Positions 1 to 54,904 of a stretch of DNA of 54,904 nt are shown here, one piece after another. The notes beneath the pieces are model-generated. The model worked only from the letters and a program-made list of their open reading frames with translations. It was not told the origin of the DNA and searched no databases. The translations under genes were made by a program, and so were the position numbers. The DNA comes from a virus. Position 1 is the stretch's first letter; every line of letters starts with the position of its first letter. The stretch is from positions 1-54,904 of IMG/VR virus record IMGVR_UViG_3300033273_000309; one strand, given 5' to 3'.

Positions 1-228
1 GTTTCTTATGTCTACCTTCACGGTCATAAGATTGCTGAAGTCGGTGAAAGTTTCGTGACTTTGTATGATGGTGGTTGGCAGACTGCTACCACTAAGTCCC
101 GTCTGAACGCTGTACTTTCTGAGAACGGATTGCCTGGTGAGAGTGTATTCCAGAAGAATTATGAGTGGTTCGTTCGTTTAAGCGATGGTACGACGATTCC
201 GTTCTTCTCGGGTATGCGTCTCAACTGA
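1..228 (+). CDS. Small conserved phage protein, 5' end missing
   Basis: Frame 1 is open from the first base to a TGA at 226-228, giving 75 residues of a protein whose start lies outside the window. It begins VSYVYLHGHKIAEVGES, contains DGGWQTATTKSRLNAVL and ends FFSGMRLN. The sequence looks like a small compact beta/alpha protein with no signal peptide or membrane segment. Short proteins with the same 'GGW.TATTK.R.N' core are common hypothetical proteins in T4-like cyanophages; that family link is from memory and the function is unknown. Codon use is less AT-biased than in the genes after position 825, so this may belong to the neighbouring non-structural gene block. Confidence 0.75.
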   Translation, partial: VSYVYLHGHKIAEVGESFVTLYDGGWQTATTKSRLNAVLSENGLPGESVFQKNYEWFVRLSDGTTIPFFSGMRLN

Positions 229-278
229 CAATCTTCTCTCATTCGTTTACTCTAACTCTCCGTCCATTCTTGACACTC

Positions 279-470
279 ATGACTGAAATCAACGTTGCAA
301 CCGCTAGCAAACTCGATCTGATGATTGCTGACACTCAAGGGAAGATTAAGTACACTGTGCTACCCACTCGCAAACCCCGTAAATCGCTGCTCGTTCTCAG
401 TCAAACTAAGGGTCTCCGCACTAACACTAATCGCCAGGGTCAGAGCACTCCTCAAGCATCAATCGTCTGA
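279..470 (+). CDS. Small basic hypothetical protein (63 aa)
   Basis: The ATG at 279 opens a 63-residue frame ending in TGA at 468-470. The same frame is open back to 165, but 165-228 overlaps the preceding gene, so the internal ATG is preferred. No clear Shine-Dalgarno sequence precedes it. The product (MTEINVATASKLDLMIAD...) has an acidic or neutral N-terminal half and a basic, Ser/Thr/Gln-rich C-terminal half (RKPRKSLLVLS, then TNTNRQGQSTPQ). Codon choice matches the preceding gene, which favours real coding. I recognise no domain. It could be a small nucleic-acid-binding protein, but that rests only on charge. Confidence 0.5.
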   Translation: MTEINVATASKLDLMIADTQGKIKYTVLPTRKPRKSLLVLSQTKGLRTNTNRQGQSTPQASIV

Positions 471-475
471 GGTAG

Positions 476-504
476 TTGACAGAAACCCTCCGAGAGTTTA
501 TAAT
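476..504 (+). promoter_or_regulatory. Consensus sigma70 promoter
   Basis: TTGACA (476-481) and TATAAT (499-504) are both perfect consensus hexamers separated by the optimal 17 bases. Transcription would start near 510-512, at or just before GGAGGGT. Host-type sigma70 promoters drive early genes in T4-like phages, so this suggests early transcription into the region before the 405-aa gene. Confidence 0.8.
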
Positions 505-517
505 ACTTTTGGAGGGT
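485..517 (+). repeat. Inverted repeat overlapping the sigma70 promoter
   Basis: ACCCTCC (485-491) is repeated inverted as GGAGGGT (511-517). The two arms lie 19 bases apart. The left arm lies between -35 and -10 and the right arm at the expected start point. Centre-to-centre spacing is 26 bases, a little over two helical turns. This geometry resembles a repressor operator. The loop is too long for a good intrinsic terminator. Confidence 0.5.
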
Positions 518-706
518 ACTTTTCATTAGTAGTATACTTATGTCCGCCACGAACACGACAACGAACACGAAGACCTTATGAGCAGCTAACTCTCGGGCAG
601 TTTGAGCAGTTAACGTCGCGGTCTTATGTGTAGCGGTGGGGCGCGGTGCGATTAAAAAAACGCTAACTTCCCTAATCTATAACGAACCCAATAAGCGCTC
701 GAAATA

Positions 707-729
707 TTCAACGCATTTTCAACGCATTT
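707..729 (+). repeat. Two tandem TTCAACGCATTT copies
   Basis: A 12-mer occurs at 707-718 and again at 718-729, a period of 11 bases (about one helical turn). It sits directly upstream of the first AAAATTTTTTTCGTGGCCA repeat. Confidence 0.6.
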
Positions 730-730
730 C

Positions 731-796
731 AAAATTTTTTTCGTGGCCAGAATCACCTATAAGGTTTAATAGGTATGAAAATTTTTTTCGTGGCCA
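731..796 (+). repeat. 19-base direct repeat, two copies
   Basis: AAAATTTTTTTCGTGGCCA occurs exactly at 731-749 and 778-796, 47 bases apart. The second copy abuts the late-promoter motif at 795-802. The A/T tract followed by CGTGGCCA could be a bent-DNA or protein-binding element. The T-tracts are not preceded by a strong hairpin, so I do not call them terminators. Confidence 0.6.
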
Positions 797-802
797 TAAA
801 TA
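795..802 (+). promoter_or_regulatory. T4-type late promoter motif
   Basis: CATAAATA matches the T4/cyanophage late -10 element and ends 22 bases before the ATG at 825. An AGGAAG ribosome site (809-814) lies between the motif and the start codon. Confidence 0.7.
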
Positions 803-824
803 CCGCCAAGGAAGATGAATAACA

Positions 825-2042
825 ATGGAAGTAAAGACTTTATCATCATTTCGTAGTGGCGGAATACCATTTAACAATACCTTAGAACATTTCTTTGATA
901 ACTACACTACTAATGAAGAAGTAGAATGTTATCAATTACTTTTCTGTCCTTATGGAGATGGTTCTTCCTTTGAGGATTTAAACAATATTGAATTTCAGAG
1001 CAAAATAGTTATTTTAAATATTGCAGATAATATTATCGATGCATGGGATAACTTTGACATTGCAACTTTAACAGAGTTTTGCAATAATCATCCTGAACAA
1101 AATTTCATTATTTTTTCTTGGAATATAGGTTTTTGGAGACAGTTTGATCTACCTAACCTGTATATGGATACGATATTAACTTCAACGTTATCCGAAAAGT
1201 TAAAACCTTGTAAGAAAAAAGAGATATCAAATAGATGGTTATGTTTAAATTCGGATACTAAACTGCATAAGGTTATGTCCGTATCTTATTTGTTATCTAA
1301 GAGTTATAATTATCTTGGCGATATTAGTTTTAATTTAGATGCACCTGCATTAGTTGGTCCCAAGGATTATAAACGGATAACACCAATACCTGATCATTTA
1401 AAGGAAAGTTTTAATGCAGGGTATAAACTGTTTAAGGATAGAGATTTTGAGTTATTGAATATAAGTGACTTCGATAAAGATACTGATACGGTAGGTAGTA
1501 ATTATAATACTAAGTTAATGCCTACTATGGAAAAAGTCGGCGTTGAGATTATAAACGGTACGATGTTTTTTGAAAATACGCCGGGCTTTTCTGAAAAGGA
1601 ATGTCAAAACTTTTTTGCTAAGAACTTTCCAATCTATATTAATGGAGTTGGAATTGTGCGAGAGATAAAAGAGTTTTTTAGTGGTATCGATTTATTTGAC
1701 GATATCATCGATCACAGTTATGATGGAATTGAAGATCATTTCGAAAGAATGGCTGCAGCAATTGATAGGAATGAACGTCTGTTAGATGGTTCTATGAATA
1801 TTCAAGAGTTGTGGTTAGATAATCAAAAACGATTTGATTCTAATGCTGAGTTGATTGCTGATATGATGCATAATGAAACAACTCAAAATAGGATAAATGC
1901 TGATAAGATTAAACGAGCTTTATCTCATTTCAATATATCAGTCAAACAAAAATCTAAATCATTACCAAAATTAAATTCAAAACCTAAACCTAAAAGAACT
2001 CGAAAACCAAGAAAACCTAAGGTAACACAAGAGTCTGAATAA
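825..2042 (+). CDS. Conserved phage protein, possibly glycosyltransferase-related (405 aa)
   Basis: A 405-residue AT-rich gene preceded by a late-promoter motif and AGGAAG ten bases from the ATG. The N-terminal ~200 residues alternate short hydrophobic strands (KIVILNIADNI, NFIIFSWNIGFW) with polar stretches, as in an alpha/beta fold. Residues ~245-310 (NGTMFFENTPGFSEKECQNF, then FPIYINGVGIVREIKEF and IDHSYDG) resemble the C-terminal region of a large family of phage and giant-virus hypothetical proteins. In those, a 'TEKT.KP....PF...G.PG....LR..GF..F....DESYD' pattern recalls GT-B or GT10 glycosyltransferases. The E of that pattern is kept but the basic residues are not, so catalysis is doubtful. 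The last ~35 residues are Lys/Pro-rich (KPKRTRKPRKPK). Its place beside a second glycosyltransferase-like gene fits virion or capsid glycosylation, but that is inference. Confidence 0.55.
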   Translation: MEVKTLSSFRSGGIPFNNTLEHFFDNYTTNEEVECYQLLFCPYGDGSSFEDLNNIEFQSKIVILNIADNIIDAWDNFDIATLTEFCNNHPEQNFIIFSWNIGFWRQFDLPNLYMDTILTSTLSEKLKPCKKKEISNRWLCLNSDTKLHKVMSVSYLLSKSYNYLGDISFNLDAPALVGPKDYKRITPIPDHLKESFNAGYKLFKDRDFELLNISDFDKDTDTVGSNYNTKLMPTMEKVGVEIINGTMFFENTPGFSEKECQNFFAKNFPIYINGVGIVREIKEFFSGIDLFDDIIDHSYDGIEDHFERMAAAIDRNERLLDGSMNIQELWLDNQKRFDSNAELIADMMHNETTQNRINADKIKRALSHFNISVKQKSKSLPKLNSKPKPKRTRKPRKPKVTQESE

Positions 2043-2087
2043 TCAAAACTCATATATAATTTTTGAACATGATGGGATTTAAAATAA

Positions 2088-2237
2088 ATGCAACTCAAGT
2101 TTGATTATCAAGAAAAAGATTTATTAATCGATTGTCTTCAATATCGTTTATATACAGATAAGATCTTGGTTATCAATGATTCTCTCAGAAATGAGATAGA
2201 GGATTTATTGATAAAGGTCGAAGAAGAATGTATCTGA
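2088..2237 (+). CDS. Small acidic hypothetical protein (49 aa)
   Basis: ATG at 2088 to TGA at 2235-2237, 49 residues: begins MQLKFDYQEKDLLIDCLQYR and ends LLIKVEEECI. A weak GGGA lies about 10 bases upstream. The pattern is two amphipathic helices. Small proteins with the same 'EKDLLIDCLQYRL...IEDLL.KIE' layout occur widely in T4-like cyanophages, with no known function. It is too short to be picked up by a 60-aa cutoff, but it fits neatly between the flanking genes and has good helix-type composition. Confidence 0.6.
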   Translation: MQLKFDYQEKDLLIDCLQYRLYTDKILVINDSLRNEIEDLLIKVEEECI

Positions 2238-2244
2238 ATATTGT

Positions 2245-2251
2245 CTAAATA
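2245..2251 (+). promoter_or_regulatory. Late-promoter-like motif
   Basis: CTAAATA, a variant of the late -10 motif, followed by CCCC. It lies 63 bases upstream of the glycosyltransferase start at 2315, farther than the other examples in this window, so the match is less certain. Confidence 0.4.
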
Positions 2252-2314
2252 CCCCAGAACCATTGCATGATTTGATTTGTGGTGGTAGAATAGTAATGTA
2301 GCAATTCTAATTTT

Positions 2315-3067
2315 ATGTCTAAAGGATTTACAATTAAAGCAAACGCACCCACCCCTAAAAAGAACACGGAAGAGTTTGATCTTCAAGCTGCAAAAGAGAT
2401 GGTACGAGGTAAGTCAATCGTCTTTTGTATGCCTGGTCGTGGGTGTTCTTATACTTTTTTGAAGAACTTTGTTCAGTTGTGTTTTGACCTTGTTCAAAAT
2501 GGTGCTGCAATTCAGATTTCTCAAGATTATAGTTCTATGGTGAACTTTGCACGTTGCAAGTGTCTTGGTGCAAATGTTCTTCGTGGACCAAAACAAATTC
2601 CCTGGGATGGTAAACTCAAGTATGATTACCAACTCTGGATCGATAATGATATTGTCTTCAGTACCGAAGCTTTCTATCGTCTGGTTGCAATGGACAAAGA
2701 TATTGCAGCTGGTTGGTATATGACCGAAGATGGTCGCACCACGTCTGTTGCACACTGGTTGGAAGAAGATGACTTCAAGAACAACGGTGGTGTCATGAAC
2801 CATGAAACTGGTGAGACGATGCAGAAACGTCGTAAGCCTTTTACTGTTGACTACACTGGTTTCGGTTGGGTTCTGATTAAGAAGGGTGTCTTCGAAGCTC
2901 TCACTTATCCTTGGTTTGCTCCTCAGATGCAAGTCTTTGATTCTGGTGAAGTTCAAGACATGTGTGGTGAAGACGTATCATTCTGTCTTGATGCTAAGAA
3001 GGAAGGTTTTGAGATCTGGTGTGATCCAAAGATTCGTGTTGGACACGAGAAGACTCGCGTGATCTGA
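2315..3067 (+). CDS. Putative GT-A-fold glycosyltransferase (250 aa)
   Basis: A 250-residue soluble protein. After an N-terminal ~25 residues comes a Rossmann-type start (KSIVFCMPGRGCSYTFLKNF), then residues ~105-115 read YQLWIDNDIVF. IDND is a DxD-like metal/nucleotide-sugar site of the kind seen in GT2-type enzymes. Near the C-terminus MCGEDVSFC and GFEIWCDPKIRVGHE correspond to the 'ED..fc.r....G..i..dp...v.H' region of GT-A enzymes, with the final His before the end. Closely similar proteins are conserved in cyanophages. Expected role: sugar transfer to a virion or host target. The real substrate is not visible. The start has a poor ribosome site; MSKGFTIKANAP is kept because it matches the remembered family start. 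Fairly confident of family, unsure of function. Confidence 0.75.
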   Translation: MSKGFTIKANAPTPKKNTEEFDLQAAKEMVRGKSIVFCMPGRGCSYTFLKNFVQLCFDLVQNGAAIQISQDYSSMVNFARCKCLGANVLRGPKQIPWDGKLKYDYQLWIDNDIVFSTEAFYRLVAMDKDIAAGWYMTEDGRTTSVAHWLEEDDFKNNGGVMNHETGETMQKRRKPFTVDYTGFGWVLIKKGVFEALTYPWFAPQMQVFDSGEVQDMCGEDVSFCLDAKKEGFEIWCDPKIRVGHEKTRVI

Positions 3068-3096
3068 TGGGGGTCTTCTGATCCCTTCTAGGACTG

Positions 3097-3129
3097 TTTC
3101 GGCACGTTTTAAGTGCCAATTTCGGCGCG
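3097..3129 (+). repeat. Hairpin and imperfect direct repeat
   Basis: TTTCGGCACG (3097-3106) recurs as TTTCGGCGCG (3120-3129). Between them GGCAC (3101-3105) and GTGCC (3113-3117) can form a short hairpin. No T-tract follows directly, so this is not a convincing intrinsic terminator. It may be an RNA element in the 96-base gap before the membrane-protein gene. Confidence 0.35.
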
Positions 3130-3163
3130 AAAAAAACAACCATTAATTATGAGGTACTAAAAA

Positions 3164-3610
3164 ATGACTAGATCAATCTACAAGGATAGTAAAAAAAGAA
3201 CATTTGTAAAAGCACTATCCTACAGAACTTGTGTTGCAATCGGTATTTTCCTTGCAGCACTTGCTATGAATTACACTGCTGGGTTTGGAATTACCTTTGT
3301 GATTCTTTCCTACACTCTTGGATTCGGATCTTTCTGGATTCAAGAGAGAGTTTGGAACCTAGTAAACTGGCAAAGGATCAATAAGAGTGATACAAAGGTC
3401 AGATCTATTGCAAAAACACTCACTTGGCGACTTTGGTCAATGTTTGTTCTGTTTTGTGTCGGTCTTTTCCTTGGTTTGAGTTCAAAACATGCACTAGAGT
3501 GGACAATTGTCACTAATGTCCTGTTCTTTGTTATCTGTTACACCCACGAACGCTTGTGGAATTTGATTAATTGGGGTAAAATCCTAAAACAACCCGCTAT
3601 GGAGGCTTGA
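3164..3610 (+). CDS. Membrane protein with two tandem DUF2061 domains (148 aa)
   Basis: 148 residues with four predicted membrane segments in two repeated units. Unit 1 (about 10-72) reads KRTFVKALSYRTCVAIG, then a second hydrophobic segment, then ERVWNLVNW. Unit 2 (about 80-142) reads RSIAKTLTWRLWSMFV, another hydrophobic segment, and ERLWNLINWG. The 'K..s.R......(H/Q)ER.WN.i.WG' signature is that of DUF2061, a small integral membrane domain usually found as a single copy. The ATG has a good GAGGT site at 3151-3155. The 49-aa basic gene starts two bases after this stop, so the two are probably co-translated. Function unknown; the inner membrane of the host is the expected location. Confidence 0.8.
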   Translation: MTRSIYKDSKKRTFVKALSYRTCVAIGIFLAALAMNYTAGFGITFVILSYTLGFGSFWIQERVWNLVNWQRINKSDTKVRSIAKTLTWRLWSMFVLFCVGLFLGLSSKHALEWTIVTNVLFFVICYTHERLWNLINWGKILKQPAMEA

Positions 3611-3612
3611 AA

Positions 3613-3762
3613 ATGGCAGTAAAATCTAAAACTGGTATCAACAAAAGTGGTTATACCTCTGGAACTCCGAAAAAAACTCGACAGGGTTCTGGAAATGGTA
3701 CAAAATACGCTGCTTCTTCTCGAAATAATGCAAAAAAGCCGTATCGTGGTCAGGGGCGATAA
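3613..3762 (+). CDS. Small basic Gly/Lys/Ser-rich protein (49 aa)
   Basis: ATG at 3613 to TAA at 3760-3762. The 49 residues begin MAVKSKTGINKSG and end KKPYRGQGR, with about 12 Lys/Arg, many Gly/Ser/Asn and almost no hydrophobic residues, so it is probably disordered. GGAGG at 3601-3605, inside the end of the upstream gene, serves as its ribosome site with near-ideal spacing. A similar small basic protein is common in marine T4-like cyanophages. It may bind nucleic acid or a virion surface; this is inferred from charge alone. Confidence 0.7.
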   Translation: MAVKSKTGINKSGYTSGTPKKTRQGSGNGTKYAASSRNNAKKPYRGQGR

Positions 3763-3765
3763 ATA
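3758..3765 (+). promoter_or_regulatory. Late promoter motif over a stop codon
   Basis: GATAAATA includes the TAA stop (3760-3762) of the preceding gene and lies 23 bases upstream of the next ATG at 3789. Confidence 0.65.
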
Positions 3766-3788
3766 ATTATAAGTTAATTTTTAAGAAA

Positions 3789-3944
3789 ATGTCAGAAGCA
3801 ACCCCAAAAGTAGGACCATCAGCAGCTGATGCACCAGCAGAAGCACCAAAAGACGCTCAAGTTTTTGGTTATGATGTTGCAGCTAACGCAAAAACTGCTG
3901 CTCCAAGGAAGGCAAACCCCGCTTCTCCTTTAGCTGCAGGTTGA
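3789..3944 (+). CDS. Small Ala/Pro-rich protein (51 aa)
   Basis: ATG at 3789 to TGA at 3942-3944, 51 residues. The N-terminal half is Ala/Pro/acidic (GPSAADAPAEAPKDAQ), followed by VFGYDVAANAKTAA and a short basic stretch (PRKANPASPLAAG). The low-complexity composition suggests a disordered linker-like protein. The next gene starts two bases after its stop, and a late-promoter motif precedes it, so it seems to be the first gene of a late unit running into the small genes ahead of gp25. Function unknown. Confidence 0.6.
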   Translation: MSEATPKVGPSAADAPAEAPKDAQVFGYDVAANAKTAAPRKANPASPLAAG

Positions 3945-3945
3945 T

Positions 3946-4413
3946 ATGAGTGAAAAGGAAGCGTATATTCATGAATGGATACGACAAGTTTCCAAGGAAA
4001 GACCCGAATTGGGTGGATTCGCGGTCTGTCCTTACGCTTCCAACTCAAATACTTTAATTGTAGAAACAACAATCGATGGCATTGTACCTAAATCTGGGTA
4101 TGATGTCATCGTTTTTATTATTGAAGATTTTTGGAGACCCAATCAAGTTGAAAAATGGGTGAATTTTTACAATAAAAAGTACCCATATTATAAATTTTTT
4201 GATGATGTCTCAACAAGAGACACTTTTATAAACGAAGTGAAGACAAATAATGACCATTACAACTTAATTTTGTGTCAATCTAAGAAAAAATTAAGTTCTT
4301 TTAGGAAAAAATTGTCTGAAACTAACTATTATAGTTACTGGACAGAAGAATATCTTGAAGAAGTCTTAGGTAAAGATGTTAAATATATAAAAAAGGAAAC
4401 CGAAGAAGAGTAA
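3946..4413 (+). CDS. Conserved hypothetical protein (155 aa)
   Basis: 155 residues starting one base after the upstream TGA (TGAtATG) and ending in a TAATG overlap with the next gene, so it is part of a tightly coupled cluster. The N-terminus, YIHEWIRQVS...GGFAVCPYA, is reminiscent of the 'W......lnLCPFA' start of DUF1415 proteins, though the rest does not clearly follow that family. A hydrophobic strand (YDVIVFIIEDFW) is followed by aromatic-rich, Lys-rich helical stretches and an acidic tail. No membrane segments. It lies upstream of the baseplate genes and is probably expressed late. Function unknown. Confidence 0.75.
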   Translation: MSEKEAYIHEWIRQVSKERPELGGFAVCPYASNSNTLIVETTIDGIVPKSGYDVIVFIIEDFWRPNQVEKWVNFYNKKYPYYKFFDDVSTRDTFINEVKTNNDHYNLILCQSKKKLSSFRKKLSETNYYSYWTEEYLEEVLGKDVKYIKKETEEE

Positions 4414-4616
4414 TGGAAGAATTTGATCTACCGCAAAGACCAAATACGTCAAAAAGTGATGACGCTGTAAAAGGATCAGACGGAATTGGCACAAAATATC
4501 TTTCTGACCATGAAAAAGCTATGTTAGAAGTAGCACAACAGTACTTGCCACCGCAAATGAGGTCTTTTGCAATGCAAGATATGGTAAAAAACTTAAAAAA
4601 AGAGGATAATCGTTGA
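4413..4616 (+). CDS. Small hypothetical protein (67 aa)
   Basis: Start ATG overlaps the previous stop (TAATG at 4411-4415), implying translational coupling. The 67 residues have a polar N-terminal third (QRPNTSKSDDAVKGSDG) and a helical C-terminal half (SDHEKAMLEVAQQYLPPQM, then MQDMVKNLKKED). The gene is conserved in position in T4-like cyanophages as far as I recall, with no assigned role. Confidence 0.65.
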   Translation: MEEFDLPQRPNTSKSDDAVKGSDGIGTKYLSDHEKAMLEVAQQYLPPQMRSFAMQDMVKNLKKEDNR

Positions 4617-4661
4617 CATCTCGGGATAGCAACCCCGTAAAAAGTTCTGATTTTTACAATC

Positions 4662-4666
4662 AGGAG
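4662..4666 (+). promoter_or_regulatory. Ribosome binding site deciding the start at 4673
   Basis: AGGAG lies six bases before the ATG at 4673. It favours this start over an in-frame TTG at 4613 that overlaps the preceding stop. Confidence 0.7.
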
Positions 4667-4672
4667 CTAAAA

Positions 4673-4900
4673 ATGTCAGTCAATCCAATACCAGATCAGG
4701 GTCAAGACTTTATTGACTCTGGAATGACCCTTATTACTGATCCAAAGTCAGATAAGTATCTCAATATGCTAAGGGAAGTCACTCATGATCACATCAATGA
4801 TCTAAAAAGACAGACCAAATTGCATGAAAAAATTCGCAATGATGAAGACTATGATGATTGGGAATATGGTACTGAACCTACATATGGAAAAAAGTGGTGA
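4673..4900 (+). CDS. Small acidic hypothetical protein (75 aa)
   Basis: 75 residues from an ATG with a strong, well-spaced AGGAG site, ending in TGA at 4898-4900. The frame is open upstream to a TTG at 4613, which would give 95 residues and a TTGA overlap with the previous gene. That longer form is possible, but the ribosome site argues for the shorter one. The product has a helical middle (KYLNMLREVTHDHINDLKRQ) and an acidic, aromatic C-terminus (DEDYDDWEYGTEPTYGKKW). It is the last small gene before gp25. Function unknown. Confidence 0.7.
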   Translation: MSVNPIPDQGQDFIDSGMTLITDPKSDKYLNMLREVTHDHINDLKRQTKLHEKIRNDEDYDDWEYGTEPTYGKKW

Positions 4901-4917
4901 AAATGTCTTATACATAT

Positions 4918-4925
4918 AATAAATA
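4918..4925 (+). promoter_or_regulatory. Late promoter motif upstream of gp25
   Basis: AATAAATA ends 15 bases before the gp25 ATG at 4941. It probably starts the baseplate transcript covering gp25, gp6 and the giant gene. Confidence 0.65.
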
Positions 4926-4940
4926 CCCTTAGTTTGAGTA

Positions 4941-5339
4941 ATGCTTAGGATTTCTCGCAAATTTAAAGATATTAGTCTCTCCTTTGTGAGGAATCCTGTA
5001 ACTAATGATATTCTTGCAATAACTGATGCTGATGCCATTAAAAAATCTGTCATCAATCTAGTTAGAACTAGAACTGGAGAGAGATTTTATAATAGTTTGT
5101 TGGGATCTCAAGTAGAAGATTCCATGTTTGAGTTGCAAAGTCAAGAAATTGCAATCAATTTAGAACTTGACATCAAAACACTATTATCAAATTATGAACC
5201 TAGAATCTCGGTGCAGACAGTTCAAGTAACTTATCCTGAAGATTCTAATGATTTGAATATAAGAATTTCATACAACATAATAGGAATTTCTATTCCTGCT
5301 CAAACTGTAGAATTCATACTCCAACCAACTAGAGTCTAA
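4941..5339 (+). CDS. gp25: Baseplate wedge protein gp25
   Basis: 132 residues, the same length as T4 gp25. The GPW/gp25 family core is visible: NPVTNDILAITDADAIKKS, then VRTRTGERFYNSLLGSQVED, which corresponds to the 'l.t..GeR.f.p.fG..l..llFe' signature. In T4 and in type VI secretion systems (TssE) this protein sits at the inner baseplate, where it nucleates sheath assembly together with gp6 and gp53. The stop overlaps the gp6 start (TAATG at 5337-5341), so wedge proteins 25 and 6 are translationally coupled. Confidence 0.9.
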   Translation: MLRISRKFKDISLSFVRNPVTNDILAITDADAIKKSVINLVRTRTGERFYNSLLGSQVEDSMFELQSQEIAINLELDIKTLLSNYEPRISVQTVQVTYPEDSNDLNIRISYNIIGISIPAQTVEFILQPTRV

Positions 5340-7213
5340 TGTCCTTCAATCAATTTACAAATTTAGACTTTAATGATCTAAGAACCCAGATTAAAGATTA
5401 TCTGCGTGTCAATCAAAATTTTACTGATTTTGATTTTGAGGGATCTAACTTTTCTGTTTTAATAGATTTACTTGCTTATAATAGTTACTTAACTGCCTAC
5501 AATACAAATATGGCAGTTAATGAAGTATTTCTAGAAAGTGCCACTCTTAGAGAAAACGTAGTTTCACTTGCTAGAAATATTGGGTATCTTCCAAGATCGA
5601 AACGGTCTTCCAGAGCAAATGTAAGTTTTACCGTTGATATGAGCGGAACAGACGCTAGGAATGTAAAACTGTTGGCTGGACAAGTTGCTCTTGGAGCTGT
5701 TACAGACGGTAATTATATTTTTTCTATACCAGAAGATATTACAACACCTGTTAATAGTGATGGAACTGCTATTTTTGATAATCTTCCAATTTATGAAGGT
5801 ATATTTTTAACAAGTACATTTGTAGTAGATGAATCACAAACCAATCAGAGATTTGTAATACCAAACGTAAATGTAGATACAACTTCAATCCGAGTTAAGG
5901 TAACCAATTCCGTAACTGAAGTTTACTCTGCATATGATAATATATTAGATATTGGAAAGGATTCCAGAATATTCTTAATTCAAGAAGTTGAAGAATCAAA
6001 ATATGAGATAAGATTCGGTGATGATATTATTGGCAAAAAACCATCTAATGGTAGTAGGATAGAAGTTACATATATTGTCACAAATGGAACTTCTGGTAAT
6101 GGAGCAACTAACTTTACATTCTCTGGGAGATTAAAGGATAATAATTTATTCGATGTTACTTCTGGTATTTCTCTACTAATCACCCAGTCTAAATCTGAAA
6201 GTGGAGATGAAATTGAATCTATTGACTCAATCAAATACTTTGCACCTAAAGTATACGCCTCACAGTACCGTGCCGTCACCTCTAACGACTACAAATCTCT
6301 CATTCCGACCATTTACCCCAACGTTGAATCTGTCAATGCCTACGGGGGAGATGAGTTGGATCCACCAGAGTACGGCAAAGTCTTTATATCTATTAAACCA
6401 AGAAACGGAACATTTTTATCCGAGGTTACAAAACAGACAATATTAAGTACAATTAGAAAATATTCAATAGCCGGAATTAGACCACAGATTATAGACCTCT
6501 CTTATCTCTACATTGAGTTGGAATCTGCGGTTTATTATAATGCAAACCAAACGAGTAATCCAGAAGTTGTAAAAACAAAAGTCATTGATACTTTAACGGA
6601 ATACGCTAATTCCAAAGATGTCAACAGTTTTGGTGGTAGGTTTAAGTATAGTAAAGCGGTTGGTTTAATTGATGATTGTAATAAGTCTATTACATCTAAC
6701 ATTACAAAGGTTAAGATGAGGAGGGATTTGAATCCTGAATTGAATACATTTGCGACTTATGAACTTTGTTTTGGAAACAGAATACATGTTAACGATGCTG
6801 GATATTCTGTAAAGTCTACTGGATTCTTAGTTGAAGGTGTTGCTGATGTTCTTTATATGACGGATAAACCTTCTTTAACAAATAAATCGGTGGGCACTAT
6901 TGTTTTCTTTAAGTTGGAAAATAACGTTCCAATCATCACAAAGAATAACGCAGGAACAATTGACTATATTAGAGGTGAAATAAGACTCGATGTTGTTAAT
7001 ATAACATCAGCTGTTTTAAATAATGGATTTATTGAAGTCCAAGCAATCCCAGAGTCTAATGATATTATTGGACTTCAGGATTTGTATTTGCAATTAGATG
7101 TTAAAAATTCTGTGGTAAATACAGTAGAAGATGTTGTCAGTTCTGGTGAAAATTCTTCTGCAACACAATATGTAACTACATCAAGCTATCTAAACGGAAA
7201 GTATACAAGATAA
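5339..7213 (+). CDS. gp6: Baseplate wedge protein gp6
   Basis: 624 residues, close to T4 gp6 (660). It begins MSFNQFTNLDFNDLRTQIKD and DYLRVNQNFTDFDFEGSN. The segment FSVLIDLLAYNSYLTAYNTN and the following MAVNEVFLESATLRENVV are the hallmark of the gp6/baseplate J-like family. gp6 dimers form the inner ring of the baseplate wedge. The most conserved block (about 300-350; YRAVTSNDYKSLIPTIYPNV, then DELDPPEYGKVFISIKP) is written in distinctly GC-richer codons than the rest of the gene (about 6246-6380). The start overlaps the gp25 stop, and the next gene begins one base after its stop. Confidence 0.92.
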   Translation: MSFNQFTNLDFNDLRTQIKDYLRVNQNFTDFDFEGSNFSVLIDLLAYNSYLTAYNTNMAVNEVFLESATLRENVVSLARNIGYLPRSKRSSRANVSFTVDMSGTDARNVKLLAGQVALGAVTDGNYIFSIPEDITTPVNSDGTAIFDNLPIYEGIFLTSTFVVDESQTNQRFVIPNVNVDTTSIRVKVTNSVTEVYSAYDNILDIGKDSRIFLIQEVEESKYEIRFGDDIIGKKPSNGSRIEVTYIVTNGTSGNGATNFTFSGRLKDNNLFDVTSGISLLITQSKSESGDEIESIDSIKYFAPKVYASQYRAVTSNDYKSLIPTIYPNVESVNAYGGDELDPPEYGKVFISIKPRNGTFLSEVTKQTILSTIRKYSIAGIRPQIIDLSYLYIELESAVYYNANQTSNPEVVKTKVIDTLTEYANSKDVNSFGGRFKYSKAVGLIDDCNKSITSNITKVKMRRDLNPELNTFATYELCFGNRIHVNDAGYSVKSTGFLVEGVADVLYMTDKPSLTNKSVGTIVFFKLENNVPIITKNNAGTIDYIRGEIRLDVVNITSAVLNNGFIEVQAIPESNDIIGLQDLYLQLDVKNSVVNTVEDVVSSGENSSATQYVTTSSYLNGKYTR

Positions 7214-7214
7214 G

Positions 7215-10200
7215 ATGTCAGAAATTAAAAGAGTCAAAATCGATTCTATCCTAGAATCGCAAATTCCCGAATTTTTAACCGTAGAGTCTCCACTCTTAGT
7301 GGAATTTCTTGGCCAATATTATAAATCACTCGAATCTCAGGGTGGTCCAATTGACATCATCTCGAATATAGATTTATATAAAAATTCTAAGAAATTTAAT
7401 AGAGTTGATTTAATATCTGAAACGACACTTACTTCTGATATTTTAACGTTTGATACTACAATAAGTGTAACTTCAACTAAAGGTTGGCCAGATTCATATG
7501 GTCTGTTGAAGATAGACGATGAGATTATTACATATACATCAAAAACTGAAACTTCTTTTCAAAATTGTGTTAGAGGATTTAGTGGAATTGAAGAGTTATC
7601 TTCACTATCAAATCCAGAATTTGCAGTATTCTCATCAACAAATGCTGCAGAACACTCTAATTCCGCAACAGTTAGTAACTTAAGCAACGCATTTTTAGTA
7701 GAATTTTTTGAAAATTTCAAATATGAGTTCTTGCCAGGATTTGAAGCAAGAGATTTTTATGAAAATATAAAGATAGAAAACGTAGCATATAAGATAAAAG
7801 ATCTATACTCATCAAAAGGAACTGATCAGTCTTATAAACTTTTATTTAAAATTCTATATGGATCTGATATTGAAATTATAAAACCACAAGATTATACATT
7901 AACACCATCTTCTAATTCTTATTTCTTAACTAAGAATATCTTGGTGGAGAAAATTTCTGGTGGAAATCCTATAGATGTTAAAGGTAATTTTTTATTCCAG
8001 GAAATATCTGGTATCGGAACAGTAAGTGCTTCTATTTTTAATGTAGAATATCGACCTGTTTCAGATAAGAATTTTTATGAAATTTCCTTGGATAGTACTT
8101 CATTCAGTGGAAATTTTGAAGTCTCTGGTAAAACCAGAATTTTAGAAGATGTTAGTACGACTGACAATACAATTTTAGTTGATTCTACTGTAGGATTTGC
8201 CAATTCAGGATCTATTTTGGTTAAACCCAGAAATTCTGATTACATAACCATAAACTATACTGGAAAAAATGTAAACCAATTTACTGGTGTTACTAATATC
8301 ACTAAACCTTTAGATTTTGGTTTAGATTTAATTGAAGAAAAATTTGCTTTTAGTTATATCGGCGTTGGTAATACATCTAAGGTAAACTTTAGAGTTATTA
8401 ATGTTATTGATGATATTGATTTTTCTAATACTTCGAACTTAAGAGTTGGGGATTCTATATCTCTGTCTGGGTTTGGTAGAGATTTATTTGATGAATATCA
8501 GTTTAATAGTTGGATTTATAATATTCCAACAAATCATAATATTAAAGTTATTACACAGGTTGATACCACAAAATATAGAATTACACTATTTGATAAGGTT
8601 TATTTTTATGCCGGTGAAAAAATTACTCTAAAAAATAGTCTTGATGACTCCATAGATGCAACTGTTATTGATGTAGAATATTCTTCATCTGACGTAATCA
8701 AAAAATATACTGAAACAATTTTGATTCAGGTTTTAAATACTGGATCTTATGTTGTTAGTGGTTCAACTAAAATAACCAAGAAAATTTATAAAGCTAATCA
8801 TTATAATAATTACTTTGGTGATTTGAGTAGTATTGCTGCTGGAGTTCAAAATACTTATATTGGATCCAATAAAGATTTCTTCTACGTAACATCTTCTGGA
8901 CTTCCAAACTATACAATTTTCTCAACTGATAATAAAAAAACTGGATCTACAAATGTAGGAACAGGTGTTACTGAAGTTATAAATGTACCTTCTCACCAAT
9001 TTTTAAGTGGGGAGTTGATATATTATAATCCAACCGATGTTTCCGTTACCGGAATTCCAACTGGATTATATTATGCTACAAGAGTTGATAATAATAACTT
9101 AAAGCTATCTTATAGTAGATCTGACGTTTTCTCTCAAAAATACATTAAAGTTGGTGAGGGAATTACTTCTGACATTATATACAAGTCTGGATATGAAAAT
9201 AAAAAATTAACCCACCAAAAATTATTAAAGAAGTTTCCTTTTGATTCATCGAGATCTCTATTTGATGACTTGAATAAGAGAACAACTTTCAATAGAGAAT
9301 TGGGGATGTTGATAAATGGTGTTGAAATATTATCTCCAACTTTGTTCGATGAGAATATTTACTATGGTGCTCTAACGGACATTGAAGTAACTAATAATGG
9401 CGAAGAGTATGATGTTATTGATGTTCCAGAAATAGAGATAATTGACGAACAGGGAGGATTGGCAAAAGCTCATCTTAATATCTCTGGTGAAGTTAAGGAA
9501 ATTAAGATTCTAAACGCAGGTTATGGATATCAGGAAAAACCAAAAATTACCATAGAAGGTGGAAACGGTGTAGGATGTGCTTTGGAGTCCAATTTAGTTA
9601 CAACCAAAGTCTCTGCAGGTTTCAAAGCAGATGTAAATGTAGACACACCTAGTAATGTAATTACTTTCCTTTCTACAATTCCTTTTGAAGACGGTGAAGA
9701 AATCGTATATGATTCTAATAAGAATACAGATCTTCCTGGTATTGTAAACAGTTCAACGTATTATGTTGGTAGATTAACTGATACTACTATTAAATTATTT
9801 AATACACAATCAGATGCTCTTCAAAAAACAAATGAAATTGATATCGTCGGTGTTTCCTCAGGTTTCCATTTTATAACTACCTTAAAAAATAAAAATACTT
9901 TTACAAAAATCTATGTAACAGATCCAGGTAGTGGATATTCGAACAGGAAAATTAAAGTCCCATCTGTACTTTCTGCAAATAATAATGTTACAGGAATTAA
10001 TACATTTGATTCCTACATTTACGCTAGAAAACATGGATTCTCAGATGGGGAAACAGTACTATATGAATCTTCTGATACTAATATAAGCGGACTAGTAACT
10101 ACTACACAATATAAAGTTAGAAAACTTGACGATAATAGATTCAGATTGTTTGATGTTGGCATCGGTACTCTACAATCTGATGATAATTATCTTAAAAATA

Positions 10201-13200
10201 GATTCGTAAAATTCGACTCATTGGGAATAGGAACTCATACTATAGGTTATCCACCAATTGTAGTAAAAGTAGAAGCTAAGTCTTCTGTTGGATCGACTAC
10301 AATTATAAAAACTGAATTAAAACCAATTGTATTGGGATCTATCGATGATGTTTATCTAGAGGACGGTGGTACTGGATATGGATGTACTAATATCGTTAAT
10401 TATCATAGAAGACCTAACGTTGGAGTTTCTAGTATAACTTCTGAGGCTCTTTTAAAACCAATTATTATTGGTGGGTCAATAGTTGACGTTCAAATTATTT
10501 CTAGAGGACAAGGTTTTAGAGAAAATTCCGAGATATTAATATCTGGTCAAGGAAATTATGCACAGTTGGAACCAATCGTTGAAGAAGGAAAACTATCGGC
10601 GGTTAATATTGTGTTCGGTGGAATTGGATATGGGTCTTCGGATACTCAATTGACTCTTGTTAATAGAGGTAAAAATGCTAAATTCTTGGCAAATGTTAAT
10701 GAGTGGAAAATAAATCAAGTTGTTAAGAGTAAGAATATCATTAATCCAGATGATGATGGAATTTTGCACGTAAGTAAAAACCCAGAATTGGAACTACAGT
10801 TTATTTCTTTCTATGTTCCAAAGAAATTGAGATATCAGTTATCCGATAATTTTACGGAAGACAATAAAGAGACAACTGGAACATTGCAGCATTCCCCTAT
10901 TTTGGGTTATGCATATGATGGTAATCCAATTTATGGACCATATGCATATAATACTACTACTGGTGGATTCATAAGAAGAATGAATCCTGGTTATGTTCTA
11001 GAGGTTGATACTACCAGTGGTAAACGACCACCAAACTTTGAGGGTGGATATTTTATTAATGATTATATCTTTGATGGGTCTGGGGACTTAGATGTACACA
11101 ATGGTAGATTTGCCATAACGCCAGAATATCCAAATGGAATTTATGCATATTTTTCAACTATAGAAGTTACTTCTGGAAATGATTCTGTTCCCAGATATCC
11201 TTATATTGTTGGACCATATTTCTATAACAAACCTATAGAAGAAAACTTCTTACCATTATATAATCAAGATTTCAATGTTTTTAATACGACCTTATCAAGA
11301 AATATTGGACCATACTATTTGAATAGATCAAGTTCATCTTATGATCTTATTGATACTGTTCTGGAAGAATATAAACAAGAATTCTCAGTAACAGAAATTA
11401 ACGATGGTAAAATTGAAGATGTGGAGATATTCTCTAGTGGAGATAATTATAAGGTAGATGATCCAGTAGATGTAGATATAACAGGCACTGAAGGAGTTCA
11501 ATCAAATATTGTTGTTAGTGAACTTGATGGTAGAACTGTAGGAAAGTTCAATTTAGTTGAGGACACTATTGGTGATCTAGAATTTTTCATCAGATATCCA
11601 GACACTGTAGTAAAATCTACTTTCCCACATCAAATAGCAAATGACCAACCTATTACTATTGGTGGTATATCAACAATTACCTCTGCAGAATTTGAAGGTG
11701 TTCAAAGAGTTGTAGTTGAAGATAAAGAAGCCGAATTATCCGAAGATATTCCAGATGTAGCTACTACAGGACTATCGACATTTATCAAATTAAAAGATGT
11801 CAGTGGATTTTCTTCAAACGATTTTATCGGTATAGGAAGTGAAACCTTATTAATTACGAAAGTAGACGTACAAAGATCTGGTTTCAATGTTAATAGACTC
11901 TCTAATACTGGTATTCATACCGTTGCAGGAGATAAAGTAAAGTTATTACCAAGAGAATTTAAGATTCCAACAGGATCTGTAAAGGACTATACTTTTGAAA
12001 ATTATACAACATTCTTTAATCCAAAGGATTCTGTTGGTGTTGGCACTACTGGATCATTTCATACTGTTGTTGGATTTGGCACAACCTCCACAAAAGTTAG
12101 ATTTGTGCCAACAAGATCTATCTACATACCAAATCACAAATACTTTACTGGACAGGAACTAATTTATAGTTCTGGATTCGCTGGAACTTCTTTATATGCC
12201 AATAATCCAGGAATTGGAGTTTCTTTCATATTATATGATCAACAGAAAGTTTACGCTGTTAATCTTGGTCAAGATTTTGTTGGATTATCCACTCTTGGAT
12301 TTACAAGTTCTACTGGAATAGGAACGAATAATAATTCTTTAGAATTCTGGGATCAAGAAGATTTTTCTGGAGTGATCGGTGTTGCTCATTCATTGACTAC
12401 TGTATTCCCAAGAATTACTGGAACTTTAAAGAAAACTGTAGGTGTAGTAACTACAACGTCTAATCACAATTTACAAGTCGGCGATAAGATAAAATTTGCT
12501 ATAAACACAAATTATAATGAACCAGTAAAGGTTGTCTTTGACTCGGTAAACAGAAAAGTCTTGATGAGAGAAGTCACTTTCTCTGATAGTGATGTCAACC
12601 TAGATAATGATTCTGTCGATATTTCTTCTTATTCAGGTAATATTGAAACTGGTGATAAAATTGTATATATTTCTCAATACCCAATAGACGGACTTGAGAA
12701 CTTCGGTACTTATTATGTTGCTAAAACTGGGTTTGATCAAATAAGATTCTACAAGTATAGAGAAGATATACAAGATTCCAGATTTATTAATCTTACTACA
12801 ATTGGTGGTTCCGATCACAAGTTCTACTTTATTAACCCTCAAATAAGTTGCATAAGGACAACTAAGATAGAATTTGACTTATCGGATCCAAGTTTGTCTA
12901 ACTTAGACTTGCAATTCTACTATGACGTAAATTTTGTTGAAAAAATTAATGAAAGAGAGGGATTCTTTGTTGAGAGATCTGGTATACCAGGACAAGCTGA
13001 TGCCAAAGTAGTCCTCGATCTGTCAGCACAATTCTTCCCAATCTATTATAACTTATTCCCTAAAGGAATTTCTATACAAGCTAAGAGACAGATATCAACA
13101 GATAATGGTGTACTATCATATAATAAAATTTCTATTATAAATCATAAACTTAATAGAACGTTTGAAGTTAATAATATCGTTGATGAAAAGTCATTCACTT

Positions 13201-16200
13201 TCTTCAATAATACAAAATTAAGTGAAATTGAAAAAGATATTCTTGTTGCGTCTCCAACTCTATTCTCTTATAAAACAAACTCTCGTACTGCTTTAGGTCC
13301 TATTTCCAAATTAAAAATTAATTTCCCAGGAAGAGGATATAAGAAACTACCTAAAGTCAGACAAGTTAAGAGTGACCTCGGAAAGAATGCAGTTGTAAAA
13401 ATTGTATCTCCAAATATAGGAAAAGTTGAAAACTTTACCAGAGTAAAAGATGGATTTGATTATCCTACAGATCCAACACTTTCACCTTCTTTGAGTGTTC
13501 CGACTGTTGTTGGTGTTAAAGATATCAGAACAATTGATTATATTGGAATAACAACTGGTGGTAGAAAATATAATAGTCCACCAAAACTAGTAATAAAAGA
13601 TGATTATCTAGGACTTGAAGCTATTGCAGAAGTATCTGGTGGATCTGTTACAAATGTAATAGTTACTAAAAATTCCACTTCAATTGCTCAACCTTTTGAA
13701 ATTATTCCAATATTCAACTCCAATGGATATGAAATTGATACAGTTCAGGTTGCTGGTGATGTCATAACACTAGAACTATCTAACCTCCCAGGTCTCAATC
13801 CCTTTATACCTGTAGGTTATGGTCAGACCGAATATACTTATCCATTCGCTATCGGCGATGAAATTTTTATTGAGAACTGTAGATTAACTGATGAGACAAT
13901 ACTTCTTGGTCGTGCTAACTTTAATTCAGATGCATATAATTATAGTTTCTTCACTGTAGTTGGCGTAAGCACGGCTAATAATACTGTAACTTACAGTATG
14001 ACTGGTATTTCTACTGGTACATTTGGTACTTATAGTGATGAATTTAATCTTGGTGTTGTCATAAACAAAAAAGACATGCCTGTCTTTGATATGATTTTGA
14101 AGGATGATGTTAACTATGCTTCAAATGAAAAAATCTCATCTTCGAGATTCACTGGTAGAATAATGGAAAATGGTTGGGACGGCGAACTTGACCAAATGAG
14201 ACTCAAGGATGTAAGTGGTGATATAACAGTTGGAGACAAGATTTTTGGTGAAACATCTAAGATTAACGGTACTGTTCAATATTTTGATAAGTTCAATCTA
14301 TTCGCAACTCTTGGTGTGTCTAGAGACAAGAGATCTTCAGTAGATCTTGCTTCTGGAATACTAAATGACTTCTCACAGAGAATTTCTGATAACTTCTATT
14401 ATCAGAAGTTCTCATATTCAGTCAAGAGTAATATTCCATATAGTACTTGGAGAGAGTCTGTAAGATCCATTCTTCATCCATCTGGATTCAAAGAATTTTC
14501 TGATCTTGAAGTATTCACACAACCAACAGTTAGTGAAGTTAGCGCTGGAATCGCAAAATCCGTCAATATGAAACCAACGTTGGCTGCTACCGATTCATTC
14601 ACCTTCCTCAACATTGATAACAAGGCTTCATTTAGTCTACAAAAGAATTTTGCAAGAGTATATGAAGAGGAGCTACTTCCTAATGGATCTACACAAAATA
14701 TCTATTTTGATCAGGGAGTTGATCTAGCTCCATACATCATGAATAGAACCAATAAAGTATTGGTAATTGATGATATTAGTAGTCAGTTTGATGGCACTTC
14801 TGAACAATATTTGAGAGGAAGATTTGCTGATGCTGCAGATCTCATGAAGTTAAACAGATCGTTCATTCAAGAAGAGGTAGTTGCTTTTGTTGAATTTAAT
14901 TATCCAAATATTGGATTAAGTACAACATACAGTAAAGAAAAATGTTTGAGAGACACTGGATTCATTGTAGATGCGGTTGCTCATGATATCAAGTATAATT
15001 CTAATAATAAGTCTGTTGAAGCTGGTGTATATTATTGGAACGCTGGATCTTCATATGTAAGCAATGAAACTGAGGAAACATTATTTGCATATAATTATGT
15101 AAAATTCCTTAGCCAGTATGTAATTAATAATCAGACTCCACCAACTCTTTATCAGACCACAGTTCCGCAAGAATTTAACTTTGCTTTAATTCCTGATCCT
15201 CTTAATCCAGATGTTAATAGATATAAAGATGCTAGGAATTTAATTGTAGCAAACAGAAGAGAAATTTTAGATAAATCTTTAGCTTCTGTTGGAATTGGAT
15301 TCCCAGACTTTTATTTCCCAGGTGACCCACAAACTCAAGAAAGATCAAGATATGTTGATGGATATAGATTAATTCAACAGAATAAAACGGAAATTGTAGA
15401 TCAAGCTTGGGCTAATACACTCTTAGTTTATCCAGGAATCTCCACTACAATCGATAAATGCAAACGCGATTTGGGATATTTTGTTGATGCTGTTTCTACT
15501 GATGTTTTCACTGGAGGAAACAAATATTCCAGAGACTTCGTTTCTTTATACTTTGAGAATGGTATTCCAATTACAAATGGACTAGTTGGTGAAGAAGCGG
15601 AATCAATTTATGCTTTTGTCCAAGCTAGAGATTTGATGAGGACGGCAGTTCATAACGGACTTACAATAACTGATGTTGGTGTAACTTCTGGACCACCAAC
15701 CTATGGCGTTGGAACAACTGTTTCTAACACCGATCCTACCGCTTGCCAGGACGTTCAAGTTAATATCACTACTCTGGTAGGAATCATTACTGCGATCGTC
15801 TCTGCGGGTACTACAGCGGGGTTACCGGCGGTTAACGTCGGTACTTATACGAGTGGTGGAAATAAATGTTTCAGAGATTTGGGATATATTGTTGATGGTG
15901 TTGCACAGGATATTTCTTATGGAACGAATCAACATACAATTTATAATACTAAGAAGTATTTTGATGGAGTTGGTGCTCAGAGAACTGATGGACTTCTAGG
16001 TGAAGAAGCAGAGTCAATTTACATATTTGAAAGTGCAAAAGATTATATCAAGAAGGCTCTGACAAATCAATTAAATGTTAGAGACTTTACTATTACTGCA
16101 GATCCATTAACTGGTTTTAATACAGATCCTTCTTCCTGTTCAGACGTTCAAACTAATGTTGATACATTGGTTGGAATTTTAACTGTTGCTATTGGAAACA

Positions 16201-19200
16201 GTAGTCTTTCTGGTATACCTACCGAAAACTATGGAACAGCTGATTGCGCTGATGTAAGATCTGCGATTGGTAATTACGTTGGTATAATTACAACAATTAT
16301 TGGACTTGGTACTGATTTTGCTCCAACTATTACATATCCTTCTTTGACAAGAGGTGGTTCGATAGTTGGACTGACAACATTTAAACTAAAAAATAAGGGA
16401 ACATCTCTATTCAAACATGTATTTACTGAAAGTAGTGTTGATCCTATTACTGATACATTTACCATTCAAAATCATAACTTCCAGTCTGGTCAAGAATTGA
16501 TTTATAAGTTTGAAGGTGGAACTCCTGTCGGTATTGCCACTACCTCATATGTTAGTGGTCCACTTGACACTTTAATGGTCATGGATCAAGGAGAAATTGA
16601 CGGAACAGCTGTTCTAGAAAATGGATATAATGTATCCATTTCAACAACAATCACTGGTATTTCCACTGTTCTGTCTCCTGTTGGACCTGTTATAAAGAAT
16701 TACACCAATTGTATAGCTTTCAATGGATCTGGTGGAACTTTTAATGCAACAGTAACCATTACTTATAGTAATACTACTGGACAACCTTTGAGTACAAGTA
16801 TTACTCCTATTAATGGAGGCAATAATTTTGCAATTGGTGATCTAGTAACAATTCTTGGTACTGATGTTGGTGGTACTGCTGGTATAAATGATCTGACTTT
16901 TGTTGTTTCCAAGACTGGTCCTACTGGAATTAACACCAGAGCTAACGAGACATATACTAATGTTGGAGCTTCGACTGATACTGCTGGTGGAACTGGTGCT
17001 ATTTTCAACGTCAGTAGAGACGATCAGGGTTATGTAAATTCTGTTCAGGTTGTTTCAGGTGGATCTGGATATGCTTCTACTTCGGTTATTACTATTCCTT
17101 ATACTGGCATTGGTGGAACTATAAGTGCAGATGATGTAACTGTTACTCCTTTACAACTTGGAACTGATGCTTTACCTGAATCATTATTTGTATTCAAGTT
17201 AAATGATAACCAATTTAAACTTGCTGGATTATCTACAAGCGTGTTCCTAGATCTTACGGAAGGTGGAACTGGAACACATTCACTAGAATATAAGGATCCA
17301 AACGCAAGTGTGATGATCACAATAGATGGAATCATACAGAAACCACTATCACGCAAATCGTTGAGCGTTTCTTTAGGTTCTAGTGTTTCTACAGCTTCTA
17401 CAACAATTTTGGATATTGCAACTGGTATCAGTTCATTGAATGTTAATGATATAATAAACTTGGATGATGAACTAGTTTCTATTAGAAGTATTGGTGTAAC
17501 ATCAGCAACTCAAATATCAGTTGAAAGAGGTTACTTTGGTAGTACTGCTGGAACTCATGAGATTGGTGTTGCTGCTACCGTTATGAACGGTAACTTCAAT
17601 ATTCTTGGAGATGTAATTTATTTTGATACTGCTCCATATGGAAAGATTGGACCAGTTGGATTAGAAACTGGATCTATATTTGGTGGTAGAGCGTTTAGTA
17701 GAAAATTTGATGCTTCTGTACCTAAAGATAAGAATTTACTGTTTGATGATATATCATTATCTTTTACTGGTATTGCTGCCACAGAATTTGCTATCAAAGT
17801 TAATGGTCAGACAACTGACACTATCTTTAATGATGTAAACTCCTCTACAGATATTAATAATAATCCAGTATTGTTAATTAATAATGTTTTCCAAGATCCA
17901 ACAAATGATTATATTGTTGATGGAAGTGGAACTAATACAATTAAGTTCATTTCTGGAACTCCAAAGGCTGGAAAAATATCCAAAGTCGGTGTTACAAGTA
18001 GCTATGGTTATATTCCAAGACTTGGTGCTGCAGCATATCCTGTAGTTTCTGCAGCAGGAACTATTAGTGATGTAGTAGTATTAGGTGGTGGATCTGGATA
18101 TAGAGGTGTTCCTGTTGTAAGTATTGCTGCAACTATCGGATATGGTGCAAGTATTGTTGCTACTGTAAGCGCAGCAGGTACAGTTTCTGGATTTACTATT
18201 GTTAATCCTGGAACTGGTTATACAACAACTTCGGTTCCAGAAGTTGTGATTGGAATACCAACTGGATATAGTAATTTGGTTCTTGGATATACTGGAGGAA
18301 CTAGTGGAGTTGGTCAAGATGCCAAACTTTCTGTTAAAGTTGGTTTTGGATCTAGTATAACATCATACAAGTTTGATAATCCTGGAATTGGATATAAAGT
18401 TGGTGATAAACTTGTTCCATTAGGACTTGGTACAGATTCTTCATTGAGAGATGATACTCTCAATATTTCAAACGTCCAATATGACAATACAACTGGTGTT
18501 ACTACCATAACAACCGTAGAAGTACACAATATAGATGAAAATGAAAAAGTAATTCTAACTGGAATTGCATTCACTTGTGGATATGATGAAGTAGGAATTT
18601 CTACATTCTCTTATGATGAGGCTAGTGGAATTTGTACAGTTGTGACATATTCTCCACATGGACTTCTAAGGACTGATGTAGATGCTAATAAGACTAGTGA
18701 TGAAGTATTCCTATTCAACTTACCTTTCTCATGCGCTGCAGAACATGCAGGTGTGACCACAACAATCTTCCCCGATGGTACATCCTCTTATGGAAGAGTC
18801 TTCCCTGTACTTACTTCAATAAGTTCAACTAGCTTTACTATGAATGCTGGAATTTCAACAATTCCACATGTATTTGAAGGTTGGCCAGAAATTGGAATCA
18901 GTACTTTCGCATATTATGAAGTTAGTGGACTATCCACAGTCACCACTACATCTGATCATAATTTTGCTGTTAATGATAAGTTTACACTTGCTGGACTTGC
19001 GTTTACTTGCCCTTCAAATTCTGGTATCACTAGTACAATTTTCCCATATGAGGGATCATCTCCATATGGTTATACATTTACTGTAACTGCGGTTAATAGT
19101 GCAACAGAATTTGAATTTAATGCTGGTATTTCTTCAATTACACACTTCTATAATAGTGGTGGATATGCCAAGAAAGTTCCTACCGCACAGAGAGTTCTAA

Positions 19201-21938
19201 CATATACTGATGATAGCACAGATGGTGCTTACGACTTTAGAGTAACTTCTGTTGGTTCAACAAACCAGTTTACAATTTTGGCGGGCATTAATACAATTCC
19301 ACATTATTATACTCAAAGTGGTATTGTAACGTTTAAACAACACGAACCATTCGTATTGACAGTTGAAGAAGTTCAGACCGATTCGTTCTCTGGATTCTAT
19401 CCTGGACAATTTATTAGATTTGATGATATTTCTACTTTCTTCAATGGATTTAGAAAGAAATTTACATTATCAACAACTTTGAATGGTGTAAGAACTGTCA
19501 TTGGTCTTCGTGTTCCAGATGGAACTGATCTGGATATTACCAATAATATATTCATCTATATTAATGATGTTTTACAAGTTCCTGGAACATCATATACATT
19601 CTCTGGAAGTAGAGTCGTATTTACAGAGGCGCCAATAAGTGGATCTAAGTGTGTAATTCTATATTATAGAGGATCTTCTGCGGATGTTGAAACTATCGAT
19701 CCTCCAAAGACTATCAAACCTGGAGATGGAGTTACTATTCAGGAAAATCCACTTGATGTATTTGATATTTCACAGTTTGAAAGAGTTGTTAAGAAGATTG
19801 TAACTGCAGACCAATTGGAAACATTTAATTATTTCTCAGTTGGAATCATTACAGATCCTACAAGAATTAGACCACTATCTTGGCAAAAACAATTACAAGA
19901 TACGATAATTAATGGATCACTATATTCCAAGGCTAGACCAGATTTGCAGAGTGGGGTCAAACCATTTGCAACTGTAATCAAACCAATACTTCCAGATGAT
20001 GATACAATCTATGTTGATAATGCATATCCACTCTTTAATGATGTTGATGAACTTTCTGAGGATATTAGTGATGTAATAATTGTAGAAACTAGAGATATTG
20101 AACCATGTGTTGCTGAGTCGATAGTCTCCACTTCATCTTCTATTACATCTATTAATATTGTTGATGGTGGTGTTGGATATGCTAATACACAATCTCCTAA
20201 AGTTGTAGTTTCCGAAACTGCAATTAGTCAAAAAGATCCTATTTTTAATTGGAATCCTGGAGTTGGATACACAACGGTTTATAATTTGAATTCTATTGTT
20301 TATCAAGATAGATTGGTTTCTGTTGGGGATAGTTCCGTATATCTTACAAGTCCAGATGGAATTAATTGGCAGGTAGGAACACTTGGTTTTGGTAACACAT
20401 CTAATTTCAATTCTATTGAAGCTATAAGTCTTGGTAGTACAGGCAATCTCTTACTTTCTGTTGGTAGTGCAGGTAAGATTGTAAAAGCTTTTGATGATGG
20501 AACTACTATTTCAACTTGGGAACAAATTGAAATTCAAGAATCTTCTACAGTACCAGGTCTGGGAGCTGTTACTAGAGTAAGTAGTGGTTACACTGGAACT
20601 TTCAATCAAGTTGTTTATTCAAGTATAACTAACAGTTGGGTTGCTGTTGGAGCAGGTGGATCTATCTTTGTTGCAAATGGTATAACTACAGATTCATTTG
20701 TTAATAGATTCTCTGAGACTCTATCCGATCTTAATAGTGTCGATTTTGGTACGGAGTATTTTGTTGCGGTTGGTAATGATGGTGTAATTAGAAGTTCCAA
20801 CAATGGAACTATTTGGGAATCGCACAACTCTCCAGTAATTAGTAATTTGAATAAAGTAATTTATGCTAACGGAAGGTTTATCATAGTTGGAGACAATGGA
20901 GTTGTAATACGTTCTAACAGTAGAACAGAATATGAAAGTGTTGCAACAAATCTAGGATCTGAGAACATAGTTAACATTTACTATAATTATGGATTCTATG
21001 CAGCTCTCTTAGAGAATGGAGATCTCTACTACTCATTTGATCTCAGTGAGTGGATCTACAGATCAACATCACAAACCAATCTAATTAATGATGTTGTCTT
21101 TGTTGATACTCTTGGAAGTGAAGGTAGATATATTGCTGTTGGATCTGCCGGTACTGCAATTTATTCTGAACCAGTATTTAATAGAGCAACTGCTGTTTCA
21201 AGTGTAACTAACGGTATAGTAACTTCTATACAGGTTGTTAATCCTGGATTTGGATATGTAGTTGGTGATAGCCCTTCTGTTATAGTTGAATCTGACAAAT
21301 ATTCGACAGAACTTGTCAGATCATTCAAAGTGATTGGTGATCATGGTAATCTGATTGGTATCAATACATATCTCGCTGGTACGCCTGGAATTGGAACTAC
21401 AACACCAAAAGTTTCTTTCGTATTACAATCCGAAAAATATGATAACAGTACTTTGGGAATCGGATATTCCTCATTGAATACATTTGGAGTTCTTAATCCA
21501 CAACTAACTAAAGGCGATTATTTCACCATTAGTAATAGTAACGTAGTTACTGGTGCGGCCCTAACTGGAATATCTTCTGCTGCAGGAGGAATGGCAAGTT
21601 ATCCAAATTCTATAGTTGGAGTTGCTACACAATTCTTAGATGGTGTATATCTTGTTGAAGATGTTACAACACCGTCTCTTGGTATTGTAACGGTAACTTG
21701 TAACTTTGCTCCTATGCCTGGTCATACTAATCATGTAGACATTTATATCAGGGGTGAAAACAATACTGGAATCAATACCAGTGGATATTTGGGGAGATAT
21801 AGTTGGGCTAAATTATATGATTTCCAGAACAGAGTTCTGGGTGATCCAAAGTCCTTCGATGTTTTTAATAATAATGGAATTACTGGAATATCGACTTCTC
21901 CAAAGATAATGAGAACTAGAAACATAGTAAGTCGATAA
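7215..21938 (+). CDS. Giant mosaic baseplate/tail protein with YHYH domain (4,907 aa), gp7 position
   Basis: A single uninterrupted frame of 14.7 kb, over a quarter of the window. The N-terminus (IPEFLTVESPLLVEFLGQYY; later FLPGFEARDFYENI and ILYGSDIEIIKP at ~168-228) is typical of large cyanophage baseplate proteins that follow gp6, where T4 has gp7 (1,032 aa). A YHYH-type domain starts at His1226 (HSPILGYAYDGNPIYGPYAY) and continues to ~1340 (TPEYPNGIYAYF). Many 'GxGY...P.v.I' repeats are scattered through it. Three copies of a C-RD-G unit have Cys2577, Cys2749 and Cys2885. Two DDIS-type modules lie near 3510 and 4070. EHAG/FPDGT-type repeats occupy ~3755-4040, and a BNR/Ycf48-like propeller region ~4350-4660. 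The C-terminus is GYLGRYSWAKLYDFQNR. I infer a wedge anchor plus peripheral decoration, perhaps host-contacting. The start follows the gp6 stop by one base. Confidence 0.8.
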   Translation: MSEIKRVKIDSILESQIPEFLTVESPLLVEFLGQYYKSLESQGGPIDIISNIDLYKNSKKFNRVDLISETTLTSDILTFDTTISVTSTKGWPDSYGLLKIDDEIITYTSKTETSFQNCVRGFSGIEELSSLSNPEFAVFSSTNAAEHSNSATVSNLSNAFLVEFFENFKYEFLPGFEARDFYENIKIENVAYKIKDLYSSKGTDQSYKLLFKILYGSDIEIIKPQDYTLTPSSNSYFLTKNILVEKISGGNPIDVKGNFLFQEISGIGTVSASIFNVEYRPVSDKNFYEISLDSTSFSGNFEVSGKTRILEDVSTTDNTILVDSTVGFANSGSILVKPRNSDYITINYTGKNVNQFTGVTNITKPLDFGLDLIEEKFAFSYIGVGNTSKVNFRVINVIDDIDFSNTSNLRVGDSISLSGFGRDLFDEYQFNSWIYNIPTNHNIKVITQVDTTKYRITLFDKVYFYAGEKITLKNSLDDSIDATVIDVEYSSSDVIKKYTETILIQVLNTGSYVVSGSTKITKKIYKANHYNNYFGDLSSIAAGVQNTYIGSNKDFFYVTSSGLPNYTIFSTDNKKTGSTNVGTGVTEVINVPSHQFLSGELIYYNPTDVSVTGIPTGLYYATRVDNNNLKLSYSRSDVFSQKYIKVGEGITSDIIYKSGYENKKLTHQKLLKKFPFDSSRSLFDDLNKRTTFNRELGMLINGVEILSPTLFDENIYYGALTDIEVTNNGEEYDVIDVPEIEIIDEQGGLAKAHLNISGEVKEIKILNAGYGYQEKPKITIEGGNGVGCALESNLVTTKVSAGFKADVNVDTPSNVITFLSTIPFEDGEEIVYDSNKNTDLPGIVNSSTYYVGRLTDTTIKLFNTQSDALQKTNEIDIVGVSSGFHFITTLKNKNTFTKIYVTDPGSGYSNRKIKVPSVLSANNNVTGINTFDSYIYARKHGFSDGETVLYESSDTNISGLVTTTQYKVRKLDDNRFRLFDVGIGTLQSDDNYLKNRFVKFDSLGIGTHTIGYPPIVVKVEAKSSVGSTTIIKTELKPIVLGSIDDVYLEDGGTGYGCTNIVNYHRRPNVGVSSITSEALLKPIIIGGSIVDVQIISRGQGFRENSEILISGQGNYAQLEPIVEEGKLSAVNIVFGGIGYGSSDTQLTLVNRGKNAKFLANVNEWKINQVVKSKNIINPDDDGILHVSKNPELELQFISFYVPKKLRYQLSDNFTEDNKETTGTLQHSPILGYAYDGNPIYGPYAYNTTTGGFIRRMNPGYVLEVDTTSGKRPPNFEGGYFINDYIFDGSGDLDVHNGRFAITPEYPNGIYAYFSTIEVTSGNDSVPRYPYIVGPYFYNKPIEENFLPLYNQDFNVFNTTLSRNIGPYYLNRSSSSYDLIDTVLEEYKQEFSVTEINDGKIEDVEIFSSGDNYKVDDPVDVDITGTEGVQSNIVVSELDGRTVGKFNLVEDTIGDLEFFIRYPDTVVKSTFPHQIANDQPITIGGISTITSAEFEGVQRVVVEDKEAELSEDIPDVATTGLSTFIKLKDVSGFSSNDFIGIGSETLLITKVDVQRSGFNVNRLSNTGIHTVAGDKVKLLPREFKIPTGSVKDYTFENYTTFFNPKDSVGVGTTGSFHTVVGFGTTSTKVRFVPTRSIYIPNHKYFTGQELIYSSGFAGTSLYANNPGIGVSFILYDQQKVYAVNLGQDFVGLSTLGFTSSTGIGTNNNSLEFWDQEDFSGVIGVAHSLTTVFPRITGTLKKTVGVVTTTSNHNLQVGDKIKFAINTNYNEPVKVVFDSVNRKVLMREVTFSDSDVNLDNDSVDISSYSGNIETGDKIVYISQYPIDGLENFGTYYVAKTGFDQIRFYKYREDIQDSRFINLTTIGGSDHKFYFINPQISCIRTTKIEFDLSDPSLSNLDLQFYYDVNFVEKINEREGFFVERSGIPGQADAKVVLDLSAQFFPIYYNLFPKGISIQAKRQISTDNGVLSYNKISIINHKLNRTFEVNNIVDEKSFTFFNNTKLSEIEKDILVASPTLFSYKTNSRTALGPISKLKINFPGRGYKKLPKVRQVKSDLGKNAVVKIVSPNIGKVENFTRVKDGFDYPTDPTLSPSLSVPTVVGVKDIRTIDYIGITTGGRKYNSPPKLVIKDDYLGLEAIAEVSGGSVTNVIVTKNSTSIAQPFEIIPIFNSNGYEIDTVQVAGDVITLELSNLPGLNPFIPVGYGQTEYTYPFAIGDEIFIENCRLTDETILLGRANFNSDAYNYSFFTVVGVSTANNTVTYSMTGISTGTFGTYSDEFNLGVVINKKDMPVFDMILKDDVNYASNEKISSSRFTGRIMENGWDGELDQMRLKDVSGDITVGDKIFGETSKINGTVQYFDKFNLFATLGVSRDKRSSVDLASGILNDFSQRISDNFYYQKFSYSVKSNIPYSTWRESVRSILHPSGFKEFSDLEVFTQPTVSEVSAGIAKSVNMKPTLAATDSFTFLNIDNKASFSLQKNFARVYEEELLPNGSTQNIYFDQGVDLAPYIMNRTNKVLVIDDISSQFDGTSEQYLRGRFADAADLMKLNRSFIQEEVVAFVEFNYPNIGLSTTYSKEKCLRDTGFIVDAVAHDIKYNSNNKSVEAGVYYWNAGSSYVSNETEETLFAYNYVKFLSQYVINNQTPPTLYQTTVPQEFNFALIPDPLNPDVNRYKDARNLIVANRREILDKSLASVGIGFPDFYFPGDPQTQERSRYVDGYRLIQQNKTEIVDQAWANTLLVYPGISTTIDKCKRDLGYFVDAVSTDVFTGGNKYSRDFVSLYFENGIPITNGLVGEEAESIYAFVQARDLMRTAVHNGLTITDVGVTSGPPTYGVGTTVSNTDPTACQDVQVNITTLVGIITAIVSAGTTAGLPAVNVGTYTSGGNKCFRDLGYIVDGVAQDISYGTNQHTIYNTKKYFDGVGAQRTDGLLGEEAESIYIFESAKDYIKKALTNQLNVRDFTITADPLTGFNTDPSSCSDVQTNVDTLVGILTVAIGNSSLSGIPTENYGTADCADVRSAIGNYVGIITTIIGLGTDFAPTITYPSLTRGGSIVGLTTFKLKNKGTSLFKHVFTESSVDPITDTFTIQNHNFQSGQELIYKFEGGTPVGIATTSYVSGPLDTLMVMDQGEIDGTAVLENGYNVSISTTITGISTVLSPVGPVIKNYTNCIAFNGSGGTFNATVTITYSNTTGQPLSTSITPINGGNNFAIGDLVTILGTDVGGTAGINDLTFVVSKTGPTGINTRANETYTNVGASTDTAGGTGAIFNVSRDDQGYVNSVQVVSGGSGYASTSVITIPYTGIGGTISADDVTVTPLQLGTDALPESLFVFKLNDNQFKLAGLSTSVFLDLTEGGTGTHSLEYKDPNASVMITIDGIIQKPLSRKSLSVSLGSSVSTASTTILDIATGISSLNVNDIINLDDELVSIRSIGVTSATQISVERGYFGSTAGTHEIGVAATVMNGNFNILGDVIYFDTAPYGKIGPVGLETGSIFGGRAFSRKFDASVPKDKNLLFDDISLSFTGIAATEFAIKVNGQTTDTIFNDVNSSTDINNNPVLLINNVFQDPTNDYIVDGSGTNTIKFISGTPKAGKISKVGVTSSYGYIPRLGAAAYPVVSAAGTISDVVVLGGGSGYRGVPVVSIAATIGYGASIVATVSAAGTVSGFTIVNPGTGYTTTSVPEVVIGIPTGYSNLVLGYTGGTSGVGQDAKLSVKVGFGSSITSYKFDNPGIGYKVGDKLVPLGLGTDSSLRDDTLNISNVQYDNTTGVTTITTVEVHNIDENEKVILTGIAFTCGYDEVGISTFSYDEASGICTVVTYSPHGLLRTDVDANKTSDEVFLFNLPFSCAAEHAGVTTTIFPDGTSSYGRVFPVLTSISSTSFTMNAGISTIPHVFEGWPEIGISTFAYYEVSGLSTVTTTSDHNFAVNDKFTLAGLAFTCPSNSGITSTIFPYEGSSPYGYTFTVTAVNSATEFEFNAGISSITHFYNSGGYAKKVPTAQRVLTYTDDSTDGAYDFRVTSVGSTNQFTILAGINTIPHYYTQSGIVTFKQHEPFVLTVEEVQTDSFSGFYPGQFIRFDDISTFFNGFRKKFTLSTTLNGVRTVIGLRVPDGTDLDITNNIFIYINDVLQVPGTSYTFSGSRVVFTEAPISGSKCVILYYRGSSADVETIDPPKTIKPGDGVTIQENPLDVFDISQFERVVKKIVTADQLETFNYFSVGIITDPTRIRPLSWQKQLQDTIINGSLYSKARPDLQSGVKPFATVIKPILPDDDTIYVDNAYPLFNDVDELSEDISDVIIVETRDIEPCVAESIVSTSSSITSINIVDGGVGYANTQSPKVVVSETAISQKDPIFNWNPGVGYTTVYNLNSIVYQDRLVSVGDSSVYLTSPDGINWQVGTLGFGNTSNFNSIEAISLGSTGNLLLSVGSAGKIVKAFDDGTTISTWEQIEIQESSTVPGLGAVTRVSSGYTGTFNQVVYSSITNSWVAVGAGGSIFVANGITTDSFVNRFSETLSDLNSVDFGTEYFVAVGNDGVIRSSNNGTIWESHNSPVISNLNKVIYANGRFIIVGDNGVVIRSNSRTEYESVATNLGSENIVNIYYNYGFYAALLENGDLYYSFDLSEWIYRSTSQTNLINDVVFVDTLGSEGRYIAVGSAGTAIYSEPVFNRATAVSSVTNGIVTSIQVVNPGFGYVVGDSPSVIVESDKYSTELVRSFKVIGDHGNLIGINTYLAGTPGIGTTTPKVSFVLQSEKYDNSTLGIGYSSLNTFGVLNPQLTKGDYFTISNSNVVTGAALTGISSAAGGMASYPNSIVGVATQFLDGVYLVEDVTTPSLGIVTVTCNFAPMPGHTNHVDIYIRGENNTGINTSGYLGRYSWAKLYDFQNRVLGDPKSFDVFNNNGITGISTSPKIMRTRNIVSR
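14940..16290 (+). repeat. Three copies of a 'KC.RD.G..VD' protein unit
   Basis: Within the giant gene, KCLRDTGFIVDAVAHDI, KCKRDLGYFVDAVSTDV and KCFRDLGYIVDGVAQDI begin near 14940, 15456 and 15864. Copies 2 and 3 each continue with a GEEAESIY...A.D motif and a 'D.QTNVDTLVGI' segment. Spacing is about 130-170 residues. The conserved Cys in each copy could form inter-unit contacts. Confidence 0.7.
18480..19330 (+). repeat. EHAG/FPDGT-type repeat module inside the giant gene
   Basis: Repeats of the type FTCGYDEVGISTFSYDEASG, EHAGVTTTIFPDGTSS and NAGISTIPHVFEG occur about 2.5 times. The same module, with close wording, occurs at 41449-42950 in the tail-fibre gene. Confidence 0.75.
20265..21190 (+). 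repeat. BNR/propeller-like repeats in the giant gene
   Basis: About six repeats encode patterns such as RLVSVGDSSVYLTSPDGINW, NSWVAVGAGGSIFVAN, YFVAVGNDGVIRSSNNGTIW and RFIIVGDNGVVIRSN. The 'vaVG..G.i..S.dg..W' pattern is that of BNR/Asp-box or Ycf48-like beta-propellers. Confidence 0.7.
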
Positions 21939-21945
21939 AAGATCA

Positions 21946-21952
21946 CTAAATA
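21946..21952 (+). promoter_or_regulatory. Late-promoter-like motif before gp8
   Basis: CTAAATA lies 24 bases before the gp8 ATG at 21977, in the 38-base gap after the giant gene. Confidence 0.5.
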
Positions 21953-21976
21953 AGTAAAAAAGAGTTCATTTTAAAA

Positions 21977-23572
21977 ATGCCCGCCATTATATCGGATCAA
22001 TTTAGAATACTAAATGCTGAGAACTTTGTAAAAAGTGTTTCTGGTGTGGGTGACACATCAAATAAGTATTACACTTTCATTGGACTACCAAACAGCACTA
22101 ATCCAGCTGCTGGTGGTGCAGAAACTTGGTCTACTAATACCCCTTCACCTTTGGATGGGTTTAAAGAAGAATATCAAGTAAAAGAAAGTATTATATCTCT
22201 GAAACAAATTACAAATCAAGATGTAAGGAGACTTGTCAGGAAAATCGAATGGGTCGCTGGAAATACTTATGAAATGTACAGACATGATTATAATGTCTTT
22301 AACGTTACACCAGTAACATCTCAGACTGGATTATATGAGTCTAACTTTTATGTTATAAATGAAGACTTAAGAGTTTATGTATGTCTTCAAAACGGAACGG
22401 ACCCAGAAAATCCAAAAGGAAGACCTTCATTCGATCAACCTACTTTCATTGACTTAGAAGCTCGTGCTGCTGGTGCCAGTGGAGATGGATATATTTGGAA
22501 ATACTTATATACCATTAAACCAACTGAAATCGTAAAATTTGATTCTATCGAATACATCCCAGTACCCGATAACTGGGGAACATCTGGTGAAAGTATTTCT
22601 ACAAAAAATAATGCTGTTGACGGGAAGATTGAAGTAGTCCTGATTGATAACAGAGGAAGTAATTATCAGCCCATTTCGACATCATTCTCCAATGTTCCTA
22701 TTTTGGGTGATGGAACTGGAGGTAAGGCGACAATAACAATTGATTCTTTTGGAAAAGTTTCTGAGGTATTTGTTACTGATGGTGGTAAAGGATATACTTA
22801 CGGAACTGTAGAATTTTATCCTGGAGCTCCTGGATCAGAAATAACCGGTCCACTACGTCAACTAAGTAATACCGGAATTGGAACAACTTCTATAGCAGCA
22901 TTTAATGTAATCATTCCACCCAAAGGTGGTCATGGATATGATGTGTATAGAGAACTTGGTGCATATCGAGTTCTACTTTATTCTAGATATGAAACTCAAG
23001 AGAGTAATCCAGACATTATTCTCGGAAACGATTTTGCTAGAGTTGGTATATTAAAAAATCCAAAAATAGTTGGAAGTGATACTCAAAACTTGGATGCATC
23101 TGTTGTCAGTGGATTAAATGCTCTTAAATTATCGGGGGTTACAACCAACACTACATATGCTGTAGACTCCGTTATAACACAGACTGTAGGATTGGGTTCG
23201 ACTGCGATTGGTTTCGTTGCTTCTTGGGATGATATAACAGGAGTTCTAAAATATTATCAACCAACTGGACTAGCTTCAAGTGAAACTGGTTTTAAGATTA
23301 TTCCATTTACTGCAACTCCTGATGTTGGATATGGTGTGACAATTGAATGTACTTCTATTACTGGACCGACGTTACCTATCGATCTAGCTTTTAGTGGCGT
23401 TACTACCACAATAAATAATAGAATATATCAGTTGGGACAGGAGTTTGTATCTGGTATTTCTTCTGCTGAATACAACAAAAAATCTGGTGATGTTATTTAC
23501 TTGGATAATAGGCAACCAATTCCAAGATCTGCTAACCAAAAGGAAGACATTAAAATCGTACTGGAGTTCTAA
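21977..23572 (+). CDS. gp8: Baseplate wedge protein gp8, enlarged
   Basis: 531 residues versus 334 in T4 gp8. The family features are ISDQFRILNAENFVKS and KYYTFIGLPNSTNP at the start, YHRHDYNVFN-like central text, and GDGYIWKYLYTIKPTEIVKF followed by EYIPVPDNW. The last two match T4's GDGYVWEYLF and EYIVVPW region. After this conserved half the protein carries two GxGY-type repeats (NRGSNYQPISTSFSNVPI; DGGKGYTYGTVEFYPG), which explains the extra length. gp8 dimers form the outer wedge, contacting gp7 and gp10 in T4. A late-promoter motif precedes the gene and the DUF4815 gene follows five bases after its stop. Confidence 0.85.
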   Translation: MPAIISDQFRILNAENFVKSVSGVGDTSNKYYTFIGLPNSTNPAAGGAETWSTNTPSPLDGFKEEYQVKESIISLKQITNQDVRRLVRKIEWVAGNTYEMYRHDYNVFNVTPVTSQTGLYESNFYVINEDLRVYVCLQNGTDPENPKGRPSFDQPTFIDLEARAAGASGDGYIWKYLYTIKPTEIVKFDSIEYIPVPDNWGTSGESISTKNNAVDGKIEVVLIDNRGSNYQPISTSFSNVPILGDGTGGKATITIDSFGKVSEVFVTDGGKGYTYGTVEFYPGAPGSEITGPLRQLSNTGIGTTSIAAFNVIIPPKGGHGYDVYRELGAYRVLLYSRYETQESNPDIILGNDFARVGILKNPKIVGSDTQNLDASVVSGLNALKLSGVTTNTTYAVDSVITQTVGLGSTAIGFVASWDDITGVLKYYQPTGLASSETGFKIIPFTATPDVGYGVTIECTSITGPTLPIDLAFSGVTTTINNRIYQLGQEFVSGISSAEYNKKSGDVIYLDNRQPIPRSANQKEDIKIVLEF

Positions 23573-23577
23573 TAAAC

Positions 23578-26500
23578 ATGGCACAAAATACCAACTTAAA
23601 CACTTCTCCATATTTTGACGATTTTGACCCACAAAAGAATTATCAAAGGGTCTTATTCAAGCCAGGAACTCCAATTCAAGCAAGGGAATTAACTACATTA
23701 CAGTCTCTCTTGCAAAATCAGGTTGAAAAATTTGGTAAACACTTCTTTAAAGAAGGTCAAGTAGTAATTCCTGGAAATACTGCTTATGATTCGGAATATA
23801 CTTGTGTACAAATTGACCCAACTCACTTGGGTATTGATGTATCCATTTATCTAAACTTTTTAGTAGGGAAACAGATAAAAGGTGAGACAAGTGGTGTTAC
23901 CGCTAAAATTGAAAGATTTATTACTAGTGAAGAGTCGGAAAATGATAATTTTACATTGTACATAAAGTATCAAAGTTCTAGTGAAATTAATTTTACTGCA
24001 AATAAGTTTGTAGATGGTGAAAATCTTATTGTTCTAGAAAATATCGACTATGGAATTGGTGTTATTAAACTAGAGTCTTCCTTTGCTACCACTATTATTG
24101 CAGATTCTACTGCTACTGGATCTGCAATTAAGATAGAAGAAGGCGTATATTTTATTCGTGGATTCTTTGTTGATGTGTTTCCACAGACTGTAATTTTAGA
24201 TCAATATAGCAATTTACCTTCTTATAGAGTTGGTCTGTCTATTTTTGAAGATATTGCTATGCCTTCTCAGGCAAATGCAGACCTTTTTGATAATGCAAGA
24301 GGATTTTCTAACTTTGCTGCTCCAGGTGCAGATAGACTAAGAATAACTGCTACCTTAATAAAGAAATCACTAACAGACTTTAATGACGAAAACTTTGTTG
24401 AGTTAGTTAGAATTGAGAATGGAATTATCAAAAAAGTTCCAATAAAACAGGATGTATCTACTTTAATAACAGATGAATTGGCTAGAAGAACTAATGATGA
24501 ATCTGGAGATTATTATGTTAAACCCTTTAGTGTAATTGCAAAAGAGTCTTTAAATAATGGTGTTGGAAATAATGGTGTTTATAGATCTGACCAACTAACA
24601 AAACAAGGAAATGTGCCTTCTGATGATTTATTGAGTCTTCAGATTTCTCCTGGAAAAGCTTACGTTAAAGGGTATGAAGTAGAAACTCTTATAACTGTAA
24701 ATGCTGACTTAGAAAAACCAAGAACTACGGAACTCGTTGAAGATACAACAGTTCCTTTTAGTTTAGGAAATCAACTAGAAATTAATCGTGTACATGGAAC
24801 TGTTCCTGTTGGATTTGGTTCAACTAGCACTGTAACTCTATACTCTCAGAGAACTGTTACTAATGGTGTAGCTTCCGGTATCCCTGTTGGTGTAGCTAGA
24901 GTTTATGATTTAAAATTAAAAAATGCAGAATATTCGGACAACTCCAGCGTTTTTGAGGTATCTGCTTACGATTTCCAAACTTATACTTATTTACAATTAA
25001 ACGCAAGTCTCACTCAATCTCTACCTGCTTTTGTTGAAGGTAAAAATAGTTCAGCTTCTGGATTTTTAGCCTATGATGTTAATGATAGTAGTCAAATAGT
25101 TTTATATGAAACTGTTGGTGAATTTAATAATGGTGAACAATTAAAAATAAATGGGGAAGATGTATCTAGAACTGTAAGTGCAGTTAGAGATTATAATTTG
25201 GGTGATGTAAGACAAATTGTTGGATTTACTGGAGTAACAACAACTTTTACAGCAGACACTATAATTAATGGATTAATTCCTCTTGGTCCTCCTGGAACTG
25301 ATTTTACTATTTCACCAGCATCTGGTGGAATTAGTACAGTAACTACATCAACTTCAACTTTTGGTGTAGGAATTAATACTGGTGATATTTTTGTTTATAC
25401 AAAAACAGGACAAACCAATCCAACTTATAACAGAGTAACTGAAGTAAATGCTGCTGCAAAGTCTATAAAAATAGAAGCTACTCAAAGTGTCACTGGTGTA
25501 AATAATGGATCATTGCCAACAAGTGAACTGGAAACAAGTGTTACTAAAGGAATTCCAACACTATTAAATCCAAGAAATGCATTTTTCTTTGCTGAACTTG
25601 AACATGAAAACATTGCAAGTGTTGATATTTCCGAAGGTGAAATAGTCTTTAGAAAATCATATCCAGTAACTATTGCTTCTAATGGATTAACTGCAACATT
25701 GGAAAGCGATACTAACCTTTCTTTAGAACCATTTGATGAAGAAGATTATACTTTGGTATATGATGATGGCACTGTAGAATCAATGTCTTCGAGTCAGTTC
25801 TCAATTACCAATGCAAGAACTATCACCCTCGTTAACTTGTCTCAAAATGGAACGGCAACATTAACAGCTACATTAAGAAAGAGAAGATTAAAGTCTAAAA
25901 AGAAAATCTATAATAGATGTGCTGTTTTAGATATTAGAAGTTCTAATAATAACTCATCAGGAGTGGGAGCGACTACTATTGCTGATGGACTAACATTTAG
26001 TCCTTATTATGGAACAAGAGTTCAGGACGATAGAATATCACTCAATGTTCCAGACGTAGTTACGGTATTGGGAGTTTATGAATCATCTGATGAAAATGAC
26101 GCTGATTTACCTAAGTTAGAAATCGTTGATCTCAATGCAAATATTTTAAATACGGTTAAAGGTGAAATCATTTATGGATTGACAAGTAATGCTATGGGAT
26201 TCCTTGTATCCACGAATGGAACAAATAGAGTTGATTTCTTATATGTCAATGAAAATACCTTCATACAAGGCGAAAAAATTCTTTTTGGCGAATCTAATGT
26301 AAGGGGTCAGTTGAGTCTATTGATAGAAGGTGATAGAAACATTGTATCTGATTTTATCTTTGAATCTGGACAAACTGTAGAACTTGCAGATTTTTCATCA
26401 ATAACAAGAAAACCAGATGTATCAGCTCCTTCGAGAAGATTAAAAATAGTTTATAATGCTTACTATATTGATCCAAATGATGATGGAGATTTTGTAACTG

Positions 26501-29500
26501 TAAGTTCTTATGATCGTGAAAGATATTCCGAAGAACTACCTTTAATTGATTATTATAGATCCAGTGATATCATTGACCTTAGACCAAGAGTTGTACCATA
26601 TGATAGTGCAACCACTCCATATTCTCCATTTGAATTCGCTGCTAGAAAGTTCTCCACAACATTAAATTCTACACCATATAATTTCGCTAAAGATAAGAGT
26701 CTTTTCTTAAGTTATAATTATTATCTTGCGAGAGTTGATAAATTATATCTAAACAGATATGGAGAATTCTTTATTACAAAAGGAGTCCCATCACTAACTC
26801 CAATTTCTCCACCACCAGTGGACAATGCATTGGAAGTAGCCACAATTTCAATGTCCCCATATGTCTATGATATTAATGATGTAACAGTACAATTGTCTTC
26901 GCATAAACGTTATAGAATGCAAGACATTTCCAGACTTGAAGATAGAGTGAGAAATGTTGAATACTATTCCTCCCTATCTTTACTTGAAACTGATACAAAA
27001 AATCTAACTATAAGAGATTCTTCTACTCAATTAGATAAATTTAAGTGCGGATTCTTAGTAGATAACTTCAAATCAGTATCTAGTGGTTCTTTAGGAAATC
27101 CTCAACACAAGTGTAGTATTGATACTAAAGAAGGTGTTCTGAGAGCTCAACATTATACAACTTCTCTAGACATGCTTCTAGGTTCTGAAGCCGTAGTAGG
27201 AACTTCTAGTAATTCAAATCCAGATGCTGATTTGAGATTCGTCAAGGAATTGGGAAGTCCAAATACAGTTAAAGTTGGTGATGTTGTTTGTTTAAAATAT
27301 TCTGATGTAGAATTCCTGAAGAATACTTTTGCAACACGAATCGAAAACGTTAATCCATTTGCTGTTGTTAACTGGATTGGTGTTATTGAACTAAATCCCG
27401 CAACTGATACTTGGGTAGAAACTAAGTTGACAAAACGAACTGTAGACCAAGAGGGTAATTATTCTCAATCAATACAACAACTGGGTATTGATAGTAACAC
27501 AGGATTATCTCCAATTGACTGGGGAGCATGGGAAACTACCTGGACTGGCACCAGGGAGGTGAGTCGTCAAAACATGGGAAGTATCAAAGTCGGAAGTAAA
27601 ACTATTGGTAAGAGCACACGTAGAGGAAGATACCAAAGAGGTCGTGGTGTTCCAATTACAACTACAAAGACAATCAGAGATCAGTTTACCACATTTACGA
27701 ATGTGACCACACTAACAACTGGTGGTCAAGCTAGAAAAGGTATTCAATATAAGGTTAGTGAAAAATATGATACTGTTAACTTAGGCAAATCTATAATCGC
27801 TACAGATATCATTCACACAATGAGATCTAGAAACATTGAATTTATAGCGAAACGATTAAAACCAAAAACTAAGTTGTATTGTTTCTTTGATAATGTTGAT
27901 ATGATGAAATATGTCGTTCCAAAACTCATTGAAATTGAGATGGAGAGTGGCACTTTCTCTACGGGAGAAACAGTAACTGGTACTTTGGGTACAACTTCGA
28001 TTAGATTTAGATTAGCATCACCTAATCATAAGTATGGTCCATATAAGAATGCAGATCAAGTCTTTACAAATAGTCCATATGCACCAACTCAAACTATTCC
28101 TTCTTCATATTCAACAACTTCTAAAATATTAAATGTCGATACAGCATCTTTAGAGTTGCAATCTGCTTCTGGATTTTATGGACATATCGTTAAAAATATG
28201 CAATTGAAAGGAGAAACTTCCAAAGCTATTGCTAAAGTAACGGATATTAGGTTGATCACTGATAATTCCGGAACATTAATTGGTTCCTTGTTTATTCCAA
28301 ACTCTAAACTTCAATCTACTCCATCGTTTGAAACTGGAACAAAAACTTTTGTTCTTACAACTAGTGACACCAATGCCACTATCGTAGGTTCAACAGATAG
28401 TACAGGTGATACTAAATTTACTTCTTCGGGAACATTGAATACTGAAGAGGAGTTAACTCTAAGAACAAGAAATGCAAATATTGAAAGACTCGATAGAAGT
28501 GAAGAAAGAACTTTCAGTTTCACTTCAACAAACTTACGAGCAGGAACAACATTTAATAATCGTACTGTAAAACAAACAAGATGGGTTGACCCTCTTGCAC
28601 AATCCTTTGAGGTTCCTGATGAAAATGGTGTATTTATTACCAAGTGTGATATATTCTTCCAAGCGAAAGACACAAATAATTTGCCAGTTACCTGTCAAAT
28701 TAGAACCATGCAAACTGGTTTACCAACAACAACTATTGTTCCTTTCGGAGAAGTTGTTCTAGATCCAAGTCAGGTAGTTTTATCTGAAGATGGTAAAACT
28801 CCAACTACTTTTACTTTCCCATCCCCAGTATATCTAGAAACTGGAAATTCTTATTGTATAGTTCTACTTTCTGCATCGAACGAGTATAAAGTTTGGGTCT
28901 CTCGTATGGGAGAAGAAGATGTAACAACATTGAATTTACCAGAGTCGCAGAAGATCGTGGTGTCGCAACAACCACTACTAGGTTCTCTGTTTAAATCTCA
29001 AAACGGTGCAACTTGGGATCCTAGCCAGTTGGAAGACTTGAAACTGACTCTATATAGAGCAAACTTTGTTAAAGAACCTTCTACAGTTAGATTCTATAAT
29101 CCTAAACTAGATGTTGGTAATAATCAAATTGCAACTCTAAAAACAAATCCACTTGACACGATTTCTAAATCTGTCCTTGTTGGTTTGGCTAAGAGTTTAA
29201 GTTCAACTGAAGTTAGTGGATTGACTCCTGGAGTTACTGTCCTCCAAAGTAATAATTCACTATTTACTTCAAACTTGAAGAGTGTTATTGGAGCCATTGG
29301 AATTGGTAGTACTTTGTCAGTAACTTCTGCTGGAATTGGATTTACTTCCAACTTTAAGACATATTCCAATGTAGATTTGGTTTCTATAACTGGTTCTGGT
29401 TTTGGTGCAAAGGTCAATATTAGTGTTGATAATGGAGTTGCGATAGCGGCAACCGTTTCTATTGGTGGTACTGGATATGCATTTGGTGATGCTTTAGAGG

Positions 29501-31089
29501 TAAATTATACACAAACTGACGGACTCGGTGACAATCTAGTACTTACAATTCCTAATAATGTTGGAGTAATTTCCGCATTCAACTCTTTGATAGTGACAAA
29601 TGTTCAGGGTTCCTTAACTCAAAATACAATAGATAGTTTATTCTATGTTGGAACAGGTGGCACATCACTTTTATCTGGTGCAACTGTTAATACTATTGAT
29701 GATTTGACGGATGGATTACATTTCAAAGTTACTCACACTAATCACGGAATGTATTCTGGTGTTGATAAGGTAACTCTTTCTGGACTAGAACCAGACTTGA
29801 AACCAGAAACTCTCAAAGCAGCATATAATTCTACATCTACAGAAAGTATTGTTGTTAGTAACGTTGGAATATTTACAAGCTTTGAGAATGTTCCAGTTTC
29901 TTCCGTAAACCCAGGTTACATCTTGGTTGATAGTGAAGTTATTGGTTATACTGGAGTTGTTACTTCTACCAATAGTTTGACTGGAATAACTAGAAATATT
30001 GATAATTCTGTTTCTGGAAGTTACCCACTTGAATTACCAATATTTAAATATGAATTAAATGGAGTTTCTCTGAGAAGAATTAACAAGACCCATAATTTCT
30101 CTGACAGTGACTTGGTAACTTATCCAAATGATTTGGATTATTACTACATTAGAGTTGGTATGAATAGTAGAGGTATTGATAGAACTCCAGGTAATCCTCT
30201 TGGTCTTCCCGCATTGTATTGGAGATCAAACAAATCTTGTGGATCTTATGATACAGTTCCATTAGAACTATCACCAAAAGGACCAAAAGCGACTCAGAAC
30301 GTACCGTTCAATATTATTAGACCAAATTTCGCTATAATGTTGCCTCAACAAACAAATGTATCATCTACAATGAGAACAATAAGTGGTTCTTCGCCAGATA
30401 GTACATTACCTGCATACGTTGATCAAGGATTCGTTGAAGTTGCCTTAAATGATAATAATTATTTTGAAACTCCTAGAATAATTGCTTCTCAGATTAATGA
30501 AGATACTTACTTATCTGATCTTCCAGGTAGTAAGTCTCTAACTATGGAATTGATCATGAGTACTGAGGATGAAAAAGTTTCACCAATGATTGACTTGGAT
30601 AGAATTAATTTGATTACTGTCGCAAACAGACTTAATTCTAAAGTTACAAACTATGCAACAGATCCAAGAGTTAATTCACTGAATGCTGATCCATGTGCAA
30701 CAACTTATTTGAGTAACGTTGTTCTCTTAGAAAAAGTTTCAGATAGTATAAAAGTATTCTTTGATGCCTTTAGAGATGTATCGAATGATATTAGAGTATG
30801 TTATAGAATCTTTAGATCGGATGTTCCAGAAACTTCTCAGTTATGGCAGTTGTTTCCCGGATATGATAATCTTGATGCTAATGGTCAAGTTATTAATTCT
30901 GCAAAAAATAATGGACTGCCTGATAAGTTTGTTCCCGCTTCAGTTACAGAGGAAGACTTTAAATCTTATGAATTTACAGCTAATAACCTACCACAGTTTA
31001 ATGGATTCCAAATAAAAATCATGATGACAGGTACTAATTCATCATTTGTACCTCAAATTTCGGACTTTAGAGTTATTTCAACTATTTGA
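23578..31089 (+). CDS. Large structural protein with N-terminal DUF4815 (2,503 aa)
   Basis: The N-terminal ~60 residues (LNTSPYFDDFDPQKNYQRVL, then FKPGTPIQARELTTLQSLLQ) carry the DUF4815 signature found in large tail or baseplate proteins of cyanophages and other myoviruses. A basic linker (RRGRYQRGRGVPITTTKT) lies near 1345. The segment ~1660-1780 (RWVDPLAQSFEVPDENGVFI...GNSYCIVLLSASNEYKVWVS) and the last ~120 residues (SNDIRVCYRIFRSDVPETSQ...FNGFQIKIMMTGTNSSFVPQ) look like conserved family cores. It also has GxGY (IGGTGYAFGDALEV) and 'VDSEVIGYTG' modules. It probably forms peripheral baseplate or tail-fibre attachment structure, the place filled by gp9-gp12 in T4. Start is 5 bases after the gp8 stop. 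Confidence 0.82.
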   Translation: MAQNTNLNTSPYFDDFDPQKNYQRVLFKPGTPIQARELTTLQSLLQNQVEKFGKHFFKEGQVVIPGNTAYDSEYTCVQIDPTHLGIDVSIYLNFLVGKQIKGETSGVTAKIERFITSEESENDNFTLYIKYQSSSEINFTANKFVDGENLIVLENIDYGIGVIKLESSFATTIIADSTATGSAIKIEEGVYFIRGFFVDVFPQTVILDQYSNLPSYRVGLSIFEDIAMPSQANADLFDNARGFSNFAAPGADRLRITATLIKKSLTDFNDENFVELVRIENGIIKKVPIKQDVSTLITDELARRTNDESGDYYVKPFSVIAKESLNNGVGNNGVYRSDQLTKQGNVPSDDLLSLQISPGKAYVKGYEVETLITVNADLEKPRTTELVEDTTVPFSLGNQLEINRVHGTVPVGFGSTSTVTLYSQRTVTNGVASGIPVGVARVYDLKLKNAEYSDNSSVFEVSAYDFQTYTYLQLNASLTQSLPAFVEGKNSSASGFLAYDVNDSSQIVLYETVGEFNNGEQLKINGEDVSRTVSAVRDYNLGDVRQIVGFTGVTTTFTADTIINGLIPLGPPGTDFTISPASGGISTVTTSTSTFGVGINTGDIFVYTKTGQTNPTYNRVTEVNAAAKSIKIEATQSVTGVNNGSLPTSELETSVTKGIPTLLNPRNAFFFAELEHENIASVDISEGEIVFRKSYPVTIASNGLTATLESDTNLSLEPFDEEDYTLVYDDGTVESMSSSQFSITNARTITLVNLSQNGTATLTATLRKRRLKSKKKIYNRCAVLDIRSSNNNSSGVGATTIADGLTFSPYYGTRVQDDRISLNVPDVVTVLGVYESSDENDADLPKLEIVDLNANILNTVKGEIIYGLTSNAMGFLVSTNGTNRVDFLYVNENTFIQGEKILFGESNVRGQLSLLIEGDRNIVSDFIFESGQTVELADFSSITRKPDVSAPSRRLKIVYNAYYIDPNDDGDFVTVSSYDRERYSEELPLIDYYRSSDIIDLRPRVVPYDSATTPYSPFEFAARKFSTTLNSTPYNFAKDKSLFLSYNYYLARVDKLYLNRYGEFFITKGVPSLTPISPPPVDNALEVATISMSPYVYDINDVTVQLSSHKRYRMQDISRLEDRVRNVEYYSSLSLLETDTKNLTIRDSSTQLDKFKCGFLVDNFKSVSSGSLGNPQHKCSIDTKEGVLRAQHYTTSLDMLLGSEAVVGTSSNSNPDADLRFVKELGSPNTVKVGDVVCLKYSDVEFLKNTFATRIENVNPFAVVNWIGVIELNPATDTWVETKLTKRTVDQEGNYSQSIQQLGIDSNTGLSPIDWGAWETTWTGTREVSRQNMGSIKVGSKTIGKSTRRGRYQRGRGVPITTTKTIRDQFTTFTNVTTLTTGGQARKGIQYKVSEKYDTVNLGKSIIATDIIHTMRSRNIEFIAKRLKPKTKLYCFFDNVDMMKYVVPKLIEIEMESGTFSTGETVTGTLGTTSIRFRLASPNHKYGPYKNADQVFTNSPYAPTQTIPSSYSTTSKILNVDTASLELQSASGFYGHIVKNMQLKGETSKAIAKVTDIRLITDNSGTLIGSLFIPNSKLQSTPSFETGTKTFVLTTSDTNATIVGSTDSTGDTKFTSSGTLNTEEELTLRTRNANIERLDRSEERTFSFTSTNLRAGTTFNNRTVKQTRWVDPLAQSFEVPDENGVFITKCDIFFQAKDTNNLPVTCQIRTMQTGLPTTTIVPFGEVVLDPSQVVLSEDGKTPTTFTFPSPVYLETGNSYCIVLLSASNEYKVWVSRMGEEDVTTLNLPESQKIVVSQQPLLGSLFKSQNGATWDPSQLEDLKLTLYRANFVKEPSTVRFYNPKLDVGNNQIATLKTNPLDTISKSVLVGLAKSLSSTEVSGLTPGVTVLQSNNSLFTSNLKSVIGAIGIGSTLSVTSAGIGFTSNFKTYSNVDLVSITGSGFGAKVNISVDNGVAIAATVSIGGTGYAFGDALEVNYTQTDGLGDNLVLTIPNNVGVISAFNSLIVTNVQGSLTQNTIDSLFYVGTGGTSLLSGATVNTIDDLTDGLHFKVTHTNHGMYSGVDKVTLSGLEPDLKPETLKAAYNSTSTESIVVSNVGIFTSFENVPVSSVNPGYILVDSEVIGYTGVVTSTNSLTGITRNIDNSVSGSYPLELPIFKYELNGVSLRRINKTHNFSDSDLVTYPNDLDYYYIRVGMNSRGIDRTPGNPLGLPALYWRSNKSCGSYDTVPLELSPKGPKATQNVPFNIIRPNFAIMLPQQTNVSSTMRTISGSSPDSTLPAYVDQGFVEVALNDNNYFETPRIIASQINEDTYLSDLPGSKSLTMELIMSTEDEKVSPMIDLDRINLITVANRLNSKVTNYATDPRVNSLNADPCATTYLSNVVLLEKVSDSIKVFFDAFRDVSNDIRVCYRIFRSDVPETSQLWQLFPGYDNLDANGQVINSAKNNGLPDKFVPASVTEEDFKSYEFTANNLPQFNGFQIKIMMTGTNSSFVPQISDFRVISTI

Positions 31090-31093
31090 TATT

Positions 31094-31339
31094 ATGGATC
31101 TTACACCAGTAGAAGGAAACAAAAATCTCTATAGAGATAATAAATCGAATGCTGTGATTAATACATCTGACACTGACTATAACAAATATTTGGAATTGAA
31201 AGAAGCAAAATTAAAAGAAATTGAAAGAATTAATAAAATGGATCAAAAAATCAGTGAGATAGATGAACTTAAGAATGAATTGAGTGAATTGAAATCTCTT
31301 ATGAAAGATTTGGTTTCTCATTTGCAATCTAATTCATAA
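31094..31339 (+). CDS. Small coiled-coil protein (81 aa)
   Basis: The ATG at 31094 lies four bases after the preceding stop. The frame is open further upstream, but only inside the neighbouring gene. The N-terminal third reads MDLTPVEGNKNLYRDNKSNA, a start shared by small cyanophage structural-region proteins I recall. Residues ~35-75 are a Lys/Glu/Leu-rich helix with heptad character (LKEIERINKMDQKISEIDEL, then KNELSELKSLMKDLVSHL), so a coiled coil is likely. Its stop codon lies inside a late-promoter motif. Possible role as an oligomerisation or connector piece for the adjacent tail proteins, by context only. Confidence 0.75.
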   Translation: MDLTPVEGNKNLYRDNKSNAVINTSDTDYNKYLELKEAKLKEIERINKMDQKISEIDELKNELSELKSLMKDLVSHLQSNS

Positions 31340-31342
31340 ATA
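31335..31342 (+). promoter_or_regulatory. Late promoter motif over a stop codon
   Basis: CATAAATA contains the TAA stop (31337-31339) of the coiled-coil gene and lies 21 bases before the ATG at 31364. Confidence 0.65.
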
Positions 31343-31363
31343 CTTAAAAAACGGACTCTAATA

Positions 31364-31696
31364 ATGGCGGCAAGGAATGTAAATTTAGTTCTTGAACAGG
31401 GGGTAGATTTTCAAGCCACCTTTACCATCAATAACTCTAACAATGCTCCATTAAATCTGACAGGATACACTGGAATTTCTTCTATAAGGAAACATCCATC
31501 ATCTTCTACTGCGTATCCATTGACAATAGAATTTCCAGATAGACTAAATGGTCAGGTCAGAATTTCTATGGGATACAGTGCTACTGATGCTATAGAAGGT
31601 GGTAGATATGTTTATGATGTTGTATTGATTTCACCGAATGCTTACAGAAGTAGAGCTGTTCAGGGTAATGTTCTAGTAACTCCAGGAGTATCATAA
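31364..31696 (+). CDS. Small beta-rich structural protein (110 aa)
   Basis: 110 residues with an Ig-like beta pattern: NLVLEQGVDFQATFTINNSN, LNLTGYTGISSIRKHP, NGQVRISMGYSATDAI, GRYVYDVVLI and a closing VQGNVLVTPGVS. Proteins with 'QG.dF...f.....g.plnLtGyt..s.iRkh' and a terminal 'G.v.VtPgVT' are common in marine phages and resemble the N-terminal domain of phage baseplate upper or fibre-attachment proteins. The stop overlaps the next start (TAATG at 31694-31698), so it is coupled to the 225-aa gene. Probable virion component. Confidence 0.75.
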   Translation: MAARNVNLVLEQGVDFQATFTINNSNNAPLNLTGYTGISSIRKHPSSSTAYPLTIEFPDRLNGQVRISMGYSATDAIEGGRYVYDVVLISPNAYRSRAVQGNVLVTPGVS

Positions 31697-32373
31697 TGTC
31701 GGATTACATAGTAACATTAAACGAACCTGGTCCATATAGGATTGGTGTAGATTATGAAATTCCAACTAAATCTATACAATATGGAAATATCATTTTAGAT
31801 GATATTAGTTCGCAATTTGATGGATCTACGGTTAATTTTGCTCTGGCTAAAGATGGTACACCATATGTACCTATCAATGATCAACAACTTTTGGTGATGG
31901 TAAATAATACCATATTGAAACCAGTAAAAGATTTCACTATCTCCGGTAGTAATATTATTTTTACCAATCCACCAACCAATGGACAAAATTGTACTGTAGT
32001 TGCTTTAGCTACAACAGCGGATCTAACAAGAACCGTTAATTACATTGTCGATAGTGGATCTATTGCAATGCTGGCTGGAAATAAAGGATCCGTAACATTA
32101 GATGTTAGTGGAATTATTGAGTCTCTCACTATATTTTCGGATCAACAAGGTGATTTGACTTTGGATATTAAAAAATCAAATTATACAAATTTTCCAACAT
32201 TTACTTCAATCGTTGGGGGTACATATCCACAATTTTCCAATTCAAGAAAAGTAAAGGATGATGTCCTAAATAGTTGGGATACATCAATAGTAGCCGGAGA
32301 CATCCTGACGTTTGATGTTATTGCAGTGAATAACATTAATAGATTTCTAATCTCTTTAAAATTAAAATTATAA
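31696..32373 (+). CDS. Structural protein built on the DDISxxFxG module (225 aa)
   Basis: 225 residues, start overlapping the previous stop. Residues ~30-105 carry the block ILDDISSQFDGSTVNFALA ... LLVMVNNTILKPVKDFTISG ... IIFTNPPTNGQNCTVVALA. This same block appears inside the 4,907-aa protein (VIDDISSQFDG near 14770, LLFDDISLSFTG near 17735, IRFDDISTFFNG near 19420), so here a fibre/baseplate module exists as a near stand-alone gene. The C-terminal half (SIAMLAGNKGSVTLDVSGII, later SWDTSIVAGDILTFDVI) looks like a separate beta domain. Likely virion-associated; exact position unknown. Confidence 0.75.
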   Translation: MSDYIVTLNEPGPYRIGVDYEIPTKSIQYGNIILDDISSQFDGSTVNFALAKDGTPYVPINDQQLLVMVNNTILKPVKDFTISGSNIIFTNPPTNGQNCTVVALATTADLTRTVNYIVDSGSIAMLAGNKGSVTLDVSGIIESLTIFSDQQGDLTLDIKKSNYTNFPTFTSIVGGTYPQFSNSRKVKDDVLNSWDTSIVAGDILTFDVIAVNNINRFLISLKLKL

Positions 32374-32376
32374 ATA
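32369..32376 (+). promoter_or_regulatory. Late promoter (consensus TATAAATA)
   Basis: TATAAATA, the exact T4 late consensus core, includes the upstream TAA stop (32371-32373) and lies 47 bases before the ATG at 32424. A strong AAGGAG site (32410-32415) is eight bases from that ATG. Confidence 0.75.
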
Positions 32377-32423
32377 AAGATAGTTAAATTAAAACGTCAC
32401 CAAAGTTGTAAGGAGTTGTTTAA

Positions 32424-33431
32424 ATGGCACTATTAGTTCCTAATATTGGGGAAATTGAGTCTCTAAGGTATTTGATTGCACAAAATAATCATACTGCTGC
32501 CTTGGCTGACCAGTCACCAAGAAATCTCGTTCTCAAACTCTACACTAGTAACACGACTCCAGCGGAATCGGATGTTCCTTCTGCTACCGCTTATTATGAG
32601 CCATATGGAGTTGGTAATACTAATGCATATGGATATGCACCTTCCACAGGTTATCCATATTGTGTAAATAACAGAACCGATCAAAATTACACATCACAGA
32701 CAGGCATTCTTCTAAACGGATCTCGTTGGAGAATTAATAACGTTGGTTCGGGTACAACCGCAACCTATCCAGAACAGACCTTCACATTCACTGGTGACGC
32801 AGGAGATGTATATGGTTACTATGTAACCCGTGCAAATAATATGCCAGTTGCAGTTCAAGGTGTTGTTCATGGTGCTAGTGTAGGCGTTGGAACAACTGTA
32901 TCCAAAGGTGATAACACCGATCCAGTAATTGGAGTCGTTGGAAACCAATACATCACAATCGATTCAGATCAAAGTGTTGACGACATCACTCTTGGAATGG
33001 TTGTTGGTGGTAATGCTGGTATTGATACTGGATCAACCGTTATCGGTATCGACAGAGCTCTTAAGGTTGTCTACTTAGATAAAGCTCTACTCGATAACAT
33101 TCAGGTTGCTACTTCTCCTACAGTAACATTCAGTTATGGTAAGATTTCTGCAACTGGTCACCAACTAGTTGCTGGAGACGTTATCTACGTTGCAGCTGGA
33201 ACAGGAAATACCACAACCGCATCTGGTACTTATCAAGTATTCAGTGTACCAAACGCAGATGAGTTCTATACTTCACCTGCACTATCACCAACAATGAATT
33301 CCGCTGTTGGACTTGATACCTGCACCCTCTACAGTTCAATCATGTATGCTGAAAGATTCACAAATGGTCCTTACAGCATTCAGAACAACGGAGACCAAAT
33401 CAAGATCACTCTAAACGTCGCTCTTGACTGA
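32424..33431 (+). CDS. Probable abundant virion structural protein (335 aa)
   Basis: 335 residues starting MALLVPNIGEIESLRYLIAQ. The LLVPNIGE start is shared by a family of cyanophage structural proteins I recall. It continues with strand-rich Thr/Gly/Val sequence (TFTGDAGDVYGYYVTRANN; SDQSVDDITLGMVVGG) and ends NNGDQIKITLNVALD. Three features suggest strong late expression: a perfect TATAAATA upstream, the strongest ribosome site in the region (AAGGAG, spacing 8), and preferred C-ending codons (ATC, AAC, TTC, ACC) unlike its AT-ending neighbours. An intrinsic terminator follows at 33461-33490, so it may be transcribed as a single-gene unit. A fibre or decoration protein is plausible; function not proven. 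Confidence 0.78.
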   Translation: MALLVPNIGEIESLRYLIAQNNHTAALADQSPRNLVLKLYTSNTTPAESDVPSATAYYEPYGVGNTNAYGYAPSTGYPYCVNNRTDQNYTSQTGILLNGSRWRINNVGSGTTATYPEQTFTFTGDAGDVYGYYVTRANNMPVAVQGVVHGASVGVGTTVSKGDNTDPVIGVVGNQYITIDSDQSVDDITLGMVVGGNAGIDTGSTVIGIDRALKVVYLDKALLDNIQVATSPTVTFSYGKISATGHQLVAGDVIYVAAGTGNTTTASGTYQVFSVPNADEFYTSPALSPTMNSAVGLDTCTLYSSIMYAERFTNGPYSIQNNGDQIKITLNVALD

Positions 33432-33433
33432 TT

Positions 33434-33441
33434 AATAAATA
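33434..33441 (+). promoter_or_regulatory. Late-promoter-like motif just before a terminator
   Basis: AATAAATA lies two bases after the stop of the 335-aa gene and about 20 bases upstream of the terminator stem. RNA starting here would reach the terminator within some 40 bases. Confidence 0.5.
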
Positions 33442-33460
33442 ATTATATAATTGATTTTTT

Positions 33461-33490
33461 GGGGATTGTAATAACTGCAATCCCCTTTTT
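33461..33490 (+). terminator. Intrinsic terminator
   Basis: GGGGATTG (33461-33468) pairs with CAATCCCC (33478-33485). The stem extends by a G-U and an A-T pair to leave a short loop (33471-33475) and is followed at once by TTTTT (33486-33490). It has all the parts of a + strand factor-independent terminator and is the clearest one in the window. Confidence 0.88.
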
Positions 33491-33519
33491 CATTAATAGG
33501 TCTTTTATTGTCGTGAAGG

Positions 33520-33891
33520 ATGAATATTTACGAGTATAATTCATCTACTATTAACGAATATTCCCAAGAAGATTGTGGTTTTTTGACTGACTCTTCTTGG
33601 GAAGTAATCGACTGTGGAAATTTAGATGATGATATTGTTTCAAAAGAAGATTCGTATACTATAGATTGTAATGAGACACTAACTCCTTTTGGTGGCGTTA
33701 AAGTCGGCGGTGGTAGTACAAAGTATAAGAAGATCAATTCCGTATTTAAGAAATATCTTGATCTTAACTCCAGATCAATTATTTTCTACGGAATTGTTCT
33801 TCGTTGGGTTGGATTCAGTGTTCTGTTCCAACTTTCCAATGATATGAAGAGAGTAGTAATACCTGATGTTTCGGGTGGAGGTGTTTCGTGA
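33520..33891 (+). CDS. Small relative of the downstream repeat protein (123 aa)
   Basis: 123 residues. It starts MNIYEYNSSTINEYSQEDCG and has a short run of the same pattern used repeatedly in the next gene: CGFLTDSSWEVIDCG, NLDDDIV, then LTPFGGVKVGGG, compare 'DYGFIT...V.PFGGLSISGSA'. The C-terminal part is hydrophobic/basic (RSIIFYGIVLRWVGFSVLFQ) and unlike the neighbour. Its start is oddly placed: GAAGG abuts the ATG directly. The end overlaps the next gene by four bases (GTGA). Since both proteins begin MN(I/T)(Y/F)(E/H)YN, I read this as a tandem paralogue rather than a frameshifted fragment, but the alternative is open. Confidence 0.65.
   Translation: MNIYEYNSSTINEYSQEDCGFLTDSSWEVIDCGNLDDDIVSKEDSYTIDCNETLTPFGGVKVGGGSTKYKKINSVFKKYLDLNSRSIIFYGIVLRWVGFSVLFQLSNDMKRVVIPDVSGGGVS
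33877..33881 (+). promoter_or_regulatory. Ribosome binding site supporting a GTG start
   Basis: GGAGG lies six bases before GTG at 33888, inside the end of the upstream gene. This is ideal spacing and decides the start of the 1,773-aa protein. Confidence 0.75.
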
Positions 33892-36800
33892 ATACCTTCC
33901 ACTATAATGCAGATTGCGGACAACCAGATCCAGAAATTTGGGGCGGCGGCGCAGTAGGAGGCCCACTTCTAGTAGTATCTGGTCAAGACTTTTTAAGTAA
34001 CTTATCGAAAAAATATATTGGCGAGACGCCAACACTTAGATTATCTGACGAAACAGATTCTAGATTAATAAAAAAATATATTGGCGATTATCCCACACTT
34101 AGATTTAGTTCTTTTGGGATAGAATTTTTAGTATATAACGTCCCGGAAAATGTCGCAACAATTTCTTTCCAGGGCGAAGGTGTTTCTAAATTAATTACAC
34201 AGGAAGAATTAAGTACAGCAAATCTATTATCTTCCGGATTCATAACTGAAAGAAGATCATACGATTATTCCAATCCTGATTCAAATGTAGAGTTTTTAAC
34301 CGAAGACGATGGATTAATTACGTCATCGGTCACTGGTACTGTAGATTATGGATTTATTACAGATCCATTGGAAGAACACTTAGATTATGGATCTACAGAA
34401 ATATTAGAGAACACTCCAGCTGCTACAGGTCTGATACAGGTATCAGGAGTCTCAAATAATTCTGCATTTGTTAAAGAAATAAACACGGTACTACTAGAGG
34501 TCTCTGGAACTTGTATAGAAGAGGTTTCCTTTGATCCTCCAATCGATGAAGCGGAATATGAAAATGATACAAGTTCAACTCTACTAACCTTCGACAATAC
34601 ATCATTAACATTTGATGCTAGTGAACCAAAACCGAATATTAAACTAACTGGATCATCGATAGATTTATTGATATCAAATACTCCAGAAGAAACTGTTGAT
34701 ATTCAAAATACTGGAATAGCTAAAGAATCTGTAGGATATGATTATAGTTTCCCAACTGTAATTCCATTTGTACAGGATGATGATGGATCAATTACTGATA
34801 GTGTAACATTTGTCGCTGATTATGGATTTATAACTGGAGAAGTAAGTCAAGGTAATGATGATCTTGGATTAATTATAAATTCATCTCCAGTATTACCATT
34901 TGGTACTATTGCCAACATAACTGGATCTGCATTTGTAAAAGCACCTGATGATATCAGAACTTATAACGCATCTGGTGAATATAGAGTAAGTTACAGTCCA
35001 GATGATACAACAGGAACTCTCTTCGGATTCGGTGAAAAACTAGAGTCTACTGTATACGATTACAATTTAAATTCCGAAAATGTCTTTGTAACAATCGATG
35101 ATGGATTAATTACATCACCAGTTACTTTGATTGTAGATTATGGATTTGTCTATGAAACTGCAATAACTGGCAGCGATGATTACCTCACGATTGAGGTAAC
35201 ATCTTCCGATCAACCATTTGGATCTTTATCTGTAAGTGGTTCTGCAGATACACAATGGATTAACAAGAACTTCTCACGTAGTGATACAGAAGGTGAATAT
35301 AGAGTAAGTTACAGTCCAGATGATACAACAGGAACTCTCTTCGGATTTGGAGAGAGAATAGAGTCCACTACTTATGATTATAATGATTCCGCGGCTCTAA
35401 TCCTAGAATCCGCTGACAGTGGATTAATTACGGAACCAGTAACGAGTATTGTTGATTATGGATTTGTTACGGAAATACCAACTGGACAAGAAGATGATGG
35501 ATTAATTACCGTTGCACAAACTCTTGTTCCATTTGGTGGACTATCCATTAGTGGTTCTGCTGAGACTGATTGGACTAATAAGAACTTCTCTGGATCCGGA
35601 CAATATAGAGTTATCCATAATCCAGAGGCATCTGGATCACTATTTGGATTCGGTGAAAAACTAGAGTCCAGAACATTTGAATATACTGATCAAGCTGTAT
35701 TGATAGTTGGTGATCCAGATTATGGACAAATTTCTGTTGGAGCAACAACTATTTCCGATTATGGATTAGTATCAGAAACGCATTCTCAAACAGACGATCT
35801 TGGATGGGTTACTGGATTCCCAGCGGTTGGTGACGTATATCCATTCGGATCAATAACAATTTCTGGTGATGCTCTAGTTTCTAATCCAGGTCAGATTCCA
35901 GAAGGAACAGTTGTCATTAGCATTTCTGGAATCAAGGATGAAAGTGTAAGATATACTCCAGAAATTAATAAGAAACGTTATGACCTATCGTTTGATTCTG
36001 GAACTATAAGTCTAGATTCCACGACAGAGACATTTGACGATACTACAGAACAACCAAATATCAAACTGACAGGAAGTTATGATGCTCCTGCAGTTCACTC
36101 TGAAGTTGGATCTGGATCTCTATTCAACCTTGGAATTGCAGATGAGTCTGCAACATATGATTATAACAATGAATCTGCAGTTATACTCATAACCACAGAT
36201 AGTGGTTTAATTACAGATGCAGTAACAAATGTTGTTGATTATGGATTGATCACTGATCCTGTTATTGGTCAGGATGATGGTGGATTAATTTCTGATGTTC
36301 AAACTGTCCTTCCATTTGGTGGATTAACAGTCAGTGGTTCTGCAGATGTCGAATACAGAAATGTCAACATTTATGCAGAGGGTGTTGTAAGTCGTACTTT
36401 TAGTCCAGATGATACAACAGGAACTCTCTTCGGATTTGGTGAAAAACTAGAGTCCGTAACACACAGATATACTGAGCAGTCTGTACTGATAGTTGGTGAT
36501 CCTGATTATGGCGTGATTGCTGTAGGACATACTAGAACGGATGATTATGGAGTAATTACTGAAGTACATGGTCAAACTGATGATCTTGGATGGTTGGTTG
36601 GATTCCCAGCAATTGATGATGTATATCCATATGGATCCATCTCCATTCTCGGTTCTGCTGAAGAGTCTAGTATTTCGAGTGAAGTTCTAGCAGGACTATT
36701 TGTAATTTCTGGATCCGCTATTCTCGATTACACTCCAGAATTTATTGGATCTGGACCAATCAATGTCTCTGGATCTGCACATGTTACCTTCAGTCCAGAC

Positions 36801-39209
36801 CTGGTTGTTTCGGATACCGCAACTATATCCGGAGTCCTCGATGAATCTAGAGTTAGATCTTATAATGAATCTTCAATTCTTAATGATTCTCAACAACTAT
36901 TTGATTATGGTCTAATAACAGATCCAACTACGGCACTATCGGCCGATTATGGATTTGTTACTGAGATTCCAAATGAGAATACTGAGGAATTTGGAGTTGT
37001 TTCTGAAGTTCCAACAACATTGTATCCATTCGGATCAATAACAATTTCTGGAACTCCACTCCTATATCCAGATATTGATCTACAACCAGCATATACTGGT
37101 TCTGGAAGTATTACGATTTCTGGTTCCGCTTCTGAAAGTGAGACTGAAGACTTCGGTAGTGGTCGTCGTCGTGGTGGTAATATTAGATTCTGTGGTGATG
37201 CACTCTACACTGAAACTGATTCTTATGCTGGATTTACAACAAATCCAATTACACTTTCTGGAACTCTTCTTGAAAGTGAGACTGATTCTTATGTTGGACT
37301 TGGCACTATATTCATCTCTGGCAATGCTCTCGAAAGAGATGCAGAGTCTTATGTCGGTCTTGGAACAGCGACATTCTCTGGAACTGCAGTCGAAAGGTTC
37401 ACTGGAGATACTCCAGATGGAACTCAACTCTTCACAATTTACGGCGAACTCAATCATCCAGATATTGATCTCACTCCACATTATGGTATTGAGAAGAATA
37501 TTGGTGTCGGTACAACTGGTATTCAGATATCTGGTACTGCACTTGAATCTGAATCTGATGTTTATACTGGTCTTGGAACAGTCTTTACTGTTAATGGACT
37601 TAGCCCACAAGATACCGAAACTTATCCTGGCGGACCAGGTGTTGGAAGATCTTGGAGTTTCACAAGATCAACTTACATTGGAGACTCTGGTCCAATTACA
37701 ATTACAACTGGAGTCGCTCAAACTCATTATTATTCACCAATCTACCCAAGAAATGCTCTCATTGGTGATCCTGGTTCTGGAACTGGACTCATCAGAATCA
37801 ATGATGATAAAGGACTTGCATTCACCAGAGCGGTTCTACCAATCTTTGGTAAAGGTAGTATCTATGTTCTCGGTATTGGTACTACCGCAAATGGAGATCT
37901 TGAAGGTGTCGAAATTGGTGCATTTGAGAGCTTTACTCCTGCAACAGAGATTGGTGTTGGTCTCTTTGATATCTCTGGAATTGCAGATACTGCAGAAATC
38001 AATGTCTTTGGATTCTATGGAGATGATGCGGATCCAGGAACTTCTGGTCTCTTCACAATCTCTTCACAGACTGCACCAATTGTCGAGAAGTTTGTTTCTT
38101 CTTGGGTTGGTATTGGAACAGTATATGTCTCAGACAGAAGTGTCGAAAGAAATACCGAATCTTACTTTGGATCTGGAACAATATCTGCATTGTCTGGAGC
38201 AGCGGAAGCCTACTCTGCACAAACTCCAGAAGATACTGCTAATATTATAATTTCTGGAGACGCTAAAGAATCATTCACCAGACAACCATACACTGGTAGT
38301 GGATCAGCTACATTCTCTGGAGCTTCTGTTGTTCAATATACCCCAGCTCCTGATGGTTCGGGTACTATCAATGTTGATGGTGATGCAATTGAATCTACAA
38401 CTGCAGATTATGTAGGAAGTGGAGAAGTTGTAATTGGCAACAAACCAACAGTTGATACTGTACGTGATACTGTCGATTCTGATGAAATTACATCAGATGA
38501 ACAGGGTTCTGCACATGTATCGTTTGTTGCAAATCCACCAGAAGATACAATTCTGTTCAATATCTCTGGAAATGCAGATACTTCCGAGACTGCTCTCTAT
38601 ACAGAGATAGTAACTGGTCTCTTCACATTATTTGGAACTTTCCAAGATCTCAAACTTACCAACTCCGAGTCTGGAATTGGTACTATCTTCGTTACAGATT
38701 CGGCGGCCGCCCGCGAGCGCGATACTTACATTGGATCTGGATCTCTATTCGCAATATCCAGCTCCGACAGTCTCTACAGCGCACAGACTCCAGAAAATAC
38801 AGTCATTCTACAAATTTCTGGATCCGCGATCACTTCAGTCGAGTCAGACTTCTCCGCAGTTGGCGTTGGACTATTCACCTTCAACGGAAATGCAATTACC
38901 GCAGAGATTACTTCAATACCAGTTACTGGTTCGGGAATTATTACAATTTCTGGTCAACTCGTTCATCCAGATGTTGCTTTTATTCCATCACCAGATGGTT
39001 TTGGTACGATCAACGTCCTCGGTTCGTCTACAAGTTCCCTACAAAAAGTATGGAACACTACAGGAACATTGTTTGGATTTGGAAGTGGATTCGAATCTCT
39101 CAGCAAATCTACCTATATCGGCGTCGGAACAATTTATGTCGAAGAGATTGATGGATCTACTATCAATAATCCTTATCAAATTCCAAGAAGTTATGTATGT
39201 ATAATTTAA
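33888..39209 (+). CDS. Long repetitive virion protein, adhesin-like (1,773 aa)
   Basis: Starts at GTG (33888) overlapping the previous stop (GTGA), backed by GGAGG. The first ~800 residues repeat a ~75-residue unit made of 'DYGFIT...', 'V.PFGGLSISGSA' and 'SPDDTTGTLFGFGEKLES'. The following ~900 residues repeat a shorter 'GxGtIxISGxAxExxtesYvGxG' unit many times. The composition is acidic, Gly/Ser/Thr-rich and nearly Lys-free, as expected for an extended beta-solenoid or fibre. The C-terminus reads GVGTIYVEEIDG...PYQIPRSYVCII. Exact DNA repeats are present (34974-35347). A GC-rich patch with GCGGCCGC sits at 38702-38720. Context between structural genes and the tail fibre suggests a fibre or whisker-type function. 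No enzymatic motif seen. Confidence 0.75.
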   Translation: MNTFHYNADCGQPDPEIWGGGAVGGPLLVVSGQDFLSNLSKKYIGETPTLRLSDETDSRLIKKYIGDYPTLRFSSFGIEFLVYNVPENVATISFQGEGVSKLITQEELSTANLLSSGFITERRSYDYSNPDSNVEFLTEDDGLITSSVTGTVDYGFITDPLEEHLDYGSTEILENTPAATGLIQVSGVSNNSAFVKEINTVLLEVSGTCIEEVSFDPPIDEAEYENDTSSTLLTFDNTSLTFDASEPKPNIKLTGSSIDLLISNTPEETVDIQNTGIAKESVGYDYSFPTVIPFVQDDDGSITDSVTFVADYGFITGEVSQGNDDLGLIINSSPVLPFGTIANITGSAFVKAPDDIRTYNASGEYRVSYSPDDTTGTLFGFGEKLESTVYDYNLNSENVFVTIDDGLITSPVTLIVDYGFVYETAITGSDDYLTIEVTSSDQPFGSLSVSGSADTQWINKNFSRSDTEGEYRVSYSPDDTTGTLFGFGERIESTTYDYNDSAALILESADSGLITEPVTSIVDYGFVTEIPTGQEDDGLITVAQTLVPFGGLSISGSAETDWTNKNFSGSGQYRVIHNPEASGSLFGFGEKLESRTFEYTDQAVLIVGDPDYGQISVGATTISDYGLVSETHSQTDDLGWVTGFPAVGDVYPFGSITISGDALVSNPGQIPEGTVVISISGIKDESVRYTPEINKKRYDLSFDSGTISLDSTTETFDDTTEQPNIKLTGSYDAPAVHSEVGSGSLFNLGIADESATYDYNNESAVILITTDSGLITDAVTNVVDYGLITDPVIGQDDGGLISDVQTVLPFGGLTVSGSADVEYRNVNIYAEGVVSRTFSPDDTTGTLFGFGEKLESVTHRYTEQSVLIVGDPDYGVIAVGHTRTDDYGVITEVHGQTDDLGWLVGFPAIDDVYPYGSISILGSAEESSISSEVLAGLFVISGSAILDYTPEFIGSGPINVSGSAHVTFSPDLVVSDTATISGVLDESRVRSYNESSILNDSQQLFDYGLITDPTTALSADYGFVTEIPNENTEEFGVVSEVPTTLYPFGSITISGTPLLYPDIDLQPAYTGSGSITISGSASESETEDFGSGRRRGGNIRFCGDALYTETDSYAGFTTNPITLSGTLLESETDSYVGLGTIFISGNALERDAESYVGLGTATFSGTAVERFTGDTPDGTQLFTIYGELNHPDIDLTPHYGIEKNIGVGTTGIQISGTALESESDVYTGLGTVFTVNGLSPQDTETYPGGPGVGRSWSFTRSTYIGDSGPITITTGVAQTHYYSPIYPRNALIGDPGSGTGLIRINDDKGLAFTRAVLPIFGKGSIYVLGIGTTANGDLEGVEIGAFESFTPATEIGVGLFDISGIADTAEINVFGFYGDDADPGTSGLFTISSQTAPIVEKFVSSWVGIGTVYVSDRSVERNTESYFGSGTISALSGAAEAYSAQTPEDTANIIISGDAKESFTRQPYTGSGSATFSGASVVQYTPAPDGSGTINVDGDAIESTTADYVGSGEVVIGNKPTVDTVRDTVDSDEITSDEQGSAHVSFVANPPEDTILFNISGNADTSETALYTEIVTGLFTLFGTFQDLKLTNSESGIGTIFVTDSAAARERDTYIGSGSLFAISSSDSLYSAQTPENTVILQISGSAITSVESDFSAVGVGLFTFNGNAITAEITSIPVTGSGIITISGQLVHPDVAFIPSPDGFGTINVLGSSTSSLQKVWNTTGTLFGFGSGFESLSKSTYIGVGTIYVEEIDGSTINNPYQIPRSYVCII
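34974..35347 (+). repeat. 56-base exact direct repeat
   Basis: A 56-base sequence at 34974-35029 recurs without change at 35292-35347, a spacing of 318 bases (106 codons, in frame). A 35-base core of it appears a third time at 36402-36436. It encodes the YSPDDTTGTLFGFGE motif. Identity at the DNA level implies recent duplication or gene conversion. Confidence 0.9.
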
Positions 39210-39211
39210 AG

Positions 39212-39219
39212 TATAAATA
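39212..39219 (+). promoter_or_regulatory. Late promoter (consensus TATAAATA)
   Basis: TATAAATA begins three bases after the stop of the repeat protein and lies 33 bases before the tail-fibre ATG at 39253. Confidence 0.75.
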
Positions 39220-39252
39220 AATGAAGAAGATAAACCGTCATTAAGTATTTCC

Positions 39253-42200
39253 ATGACTAAGCAGGTACAGATAAGAAGGGGTACTACCGCCCAACATGCA
39301 GTTTTTACGGGTGCCGAAGGTGAGTTAACGTTTAATACAGACACTCATTCAGTTGTCGCTCATAACGGAATTACAACAGGAGGTTATGAACTAGCAAGAG
39401 TAGACTTTGGAAATGTTCCAGATGCGAAATTCGGAGGTATATTTGAAGTTGTTGGTGTTAACACCCTAGCTGTAGGCAATTCGTTAACAGAGTGGGATGT
39501 AAAAGTTGGTCATGGAGATACAACCCTTATTGTTAATGGTTCCCAATTAGTTACTGGAATAATGACGGTCGGTGGACCGGTAACTATTGAGAAAGAATCA
39601 ACAATTATAGGTGGAGTTGATTTTGCTGGAATTAGAACAGAAACTACTGAGGCCGATCCTCTTGGCAATTGGCATGTATCCGTAGGTAAGGGAAATACTG
39701 CTTTCGTTGTAGATCAAGACGCATATATTGGTGGAATTGCGACGGTAACGGAAACTCGTGGTACTGAAGCCACATTTAATAAGTTAACTGTAACAAGTTT
39801 CGGTACAACTACATTTACTCTCGAAACAACTCTTACAGCTGATCTTGGAATCGGAACTAACTTTATCGGTCTTGCATACACTGATGGTGTACAAGTAGGT
39901 GACTATGTAAGTATCGGTACTGCTTTCAATGATGTACAGATTGTTGGATTTGGATCTCTCACAATTCCAGCACAGAATCTAACGTACTTACATACATCAA
40001 TTTCAACAACTATTAGTGCTGGTTCGACTATTATCGGACTTTCCACTCAAATTACTGAAGGTGGCACTGCTGTTTCTGTTGGAAACTCAATCAGTCTAAC
40101 TGGTTATGGCATCACTAATGTTTCTATTACTGGTGTTGGCTTAACAATCACTGGAGAAGAATATAACGAACAAATTTTAACAACCGAAGTTAAAGAAGCG
40201 GTAGGTTCTGGATCTACAATAGTTCCTCTTCTCGGAACTGGTGGAATTTCCATTGGTAACTCATTTACTTCTGGATCCGCAGTAAATCTTCCTATTGTTG
40301 GTCTCGGAACAACTTCAATTGCACCATATAATTCTGGAGTTACAACAAGCACTGCAGTAAGTCTAGAGTTAGGAATTGGTGCTACAGTCGTATATGTAGA
40401 TAGTACTGCTCTTATTGCAATCGGTAACTCTGCAACAATCACACAAGTTGGTACTCAGTATTTTGTAGATGTACCGATTACAGGTGTAGGAAATACATTC
40501 TTCACAATTCCAACTGGAAGTGAATCGATTGGCACTGTAGTAGTTCCTGCTGGATCCGTTGTTGCAATTAGTACCATCTTAACGGGTGCTGAAGCTGTAA
40601 TTCTTGGCACTAATGTAGGAACAGCCCTTACTACAGGAGCTCCTGTTTCGATCTCCACAGTAACTGCCGATACTTGGGATGCAGTTAGTATCGGAGCTGG
40701 AGATACTATTGGTGTAGGAATTACAATTGGAACTTTGGTAGCGATTTCGACCTATACAACAGTAGGTACAGCAGTTACTATTGGTATTGGTTCAACTTCA
40801 AGTTCTGCTGTTGCTGTAGGTGACACTGGAGTCACTATCAGAAGATACGCAGATGTTGGAACCACACTTAATATCGATGTTCTGAATACCAAGAGTTTAG
40901 ATATTGTTGGAATCATGACCTTAAATGGTCTAACATTCCCAACAGATGATGGTAAGAAAGGTCAAGTATTAACTACTGATGGTGAAGGAAACATCGGATT
41001 CTCAACAGGATCTGGAGCTGGTGGTTCTCAGGTTCTCGTTTATGTTTCTCAGGCAACTGGTGATGATCTAAACGATGGTAGAACTCTACCAGTTAAGACG
41101 ATTAAGAGAGGCGCTCAAATCGCTTCGTTCTTGGGTTATTTCTATAATACTGGTTCAACAATTCTTGTTGAATCTGGTGACTACATTGAAGAAAACCCAA
41201 TCATTCTCTATGACAACGTTAACATTATTGCAGACTCACTAAGAAACGTTGTTGTTAGACCTAAATTTGCAGCTGGAGACCTATTTAAGGTAAGAAACGG
41301 TTGTTATGTTACTGGATTAACACTAACCGATCTTCTCGATGAAGATTCGAGAGCTCCACAACATACATTTGGTTATTCCGTCTCGTTCGACGAACCATTC
41401 AATAACGCAATTGATAGAACTGGTTATGCTGCAACGGGAGTTTCTGGAATTACTTCGGTACTTTATGAGCATACCTCTGGTATTACAACAATCATAACCG
41501 ATAGAGACCACGAATTATATCCTGGAAATACGGTAAGACTTTCTGGTCTTGCATTTACTTGTGGTTATGATGAAGCTGGTATTACTACCTTTAAGTATGA
41601 TCATTTGAGTGGAGTTGCAACAATCACCTCATATACCAACAGAAATTACGCCGTTGGTAATAAAGTATACCTACACAATCTCCCATTCTCTTGTTCTGAG
41701 GAACATGCTGGAATTACTACAACCATTTTCCCAGATGGAACATCTCAATATGGATATGTTTTCGAGATTGTAGGCATTAATTCAGCTGAGAAGACATTCG
41801 CAATTAATGCTGGTATTTCTACAATTCCTCACGTTTATGAAGGTTGGGGTAGAAACTTTGTTACTGGTTGTGAGTATACAAATACAACTGGTATTTGCAC
41901 CGTAACTGTTAACACAGGAGTATCTACTGAACATGGATGGCATGAAAACGATATGATCTCATTGGAGGGGTTAAACTTCTCCTGTGTTGGATACACTGCA
42001 AATGCTCAGGTTAATATTAGTAATGTAGTATATAATGAAGTTGTTGGTCTTGTAACTGTCACTACATCAGCCGCTCACAACGCAAAAGTTGGTGGAGAGG
42101 TAAAACTTGGAGATATTGAATTTACATGTTCTGGATATACTCAAAATGCTCAAGTCAATATTACAGCAATTGACTACAATGAAGCAGCTGGTATCTGCAC

Positions 42201-45200
42201 AATCACCACTGATGCTGATCATGGTGGAACGATTGGTAAGGAAGTTACACTTGCTGGAATTGAATTCTCATGTTCATCAGAACACGCTGGTGTTACTTCA
42301 ACCACATTCCCATATGAAGGTTCAAGTCCAAATACGGTAGGTGGAAGATACGATAGATTTATCATTAGTGGTATCAATAGTGCAACACAATTTGAAATCA
42401 ATGCTGGTATCACCACTATTGCACATACATATGTCTCTGGTGGTACTGCACAGACAGGTATTACATCAACCACATTCCCTTATCCAGGTTCAAGTGCATT
42501 CGCAGTAGGTTCAAGTTACGATAGATTTGTAGTTACAAAGGTTAATAGCTCAACGGAATTTGAATTCCACGCTGGTATTTCTACCATTGCACATACATAT
42601 GCCTCTGGTGGTTATGCACAAGCTGGTATTACAACGACTGTCTTCCCAGACGGAACCGCTGGTAGAGGTGGCGGAAATGAAACCGGTCTATCCGCTGATG
42701 GATTTAGTTATAAGATAACTGGAGTTACCACAAATACCTTCACATTTAATGCTGGTATTTCTACCATTGCACAGACATATATCTCTGGTGGTACTGCTGG
42801 TATTATTCCTACGGTACAAAAAGTAAATACATACCCAGAAGAAAATTCTGACGGAAGAATTGACTTTGGTGTCTTTAAGGCAGAAAATACAAACGAACTA
42901 ACAATTAGAGCTGGTATCAGCACCGTCAAGCACTATTATACGCAGGGTGGAGACTTAGTACTCAGTAAACCACTGATTAACAAGTCACCATATATTCAGA
43001 ACTGTTCGATTCTTTCTTCTCTTGGTGGTAATGGTATTCTGGTTGACGGTGACAAGGTACTGTCTCCAAACATCCCACCAGTTCAAGGAATTGCAGAGAA
43101 CCCACCTGTAGGAGATACTCCTGAGTTTGGTAAGTCGATGGTTGCTGCAACCTTTACCATGATCTCCTTCGACGGTATTGGTTGGAGGGTCATCAACGAC
43201 GGTTACTCACAGGTTGTTTCTTGTTTCCAAATCTTCTGTCGTTACGGATCTCTTGCACAGTCTGGTGGATATCTATCTATTACCAACTCCGCAACCAACT
43301 TCGGTGATATCGCTCTAAGGGCAACAGGATTCTCACCAAAAGCATTCGCTTTTGATAAGGGTCGCGTTGCTGCAACTGGTACTTCTGGTGGATTGCAAAC
43401 ACTTAAGTGCGTTGGATTCGGTAGAAGTGATCAAGATCTCTACGTACTAAGATTCCTCAATGATGACTTTGAGGATAAGACAAGTACCTTCAAACCAATT
43501 GTTCAAGAAGCTACTGTTAACCCATCAGTTGGTATTAATACTGACACTGACCTCATTACGGTTACAGGTCACCCATTCCAAGAAGGCGATTCTGTCGTAT
43601 ATCTAGGAAACGAACAGGTTGAACCACCAGTTGTTATTAATGGACTGGTTAGTGGAAACATTTACTATGTACAATATATCGATTCCAATACCTTTAGACT
43701 CTACGAGGATGAGTCGCAGAGAAAACCAATTGATATTAAAGATCCTCTACCAGTTGGTATCAATACCTTCCAGAAGAATAACCAGGAATTCATTGTTGAT
43801 CAGATTATTTCTAATCACAATGTCTATCAAGAACTAACTTTCGTTGGCGCATCTACTGCATTCTTCCAATCTGGTTCTCTTGTAACACAGAACGTAAGTG
43901 GTGGTCAGGCAACAGGTTATGCATTAACATATCACGCTTCTCAACAGAAACTAGTTGTTTCGGTTGAAGAAGTTGGTGGTGCAAGATATATGTTTGATGA
44001 GGGAGCAGGTGTTGGTGGTCTCGGTGGTAATATCACTGACAACACTGGAAATGTTTCCTTCGCTGTAACCGCAATCGCCGGAGTTACAACTTACAGAACC
44101 ATTGAGTTTAAAGTTGATTCAACAGTACCTGGTAATGTTATTCAGGGTATTGGAAGTCTACCAGTTACATACAGATGTCATTTACACAGACCATCTATTG
44201 TTAACTCTTCCGCACACACCTGGGAATATTCAGGTTCAGGTACTGACTATAACGCATTACCTCAGAACGGCGGTAAAGGTGATGGAACAACCGAACAGGT
44301 TTCTGAACTCGGTGGTCGCGTTTACGCTTCTGGTACAAACGAACTTGGTGACTTTAAGATTGGTACACAAATTACCGCAGTTAACAGAACTGGTAACATC
44401 TTCTTTAACAACAAGGTTTCTATCGGAGAACTGGATTCTATCAAACTTTCCCTCTCTGGTGGTGTTTCTGTTGAAGAATTCTCAACTGATACCAATCTCG
44501 GTGAAGGAGAACTCGGTGGTCCACTCAATAAGAGAGTCTCCACTCAGTTAGCGGTAAGAAGCTTCCTCGCAAACAGACTTGGAACATTCATTGATAAGAC
44601 CGTATCTCAGAATGCAATTCCTAATGCGGTTGTTCAGTTGAACTCTTCTGGTCAGATTAACGCTGACTTGATTCCACCTAAGATTGTTAACTACACAAGA
44701 ACTCTAGTTGGAAATGGTAAAACCGTTCTTGCTAACCAAATTCCACCTATTAGAATTAATCAGGGCGACACAGTTGTTGAACCAGAGAACTCCTTCGTAC
44801 TTGTTAATGATACTGTAAGTCAGTATTTGATTCTGGATAGCAATACTACGGATTATAATTTCAATAACGGAGATGAGGTTGTTAGTGCTCTTGCATCCAG
44901 TGCAATTGGTATTGTAACAACTCCACCAAATGGCGTCGGTGTTGGTACTACCGTCAAACATTATACTGGTTACGGACAAACAGGTCTTGTTAAGGGTGTT
45001 CTCAACACAGTAACAATTCAGAACGCTGGTTCTGGATATTCAAATGCAGGAATTTACAGTGGAGTACCACTTGTAGCTTCTAGTGGTGTTGGTGTTGGTG
45101 CATCTGCAATCATTACTGTTTCCGCAAGTGGAACAGTCATTGATGTTGACGTTCTAACAGGTGGTAAAGCGTATGAAGGTGGTGATATACTTACAGCGTC

Positions 45201-47682
45201 CGATGCAGACGTTGGCGGACGTTCTGGTGGTGCTGCGTTCACTGTTCAGGTTGGTAGCGATGTCGAAACCAGACTCTACCTCAAACTAACCAACTTCAAT
45301 AAGTTCGTTGGAAGTAGTGTTCTTTCTGACTACATTGCAGATGGAAACGCTATTGGACTTTCTACCACACTTGACCTTGATTACAATATTACTGATATTG
45401 ATCCAACTTCTCAAGAGACTGGTGGAGATATCGACTTCTCAAATGATAGAATTATTGTTGGAGTTGGCCACTCTTTACAAGACGGTGACGTTGTTAAGTA
45501 CACTACAAACCTCGGAACAAATATCGCGGGCATTGTTGATCAAAACTCCTACTATGTTAAGAGAGTTGGTTTATCATCTGTCGAACTTCACACCAATTAC
45601 TTACTATCAGACAGACAGGATCTAACTGGTAGTGGAATTGGAACACACTCACTTCTCAGAATCGGTATTTCTACCGCAGAAGATAGAATTCACTTCATCA
45701 ATCACGGATATTCCGCAGGAACAGCTGTAAGGGTTACTGGAAATACTCCAATCGGAGTTAATACAAACGCATTCTACTATCTTGGTTCAATCACCGTTAA
45801 CGGATTTACACTTCATACGACACAGGCGGATGCTCAGTCATCTGTTGGTGGTGTATCATTCAACCCAGTTGCAATTGGCGCAAGTGGAGCGGGTACAATC
45901 ACATTTACAGAACAGAATGTAAGATACTCTGATACTGTTAATACTTCATCGACAGATGCAGATAACTGGTCACTACTCGCACAACAGGATATTGACGCTG
46001 CAAACATCATCAGCGGCACTATCTCACCTTCCAGATTGGGTAACGGTGCTGCGAACTCCGACACATTCCTAAACGGTAATTCTTCTTACCAGAAGGTAGT
46101 TACCAGTGTTGGAATCGGTTCAACACAACCATTCGGAATTACCGCATCCAGCGCGGATTATGGAGTAGGATTCAGCACATTCTACGGTCAAATCAACCTA
46201 ACTGCAAATAGAGTTCAGTCAACTCTTGATCTCTATTCAACCACTGGTGTTGCGAAATTCAAGTCATCAACTTTCTCTATCGGTACAGATGGTGAAGTAC
46301 AAATTAAGAATTCTGCAACTGGTGACGTTGACGCAGCTCAACTTGGTGGTCAAACTGGTGCTTACTACTTGTCACTATCTAATGCAACTGGTGTTCTACC
46401 AATTAGTAAGGGTGGTACAGGTAACACGGGCGCGCCCGCGAACGGCGCACTCCTAGTTGGTAATGGATCCGCCTATAACTTGACTTCCTCACCATCCCTT
46501 GAGGGAACCTACTACTTCCGTAGAAACAATGGTAGTTACGTAGGTAACACAAGTAACTACGCACTTCAGGCGTACTCAACTGGCAACAACGCCGCGGGTA
46601 TGTCCTTCCACAAGGGTGGTTACTATGCAGTCAATATGGGTCTGGATACTGACAACGTATTCAGAATTGGTGGTTGGTCTGCTTCCTCGAATAGATGGGA
46701 ACTGACGATGGGTGGTGACACCTACCAAGCAGGTAACGTCTACGCATACAGATTCTATGATCGTAACAACACTGGTTACTACATGGATCCTGCAGGCACA
46801 TCCAACACAAACTCGATACAGATCAATGAGAGATGTTGGGTTGGTTACATTGACTTCAAGGGAACTGGTGGCAACAGTGGATACAGCACAAGAGCTTACT
46901 CAATCTACCAAGAGGGTGGTGGATGGAGTTATCCATATCCTGACCTAAGAATTGCATATCACACTGGTATTAAACTCGGTGCAAACGCTGGTTCTTACGA
47001 AGGAACTAGGGTATATACCGACTACAACATGTCTGATCTTGTAGTTCAACTCGCAGGTCCATCCAACTATACCTTCAGGAAGAAGTGGTTTAGGGTTGAT
47101 AACTCCACTGGTATGTACTCAGATACCAATAGCGCTCATATCTATCCAAACCCAAATAGATATGGTTCCTGGAGAATTGATGGTAACAGAAATGGCTGGT
47201 GGGGCTTAGGCTTCGAACAGCAGAACATGCAACTGATGATGAACTACAACTCTTGTGGCATCCACAGAGGTGACTACGGTTGGCAGTTCCACGCTCACAA
47301 CGGTAGAATGTATGTCTATGGCAACTACCACTCTGGTTGGTCTGATGAAAGACTCAAGGAAAATATCCGTGACTTCACGGGCGAAGAGGCGATCGAGAAG
47401 ATTTCTCAACTCAGAACGAGAATCTTCAACTGGAACGCCAAGGCGAAAGAAATTTATGAAGATGTCAATCCAAATGAAGAGGTCGGATTCGTCGCTCAGG
47501 AGATGCAGGAAGTTCTTCCAGATCTCGTTGTTTACAACAAGTCCAAGAGAAAGGCTGATGATGAAGAATACCTGACAATCACCTGGGATAGACTGATTCC
47601 TTACGCTATTGGTTCTATAAATAACTTGAGAGAAAGAGTTGAATCTCTAGAAGAAAAAGTTTCCAAATTGATAGGAGAGTAA
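39253..47682 (+). CDS. Long tail fibre with beta-helix and C-terminal S74 chaperone domain (2,809 aa)
   Basis: N-terminus KQVQIRRGTTAQHAVFTGAE, then GELTFNTDTHSVVAHNG (residues 3-40), is the standard phage-fibre attachment module. A beta-sandwich repeat region follows. Residues ~595-700 (VYVSQATGDDLNDGRTLPVK...VNIIADSLRNVVVRPKF) are a DUF1565-like beta-helix start, which seems to resume at ~1240 (SPYIQNCSILSSLGGNGILV). EHAG/FPDGT repeats (~732-1233) lie between. Later come a GxGY unit (~1924), ISKGGTGNTGAPANGALLVG (~2383) and NNTGYYMDPAGTSNTNS. The C-terminus (~2692-2809) is a peptidase S74 intramolecular chaperone: SDERLKENI with Ser2697 and Lys2702 as the expected dyad, then EEVGFVAQEMQEVLPDLV and a final coiled coil. 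Self-cleavage before Ser2697 would release the chaperone after trimer folding. Confidence 0.88.
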   Translation: MTKQVQIRRGTTAQHAVFTGAEGELTFNTDTHSVVAHNGITTGGYELARVDFGNVPDAKFGGIFEVVGVNTLAVGNSLTEWDVKVGHGDTTLIVNGSQLVTGIMTVGGPVTIEKESTIIGGVDFAGIRTETTEADPLGNWHVSVGKGNTAFVVDQDAYIGGIATVTETRGTEATFNKLTVTSFGTTTFTLETTLTADLGIGTNFIGLAYTDGVQVGDYVSIGTAFNDVQIVGFGSLTIPAQNLTYLHTSISTTISAGSTIIGLSTQITEGGTAVSVGNSISLTGYGITNVSITGVGLTITGEEYNEQILTTEVKEAVGSGSTIVPLLGTGGISIGNSFTSGSAVNLPIVGLGTTSIAPYNSGVTTSTAVSLELGIGATVVYVDSTALIAIGNSATITQVGTQYFVDVPITGVGNTFFTIPTGSESIGTVVVPAGSVVAISTILTGAEAVILGTNVGTALTTGAPVSISTVTADTWDAVSIGAGDTIGVGITIGTLVAISTYTTVGTAVTIGIGSTSSSAVAVGDTGVTIRRYADVGTTLNIDVLNTKSLDIVGIMTLNGLTFPTDDGKKGQVLTTDGEGNIGFSTGSGAGGSQVLVYVSQATGDDLNDGRTLPVKTIKRGAQIASFLGYFYNTGSTILVESGDYIEENPIILYDNVNIIADSLRNVVVRPKFAAGDLFKVRNGCYVTGLTLTDLLDEDSRAPQHTFGYSVSFDEPFNNAIDRTGYAATGVSGITSVLYEHTSGITTIITDRDHELYPGNTVRLSGLAFTCGYDEAGITTFKYDHLSGVATITSYTNRNYAVGNKVYLHNLPFSCSEEHAGITTTIFPDGTSQYGYVFEIVGINSAEKTFAINAGISTIPHVYEGWGRNFVTGCEYTNTTGICTVTVNTGVSTEHGWHENDMISLEGLNFSCVGYTANAQVNISNVVYNEVVGLVTVTTSAAHNAKVGGEVKLGDIEFTCSGYTQNAQVNITAIDYNEAAGICTITTDADHGGTIGKEVTLAGIEFSCSSEHAGVTSTTFPYEGSSPNTVGGRYDRFIISGINSATQFEINAGITTIAHTYVSGGTAQTGITSTTFPYPGSSAFAVGSSYDRFVVTKVNSSTEFEFHAGISTIAHTYASGGYAQAGITTTVFPDGTAGRGGGNETGLSADGFSYKITGVTTNTFTFNAGISTIAQTYISGGTAGIIPTVQKVNTYPEENSDGRIDFGVFKAENTNELTIRAGISTVKHYYTQGGDLVLSKPLINKSPYIQNCSILSSLGGNGILVDGDKVLSPNIPPVQGIAENPPVGDTPEFGKSMVAATFTMISFDGIGWRVINDGYSQVVSCFQIFCRYGSLAQSGGYLSITNSATNFGDIALRATGFSPKAFAFDKGRVAATGTSGGLQTLKCVGFGRSDQDLYVLRFLNDDFEDKTSTFKPIVQEATVNPSVGINTDTDLITVTGHPFQEGDSVVYLGNEQVEPPVVINGLVSGNIYYVQYIDSNTFRLYEDESQRKPIDIKDPLPVGINTFQKNNQEFIVDQIISNHNVYQELTFVGASTAFFQSGSLVTQNVSGGQATGYALTYHASQQKLVVSVEEVGGARYMFDEGAGVGGLGGNITDNTGNVSFAVTAIAGVTTYRTIEFKVDSTVPGNVIQGIGSLPVTYRCHLHRPSIVNSSAHTWEYSGSGTDYNALPQNGGKGDGTTEQVSELGGRVYASGTNELGDFKIGTQITAVNRTGNIFFNNKVSIGELDSIKLSLSGGVSVEEFSTDTNLGEGELGGPLNKRVSTQLAVRSFLANRLGTFIDKTVSQNAIPNAVVQLNSSGQINADLIPPKIVNYTRTLVGNGKTVLANQIPPIRINQGDTVVEPENSFVLVNDTVSQYLILDSNTTDYNFNNGDEVVSALASSAIGIVTTPPNGVGVGTTVKHYTGYGQTGLVKGVLNTVTIQNAGSGYSNAGIYSGVPLVASSGVGVGASAIITVSASGTVIDVDVLTGGKAYEGGDILTASDADVGGRSGGAAFTVQVGSDVETRLYLKLTNFNKFVGSSVLSDYIADGNAIGLSTTLDLDYNITDIDPTSQETGGDIDFSNDRIIVGVGHSLQDGDVVKYTTNLGTNIAGIVDQNSYYVKRVGLSSVELHTNYLLSDRQDLTGSGIGTHSLLRIGISTAEDRIHFINHGYSAGTAVRVTGNTPIGVNTNAFYYLGSITVNGFTLHTTQADAQSSVGGVSFNPVAIGASGAGTITFTEQNVRYSDTVNTSSTDADNWSLLAQQDIDAANIISGTISPSRLGNGAANSDTFLNGNSSYQKVVTSVGIGSTQPFGITASSADYGVGFSTFYGQINLTANRVQSTLDLYSTTGVAKFKSSTFSIGTDGEVQIKNSATGDVDAAQLGGQTGAYYLSLSNATGVLPISKGGTGNTGAPANGALLVGNGSAYNLTSSPSLEGTYYFRRNNGSYVGNTSNYALQAYSTGNNAAGMSFHKGGYYAVNMGLDTDNVFRIGGWSASSNRWELTMGGDTYQAGNVYAYRFYDRNNTGYYMDPAGTSNTNSIQINERCWVGYIDFKGTGGNSGYSTRAYSIYQEGGGWSYPYPDLRIAYHTGIKLGANAGSYEGTRVYTDYNMSDLVVQLAGPSNYTFRKKWFRVDNSTGMYSDTNSAHIYPNPNRYGSWRIDGNRNGWWGLGFEQQNMQLMMNYNSCGIHRGDYGWQFHAHNGRMYVYGNYHSGWSDERLKENIRDFTGEEAIEKISQLRTRIFNWNAKAKEIYEDVNPNEEVGFVAQEMQEVLPDLVVYNKSKRKADDEEYLTITWDRLIPYAIGSINNLRERVESLEEKVSKLIGE
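41449..42950 (+). repeat. EHAG/FPDGT-type repeats within the tail-fibre gene
   Basis: About six units ending in NAGISTIPHVYEG-like text (for example SEEHAGITTTIFPDGTSQYG, SSEHAGVTSTTFPYEGSS, AQTGITSTTFPYPGSS and AQAGITTTVFPDGTAG) occupy residues ~732-1233. The same repeat family is at 18480-19330 in the giant gene. Confidence 0.8.
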
Positions 47683-47686
47683 ACAC

Positions 47687-48121
47687 ATGGCTTTAACAAT
47701 GCCGACTTATACGGATCCAAGAGGATATGAATGGGAAAACCCATACCTTGTAATTACTTCCGTTAAGGTCAGGAAAACACTAGTTCCAGTCACCCAGTTA
47801 GCTGACGGCCCCGATCCCGGACCCCTTCCACAACACTTGGGTGAATCTGGAAACTATGGATATATTACGGTTGACGTATATCGTTCAAAAGCGGATAGAG
47901 AAGTAGGAAAACTGCCTATTTCTCAAATCGCAGAAAGACCTGCTGATGCATGGAATGCTCCATGGCATGAAGTTGGAAATGAACAGTCAAGAAACCCAGA
48001 AACATATGTACCTATGATTTTCAAGGTTAGATATGTTGATGAGGGTAATTTGATTTCTGATGCATATACTCACCTAACAACCAATCACCCTTTCTTCCAG
48101 AATTGTACTTTTGTTGAATGA
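47687..48121 (+). CDS. Hypothetical protein downstream of the tail fibre (144 aa)
   Basis: 144 residues starting four bases after the fibre stop (TAAacacATG), so probably co-translated with the fibre. It reads MALTMPTYTDPRGYEWENPY, then LVITSVKVRKTLVPVTQLAD, a Pro/Asp-rich loop (GPDPGPLPQHLGESGNYG), YITVDVYRSKADREVG, and FKVRYVDEGNLISDAYTHLT near the end. The strand-rich, soluble composition resembles a virion or fibre-associated protein. The position directly after a fibre is where fibre chaperones or adhesins (as T4 gp38) often lie, but no sequence feature supports that beyond location. Confidence 0.7.
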   Translation: MALTMPTYTDPRGYEWENPYLVITSVKVRKTLVPVTQLADGPDPGPLPQHLGESGNYGYITVDVYRSKADREVGKLPISQIAERPADAWNAPWHEVGNEQSRNPETYVPMIFKVRYVDEGNLISDAYTHLTTNHPFFQNCTFVE

Positions 48122-48140
48122 TATTATCTAGATATTAATT

Positions 48141-48148
48141 TATAAATA
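48141..48148 (+). promoter_or_regulatory. Late promoter (consensus TATAAATA) overlapping a hairpin
   Basis: TATAAATA sits 27 bases before the gp13 ATG. Its 3' half is also the base of the left arm of the hairpin at 48144-48175. By T4 spacing, transcription would begin around 48154-48156, downstream of that arm. Confidence 0.75.
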
Positions 48149-48175
48149 CCTCTATAGGACTAGGGGTATTTTTTT
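48144..48175 (+). terminator. Intrinsic terminator / RBS-masking hairpin
   Basis: AAATACCTC (48144-48152) can pair with GGGGTATTT (48163-48171; one G-U pair) around a ten-base loop, and Ts run on to 48175, directly before the ATG. The right arm contains most of AGGGG (48162-48166), the only ribosome site for gp13. Transcripts from the fibre operon could therefore be terminated here, or have the site hidden. Confidence 0.7.
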
Positions 48176-49000
48176 ATGGCGCAGCCATCTAGTAGAGCGG
48201 AGTTGAAAGACTATTGCCTCAAACAGTTAGGAAAGCCCGTTTTAGAGATAAATGTAGACGACGATCAAATTGATAATTTGATGGATGATGCCATCCAATA
48301 TTTCCATGAACACCATTATGATGGTATTGATAGAGTTTTCCTAAAACATAAACTAACTCCAGCAACCAAAGATACTATCAGTCAGTTAGGAGTGTCTACA
48401 ACCACTTCAGCAACCGTCACTGGGGATGGATTGACTTCGATCAATTATGTTGAAGGAGTAAACTATCTACCACTTCCAGACTCAATCATTGGAGTCAATA
48501 ACGTATTAAAGATAAATTCGAGTACAGTATCTGACGGACTTTTCAATATTAAGTATCAGTTATTCTTGAATGATGTTTACTATTACGGTGCATTGGATCT
48601 TTTAAACTATGCGATGGTAAAGAGATATCTTGAAGATCTAGATTTCCTCTTAAATCCTAATGCACAGATTCGTTTCAACAAGAAGAATCACAAATTATAT
48701 CTTGATATTGACTGGAGTGAAGTTGGTGAAAATGAGTACATAATTGTAGATTGTTACAGACTTTTGGATGGTGCAGATGCTCCAAAACTTTACAATGACT
48801 CGTGGTTGAAAAAGTATTTAACCGCATTGATTAAAAAACAGTGGGGTCAGAATATGATCAAGTTCCAAGGAGTTCTTCTTCCTGGAGGAGTTCAACTTAA
48901 TGGTAGACAGATCTATGACGATGGTGTTCAGGAGGTAGAGAAACTAGAACAGAAACTCAGAACTGATTACGAATTACCACCAATGGATCTAATAGGTTGA
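48176..49000 (+). CDS. gp13: Neck protein gp13
   Basis: 274 residues (T4 gp13 is 309). Family features: MAQPSSRAELKDYCLKQLGK, then PVLEINVDDDQIDNLMDDAI and QYFHEHHYDGIDRVFL. The centre has FNIKYQLFLNDVYYYGALDL and the C-terminal half ILNPNAQIRFN-type text plus NDSWLKKYLTALIKKQWGQN. This set, followed by gp14, gp15 and gp16, makes the assignment firm. gp13 forms the head-proximal neck ring that closes the filled head and joins gp14. The ATG lies in the T-tract of a hairpin, with AGGGG nine bases away. gp14 starts one base after its stop. Confidence 0.9.
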   Translation: MAQPSSRAELKDYCLKQLGKPVLEINVDDDQIDNLMDDAIQYFHEHHYDGIDRVFLKHKLTPATKDTISQLGVSTTTSATVTGDGLTSINYVEGVNYLPLPDSIIGVNNVLKINSSTVSDGLFNIKYQLFLNDVYYYGALDLLNYAMVKRYLEDLDFLLNPNAQIRFNKKNHKLYLDIDWSEVGENEYIIVDCYRLLDGADAPKLYNDSWLKKYLTALIKKQWGQNMIKFQGVLLPGGVQLNGRQIYDDGVQEVEKLEQKLRTDYELPPMDLIG

Positions 49001-49001
49001 T

Positions 49002-50432
49002 ATGTCACCACTCAATTCCTACTTTTTACAAGGTTCTCCAAGTGAACAGAGGCTTGTTCAAGATTTAATCAATGAACAACTCAAGATGTATGGGCAAGAT
49101 GTCCTATACATGCCTAGAAGAATTGTTGGAGAAAATAGTGTTATTAAAGAGATAACTGCTTCAAAATTTGATGATAGTTATAGAATAGAAGCATACCTTA
49201 TGAACACTGATGGATTCAGTGGGAATGGGGAGTTGTTGACAAAATTTGGCATCAGAAATAACGATGAAATCAATCTTGTCATCTCGAAAGAAAGGTATGA
49301 TGATTTCATAATTCCTCTTCTAAAATTATGGCCTGAAGGGGATAGAAAAGATGCAGCCAGACCGCAAGAAGGGGATTTGATTTGGTTCCCTCTAGATGAA
49401 TCTTTATTTGAAATTAAGTATGTAGAAGGTAAAAAACCATTCTATCAACTACAACAACTTTACGTTTATGAACTTAGATGTGAAAGATTTGAATATGAGG
49501 ATGAGATTATTGATGTACCTAATGTTGATGAGAGTGGTATAGAAATTAATGAATCCATCAAAGAAGTTGGAAACATCTATAACATTCAAATGGTTGGAAG
49601 TGCAGCAACTACCGCTGCTGCAACAGTTGGATATGCATCAACTGATCCAAATTCCAAGTCTGTACAATATATTGATCTATTAAATGATGGATTTGGATAT
49701 GATTTTGCGCCAACTGTTTCAATTTCTACTGCACCAAGTGGCGGGTCTAATGCGACTGCTGTTGCAATCATGACAAGTAGATCAGCCAATCAAAAGTCGT
49801 CTATTGATAGGGTATTAATTACAAATCCAGGATTTGGTTATACAGTACCACCGACAGTTACATTTACTGGTGGTGGAGGTTCTGGTGGAATCGCAACTGC
49901 TGTTATAAACACTGGTGTACTTGGAGTTATTGGAATTACTACTGGTGGTGTTGGATATACAACCACTCCAAAGGTATACATCGATAAAATATTCATTCCA
50001 TCCAGTGTCGGAGTTTCCTCCAATATTAACAATGCACAAGCAGAGGCAGTTCTCAATACGGATGGAGTTGTTGTTGAAATTCGTTATTCAAATGCTGGAG
50101 CTGGATACACATTTACTCCAGGAATAACTCTTACAAATCCAACATCGCCAACCTTTGGAGATTATGAATATAACGAGGTTGTAACTGGCAGCAGAACAGG
50201 TACTACTGGTTATGTTAAAGAATGGGATTACACAAATAGAGTTCTGAAACTTGCGGTTGTGGATGGAACATTTGCGAAGGGTGAAGCTATTGTGGGTGCT
50301 GCTGCAAGTTATAAAGTTTCAACAGTACAGACAAACCAATTCTTGGATGAATATGCAAGTAATGATGATATTGAGTCTGAAGCAGATTCATTCCTTGACT
50401 TCAGCCAAGGTAACCCATTCGGCGAATACTAA
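49002..50432 (+). CDS. gp14: Neck protein gp14, enlarged by repeats
   Basis: 476 residues, nearly twice T4 gp14 (256). The first ~190 residues are the family core: SPLNSYFLQGSPSEQRLVQD, LINEQLKMYGQDVLYMPRRI, IKEITASKFDDSYRIEAYL and PQEGDLIWFPLDESLFEIKY. From ~220 to ~395 come four GxGY repeats: NDGFGYDFAPTVSISTAP, NPGFGYTVPPTVTFTGGG, TGGVGYTTTPKVYIDK and NAGAGYTFTPGITLTNP. The C-terminus (FLDEYASNDDIESEADSFLD) returns to a more typical sequence. gp14 joins gp13 in the neck, to which the tail docks. Starts one base after the gp13 stop. Its stop lies inside a CTAAATA motif. Confidence 0.88.
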   Translation: MSPLNSYFLQGSPSEQRLVQDLINEQLKMYGQDVLYMPRRIVGENSVIKEITASKFDDSYRIEAYLMNTDGFSGNGELLTKFGIRNNDEINLVISKERYDDFIIPLLKLWPEGDRKDAARPQEGDLIWFPLDESLFEIKYVEGKKPFYQLQQLYVYELRCERFEYEDEIIDVPNVDESGIEINESIKEVGNIYNIQMVGSAATTAAATVGYASTDPNSKSVQYIDLLNDGFGYDFAPTVSISTAPSGGSNATAVAIMTSRSANQKSSIDRVLITNPGFGYTVPPTVTFTGGGGSGGIATAVINTGVLGVIGITTGGVGYTTTPKVYIDKIFIPSSVGVSSNINNAQAEAVLNTDGVVVEIRYSNAGAGYTFTPGITLTNPTSPTFGDYEYNEVVTGSRTGTTGYVKEWDYTNRVLKLAVVDGTFAKGEAIVGAAASYKVSTVQTNQFLDEYASNDDIESEADSFLDFSQGNPFGEY

Positions 50433-50435
50433 ATA
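50429..50435 (+). promoter_or_regulatory. Late-promoter-like motif over a stop codon
   Basis: CTAAATA includes the gp14 TAA (50430-50432), lies 29 bases before the gp15 ATG at 50465, and is followed by a second near-match TTAAATA (50438-50444). Confidence 0.5.
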
Positions 50436-50464
50436 ATTAAATAAGGCACAAATGGTGTATTGTA

Positions 50465-51514
50465 ATGTTATCTAATTATTTTTACCACGAGATTTTGAGG
50501 AAGACTATCATATCTTTTGGTACTCTTTTTAATGATATTCAAATAAAACACAAAGATAAGTCGGGTGGTGATTTTAGTATTATTGCTGTTCCTATTGCTT
50601 ATGGTCCTATTCAAAAGTTCTTAGCAAGAATTGAACAGTCTCCAAATATCAGAAAGGAAGTTGCAATAACTCTTCCTAGAATGTCTTTTGAAATGACAGG
50701 TATTTCTTATGATCCTGGTAGAAAAAGTTCTACCATGCAAACTTTTAAGTCATTAGATAAAGATAAAAATGAAATGACGAAGGTTTTCATGCCCGTCCCA
50801 TATAATGTCAATTTTAAACTTTCTATAATGTCAAAGTTGAATGAAGATGCTTTGCAGGTTATAGAACAGATTCTTCCATATTTCCAACCACATTTTAATC
50901 TAACAGTAGATTTAGTATCATCTATTGGAGAAAAAAGGGATATTCCAATGATATTGAATAATATATCAATGGATGATCAATATGAAGGAGATTTCACATC
51001 AAGAAGAGTTTTAATTTACAGTTTAGATTTTACAGCTAAAACATATCTATTTGGACCTGTTGGAAGTCCAAACGAGGCTCTTATCAAACAGGTACAAGTG
51101 GATCACTATACTGACACTAATAGAGTAAGTGCTTCCAGACAACTTAGATATGTTGTTGAACCTAGAGCAATTCAAGATTATGATAATGACGCAACTACTC
51201 AGTTGTCAGAAGACATCACTTCAGAAACAACTCAATTTGATGTTGTAGATGCAACACCACTATTAGAAAAGTCATATATTGCTATTGGTGAGGAATCAAT
51301 TTATATTCGTAAGATTTCTGGAAATACTCTAACTGTAAATAGAGCTCAAGATAGAACTATTGCAGGTCAGTATATATCTGGAACTGCGGTTAACGTAGTT
51401 AATAGTAATGATGATGCTCTAATTGATCTTGACGATGACTTCGGATTCAGTGAATATCGTTATGATTACGGTGATGGAAAAGTTTATAGTACCACTAAAG
51501 GAACGGATATATGA
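50465..51514 (+). CDS. gp15: Tail terminator / sheath stabiliser gp15
   Basis: 349 residues (T4 gp15 is 272). Core features: NYFYHEILRKTIISFGTLFN at the start, IAVPIAYGPIQKFLARIEQS, ITLPRMSFEMTGISYDPGRK, VPYNVNFKLSIMSKLNEDAL and YSLDFTAKTYLFGPVG. These are characteristic of gp15, the hexamer that caps the tail and binds the neck. Residues from ~235 (TTQLSEDITSETTQFDVVDA, SYIAIGEESIYIRKISGNTL, TVNRAQDRTIAGQYISGTAV) form an added beta module that is also found in the giant proteins of this phage. The last bases overlap the gp16 start (ATGA at 51511-51514). Confidence 0.88.
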   Translation: MLSNYFYHEILRKTIISFGTLFNDIQIKHKDKSGGDFSIIAVPIAYGPIQKFLARIEQSPNIRKEVAITLPRMSFEMTGISYDPGRKSSTMQTFKSLDKDKNEMTKVFMPVPYNVNFKLSIMSKLNEDALQVIEQILPYFQPHFNLTVDLVSSIGEKRDIPMILNNISMDDQYEGDFTSRRVLIYSLDFTAKTYLFGPVGSPNEALIKQVQVDHYTDTNRVSASRQLRYVVEPRAIQDYDNDATTQLSEDITSETTQFDVVDATPLLEKSYIAIGEESIYIRKISGNTLTVNRAQDRTIAGQYISGTAVNVVNSNDDALIDLDDDFGFSEYRYDYGDGKVYSTTKGTDI

Positions 51515-51942
51515 GTTTCGAAGATATTGATAAGTCATTAGATATTGAGAGCACTCCGATAAAATCGGAGATAGTTCAATCAAAAAAACCTGCAATAAAA
51601 AATACTCAGACTCCTGAAGAACAAATTCAGAAGGATTATGAGTATTCTCGTGGACAACTCTATTCTATTATTGAAAAGGGTCAAGAAGCTATTGATGGTA
51701 TTCTTGAACTTGCACAGGAATCGGATTCCCCTAGAGCATATGAAGTTGCAGGACAATTAATCAAAAACGTTGCAGATACTGCAGATAAGTTGATGGATCT
51801 ACAGAAGAAAGTTAAAGAAGTCAATAAAGAAGAAAAAGGTTCTACTCCCACTAATGTTACTAATAATGCAGTATTCTTAGGATCCACTGCAGAACTACAA
51901 AAGTTTCTTAAGGGATCGATGAAAGGGGATCTCCCTAAATAA
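51511..51942 (+). CDS. gp16: Small terminase subunit gp16
   Basis: 143 residues (T4 gp16 is 164), overlapping gp15 by ATGA. After a variable N-terminus comes the conserved helical hairpin QKDYEYSRGQLYSIIEKGQE, then AIDGILELAQESDSPRAYEV, AGQLIKNVADTADKLMDLQK. This is the central coiled coil of T4-type small terminases that forms the ring. The C-terminus reads NNAVFLGSTAELQKFLK, a feature shared with T4-like homologues. It recognises DNA and regulates the gp17 motor during packaging. Unlike in T4, the large subunit does not follow directly; two genes intervene. Confidence 0.9.
   Translation: MSFEDIDKSLDIESTPIKSEIVQSKKPAIKNTQTPEEQIQKDYEYSRGQLYSIIEKGQEAIDGILELAQESDSPRAYEVAGQLIKNVADTADKLMDLQKKVKEVNKEEKGSTPTNVTNNAVFLGSTAELQKFLKGSMKGDLPK
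51935..51941 (+). promoter_or_regulatory. Late-promoter-like motif over a stop codon
   Basis: CTAAATA overlaps the gp16 stop (51940-51942) and lies 26 bases before the ATG at 51968. Confidence 0.5.
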
Positions 51943-51967
51943 AATATAGGAAAATATCAGTATAAGA

Positions 51968-54142
51968 ATGGCAAGACGTACATTCAAGGAGTGGGTATCC
52001 AAATCCACACTCAAAGAATCTAAATGTAAGTGTGATTGTGGCAAGGTTCCTTGTGTGGAGTGTGGTGGAGATCACCATAAAGATGAACTGAAAGAAGATA
52101 AGAAAAATAAAGAAGACTGTGGTAAAGGGAAGTATTGGTGCATGACCGATAAGAAGTGCAAAAAGATTCCTAAAGGTTGGCACATGATGAGAAGTGGACT
52201 CATCATGAAAGATAAGGAACATGAGGAAGAGGAAGAAGGTAAAAAGAACGGTAATGGAAATGGTGAAGGTTCAGAATCAAATGGTGGCGGGGTAAGCGAG
52301 TCTTCTTGTGGTTCAACATCAAAGAAGAGGAGAAAGAAATTATCTGAGATGATTTCTACTTCTATGAGTGGTAGAAAATATAGAAACATTGATAACCCAG
52401 AAGATCAAAAAAGAATTCGTAAAGAAAGAGATAAAAAGAAACAAGAAAAAGAAGAATATTCAAAGAAAAGAAAAGCTGAATTAGCAGATCTTAGAGTAAC
52501 TAAAGGTATTCGTTTCTACGATAAGAAAGGATCTGGTTATATTAAAGATGGTAAGAAAGTTTATGATGAATCGGTAAACCTTGACGAAAAATGTTGGAAA
52601 GGTTATGAGAAGAAAGGTATGAAGACCATGTTTGGTAAGAGATATCCAAATTGTGTGAAGAAAGAAGAGTATTCTGATTGGAGAAGTGAACTTGAAGAAG
52701 TCCACATGTTCGTTTCATCAAAAAAGAACAAAGAGACTCCTAAGAAAAAAGAAACTTGGTATGAAAGAGATGAACGTAAAGCAAAAGAAAAGAAACTCAG
52801 AAAAGAATCCACAGAAGTCCAAGAGGGGAACAAGAGTGGTGATAGTTCTTTGCGTGACTGGTTTACTAAGAGTCGCTCTTCTGATGGCACCCCTGGTTGG
52901 GTTCAACTTGGTGGTAAATACGCAGGAAAACCCTGTGCAAAACAACCAGGACAAACCACAAAACCAAAGTGTGGTTCCAGCAAAATGAAAGCAGAACTCT
53001 CCGATAAAGAAGAGGAGAGAGCATTCCGTCGTAAGAACCAGGAAGATCCAAACCCAGATAGAAAGGGTAAGGCTAAGAATGTTGCAACTGAGGAGTTTGA
53101 AATTGAAGAGGGCATGTCCCTTAAAGACTTTAAGAAGAAACGTAGTGCTCAAAAGCAAAAGGATAAGAGAGCAGCAGAAAAAACTTCTTCTACTCGCAGG
53201 GCAGGTATTCATAATCCAGAAAAATCCCCTGAAAGAGCAGCAAGACACCGTGCTAATGTAGATCCTGACTTTGAGGGTGATGATGAGAGAAACTATCCTG
53301 GTGGTAAGTTAAATCCAAAGAAAGTTCGCAAGGCAAAAGCACTTGGAGAACTTGGTGAATCAGCAGGAGAAAAAGACGCATGTTATTCAAAGGTAAAGTC
53401 TCGTTATAAGGTTTGGCCTTCTGCATACGCATCTGGTGCATTAGTCAAGTGTCGTAAAGTTGGTGCTAAGAACTGGGGTAACAAGACTAAGAAAGAAGGT
53501 TATGAGTTTTCTAACTGGAGAGACGAGTTCAAAGCGACAGAATATGAAACTGTTGACATTATTGAAACAACTCCATTAAAAGAGACTGAAGAAATTAGAT
53601 ATTGTCCTAAGTGTAAAAAAAATGAGAAGAAGAGAGAGTGTAAGTACGGTGAAAAGTATTGGAAGATGTTCTCTCTACCTGCATCATTAGGTGGCGGTGG
53701 ACCCTATGATCCAAACGAAGTTCATCCTGCAAATGAGGGATTGAGTTTTGATATTGGTTCTGGACACAAGAAAGCTCAGAAGATGGGTAAAATCCGCAAC
53801 TTATCTAAGGGTGCAACTGGTGGAGAAAAGGATGCTGCTCAAGCCGCGTTAAAGAGACTTGGTGGAGGTATCTCACTTCCACTTGCAGATGCAGTCATCT
53901 ATCCAGGTCAACTGAAAACGGAAGACTATCAGAAATTACAGAAGACTGGTAATGTTTTCAGTATAATGTTGATGTGGAGAGGTAAAACTTATCGTCTGCA
54001 ACTCTTCTTCTCTGGTCCTAAGAGGCCATCAAGAGAAGAAGTCAAGGCAGAAATCCAAAAGTTCTATCCAGGTGGAATCTTAACTCATTACTACCCAAGT
54101 CCATCTGATCCAACACAACCAATCGTAGTAATTCAAAGGTAA
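51968..54142 (+). CDS. Lys/Glu/Cys-rich multidomain protein inside the terminase operon (724 aa)
   Basis: A highly charged 724-residue protein of short modules joined by Lys/Glu linkers. Module 1: ARRTFKEWVSKSTLKE, then Cys20, 22, 24, 29, 32 and His36/37, a metal-site candidate. Module 2: CGKGKYWCMTDKKCKKIPKG. Module 3 (~209-233): CWKGYEKKGMKTMFGKRYPN, followed by YSDWRSELEE. Module 4 (~294-340): SLRDWFTKSRSSDGTPGWVQ ... GKPCAKQ. Module 5 (~469-497): YSKVKSRYKVWPSAYASGAL-VKCRK, a motif known from phage and giant-virus proteins (I believe DUF5872-type). The phrase 'Y-F-S-N-W-R-D-E-F' recurs at ~515. The final ~80 residues (DYQKLQKTGNVFSIMLMWRG ...) look like a small folded domain. Function unknown. 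Packaged head protein or packaging cofactor are guesses from charge and location. Confidence 0.7.
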   Translation: MARRTFKEWVSKSTLKESKCKCDCGKVPCVECGGDHHKDELKEDKKNKEDCGKGKYWCMTDKKCKKIPKGWHMMRSGLIMKDKEHEEEEEGKKNGNGNGEGSESNGGGVSESSCGSTSKKRRKKLSEMISTSMSGRKYRNIDNPEDQKRIRKERDKKKQEKEEYSKKRKAELADLRVTKGIRFYDKKGSGYIKDGKKVYDESVNLDEKCWKGYEKKGMKTMFGKRYPNCVKKEEYSDWRSELEEVHMFVSSKKNKETPKKKETWYERDERKAKEKKLRKESTEVQEGNKSGDSSLRDWFTKSRSSDGTPGWVQLGGKYAGKPCAKQPGQTTKPKCGSSKMKAELSDKEEERAFRRKNQEDPNPDRKGKAKNVATEEFEIEEGMSLKDFKKKRSAQKQKDKRAAEKTSSTRRAGIHNPEKSPERAARHRANVDPDFEGDDERNYPGGKLNPKKVRKAKALGELGESAGEKDACYSKVKSRYKVWPSAYASGALVKCRKVGAKNWGNKTKKEGYEFSNWRDEFKATEYETVDIIETTPLKETEEIRYCPKCKKNEKKRECKYGEKYWKMFSLPASLGGGGPYDPNEVHPANEGLSFDIGSGHKKAQKMGKIRNLSKGATGGEKDAAQAALKRLGGGISLPLADAVIYPGQLKTEDYQKLQKTGNVFSIMLMWRGKTYRLQLFFSGPKRPSREEVKAEIQKFYPGGILTHYYPSPSDPTQPIVVIQR

Positions 54143-54147
54143 TCCAA

Positions 54148-54318
54148 ATGAACCCTTCCGACATTGAACTTTCAGATATTAATAAAATGTTAGTCTATGA
54201 ACAACAGGCAAGGGACATAGATAAGATGGATAGAGACCAGGCAATAAATTTTGCAAAGGCCTATCTAAAATTATATCTCAAACAACAAGAGGTAGTTGCA
54301 GATTTAGCAAAAATGTGA
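54148..54318 (+). CDS. Small helical protein before gp17 (56 aa)
   Basis: ATG at 54148 to TGA at 54316-54318, 56 residues: MNPSDIELSDINKMLVYEQQ, then ARDIDKMDRDQAINFAKAYL and KLYLKQQEVVADLAKM. Two helices are expected. Small proteins with the same 'SDIELSDINKM..YE' start precede gp17 in other marine T4-like phages as I recall. The pattern IELS....YE.QA..MD.DQA..F....L....KQQ also resembles the phycobilisome-degradation adaptor NblA (~55-60 aa), but such resemblance between short helices is weak evidence. It starts five bases after the 724-aa gene and ends six bases before gp17, so it is co-transcribed with the terminase. Confidence 0.72.
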   Translation: MNPSDIELSDINKMLVYEQQARDIDKMDRDQAINFAKAYLKLYLKQQEVVADLAKM

Positions 54319-54324
54319 TTTTTT

Positions 54325-54904
54325 ATGAGTGATCAGGTATATCTTGGTAATCCCAATCTAAAAAAAGCGAACGTAGCAGTTCAATTTACACAGGAACAAG
54401 TACTTGAGTTTATCAAGTGCAAAGAGAATCCTGTGTATTTTGCACGTAATTATATCAAGATTGTTTCTCTTGATTATGGTGAAGTGTCTTTTGACATGTA
54501 TCCATTCCAAGAAAAATTAATCAATAACTTCCACGAGAATAGATTTAATATTTGTAGAATGCCTCGTCAGACAGGTAAATCTACAACTTGTGTTTCATAT
54601 TTGTTACATTATGCGGTGTTTAACGATAATGTTAATATAGCTATTCTAGCCAACAAGGCATCCACTGCACAGGATCTTCTCGGAAGGTTACAATTTGCGT
54701 ATGAGAAGTTACCTAAATGGATGCAACAAGGTATTGTATCTTGGAACAAACGATCTTTAGAACTGGAAAATGGATCAAAAATTATCGCCGCGTCTACTTC
54801 TGCATCTGCTGTCCGTGGTGGCTCCTATAATGTCATCTTTCTGGACGAGTTCGCATTCATCCCGAATCACATTGCTGATGACTTCTTTGCCAGTGTTTAT
54901 CCTA
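54325..54904 (+). CDS. gp17: Large terminase subunit gp17, N-terminal part
   Basis: 193 residues are visible; the gene runs past the window end (T4 gp17 has 610). After an N-terminal region (YPFQEKLINNFHENRFNICR) comes the Walker A motif MPRQTGKST at 79-87 (Lys85), equivalent to T4's SRQLGKTT. The Walker B motif VIFLDEF is at 170-176, with Asp174 and Glu175 as metal and catalytic residues. ANKASTAQDLLGRLQFAYEK and ENGSKIIAASTSASAVRGGS also match the T4-type ATPase domain. The C-terminal nuclease lies beyond the window. gp17 is the ATP-driven DNA packaging motor and headful nuclease. Start ATG is six bases after the preceding stop; no strong ribosome site, suggesting coupling. Confidence 0.93.
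   Translation, partial: MSDQVYLGNPNLKKANVAVQFTQEQVLEFIKCKENPVYFARNYIKIVSLDYGEVSFDMYPFQEKLINNFHENRFNICRMPRQTGKSTTCVSYLLHYAVFNDNVNIAILANKASTAQDLLGRLQFAYEKLPKWMQQGIVSWNKRSLELENGSKIIAASTSASAVRGGSYNVIFLDEFAFIPNHIADDFFASVYP

Follow-up and report, generated by a model that had tools for sequence, protein, structure and literature searches.

Some 35 bases directly ahead of the neck gene gp13 of a T4-like cyanophage combine, in their sequence and folding, a late promoter, a terminator hairpin and a ribosome site (positions 48141–48175 of the window, i.e. the whole 54,904-nucleotide stretch of viral DNA that was analysed). The element probably serves as a compact terminate-and-restart boundary between an exchangeable fibre module and a conserved neck operon, and this putative function is supported by anatomy and conservation.

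The region 48100–48200 reads TTTATAAATACCTCTATAGGACTAGGGGTATTTTTTTATGGCG, and the features described here are on the + strand. The T4-type late promoter box TATAAATA is at 48141–48148, with ATAAATA (48142–48148) as its conserved part. The box is of the NATAAATA type, which is the cyanophage late motif (PMC2984593), and it lies upstream of a late gene. It overlaps the left arm of a hairpin (AAATACCTCTA, 48144–48154), which is connected by the 6-nt loop TAGGAC (48155–48160) to the right arm (TAGGGGTATTT, 48161–48171). The right arm holds the Shine-Dalgarno (SD) sequence GGGGT (48163–48167), 8 nt ahead of the ATG, which is predicted to pair with the anti-SD. A T7 tract (48169–48175) ends at the gp13 ATG (48176); it is the tract of a putative intrinsic terminator and also the SD-to-ATG spacer, and its first three T are paired with AAA. 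An earlier reading made from the sequence alone had correctly placed the box, the right-arm ribosome site and the T-tract that runs into the ATG. It was also right that a hairpin is present, but it undercounted the stem at 9 pairs; folding gives 11 bp, 48144–48154 with 48161–48171, and a calculated stability of −11.1 kcal/mol for the hairpin alone. A stable 11-bp stem that directly abuts a T7 tract has the sequence form of an intrinsic terminator, although termination may be partial because the stem here has only three G-C pairs. An SD in the right arm combined with a late box that lies within or ahead of the left arm is the layout of a T4 gene e-type leader.

The nested element ahead of gp13 is not a chance product. 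The folded region has a z of −3.24 relative to dinucleotide shuffles, and none of 200 shuffles was equally stable. There are 16 [A/C]TAAATA boxes in the window, and only the box at 48141 is nested in a terminator-like hairpin (0.06 expected by shuffling). The number of TATAAATA copies is not significant (4 found vs 5.8 expected in this AT-rich window), and therefore the case is built on nesting and conservation.

gp13 encodes a neck protein of 274 aa (head-tail adaptor Ad2; 48176–49000, + strand; phrog_211, E 1.4e-45), which shows 86% identity to the neck protein of Synechococcus phage S-SCSM2R. Upstream is a tail-fibre gene for a protein of 2809 aa (39253–47682, + strand), the C-terminus of which resembles an S74 intramolecular chaperone. 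The fibre gene and gp13 are separated by a 144-aa open reading frame (47687–48121, + strand) that gave no match in the PHROG comparison; a similar open reading frame is present in L050. Just ahead of the fibre gene, at 39150–39207, is the end of a small open reading frame (...NNPYQIPRSYV...) that by eye is like the reading frame ends found directly ahead of gp13 in L026, L032 and L052. This likeness may point to shuffling of fibre cassettes. Across the whole window, neither the Rfam nor the tRNA scan gave a match.

A gp13 protein search led to 80 environmental contigs, and the element is immediately 5′ of gp13 in every one of these that has enough upstream sequence; it is found ahead of gp13 in 49/49 non-redundant close relatives. 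S-SCSM2R is the sole named isolate found with the exact element. Five long or near-complete relatives (162–249 kb) have exactly one copy each, at gp13. Across these 49 members, conservation is 94% over the 29 bases that end in GGTA, vs 51% for the adjoining 26 nt upstream and 76% for gp13 third codon positions. The DNA further upstream sorts into 11 clusters unrelated to one another, and thus homology starts at the element. An element-specific scan was excluded as conservation evidence because the right arm had been fixed in it.

The AT of the putative promoter, the predicted arm pairing and the T-tract are each separately conserved. In the 49 relatives, ATAAATA is 100% conserved, and the first T of the box (78%) varies as NATAAATA predicts. 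The box AT (48142–48143), which is outside the stem and unpaired, is invariant in 49/49. The single box exception found is L413, with CTAAATA, the late box reported for Aeh1 (PMC1524935). In all 49 relatives GGTA is followed by a spacer of T only, 6–8 nt in length. As for the stem, pairing is maintained across variants: in 19 distinct gp13-linked sequences 99.1% of cells are paired vs at most 63.6% with slid partners, which bears out, within the lineage, the expectation of the sequence-only reading that relatives with the same gene order keep the arm pairing. The covariation score is 0.147 vs 0.106 shuffled, with 0/500 shuffles as high, and one inner stem pair is found as C-G, U-G, A-U and G-U. 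In the left arm C and T interchange, whereas the right arm is nearly invariant. Most relatives have the loop GGAAAC or GAAGAC, in which the first and last bases form a 12th pair, G-C. L065, L447 and L448 have the SD variant GAGGT.

The T4 rule, with the late box at −13 to −6 (PMC1524935), places the predicted transcription start (+1) at A48154, where the left arm ends. This A is invariant in the 49 relatives; the start had earlier been put at about 48154–48156, in agreement with the rule. Polymerase reading in from the fibre genes would transcribe both arms, and the hairpin and T7 would end most fibre-gene RNA just ahead of the gp13 AUG. In read-through RNA that escapes, the gp13 ribosome site would be held in the stem, as had been proposed; the calculated probability that the SD is unpaired is 0.00 there, vs 0.26–0.33 in late-start RNA. 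Polymerase with the late sigma gp55 would start within the hairpin sequence, near A48154. RNA from this start would not be terminated at the element, since the hairpin is then without its left arm, and GGGGU would be largely open 8 nt ahead of the AUG. When the left arm is absent, the calculated cost of opening the SD falls from 6.4–10.1 to 2.4–2.9 kcal/mol, a drop of about 4–7 kcal/mol; by calculation, late RNA thus has the SD open and long RNA has it closed. The earlier proposal that late RNA lacks the left arm and leaves the site free stands for the arm, almost all of which is absent, but the site is freed largely and not fully: in the calculated fold of late-start RNA it stays about 70% paired, owing to a weak pairing with gp13 codons. 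Expression of gp13 and of the genes that follow it would depend solely on late RNA started at this promoter, irrespective of the fibre cassette that lies upstream. The window is a 54.9-kb fragment; a T4-type late promoter calls for gp55, gp33 and gp45, and the close relative S-SCSM2R is annotated with a sigma factor, a late coactivator and a sliding clamp.

The analogy to T4 gene e drawn in the sequence-only reading is documented. The ribosome sites of T4 e, soc, 49 and I-TevI are hidden in helices that are absent from late-promoter RNA (PMC3014915, PMC2988022). When refolded, the leaders of e, I-TevI, segB and 49 show the geometry of the window element, with the late box within or immediately ahead of the left arm, the SD in the right arm and the ATG right after. 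The frame of I-TevI, ATAAATACTTCT...AGAGGTATTTATG, is nearly identical to that of the window, ATAAATACCTCT...TAGGGGTATTTTTTTATG. These T4 leaders, however, have 2–3 T compared with T7 in the window element, and being without a T-tract they are without a terminator; none of 96 late boxes in T4 is nested in a terminator-like hairpin. In addition, the T4 switch restrains late genes on early and middle RNA, whereas the upstream RNA in the window comes from fibre genes and is probably late too. As read from its sequence, the window element is the known T4 ribosome-site switch to which a U-tract, and with it a putative intrinsic terminator, has been added, and the addition is new. At the wac/13 junction of T4 (NC_000866, about position 93600) there is a GGGGCCGCAAGGCCCC hairpin and no late box; the junction is structured in T4 too.

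Two other arrangements invite comparison. The PeSL cassettes of T4-type phages (Arbiol et al., in 2010) reportedly consist of a small promoter and a stem-loop at gene junctions, have early promoters and are tied to shuffling of the flanking genes. The window element is similar in having a promoter and a stem-loop at a junction with unrelated flanks, as evident from the 11 upstream clusters. It differs in that its box is of the late type, not an early promoter, and has bases in common with the terminator arm and with the ribosome site. An intrinsic terminator with a separate promoter behind it likewise ends upstream RNA and restarts transcription, and such tandems are found ahead of gp13 in L394, L397 and L392. 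The signals in tandems are separate, whereas in the window about 35 bases accommodate both of them and the SD.

Universality of the composite at gp13 is ruled out: among 213 non-redundant gp13 orthologues (by protein) there are 57 composites, 57 with a late box alone, 71 with neither and a minority with other arrangements, and these automatic junction classes are noisy (L296, labelled ‘box’, is a composite). Beyond the window lineage, many orthologues of gp13 show a promoter but no hairpin, or no promoter. A second way of nesting the promoter at this junction is found in L443, L404, L412, L403, L446, L306, L405, L408 and L411, where a late box (ATAAATA or CTAAATA) is in the loop of a terminator hairpin just upstream of gp13. 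In both the loop and the tandem arrangements the T-tract is well ahead of the ATG. L302, L311, L319, L384 and L396 have, ahead of gp13, a box and an imperfect hairpin without a T-tract, resembling the T4 switch that acts on the ribosome site only, or perhaps a decayed composite. Promoter-less gp13 genes usually abut the upstream gene (gap of 5 nt or less in 57/78), and the intergenic distance in composites is about 51 nt. The upstream genes belong to 20 families in 95 composite loci, 23 families in 66 promoter-only loci and 7 families in 87 promoter-less loci; cargo diversity tracks having an own promoter, not the terminator specifically. Mapped on a tree of gp13, the composite state has switched 11 times, with at least 10 of the changes forced by strong branches and gain indistinguishable from loss, which rules out simple vertical inheritance of the composite. 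Taken with the alternative arrangements, these state changes indicate that the gp13 junction has been rebuilt repeatedly.

Some of these observations bear on whether the element has both proposed activities. It might be a translational switch only, of the T4 gene e and I-TevI type, with the hairpin masking the ribosome site in RNA that reads through and the T-run doing no more than setting the spacing. The geometry shared with the e, I-TevI, segB and gene 49 leaders (PMC3014915, PMC2988022) is in line with this, as are the distant gp13 loci L302, L311 and L384 with their T-less imperfect hairpins, yet a pure-T spacer of 6–8 nt throughout the 49 relatives exceeds spacing needs, and the T4 leaders have just 2–3 T at that place. 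A switch of this kind alone is unlikely. The opposite reduction, a fibre-operon terminator with restart from the late promoter in which the masking of the ribosome site is incidental and has no effect, also seems improbable. T-tract conservation agrees with it, and the loop and tandem junctions retain terminator and promoter with the T-tract at a distance from the ATG; the right arm, however, is more conserved than the left, though G-U pairing would let both arms drift, and this is expected if the right arm is also read as an SD.

It may also be asked whether the box is a promoter at all. The AAATA arm of a plain terminator could make a promoter-like word by accident, with gp13 expressed via read-through or another promoter; TATAAATA is not over-represented in the window and AAATACC-GGTATTT is a natural terminator stem. 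Against this, the AT ahead of AAATA is outside the stem and yet invariant, the lone exception in L413 changes the box to the one described for Aeh1 (PMC1524935), and most promoter-only gp13 loci have ATAAATA about 25–35 nt ahead of the ATG. An accidental box is highly improbable. The reading preferred here is a boundary that would both terminate and restart transcription and gate the ribosome site.

A pattern scan that fixed only ATAAATACC and GGTATTTTTT and left the interior free points to a wider class of nested elements, which is defined by sequence pattern and is found in phages that may all use a T4-type late sigma. Among the matches listed, the free interiors are self-complementary, with 65 distinct stems and 4.31 extra inner pairs vs 0.63 shuffled. 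A start codon is at most 8 nt from the T-tract in 179 of the 189 elements among the matches listed for both DNA scans. The same design, with different stems, is found ahead of gp13 in distant phages and ahead of other genes. Many of the genes behind class elements are gp13; others encode a RusA-like resolvase, a tail fibre, an endolysin and a terminase large subunit. In L223, near position 1379, the gene preceded by a ATAAATACC...GGTATTTTTTATG element encodes an endolysin (phrog_7), and T4 e is a gene of this kind as well. A genome-wide rule in this phage group is ruled out: nested boxes number 3/75 in S-SCSM2R (0.48 expected), 0/16 in the first 50 kb of Syn9 and 0/96 in T4, and the one copy at gp13 in the long relatives also speaks against such a rule. 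At 148612 and 190789 of S-SCSM2R (PQ898602.1), two more late boxes overlap short terminator-like hairpins ahead of other genes.

It is possible, and can be suggested only tentatively, that the element is a portable boundary cassette, i.e. a 35-base insulator and a homology patch for exchange of fibre modules ahead of the neck operon, and that nesting of a promoter in a terminator arose more than once at this junction, with the box in the arm or in the loop. For expression work in cyanobacteria, the element would be a clean and portable part that insulates in one direction. To our knowledge, cyanobacteria are generally held to lack Rho, and intrinsic signals may therefore carry most of the insulation. 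If the proposed mechanism is true, the T4 ribosome-site switch becomes in these phages a combined transcription and translation gate, and an essential structural operon would be made independent of the upstream host-range module within about 35 bases.
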